This document shows positions 1 through 8,497 of a stretch of 8,497 nt of DNA, piece after piece (the stretch's first letter is position 1; each line of letters begins with the position of its first letter). The translations under genes were made by a program, and so were the position numbers. The notes below the pieces were generated by a model. It was not told where the DNA came from. It worked only from the letters and a program-made list of their open reading frames with translations, and did no database searches. Source of the DNA: Planctomycetota bacterium (GTDB lineage: Bacteria > Planctomycetota > PUPC01 > DSUN01); the NCBI GenBank assembly GCA_016872875.1, contig VGYW01000355.1, positions 1-8,497 of the forward strand, in the 5' to 3' direction.

Positions 1-914
1 ACATCGCGCTCCGCTTCACCAGCACCGGCAACAGCGTGCCGACGGCCGCCGACGACGCCTACACGACCAACGAGGACACGCCGCTATCCGTCCCGGCCCC
101 AGGCGTCCTGGGCAACGACACCGACCCGGAGAGCGACCCCCTGAGCGCCATCCTGGTCGCCCCCCCCGCCCACGGCTCCGTGACGCTCAACGCCAACGGC
201 TCCTTCACCTACACGCCGACCGCCAACTACCACGGCCCCGACAGCTTCACCTACAAGGCGAGCGACGGCTGGGCCGAGAGCAACGTCGCCACCGTCGGCC
301 TCATCGTCGGCTCCGTCAACGATCCCCCCATCGCCTCCTCCGACGCGTACCAGACTAACCAGAACCAGGCGCTTAACGTCGCGGCCCCAGGCGTCTTGGC
401 TAACGACACGGACGCTGACGGCGACACGCTGACGGCCATCCTCGACGCCGTCCCGGCCCACGGCTCCGTGACCCTCAACGCCAACGGCTCCTTCACCTAC
501 ACCCCCACGACGGGCTACAGCGGCACCGACTCCTTCACCTACGAGGCATACGACGGCACGACGCTCTCCAATGAGACCACCGTCACCATCACCGTCAGCG
601 CCCCCGCCCCCACCGCAGTCATCAGCATCGCCATGTCGAAGAGCGTCTCCAAGAGCTACTGGAAGGCCAAGGCTGCGGTTACGGTCAAGGACTCGGCCGG
701 CAAGGCTATCGGCAGCGCCACCGTCACGGGCCATTGGAGCGGCGTCACGACCGGCAGCGCCACCGGCACCACCAGCTCCAAGGGCACGGTGAGCTTTACA
801 AGCGCCAGCATCAGGACGAGTGGCACGGCGACCTTCACCGTGGACAGCGTGACGAAGGGCGGGCAGACCTACACGCTCGCGGGCCAGACGAGCGCCTCGA
901 TCTCAGGCCCCTAG
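1..914 (+). CDS. Secreted multidomain protein with tandem bacterial Ig-like (Big_9/cadherin-like) repeats, 5' partial
   Basis: The frame is open from base 3 to the TAG at 912-914, so the N-terminus lies outside the window; the GTG at 36 is internal. Two repeats of about 96 residues follow each other. Each begins with a DDAY or SDAY motif, has a GVL(G/A)NDTD calcium-site-like motif in the middle, and continues with HGSVTLNANGSFTYTP and DSFTY. These are hallmarks of the Big_9/cadherin-like tandem-95 family found in large secreted or surface proteins. After them a domain of about 105 residues (AVISIAMSKS to the end) has the alternating Thr/Ser/Val pattern of another beta-sandwich (Big_1-like or fibronectin-like). 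There is no C-terminal membrane anchor, LPXTG or PEP-CTERM signal. A role in adhesion or as a spacer of an extracellular enzyme is inferred; any catalytic part would lie upstream. The next gene starts 27 bp downstream on the same strand. Confidence 0.92.
   Translation, partial: IALRFTSTGNSVPTAADDAYTTNEDTPLSVPAPGVLGNDTDPESDPLSAILVAPPAHGSVTLNANGSFTYTPTANYHGPDSFTYKASDGWAESNVATVGLIVGSVNDPPIASSDAYQTNQNQALNVAAPGVLANDTDADGDTLTAILDAVPAHGSVTLNANGSFTYTPTTGYSGTDSFTYEAYDGTTLSNETTVTITVSAPAPTAVISIAMSKSVSKSYWKAKAAVTVKDSAGKAIGSATVTGHWSGVTTGSATGTTSSKGTVSFTSASIRTSGTATFTVDSVTKGGQTYTLAGQTSASISGP
171..502 (+). repeat. Near-identical DNA segment shared by the two Ig-like repeats (copies at 171-214 and 459-502)
   Basis: The segment starting CACGGCTCCGTGAC at 171 recurs at 459, exactly 288 bp (96 codons) later. 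Over 44 bases I count one difference, the third base of a Thr-Leu junction. The rest of the two repeats differs much more, so this core looks freshly copied or homogenised. Confidence 0.85.
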
Positions 915-941
915 CGGACCCGGGCCGGCGCGGAGACGGCC

Positions 942-1469
942 GTGCGAAGGTCGAAGAAGATCAAGCTTGCGGCCCTCGGGGGCCTGCTGGCAGTGGCGGC
1001 GGCCATCGCCATCATCCTTCTCACGCGCCGTTCGGCCAGGGCGCCAGCGATGGACACCACGCCCCCCCAGAAGCCCGTCGCCGCGCCCATTGAGTTCACC
1101 GACGCGGGCGCGGCGGCGCGGATCATCAAGCAACTGGAGTTCGTTGAGCGGAAAGGGCGCGTGCGCGCCGCAGTGTCCCCGGGCAAGGCGCCGCGCTGGT
1201 TCTGCGTGCTGGTGGACGGCGAGCAGCGCTACTACGAGCTGGACCGAGGGGCTAAGGCCGAGGAGTTCGCAGGCCTGGCCGAAGGCGGCTTCCAGCCGCT
1301 CCCCGCGCCCATGGCCCGCACGACGAGCATCTACCGCGCCGTGGCCCGGCGCGCCGTGCCCGACTTCAATGAGGACCGCGGCGACCGCATCCTGGTCCTG
1401 CTCTGTCCCCAGCAGGACTGGCCCAAGCTCGCCCTCCGCTGGCCCCCCGCCCCAAGCCCCGCAAAATGA
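942..1469 (+). CDS. Small membrane-anchored protein of unknown function
   Basis: I do not recognise this 175-residue protein. It starts at GTG 942, with GGAG at 932-935 as ribosome binding site (6-nt spacing), and ends at TGA 1467-1469. The N-terminus is a basic stretch (RRSKKIK), then a single hydrophobic helix at about residues 8-27, then RR. This fits a signal anchor with the rest outside the cytoplasm. A Pro/Ala-rich linker (about 35-48) leads into a soluble domain with RYYELDRGAKAEEF and a C-terminal hydrophobic strand (RILVLLC), ending in a Pro-rich tail. GC-rich third positions and the ribosome binding site favour this frame over the longer opposite-strand and +1 frames. The 27-bp spacing from the Ig-like protein suggests co-transcription. 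Function is unknown. Confidence 0.68.
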   Translation: MRRSKKIKLAALGGLLAVAAAIAIILLTRRSARAPAMDTTPPQKPVAAPIEFTDAGAAARIIKQLEFVERKGRVRAAVSPGKAPRWFCVLVDGEQRYYELDRGAKAEEFAGLAEGGFQPLPAPMARTTSIYRAVARRAVPDFNEDRGDRILVLLCPQQDWPKLALRWPPAPSPAK

Positions 1470-1501
1470 CCCCTGCCTGCGCTGGTCAGAGACCCGGGAA
1501 T

Positions 1502-1533
1502 CTCCAAGTCCGAAGCACGAAATCCGAAACAAG
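1502..1533 (+). repeat. One-armed heptad repeat array (consensus about TCCGAAR)
   Basis: Four 7-bp units follow directly: CTCCAAG, TCCGAAG, CACGAAA, TCCGAAA, then CAAG. Unlike the other arrays in the window, no inverted second arm was found nearby. It lies 33 bp after the stop of the + strand gene. Confidence 0.75.
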
Positions 1534-1551
1534 TCTGGAGGGCTATGCCTG

Positions 1552-1570
1552 CGCCGCCTTTGAGGCGGCG
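1552..1570. terminator. GC-rich hairpin, possible terminator without a T-tract
   Basis: CGCCGCC at 1552-1558 pairs perfectly with GGCGGCG at 1564-1570 around a 5-nt loop (TTTGA). A competing GGGG/CCCC hairpin overlaps at 1570-1582. It lies about 80 bp after the stop of the + strand gene and could act as a terminator, but no run of T follows, so this call is weak. Confidence 0.35.
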
Positions 1571-1647
1571 GGGATACGCCCCCCGCAGCGCCTGACGCCC
1601 CTGGGGGGAGGCGGACATGTAGTGCCTTACGCCGATCCCATGCTCGC

Positions 1648-1670
1648 AAGTCCTTGAAACCAAAGGACTT
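1648..1670. other. Perfect 8-bp hairpin
   Basis: AAGTCCTT (1648-1655) and AAGGACTT (1663-1670) pair around the 7-nt loop GAAACCA. The + strand continues with CTTCTTGCC, a poor substitute for a T-tract. It may be a weak terminator or part of a decayed mobile sequence. Confidence 0.4.
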
Positions 1671-1713
1671 CTTCTTGCCTACTGTCGAAAATCAGTCTGA
1701 CATCAGTGGCGCA

Positions 1714-1803
1714 GTTGACCCACTATGGGAGAAAACGGCCCCGGATGCGTCCGGACCGCCGAAATACCCATAGTATGTCAGGTTCAGGGTTGACCCAGTA
1801 TGG
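1714..1803. repeat. Compound stem-loop with flanking 15-bp direct repeats, possible MITE-like remnant
   Basis: ACTATGGG (1722-1729) pairs with CCCATAGT (1767-1774), CGGC (1736-1739) with GCCG (1758-1761), and CCGGA (1741-1745) with TCCGG (1750-1754), leaving a TGCG tip. A-rich internal loops of similar size (6 and 5 nt) separate the outer stems. GTTGACCCACTATGG at 1714-1728 recurs at 1789-1803 with one mismatch (GTTGACCCAGTATGG). The structure lies just downstream of the second permease gene on the - strand. It could be a terminator, a protein binding site or the end of a small non-autonomous element. The structure is seen; the role is open. Confidence 0.6.
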
Positions 1804-1814
1804 CGGGACCGCCA
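1801..1814 (-). terminator. Small hairpin 32 bp past the second permease stop
   Basis: TGGCG (1801-1805) pairs with CGCCA (1810-1814) around GGAC. It follows the stop of the permease gene on the - strand by 32 bp but lacks a T-tract, so it is only a weak terminator candidate. Confidence 0.25.
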
Positions 1815-1846
1815 GGGATGGGGCAGGGCTGGACGCGGCCGACAGG

Positions 1847-2821
1847 TCACACGCGGCCCCGCAGGCCGGGTCGGGCGAGGAGCTTCTGGAGGAGGATGAA
1901 GGCGAAGAGCAGCAGGTCGATGGCCACGCGGGTCCACCAGGAGTTGAGGGCCTCGAAGGTGATGCCGGTGCGGATGATGCCGAAGATGAGGACGCCGACG
2001 AGGGTTCCAAGGACGTAGCCGACGCCGCCGGTGAGGAGGGTGCCGCCGACGACTACCGCCGCGATGGCGTCGAGCTCCATGCCCATGCACTCGCTGGGGT
2101 CGCCCTTGGAGCCGTAGAGGGTGAAGACGATGCCTGCGAGGGCGGCGCACAGGCCGCTGAGGGCGTAGACGATGAGCTTGGTGCGCCCGACGGGGACGCC
2201 CATGAGGAGGGCCGCCTCCTCGCTCCCGCCGAGGGCGTAGACGTTGCGCCCGAAGACGGTGCAGGTGGAGAGGTAGACGCCCGCGGCCACGACCGCCAGG
2301 AAGACGACTGCGGTGGCCGGCACCCGCGCGCCCGGCAGCGCCAGGCCCCACTGCGTGGCCGCTTGGTAGAAGGCGTTGTCGATCGGCAGCGACCCCATGC
2401 GGACCATGAAGGCGAGGCCGCGGGCGAGGAACATGCCTGCGAGGGTGACGATGAAGGGCGGGAGGCCGAAGAAGCGGATGACGCAGCCCATCGCGAGGCC
2501 GAAGAGCGCGCCGGCCAGGAGGACGGCGAGCATCGCGAGCGGCGGCGGCACGCCCCACTTCTCCATCTGCACGGCGAGGAAGGTGCTCGAGAGCGCGACG
2601 ACGGAGCCGACCGAGAGGTCAATGCCGCCCGCGAGGATGACGAAGGTCATCCCCACCGCGACGATGCCCAGGAACGAGTTGTCGCCGAAGAGGTCCACGA
2701 ACACCTGGAGGGAGAGGAAGTTCTGGTGGTAGTAGCGGACGGCGCCCACGGCGTAGAGGAGGAGGCAGAGGGCAACGGTGGCGAGGAGAGGGATGTGCTT
2801 GCGGGAGAAGGGGAGCTTCAT
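1847..2821 (-). CDS. yjfF: Sugar ABC transporter permease, YjfF-like (BPD_transp_2 family)
   Basis: This 324-residue integral membrane protein belongs to the ribose/xylose/galactofuranose permease family, with about 8-10 membrane segments. Near residues 57-73 it has GMTFVILAGGIDLSVGS, and near 249-268 ELDAIAAVVVGGTLLTGGVG, the conserved cytoplasmic segment thought to contact the ATPase. Both closely match E. coli YjfF as I remember it, as do GMFLARG and the SSWWT-like NSWWT near 294-298. The length is normal. The frame stays open for 20 codons upstream (to 2881), but that part is translated repeat sequence, so I chose the ATG at 2821 (MKLPFSRKH). No strong ribosome binding site precedes it. 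It is the last gene of the - strand series, 151 bp after the YtfT-like gene, with an inverted heptad array between. It would pair with the YtfT-like permease as a channel. The substrate is probably a monosaccharide; galactofuranose is only the family analogy. Confidence 0.93.
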   Translation of the reverse strand: MKLPFSRKHIPLLATVALCLLLYAVGAVRYYHQNFLSLQVFVDLFGDNSFLGIVAVGMTFVILAGGIDLSVGSVVALSSTFLAVQMEKWGVPPPLAMLAVLLAGALFGLAMGCVIRFFGLPPFIVTLAGMFLARGLAFMVRMGSLPIDNAFYQAATQWGLALPGARVPATAVVFLAVVAAGVYLSTCTVFGRNVYALGGSEEAALLMGVPVGRTKLIVYALSGLCAALAGIVFTLYGSKGDPSECMGMELDAIAAVVVGGTLLTGGVGYVLGTLVGVLIFGIIRTGITFEALNSWWTRVAIDLLLFAFILLQKLLARPGLRGRV

Positions 2822-2850
2822 GGACGCAACCAAAGCGGAACGGAACGGCT

Positions 2851-2963
2851 GAATGCTCAATGCCCAATGCTCAATGCTCAATGTCCAAGTAACAACCTGG
2901 CTCCATTGCCTGCTTCTTCACTTGGTCATTGGGAATTGGGTATTGAGGATTGGACATTGGACT
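2851..2963. repeat. Inverted heptad repeat array between the two permease genes
   Basis: The left arm (2851-2890) reads GAATGCT, CAATGCC, CAATGCT, CAATGCT, CAATGTC, CAAGT. The right arm (2920-2963) has five 7-bp units of the opposite orientation: ATTGGGA, ATTGGGT, ATTGAGG, ATTGGAC, ATTGGAC. The arms pair over about 40 positions with roughly three quarters matching, closed by CCAAGT/ACTTGG around a 29-nt loop. It fills most of the 151-bp gap between the ytfT-like stop and the yjfF-like start and would form a long imperfect hairpin in the transcript. Confidence 0.88.
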
Positions 2964-2972
2964 TCTCTTTCC

Positions 2973-4028
2973 TCACGCCGCCCCCTCCCGGCGTCGGGCC
3001 AGGCGCGCGAGCGCGGAGCGGAACTGCTCGGACTGGAGGAGGCAGACGGCGACGACGACGATGGCCTTGACGACCAGGGTGTATTCCGCGGGCACGCCTC
3101 GGGTGAGGATGGTGGTTCGGAGCGTTTGCATGATGAGGGCGCCGAGGATGGAGCCTGGGACGTTGGCCCGCCCGCCGCTGAATGGGGTGCCGCCGATGAC
3201 CACGGCGAGGATGGCGTCGAGTTCCACGTACTCTCCGCAGCGGAGGGGGTCGCCCTGCTTGATGTCGGCGGTGTAGATGAGGCCCGCGATGCCGGCGCAC
3301 AGGCCGCAGAAGGCGTAGACGCTGAGCTTGACGAGCCAGGGGCGGATGCCGGAGAGGCGGCTGGCGCGCTCGTTGTTCCCAACGGCCTCGATGGTCAGGC
3401 CGGCGGTCGTCTTCCGCGTGGCCAGGAGCGTGGCCGCGGCCACGGCGGCCACGACGAACACGGTGAAGGGGAGCCAGAGCCAGCTCCCCGCGGCGATGAA
3501 CTCGAAGTCCGGGCGGCTGAAGCGGATGCGTTGCCCTTCGGTGAGGAGCTGTGCGATGCCGCGGCCTGACACAAGGACGATGAGCGTGGCCACGATGGGC
3601 TGGATGCGCAGGAAGGCCACGAGCGCGCCGTTCCAAAGCCCCGCCGCGACGGCCACGGCGAGGCCGACGGCGCAGGCGGCCGCGGCCGACTGAGGCGGGT
3701 CAGCGGTGAGGAGCAGCGAGGCAGCCGTCCCCGCCATCGCCATCACGGACCCCACCGACAGGTCTATCCCCGCGGTCGCGATCACCAGGGTCATCCCCAC
3801 CGACAGCAGCATCACGATGCTCCCGCGGTGGAGGATGTCAATCATCGAGCCGTAGAGTCGCCACTTGTCTTCGCTGAAGGCGTCGGGCCGCAGCTCGATC
3901 TTCCAGAACCCTTTGGTGAAGAGGATGTTGAAGGCGAGCAGAAGGAGGAGGGCCAGGGCGGGCCAGAAGTTCCGGCTCCGCACCAGCCGGCGCCAGATGC
4001 CCGCGGCACGATTGCTATTGGCGCTCAT
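2973..4028 (-). CDS. ytfT: Sugar ABC transporter permease, YtfT-like (BPD_transp_2 family)
   Basis: This 351-residue integral membrane protein is the likely partner of the YjfF-like permease. The N-terminus is short and basic, followed by a first hydrophobic helix at about 21-38. Then come SMIDILHRGS (61-70), GMTLVIATAGIDLSVGSVMA (78-97), LWNGALVAFLRIQPIVATLI (131-150), ATRKTTAGLTIEAVGNNERA (203-222) and ELDAILAVVIGGTPFSGGR (269-287). These blocks match E. coli YtfT well from memory, and the order ytfT then yjfF is the E. coli order. The ATG at 4028 lies inside the end of the TPR gene (14-bp overlap), with AAGGACGAGAG directly upstream, which points to translational coupling. The frame remains open further upstream, but only through TPR coding sequence. 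The ATPase (ytfR) and the periplasmic binding protein (ytfQ) are absent from the window. Substrate specificity cannot be read from the sequence. Confidence 0.93.
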   Translation of the reverse strand: MSANSNRAAGIWRRLVRSRNFWPALALLLLLAFNILFTKGFWKIELRPDAFSEDKWRLYGSMIDILHRGSIVMLLSVGMTLVIATAGIDLSVGSVMAMAGTAASLLLTADPPQSAAAACAVGLAVAVAAGLWNGALVAFLRIQPIVATLIVLVSGRGIAQLLTEGQRIRFSRPDFEFIAAGSWLWLPFTVFVVAAVAAATLLATRKTTAGLTIEAVGNNERASRLSGIRPWLVKLSVYAFCGLCAGIAGLIYTADIKQGDPLRCGEYVELDAILAVVIGGTPFSGGRANVPGSILGALIMQTLRTTILTRGVPAEYTLVVKAIVVVAVCLLQSEQFRSALARLARRREGAA

Positions 4029-5541
4029 CTCTCGTCCTTGTCCTTCGGCGGCGGGCGCGGCGGAGGGCGTGGGGCGCGAGGAGGAGGGCGAAGGGGAGAA
4101 GGGGGCCGATGAGCTGGTCGGCGGAGACGATGCCCTCGATGGGAATCTCGAGGCCGAGGCAGCCGCAGCCCGGGGGGCGCTTCGCGGCGGCAGAGCGGGC
4201 GGAGGCCAGGCCCCGCTGAGCGGCGCCCATCGCGGGGCGAAGCTCGGCGGCGCGCTGGAGCGCGGCGGCCGCCTCGCTCGGGCGCTTCTCCGCCAGGTGG
4301 ATGCGCCCGAGGTAGAGGTGCGCGTTCGCATGGCCGGGCGCGGCGGCGACGACGCGCTCGAGGATGCCCACGGCCATCTCGCTCTGCCCCTGGCCGTAGA
4401 GGGCCAGGGCGAGGTTGGAGAGGGTCTCAGGGTCGTCGGGCCGGGCGGTGAGCGCGCGGAGGAAGACCGCCTCGGCCTCCTCGTATTCGTGGGGGACGAG
4501 GAGCATGAGGCCGATGAGGTTGAGCGCGCCCACGTGGTCTGGCTCGACCTCGAGCACGCGGTCGGCCAGTTGCCGCGCCGAGCGCAGGTTGTAGCACTCG
4601 AAGTAGGAGTCGGCAAGGGTCATCAGGGTCTCGACGTTTGACGGGTCGGCCTCGGCGGCGCGCTCGAGCTCGTCCACGGCCTCGATGAGATTGCCCACGC
4701 GGTCGAGCAGGCGAGCGAGGCCGACGTGTGGCGTGGGGCTCTTGGCGCCGAGCGCGATGGCGGTCCTGAAGGCTTCTTCGGCCTCCTTCCAGCGTTTCCC
4801 CTGGCTGAGGACCAGGCCGCGGTTGGTGTGGGCCGCCGCGTAGTCGGGCTGAAGCTTGATGGCCTGGTCGAACTCGGCGAGGGCGCGACCGGGCAGGCCG
4901 GCGCGTGCGAGTGCTGCGCCAAGCTGGTTGTGGAGGAGCGCGGAGGCGGGGTCGGCCTTCAGCCCGGCCTCGTAGAGTCGGGCCTGCTCGTCGGGCTGGC
5001 GGGCGGCGTCGCCGCGCCAGAGCGCCTCGGCTGCCGCCTCGTTGCTGGCCGCCGGCGTCGCCAACTGCGCGGAGACGGGAAGCTTCATCGCGCCGGCCAG
5101 GGCGAGGGCGAGAAGCCCGGGAAGCTCGTGGAGCTCGCCCCGGGCGGCGAGGCTCTGGTTGGCGCAGGAGGCCACCTCGACCAGCTCCGCCGCTGCTTCG
5201 CCGCGCCCCGGCGCCTCGACGAGCGCGATGAACTGGCAGCGGAGGAGCCTGCCCGCGGCGGCAATCTCCCTGGCCGAAGCCTTCTCCCCGACGGGCACGA
5301 GCCGTTGGGCGACCGCGGCATTGGCTGGCCAGACTCGCTCGGCCTGGGCCAGTTGCGCCATCGTGGCGCGAGCGACCCCCGCCGCGGCCCAATCGCCCGG
5401 CTGGCGGGCGACGATGGCGATGCGGATGCGCTCCGGGGCGCGCGCCGCGAGGGAGGGGAGGGGGAGGGCCAAGGCCGCAAGCAATGCCGTGAGGCGTGGG
5501 AAGAAGGGACCACAGGGACCACAGGGACCTAAGGGACGCAT
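4015..5541 (-). CDS. TPR-repeat protein with N-terminal signal peptide and C-terminal hydrophobic segment
   Basis: This 508-residue protein starts at ATG 5541. A signal-peptide-like segment (FPRLTALLAALALPLPSLAA) lies at about residues 14-33. Residues 37-160 form an alpha/beta region starting ERIRIAIVAR that loosely resembles TolB/CsgG-like N-domains; this is a weak guess. About residues 165-445 hold seven or eight tetratricopeptide repeats, with typical signatures such as HNQLGAALARAGLPGRALAE and NRGLVLSQGKRWKEAEEAF. A hydrophobic stretch (LIGPLLPFALLLAPHAL, about 477-493) followed by RRARRRR suggests a C-terminal membrane anchor with a cytoplasmic tail. TPRs act as scaffolds for protein contacts; the partner is unknown. 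The gene overlaps the YtfT-like start by 14 bp. An alternative ATG at 5604, with AGGGG 5 nt upstream, would overlap the preceding M16 gene by 20 bp and add 21 residues encoded mostly by repeat DNA. Confidence 0.88.
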   Translation of the reverse strand: MRPLGPCGPCGPFFPRLTALLAALALPLPSLAARAPERIRIAIVARQPGDWAAAGVARATMAQLAQAERVWPANAAVAQRLVPVGEKASAREIAAAGRLLRCQFIALVEAPGRGEAAAELVEVASCANQSLAARGELHELPGLLALALAGAMKLPVSAQLATPAASNEAAAEALWRGDAARQPDEQARLYEAGLKADPASALLHNQLGAALARAGLPGRALAEFDQAIKLQPDYAAAHTNRGLVLSQGKRWKEAEEAFRTAIALGAKSPTPHVGLARLLDRVGNLIEAVDELERAAEADPSNVETLMTLADSYFECYNLRSARQLADRVLEVEPDHVGALNLIGLMLLVPHEYEEAEAVFLRALTARPDDPETLSNLALALYGQGQSEMAVGILERVVAAAPGHANAHLYLGRIHLAEKRPSEAAAALQRAAELRPAMGAAQRGLASARSAAAKRPPGCGCLGLEIPIEGIVSADQLIGPLLPFALLLAPHALRRARRRRTRTRDERQ

Positions 5542-5597
5542 AGCCAAAGAGACCTCTGCTTGTCCCTTAGGTCCCTGTGGTCCCTTAGGTCCCTTGG
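5504..5597. repeat. Inverted 9-bp repeat array with the TPR start codon in its loop
   Basis: The left arm (5504-5537) reads AAGGGAC, CACAGGGAC, CACAGGGAC, CTAAGGGAC. The right arm (5562-5597) reads GTCCCTTAG, GTCCCTGTG, GTCCCTTAG, GTCCCTTGG. They pair over 34 positions with two mismatches, and the innermost 18 bp are perfect. The 24-nt loop (5538-5561) contains the ATG of the TPR gene (5539-5541) and AGAGG (5553-5557) as its possible ribosome binding site. The TAA of the upstream M16 gene (5585-5587) lies within the right arm, and the left arm encodes Gly-Pro-Cys repeats at the TPR N-terminus. Confidence 0.9.
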
Positions 5598-6889
5598 GCG
5601 GCATTGGAGCCCCCTATTGCCGGGCCTGCGATGGCCAGCGAATAGCGGTCGGCCGTCAGGTGGGCCTGGGCCGCCCGCTGGACCGCGTCGCGGGTGACGG
5701 AGCGCACGAGCGCGGGGAAGCGCTGGATGTAGTCGTCGCCCAGGCCGAAGAGCTCGATGTGGTTGAGGGTGCCGGCCAGGCCGTCGTTGGTCTCGAGCTG
5801 AATGGGGAGCGCGCCCACGAGATAGTTCTGACAGTCGGCGAGCTCCTGTTCGGTGACGGGCTCGTCCTGGAGCCGGCGGATTTCGTCGAGGGTGCTGGCG
5901 ACAGCGCGCTCGACGTTCGCGGGGTTGACGCCGGCGCAGACGGACCAGAGGGCGTCGCCGAAGCCCTCGGCGAGGCGCGCGAAGACGTAGTAAGCGAGGC
6001 CCTGGCGGTCGCGGACGTTGTCGCCGAGGCGCCCCATGAGGCCGATGCCGCCGATGATCTCTGTGGCCTGATCGAGGGCGTCGAAGTCGGGGTGGCGACG
6101 CGGGATGGCCTTGAAGCCGAGGGCGATGTCGGCCTGGGTCTTGTCGGCCAGGGGGAAGACGGCGCGCTGGGCCTGGGGCGGGTGCGTGGCGGCCAGCTCG
6201 GGCGTGGGCAAAGGGTCTGAGGGGGCACTTGCGTCGCCCAGCAGCTCGGCCAACTTGTCGAGGGCCTGGCCCGCCGCCACGTCGCCCGCGACGGTGAGGA
6301 TGAGGGCGTCGGGCCGGAAGAGCCGCTCGTGGCAGAGGGCCAGGTCGTCGCGGGCGATGGCCTCCACGCTCGCGCGGTAGCCGTAGCTCGGATGGCGGAA
6401 GGGATGCCCCTCGGGATAGGCCAGGTGGGCCAGCTCGCGCGAGGCCACCATGCGCGTGCTCTGGTCGTACTCGCGGAGCGTGGTGAGGATTTCGCCCCGC
6501 GCCCGCTGTAGCTCGGAATCGGGGAAGCTGGGGCTGCGCAGGATGTCCACCAACACGTCCGCAACGGCGGGCCAGTGGCGGCCGAGGCACTTGACGCGGA
6601 ACGACACGGCGTGTGCGCCCGCGCCCATCGCCAGAGACGCGCCGAGGGAGTCGAGCTCGTCGTAAATCTGGTCATACGAGCGGCGGGTGGTGGCCCTCTG
6701 GGCAACGGCGGCCATGAGGTTTGCCAGCCCCTCGCGGCCGGGTGGGTCGAGCACCGAGCCGCCCACGAGCATGCCGGCGGTCACGACGGTCTCGCTCGCG
6801 TGGTTCTCGACTGCGATGAGTCGCGTCCCGTTGGGCAGCCGGCGGCGGACCACGTCGGGCGCGCGCTGTGTGGTCTCAGGCTTCTCCAT
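5585..6889 (-). CDS. M16 family peptidase-like protein, catalytically inactive partner subunit
   Basis: This 434-residue protein has the two-lobed fold signature of M16B (insulinase/pitrilysin) proteins: it opens with RRRLPNGTRLIAVENH, then GMLVGGSVLDPPGREGLANL. Where an active enzyme has HxxEHM, this one has REGLANLM (about 52-59), so both zinc-ligand histidines and the catalytic glutamate are missing. The second half keeps the other conserved M16 element, MGRLGDNVRDRQGLAYYVF, with the Arg and Tyr (about 293-301) that help bind substrate in heterodimers. This is the usual design of the non-catalytic subunit, and the active subunit is the next gene upstream. I chose ATG 6889 (MEKPETTQ). The frame is open up to 7012 only through repeat-derived sequence. 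AAGGAG lies 13 nt upstream, a rather long spacing. The C-terminal residues AAQGT and the stop are encoded inside the 9-bp repeat array. No signal peptide is visible. Confidence 0.92.
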   Translation of the reverse strand: MEKPETTQRAPDVVRRRLPNGTRLIAVENHASETVVTAGMLVGGSVLDPPGREGLANLMAAVAQRATTRRSYDQIYDELDSLGASLAMGAGAHAVSFRVKCLGRHWPAVADVLVDILRSPSFPDSELQRARGEILTTLREYDQSTRMVASRELAHLAYPEGHPFRHPSYGYRASVEAIARDDLALCHERLFRPDALILTVAGDVAAGQALDKLAELLGDASAPSDPLPTPELAATHPPQAQRAVFPLADKTQADIALGFKAIPRRHPDFDALDQATEIIGGIGLMGRLGDNVRDRQGLAYYVFARLAEGFGDALWSVCAGVNPANVERAVASTLDEIRRLQDEPVTEQELADCQNYLVGALPIQLETNDGLAGTLNHIELFGLGDDYIQRFPALVRSVTRDAVQRAAQAHLTADRYSLAIAGPAIGGSNAAQGT

Positions 6890-6925
6890 CGTGATTCGTG
6901 CGCTCCTTGCGGACGTGTCAGCGGA

Positions 6926-7018
6926 GGATGAATGGATGGGTGGATGGGTGGATGAATGCCAGAGAAGGCGCCTCCCCGATTCCTTCATCCATCCATTCAT
7001 CCATTCATCCAATCATCC
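6926..7018. repeat. Inverted 8-bp repeat array between the two M16 genes
   Basis: The left arm has four 8-bp units: GGATGAAT, GGATGGGT, GGATGGGT, GGATGAAT (6926-6957). The right arm (6984-7018) has ATTCATCC-type units in the opposite orientation: TTCATCC, ATCC, ATTCATCC, ATTCATCC, AATCATCC. The arms pair at about 27 of 33 positions around a loop of about 25 nt containing GGCGCC. The array occupies the middle of the 181-bp gap between the active and inactive M16 genes. No gene is visible in this gap. Confidence 0.88.
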
Positions 7019-7070
7019 CGTCTGGTTGCGGCCTACAGCCGCCCCGAGTCTCTCTGTCCGCGATCGCTCC

Positions 7071-8351
7071 TCAGGCGCGCGTGGGGATGAAGCGGCCGAT
7101 GGTGCGGCTCGATTCGCGGAAGTAGCGGGCGGCGACGCGCTGGACGTCGGCCGCGGTCACGGCGTCAATCCTGTCGAGGAACGTCAGAACGCGGCGGTAG
7201 CCCTCGACGGCCTCCGCGGAGCCGACGACGCCGCCGATGCCGGTCACGCTGTCCCAGGCATAGGCGAAGGAGGCGTGGATCTGGGTGCGGGCCTTCTCCA
7301 TCTCCGCACCGGTCGGCGGCTGGGCGGCGAGGCGTTCGAGCTCGGCCAGGAGCGCGGCCTCCACCCGGTCCGGGTCCACCCCCTCGCGCACGGTGGCGCC
7401 CGCGTGGAAGAGGTGTGGGTCGCGCCCCGCGCTGGGGTAGGCATAGGCGTTCGAGGCCAGCTCGGCGCGGACGAGTGCGACGTGAAGGCGGGATGTCCGC
7501 CCCCCGACGCCGCCCCCCATGCCCATGCCGCTGGCCCCGCTGAGGACCGTGGCGGCCACCATCAGGGGGTAGAGGTCGTCGTGGGTGATTGGCGGGACGC
7601 GCCAGGCGGCATGGACGAGAGCCGCGCCGCCGGCCTGGCGAAGCGTCACGCGGCGCTCGGCGCGCTGCTCGGGCTCGCGGACCGCGACCGGCGGCGGCTC
7701 AGGGCCGCGGGGGATGTCGCCGTAGAGCTCGCGGACGCGGTCGAGCAGCCGCCCCCGCTCGAAGTCCCCGGCAACCACCAGGAAGGCGTTGTTCGGGGCG
7801 TAGAAGGCCCTGTAGTAGCCGTAGAGGTCCTCGCGGGTCATGGCCCGCAGGTCGTCCTTGTAGCCGATGACGCTCCAGCGATAGGGGTGCTCGCGGAAGG
7901 CGGAGGCGCTGATCTCCTCGCCGAGGAGGTAGCCGGGATGGTTCTCGGCGCCCTCGCGCTCGGAGATGATGACGGTGCGTTCGGACTCCACCTCCGCGGG
8001 GTCGAAGACGGAGTTGGCCATGCGGTCGGCCTCGATCCGCAGGCCCAGGTCCATCGCCTCGGCGGGCAGGGTCTCGAAGTAGGCCGTGAAGTCGTAATAG
8101 GTGAAGCCGTTATTCGTCCCGCCGTGCTTAGCCACCTGCTTGAAAATCTCGCCCTTGCCGAACTCGCGTCCCCCCTTGAAGAGCATGTGCTCCACCCAGT
8201 GCGAGGCGCCCGTGATGCCGAGCCGCTCGTTGCGCGAGCCGACGCGATACCAGGCCCAGACAGTGACGACGGGCGCGGTGTGGCGCTCGATGGTGAGGAC
8301 CTTCAGCCCGTTGTCGAGCATGGCCTCCTCGATGCCGAGGCTTACGTTCAT
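7071..8351 (-). CDS. M16 family zinc metallopeptidase, active subunit
   Basis: This 426-residue M16B-type peptidase carries the inverted zinc motif HWVEH (His51, Glu54, His55) in GASHWVEHMLFKGG. Glu131 in ERTVIISERE is the expected third zinc ligand, 75 residues after His55, as in mitochondrial processing peptidase beta. The opening (EAMLDNGLKVLTIERHTAPVVTVWAWYRVGSRNE) is typical of the family. The C-terminal half has GGRTSRLHVALVRAELASNA, the degenerate second-domain counterpart, preceded by an unusual glycine/methionine-rich stretch (SGASGMGMGGGVGG, about 271-284) where the family has a short LGGG-type turn. The start ATG 8351 lies 9 bp after the stop of the upstream gene, with GGCAGG as a weak ribosome binding site, so the two are almost certainly co-transcribed. 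No signal peptide is seen, so it may act in the cytoplasm. It probably degrades peptides or processes proteins as a heterodimer with the downstream inactive M16 protein. The substrate is unknown. Confidence 0.95.
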   Translation of the reverse strand: MNVSLGIEEAMLDNGLKVLTIERHTAPVVTVWAWYRVGSRNERLGITGASHWVEHMLFKGGREFGKGEIFKQVAKHGGTNNGFTYYDFTAYFETLPAEAMDLGLRIEADRMANSVFDPAEVESERTVIISEREGAENHPGYLLGEEISASAFREHPYRWSVIGYKDDLRAMTREDLYGYYRAFYAPNNAFLVVAGDFERGRLLDRVRELYGDIPRGPEPPPVAVREPEQRAERRVTLRQAGGAALVHAAWRVPPITHDDLYPLMVAATVLSGASGMGMGGGVGGRTSRLHVALVRAELASNAYAYPSAGRDPHLFHAGATVREGVDPDRVEAALLAELERLAAQPPTGAEMEKARTQIHASFAYAWDSVTGIGGVVGSAEAVEGYRRVLTFLDRIDAVTAADVQRVAARYFRESSRTIGRFIPTRA

Positions 8352-8360
8352 CAGCCTGCC

Positions 8361-8497
8361 CTACTCCTTCACGCCATCGGACCCCTTGCCCTTCGGGCGA
8401 GTGCCCTGGATGAGGAACTTCTGGAGGTCAGGGTGCCACTCGAGCTTGGAGCGGTTCTGGGCGAACCAGTCCTGGTGCTTCTTGATTGCGGCCTCGC
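8361..8497 (-). CDS. C-terminal end of an unrecognised protein (N-terminus outside the window)
   Basis: The last 44 residues or so of a protein are readable, beginning EAAIKKHQDWFAQNRSKLEW and ending GKGSDGVKE before the TAG (8361-8363). The frame is open to the window edge. The pattern of a W-F-x-x-N-R-x-K-L-x-W segment close to the C-terminus recalls tails of HEAT-repeat proteins in Planctomycetota, but this is a weak memory-based impression. The stop is 9 bp upstream of the active M16 gene, so it is in the same transcript. Confidence 0.72.
   Translation of the reverse strand, partial: EAAIKKHQDWFAQNRSKLEWHPDLQKFLIQGTRPKGKGSDGVKE

Follow-up and report, generated by a model that had tools for sequence, protein, structure and literature searches.

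Introduction

Filamentous cyanobacteria carry short tandemly repeated sequences (STRR) and long ones (LTRR), the latter compared with our locus below. Most recorded inverted arrays of short units belong to heptamer families in a few cultured bacteria, their origin and function not established. In Xanthomonas, GGGANTN (GGGAATC) heptamer arrays most commonly have four units, are 89-93% intergenic and form inverted convergent pairs, 70 in one species and 75 in another; neighbouring genes are mostly co-directional and few are divergent, and no function is established in the cited part of that report (PMC4692102). Nostoc carries GGGGA(C/T)T arrays, and the same report follows, in that part, one G-rich 7-bp motif per organism together with quadruplex formation (PMC4692102).

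Here we analyse an 8,497-nt stretch of DNA from a Planctomycetota bacterium (contig VGYW01000355.1; hereafter the window). A first-pass annotation knew of no named family that would fit its repeat arrays. This view was not supported: the Xanthomonas GGGANTN arrays share the architecture, as far as the cited part of their description goes (PMC4692102), and each unit found here is a fixed-core family. A lineage with several families, of which the 8-bp family is fixed in polarity and shares a motif among its loops and the 9-bp family does neither, would allow origins (copying, slippage, template switching) to be separated by comparison.

Results

The operon in the window is planctomycete-like, and three of its junctions hold long hairpins with arms of 7-, 8- or 9-base repeats (Table 1). 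The two tight junctions, a 9-nt gap and a 14-nt overlap, are as first described. A TPR start at 5472, proposed by our home-made gene caller, was rejected, homologues giving it no support. Rfam 15 families returned no match at the gathering score in the window, and no promoters were found at the paired arrays. A plasmid link was also dropped: 554 plasmid records match the window, and among the 20 listed the features, where annotated, are permease genes and the best place takes up at most 24% of the query.

Table 1. Genes and repeat features of the window (positions in the 8,497-nt stretch).
Feature	Position	Strand	Remark
Claimed fourth array (7-bp, TCCGAAR)	~1505..1532		not significant as array
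ABC transporter permease (BPD_transp_2)	1847..2821	-	
7-bp array, left arm (CAATGNN)	2848..2888		between the two ABC permease genes
Loop of 7-bp element	2889..2921		
7-bp array, right arm (CATTG orientation)	~2922..2959		
ABC transporter permease (BPD_transp_2), another gene	2973..4028	-	
TPR protein	4015..5541	-	ATG at 5541 is the likeliest start
9-bp array, left arm (AGGGACNNN)	5504..5537		
Loop of 9-bp element	5538..5561		
9-bp array, right arm	5562..5595		
Second M16 peptidase-like gene	5585..6889	-	
8-bp array, left arm (GGATGRNT)	~6925..6957		between the two M16 genes
Loop of 8-bp element	6958..6978		
8-bp array, right arm (CATCC orientation)	6979..7018		
First M16 peptidase gene	7071..8351	-	

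Four arrays had been proposed at the outset, and three of them, with opposed arms of 7-, 9- and 8-bp units, exceed chance and fold as hairpins. Autocorrelation over 24 positions reached 22 and 19 (7 bp), 22 and 20 (8 bp) and 22 and 20 (9 bp), against best values anywhere in the window of 18, 18 and 19 for periods 7, 8 and 9 in 100 dinucleotide shuffles. RNA folds of the transcribed strand gave z = -4.6, -10.6 and -5.0 for the three paired arrays, with 0/200 shuffles equally stable. The loops, first put at about 24-29 nt, measure ~33 (7-bp), 24 (9-bp) and 21 nt (8-bp), so that the earlier figure is approximate. The fourth array (TCCGAAR) did not stand: it is absent from the window's top six period-7 places, and its surroundings fold no more stably than shuffles (190/200 as stable). 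It does contain a 22-mer that recurs across a few planctomycete genomes; with at most one mismatch, this is found in 3/59 related genomes, at four places in G001 (three exact), three in G053 (one exact) and one in G047.

The loop region of the 7-bp element reads CCAAGTGAAGAAGC... on the minus strand and resembles that of a CAATG element, L077 (CCAAGTAAGAAGC...), in G001, the nearest relative. The arms of the 8-bp element are 84% complementary over 32 nt, and the left border of its loop is TGCCAGA (6957-6963), the motif common to most 8-bp loops of G001. CGTC adjoins the right end of this element; the window's other array ends are without CGTC. The 9-bp arms are 94% complementary over 34 nt. 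This array does not lie within a long gap, as first described, but overlaps both neighbouring ORFs: the second M16 gene takes its TAA stop (5585-5587) from the right arm, and the likely TPR ATG (5539-5541) sits at the edge of the loop. The left arm is therefore probably coding, and would add RPLGPCGPCGP close to the TPR protein's N-terminus. One hairpin array thus serves as the stop of one operon gene and probably as the start region of the next.

The nearest relative is a draft metagenome bin of 8.9 Mb in many contigs, with an M16 protein 78% identical to that of the window. On its orthologous operon (contig L001) the genes overlap, by 8 and 1 nt, at the two junctions where the window has 181 and ~43 nt between ORFs; the stop-supplying 9-bp array sits where L001 has the 1-nt overlap. 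No 7-9-bp array was found by the period filter on L001 (17 kb), and the oneness of this contig with the array-rich contigs of the bin therefore rests on binning. The 9-bp loop holds GTCTCTTTGG (minus strand), which is also found at the syntenic junction of L001; there the relative reads ...GTCTCTTTGGTCCCTTCTTCCC, and the window has GTCTCTTTGG in the loop and TCCCTTCTTCCC ending the coding-strand 3' arm. Judging from this comparison, ancestral sequence seems to persist in the loop, which favours arms made in place. Gain versus loss of the window's arrays rests on one relative.

The three units are unrelated to one another within the window, as was first noted, but each is a recurrent family in G001. 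A scan of 1.2 Mb of G001 gave 92, 27 and 20 rows for periods 7, 8 and 9 against none in one shuffle, a level far above shuffled sequence that bears out the arrays as a genome-wide feature of a relative; in the first 1.2 Mb the median number of units per arm was 4.7, 3.8 and 3.8. The 8- and 9-bp families have a narrow range. Three tandem copies of GGATGNNT match G001 at 543 overlapping places, G002 at 24 and G041 at 2, with none in the other 291 of 294 phylum genomes, and the backwards control had 0 in G001 and matches only in G019, G168, G258 and G232. Three copies of AGGGACNNN matched 136 times in G001, once in G018 and nowhere in the other 38 of 40 relatives. In G002, 227 kb that did not include the four contigs matching GGATG gave 3 arms of period 7-9 and few clear orthologues, and this genome was dropped as a source of empty sites. 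For G054, 11 of 20 stretches were chosen for holding CAATG matches; the nine chosen blindly (180 kb) yielded 4 arms and no pair.

Placement was assessed in overlapping G001 samples, of 1.2 Mb for the shuffle, inverted-partner and arm-cluster counts and 1.59 Mb for the paired-element counts. The latter yielded 54 paired elements, which represent seven core types; 52 lie outside genes, compared with 27/50 single arms not inside genes (Fisher P = 3e-7). The inverted arrangement was confirmed: 58/133 arms have an inverted partner, against 11 with a same-orientation partner and 8 with control flanks. The claim that arrays are intergenic is upheld for pairs, and the claim that they lie between co-directional genes only in part, 46/52 being co-directional against a background of 723/954, a weak excess (P ~0.03-0.04) in junction classes that carry the error of home-made gene calls. 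Convergent ends are not enriched overall (3/52 against 115/954), with the 9-bp family convergent in 5/17 readable cases; one 9-bp element (L069) can be classed either as inside a short gene or as co-directional with genes 754-988 nt away. When single arms are included, 71 junction arm clusters comprise 64 co-directional, 5 divergent and 2 convergent cases, the 64 lying a median of 9.5 nt past the upstream stop and 37 nt ahead of the next start.

The families differ in polarity. In the 8-bp family the GGATG arm is always 5' (24:0 in the sample; 144:0 overlapping matches genome-wide in G001), the 9-bp family shows both polarities (15 versus 8 distinct places), and the AATCCG core gave 4:2, or 5:0 under other search settings; a polarity fixed in every family was therefore dropped. 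TGYCnGR or its mirror occurs in 16/23 8-bp loops (shuffles mean 1, max 4; the motif was picked after seeing the loops) and in 10/15 listed 8-bp elements outside the fetched stretches (mean 0.6, max 6), and is present in the window's 8-bp loop. Given that polarity is fixed and that most loops share this motif, the 8-bp elements have the look of copies, unlike the 9-bp family and some of the 7-bp ones. Among 63 loops (nine core searches, 12-90 nt, duplicates dropped; tags chosen post hoc) 27 are purine-tagged in the 5' half and 24 pyrimidine-tagged in the 3' half, against shuffle means of ~3 and maxima of 9 and 10. The 9-bp loops are unrelated to one another and carry these tags in only 3 and 2 of 15, which weakened the idea of a conserved loop in all families.

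Spacer, loop-tag and arm-pairing tests used the G001 samples plus 20 short stretches picked for 9-bp matches. Neighbouring spacers are alike below chance in the 8-bp (14/94 versus 20.8 expected) and 9-bp families (5/85 versus 10.4), and AATC-type 7-bp arrays are homogeneous, with 69/114 adjacent spacers identical against 20.4 expected, partly owing to lumped subfamilies. In the loop-anchored register the spacers of the two 8-bp arms match in 3/49 cases against 9.0 expected (P = 0.01, elements not being independent), and neighbouring registers (7/35 and 11/35) show no effect. The arms are therefore not plain inverted copies, and we dropped that idea for the 8-bp family. In the near-identical AATCCGT elements L091 and L094 the arms agree almost throughout. 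When partners were swapped, true 8-bp partners paired worse than swapped ones and true 9-bp partners slightly better (P = 0.17 and 0.055).

Discussion

We give an even chance to the reading that the arrays are lineage-specific dispersed hairpin repeat families, which multiply within the lineage, are tolerated at gene ends and are transcribed inside operons. An element would consist of about four short units as its 5' arm, then a loop, then the same unit in inverted orientation as its 3' arm, each unit having a constant core of about 4-6 bases and a variable spacer. Such families would multiply in a single lineage and come to rest at the ends of genes, sites that tolerate non-coding insertions; inside an operon their transcript would form a long and often interrupted mRNA hairpin separating cistrons that overlap in the relative. 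Copying as the way of spread (of the 8-bp family), gain over loss, and any effect on expression are what we infer. Single arms inside genes (23/50) speak against this reading. Speaking against dispersal by copying, the unrelated loops and both polarities of the 9-bp family fit growth in place better, and the AATC-type arrays have the homogeneity expected of slippage. The analysis turned up no mobilising gene, and the six tyrosine-transposase loci fetched from G001 are without adjoining arrays. One process behind all arrays is not shown, given that the 8-bp family looks copied and the others mentioned do not.

Growth in place is possible, though somewhat unlikely as the general explanation. A chance copy of a unit would expand by slippage, a second arm would arise by template switching or separate seeding, and the elements would be mutational products of a prone genome, kept only where harmless. 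Indeed, the 9-bp junction looks as if its arms grew around a pre-existing unit when compared with L001, the 9-bp loops are unrelated, the AATC-type arrays are internally homogeneous, and short-period arrays also occur in non-planctomycete loci (24 arms and 2 inverted pairs over 426 kb). However, spacers that are alike below chance in the 8- and 9-bp families are the opposite of fresh slippage, and the 8-bp arms, which are not plain inverted copies, and the motif common to most 8-bp loops across sites also speak against it. We more tentatively suggest, as an unlikely but distinct idea, that several families of miniature hairpins able to disperse themselves coexist in one planctomycete lineage, and that their identity lies in a short unit core, polarity and shared apical motif and not in arm sequence; a polymerase or nuclease activity that adds the unit with a single polarity to either side of a break, in the manner of telomere-like additions, could build them.

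That selected intercistronic mRNA hairpins tune the operon members, through stability, RNase III processing or translational uncoupling, is doubtful. The co-directional majority of junction pairs and of arm clusters (64/71) and the strength of the three predicted hairpins in the window fit this idea, yet L001 lacks such hairpins at both orthologous junctions, the excess of co-directional pairs is weak, the 9-bp family is convergent in several cases, and arm pairing, worse than swapped for the 8-bp partners and slightly better for the 9-bp ones, lends no clear support. The earlier suggestion of selection for tuning is thus not shown from orientation, and we consider it likelier that the elements mildly uncouple neighbouring cistrons as a by-product than that they have been selected to regulate.

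A REPIN-type nature, with mobilisation by REP-associated tyrosine transposases, is very improbable. Y1_Tnp matches number 19 in G001 and 16 in G054, inverted doublets forming hairpins resemble REPINs in the cited part of PMC3116915, and some 6-9-bp array lies in the fetched flank of 3/14 non-G001 Y1_Tnp loci (L130, L136, L141); nonetheless, a consistent tag is lacking (GTAG/CTAC in 1/23 8-bp and 0/15 9-bp elements, CGTC/GACG in 3/23 and 1/15), and the flanks (<=1.5 kb a side) of the 6/19 G001 loci fetched contain no array. Intrinsic terminators stand next to no chance: the paired arrays are hairpins at gene ends, but a GC stem followed by a T run is absent at all three (positions 1400-8497 were scanned, the sole terminator-like site being 1755-1740), and convergent ends show no overall enrichment, though the 9-bp family may be enriched there.

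Among known systems, the Xanthomonas and Nostoc arrays are alike in having a short unit with conserved and variable positions and about four units per arm, and the G001 pairs likewise are extragenic (52/54), inverted and mostly co-directional (46/52), as far as the cited part of PMC4692102 describes those arrays. In contrast, neither GGGANTN nor GGGGAYT is among the window's units, which are CAATGNN (7), GGATGNNT (8) and AGGGACNNN (9), only the last having a GGG tract; a single genome here combines several core types, with units of 7, 8 and 9 bp, and the 8-bp family has a shared loop motif. REP, REPIN and BIME elements are, in the cited parts of their descriptions, also dispersed, extragenic, inverted doublets forming hairpins, possibly with several families per genome (PMC3116915, PMC3733652), and the 8-bp family, with its fixed core, polarity and, in most, loop motif, is likewise a conserved sequence in inverted doublets. 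They differ in that the arms here are tandem arrays of 7-9-bp units with no consistent GTAG/CGTC tag, and in that none of the 6/19 G001 loci examined has a transposase flanked by repeats. The TAACTGA direct repeats of Beggiatoaceae and others are similar, in the cited part, as heptamer arrays between genes in several phyla (PMC4679880). Borg genomes likewise contain many genome-specific tandem arrays in and between genes, whereas theirs, in the examples of the cited part, are head-to-tail, perfect, A-rich and 18-21 nt long, not inverted pairs (PMC9879509). The LTRR and intergenic repeats of filamentous cyanobacteria are short, lie between operon genes and include some predicted hairpins, but these are weak, at -1.3 to -10.5 kcal/mol in the cited part (PMC2408588). 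By analogy, then, the elements of the window are best seen as a richer variant of the little-understood Xanthomonas-type repeats and not wholly new.

Opposed arrays in the window

This fragment is planctomycete-like: where the closest homologues of the second M16 gene carry a name, it is Planctomycetota, Planctomycetes or Candidatus Brocadiia. Three of the four short-period arrays described there by the first-pass annotation are real. In these, with units of 7, 9 and 8 bp, two arms of tandem units oppose each other around a loop; their periodicity exceeds that of all 100 shuffles of the window, and the RNA folds of the transcribed strand give z = -4.6, -10.6 and -5.0, respectively. The supposed fourth array was not significant against shuffles in either periodicity or fold. 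A 22-mer inside it is present in 3 of 59 related genomes (at most 1 mismatch): it recurs in G001, the draft metagenome-bin genome of the nearest relative, and in the genomes G053 and G047 (loci L236-L243). An inverted partner follows it in L242, so the 22-mer could form one arm of a further hairpin family. A direct repeat, its copies 75 nt apart, lies downstream of the last permease gene.

Coordinates of the arrays and accompanying features in the window and in fetched stretches
Feature	Stretch	Position	Strand
Two ABC permease genes, TPR gene and two M16 genes	Window		minus
7-bp opposed array	Window	2848-2888 / 2922-2959	
9-bp opposed array	Window	5504-5537 / 5562-5595	
8-bp opposed array	Window	6925-6957 / 6979-7018	
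22-mer in the supposed fourth array	Window	1509-1532	
15-nt direct repeat, 93% identical	Window	1714-1728 / 1789-1803	
Inverted array of CGTCCT-type units	L001	about 8875-8980	
Several in-frame 7-bp arrays, gene of >7 kb	L080	about 9228-13352	
Several in-frame 7-bp arrays, gene of >7 kb	L072	14676-14960	

The 9-bp array overlaps both adjoining genes, the second M16 and the TPR gene. The M16 reading frame continues 11 residues beyond its AGP motif to a TAA stop within the right arm; in 20 of the 22 next M16 homologues (P0002-P0023) the C-terminus lies at most 7 residues from this motif. The TPR protein probably starts within the loop, and its residues RPLGPCGPCGP are probably encoded by the left arm. 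They are shared by P0121, a 98% identical homologue, and occur in none of the 18 next TPR homologues (49-70% identical). The homologue P0124 opens with a tripeptide repeat of another kind, MGPMGPMRP, which would likewise have a 9-nt period, as if another such array lay at the same junction.

A scan of the genome collection returned 31 loci, of which only L001, a contig of the Planctomycetota metagenome bin G001, is close (78% identity; next best 45%). In L001 both junctions are overlaps, of 8 nt between the two M16 genes and of 1 nt between the second of these and the TPR gene, whereas the same junctions in the window measure 181 nt and about 43 nt, which suggests that the arrays were gained in the window's lineage; with a single relative, loss is possible. 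At the second junction two pieces of L001 sequence recur in the window, GTCTCTTTGG within the loop and TCCCTTCTTCCC where one of the arms ends, a hint that the arms grew around existing sequence. Directly after its TPR gene, L001 carries an inverted array that the period filter had missed.

Number, placement and anatomy in the nearest relative

From G001, 8.9 Mb in many contigs, the opening 20 kb of each of the longest contigs served as the sample. Over 1.2 Mb there were 92 array rows of period 7, 27 of period 8 and 20 of period 9, against none at any period from 5 to 15 in one block-wise dinucleotide shuffle, an abundance that the annotation had anticipated, as it had the paired arrangement: among 133 arms with enough flank, an inverted partner lay within 100 nt of 58, a partner in the same orientation near 11, and, with flanks taken from other families, an inverted one near 8. 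Runs of exact cores yielded 54 pairs in 1.59 Mb (GGATG_8, 24; CGAGC_7, 7; AGGGAC_9, AATCCG_7 and AATCGG_7, 6 each; CGTGAC_7, 4; CAATG_7, 1); an eighth core, GGCAGA_7, gave none there.

The pairs are intergenic, as claimed, with only 2 of 54 inside genes compared to 23 of 50 single arms (P = 3e-7). Their proposed position between co-directional genes holds in part. It describes 46 of 52 junction pairs (3 convergent, 3 divergent), but against background junctions (723 co-directional, 115 convergent, 116 divergent) the excess is weak (P about 0.03-0.04), and 5 of 17 9-bp elements with readable context are convergent, 12 co-directional (one further element lacked context, and several had been fetched for their match). 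When single arms are included, 71 of the 105 clusters in 1.2 Mb lie at junctions (co-directional 64, divergent 5, convergent 2), 30 lie within genes and 4 where a contig ends. Genes longer than 7 kb, as predicted by a home-made caller, contain several in-frame 7-bp arrays.

Median arm length is 33, 30.5 and 34 nt for periods 7, 8 and 9. Units consist of a constant core and a variable spacer, which in the 8-bp family is almost always a purine, then any base (C rarely), then T. Identical neighbouring spacers are fewer than expected in the 8-bp family (14/94; 20.8 expected), the 9-bp family (5/85; 10.4) and CGTGAC arrays (6/16; 9.3), near expectation in CGAGC arrays (5/35; 5.4) and more frequent in AATC-type arrays (69/114; 20.4).

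Origin and possible role

The 8-bp family behaves like a hairpin that has been copied and dispersed. Its GGATG arm comes first in all 24 sampled pairs, and genome-wide in G001 by 144 to 0 overlapping matches. TGYCnGR or its mirror occurs in 16 of 23 loops of this family, from which the motif was selected, and in 10 of 15 further listed elements outside the fetched stretches, for which the motif was already fixed on the other set but the loops had been seen. The window's 8-bp loop contains TGCCAGA, and its 7-bp loop region starts CCAAGTGAAGAAGC (minus strand), compared with CCAAGTAAGAAGC in G001; from this likeness, two or more elements of the window seem to belong to families found in G001. 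Across 63 loops, 27 are purine-tagged in the 5' half and 24 pyrimidine-tagged in the 3' half, against shuffle means of about 3, with tags chosen after the loops were seen; only 3 and 2 of 15 9-bp loops are so tagged.

Growth in place fits the 9-bp family and the AATC-type arrays better, the former because its loops are unrelated and both polarities occur (15 versus 8 distinct places), the latter because the arrays are internally homogeneous. Since pairs seldom fall in coding sequence, both kinds are located at gene ends.

Selection tuning the expression of operon members, as the annotation had proposed, is possible, but fares less well: neither orthologous junction checked has an array, the co-directional excess is weak, and the spacers of 8-bp partners are not kept complementary. 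In the loop-anchored register of 18 8-bp elements, 3 of 49 spacer positions agree between the arms, where swapping partners predicts 9.0, and true partners pair worse than swapped ones. This deficit is not seen in 11 9-bp elements, whose arms pair a little better than after swapping (P = 0.17 and 0.055). Since common descent seems to link the 8-bp elements, the deficit does no more than suggest selection against perfect palindromes in that family.

Range of the families

Overlapping matches to GGATGNNTx3 in G001 number 252 + 291, where the backwards control scores 0. G002 has 24 and G041 has 2; the pattern is missing from the remaining 291 of the phylum's 294 genomes, G004 included, and from 5 genomes of other lineages, and its control matches in 4 other genomes of the phylum. 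For AGGGACNNNx3 the counts are 67 + 69 in G001 and 1 in G018, with no match in the remaining 38 of 40 genomes. By these counts both the 8-bp and the 9-bp family appear to have a narrow range. CAATGNNx3 is present in 5 of 59 genomes (its control in 4), with 26 matches, several visibly paired, in G054. In twenty-nine non-Planctomycetota loci, 426 kb in all, there are 24 arms, and an inverted pair occurs twice, with 7-bp units in one case and 8-bp units in the other, so the architecture extends beyond this lineage. G002 also carries inverted 6-bp arrays (L157). In the relative G019 the backwards patterns match often (71 and 56 matches), so abundant tandem families of GTAACNN-like and GTAGGTNN-like type, separate from these, are probable in that genome.

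Comparison with known systems

The inverted doublet is common to REPINs and to these elements, but the tag is not consistently present here, and a transposase link is absent in the loci examined. Y1_Tnp (IS200/REP-type transposase) has 19 matches in G001 and 16 in G054; the fetched flanks of 6 of the 19 G001 loci hold no arrays, and of 6 G054 loci one has a 7-bp array (L136) and one a 6-bp array (L130). Among the open-licence literature matches listed, none reports these families in planctomycetes. The annotation knew of no fitting named family, yet the GGGANTN arrays of Xanthomonas are of the same kind and the closest described case: arrays of four units are the most frequent, inverted pairs number 70 and 75, 89-93% are intergenic and the function is given as unknown (PMC4692102). 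The unit differs, so the window's arrays belong to other families of that kind.
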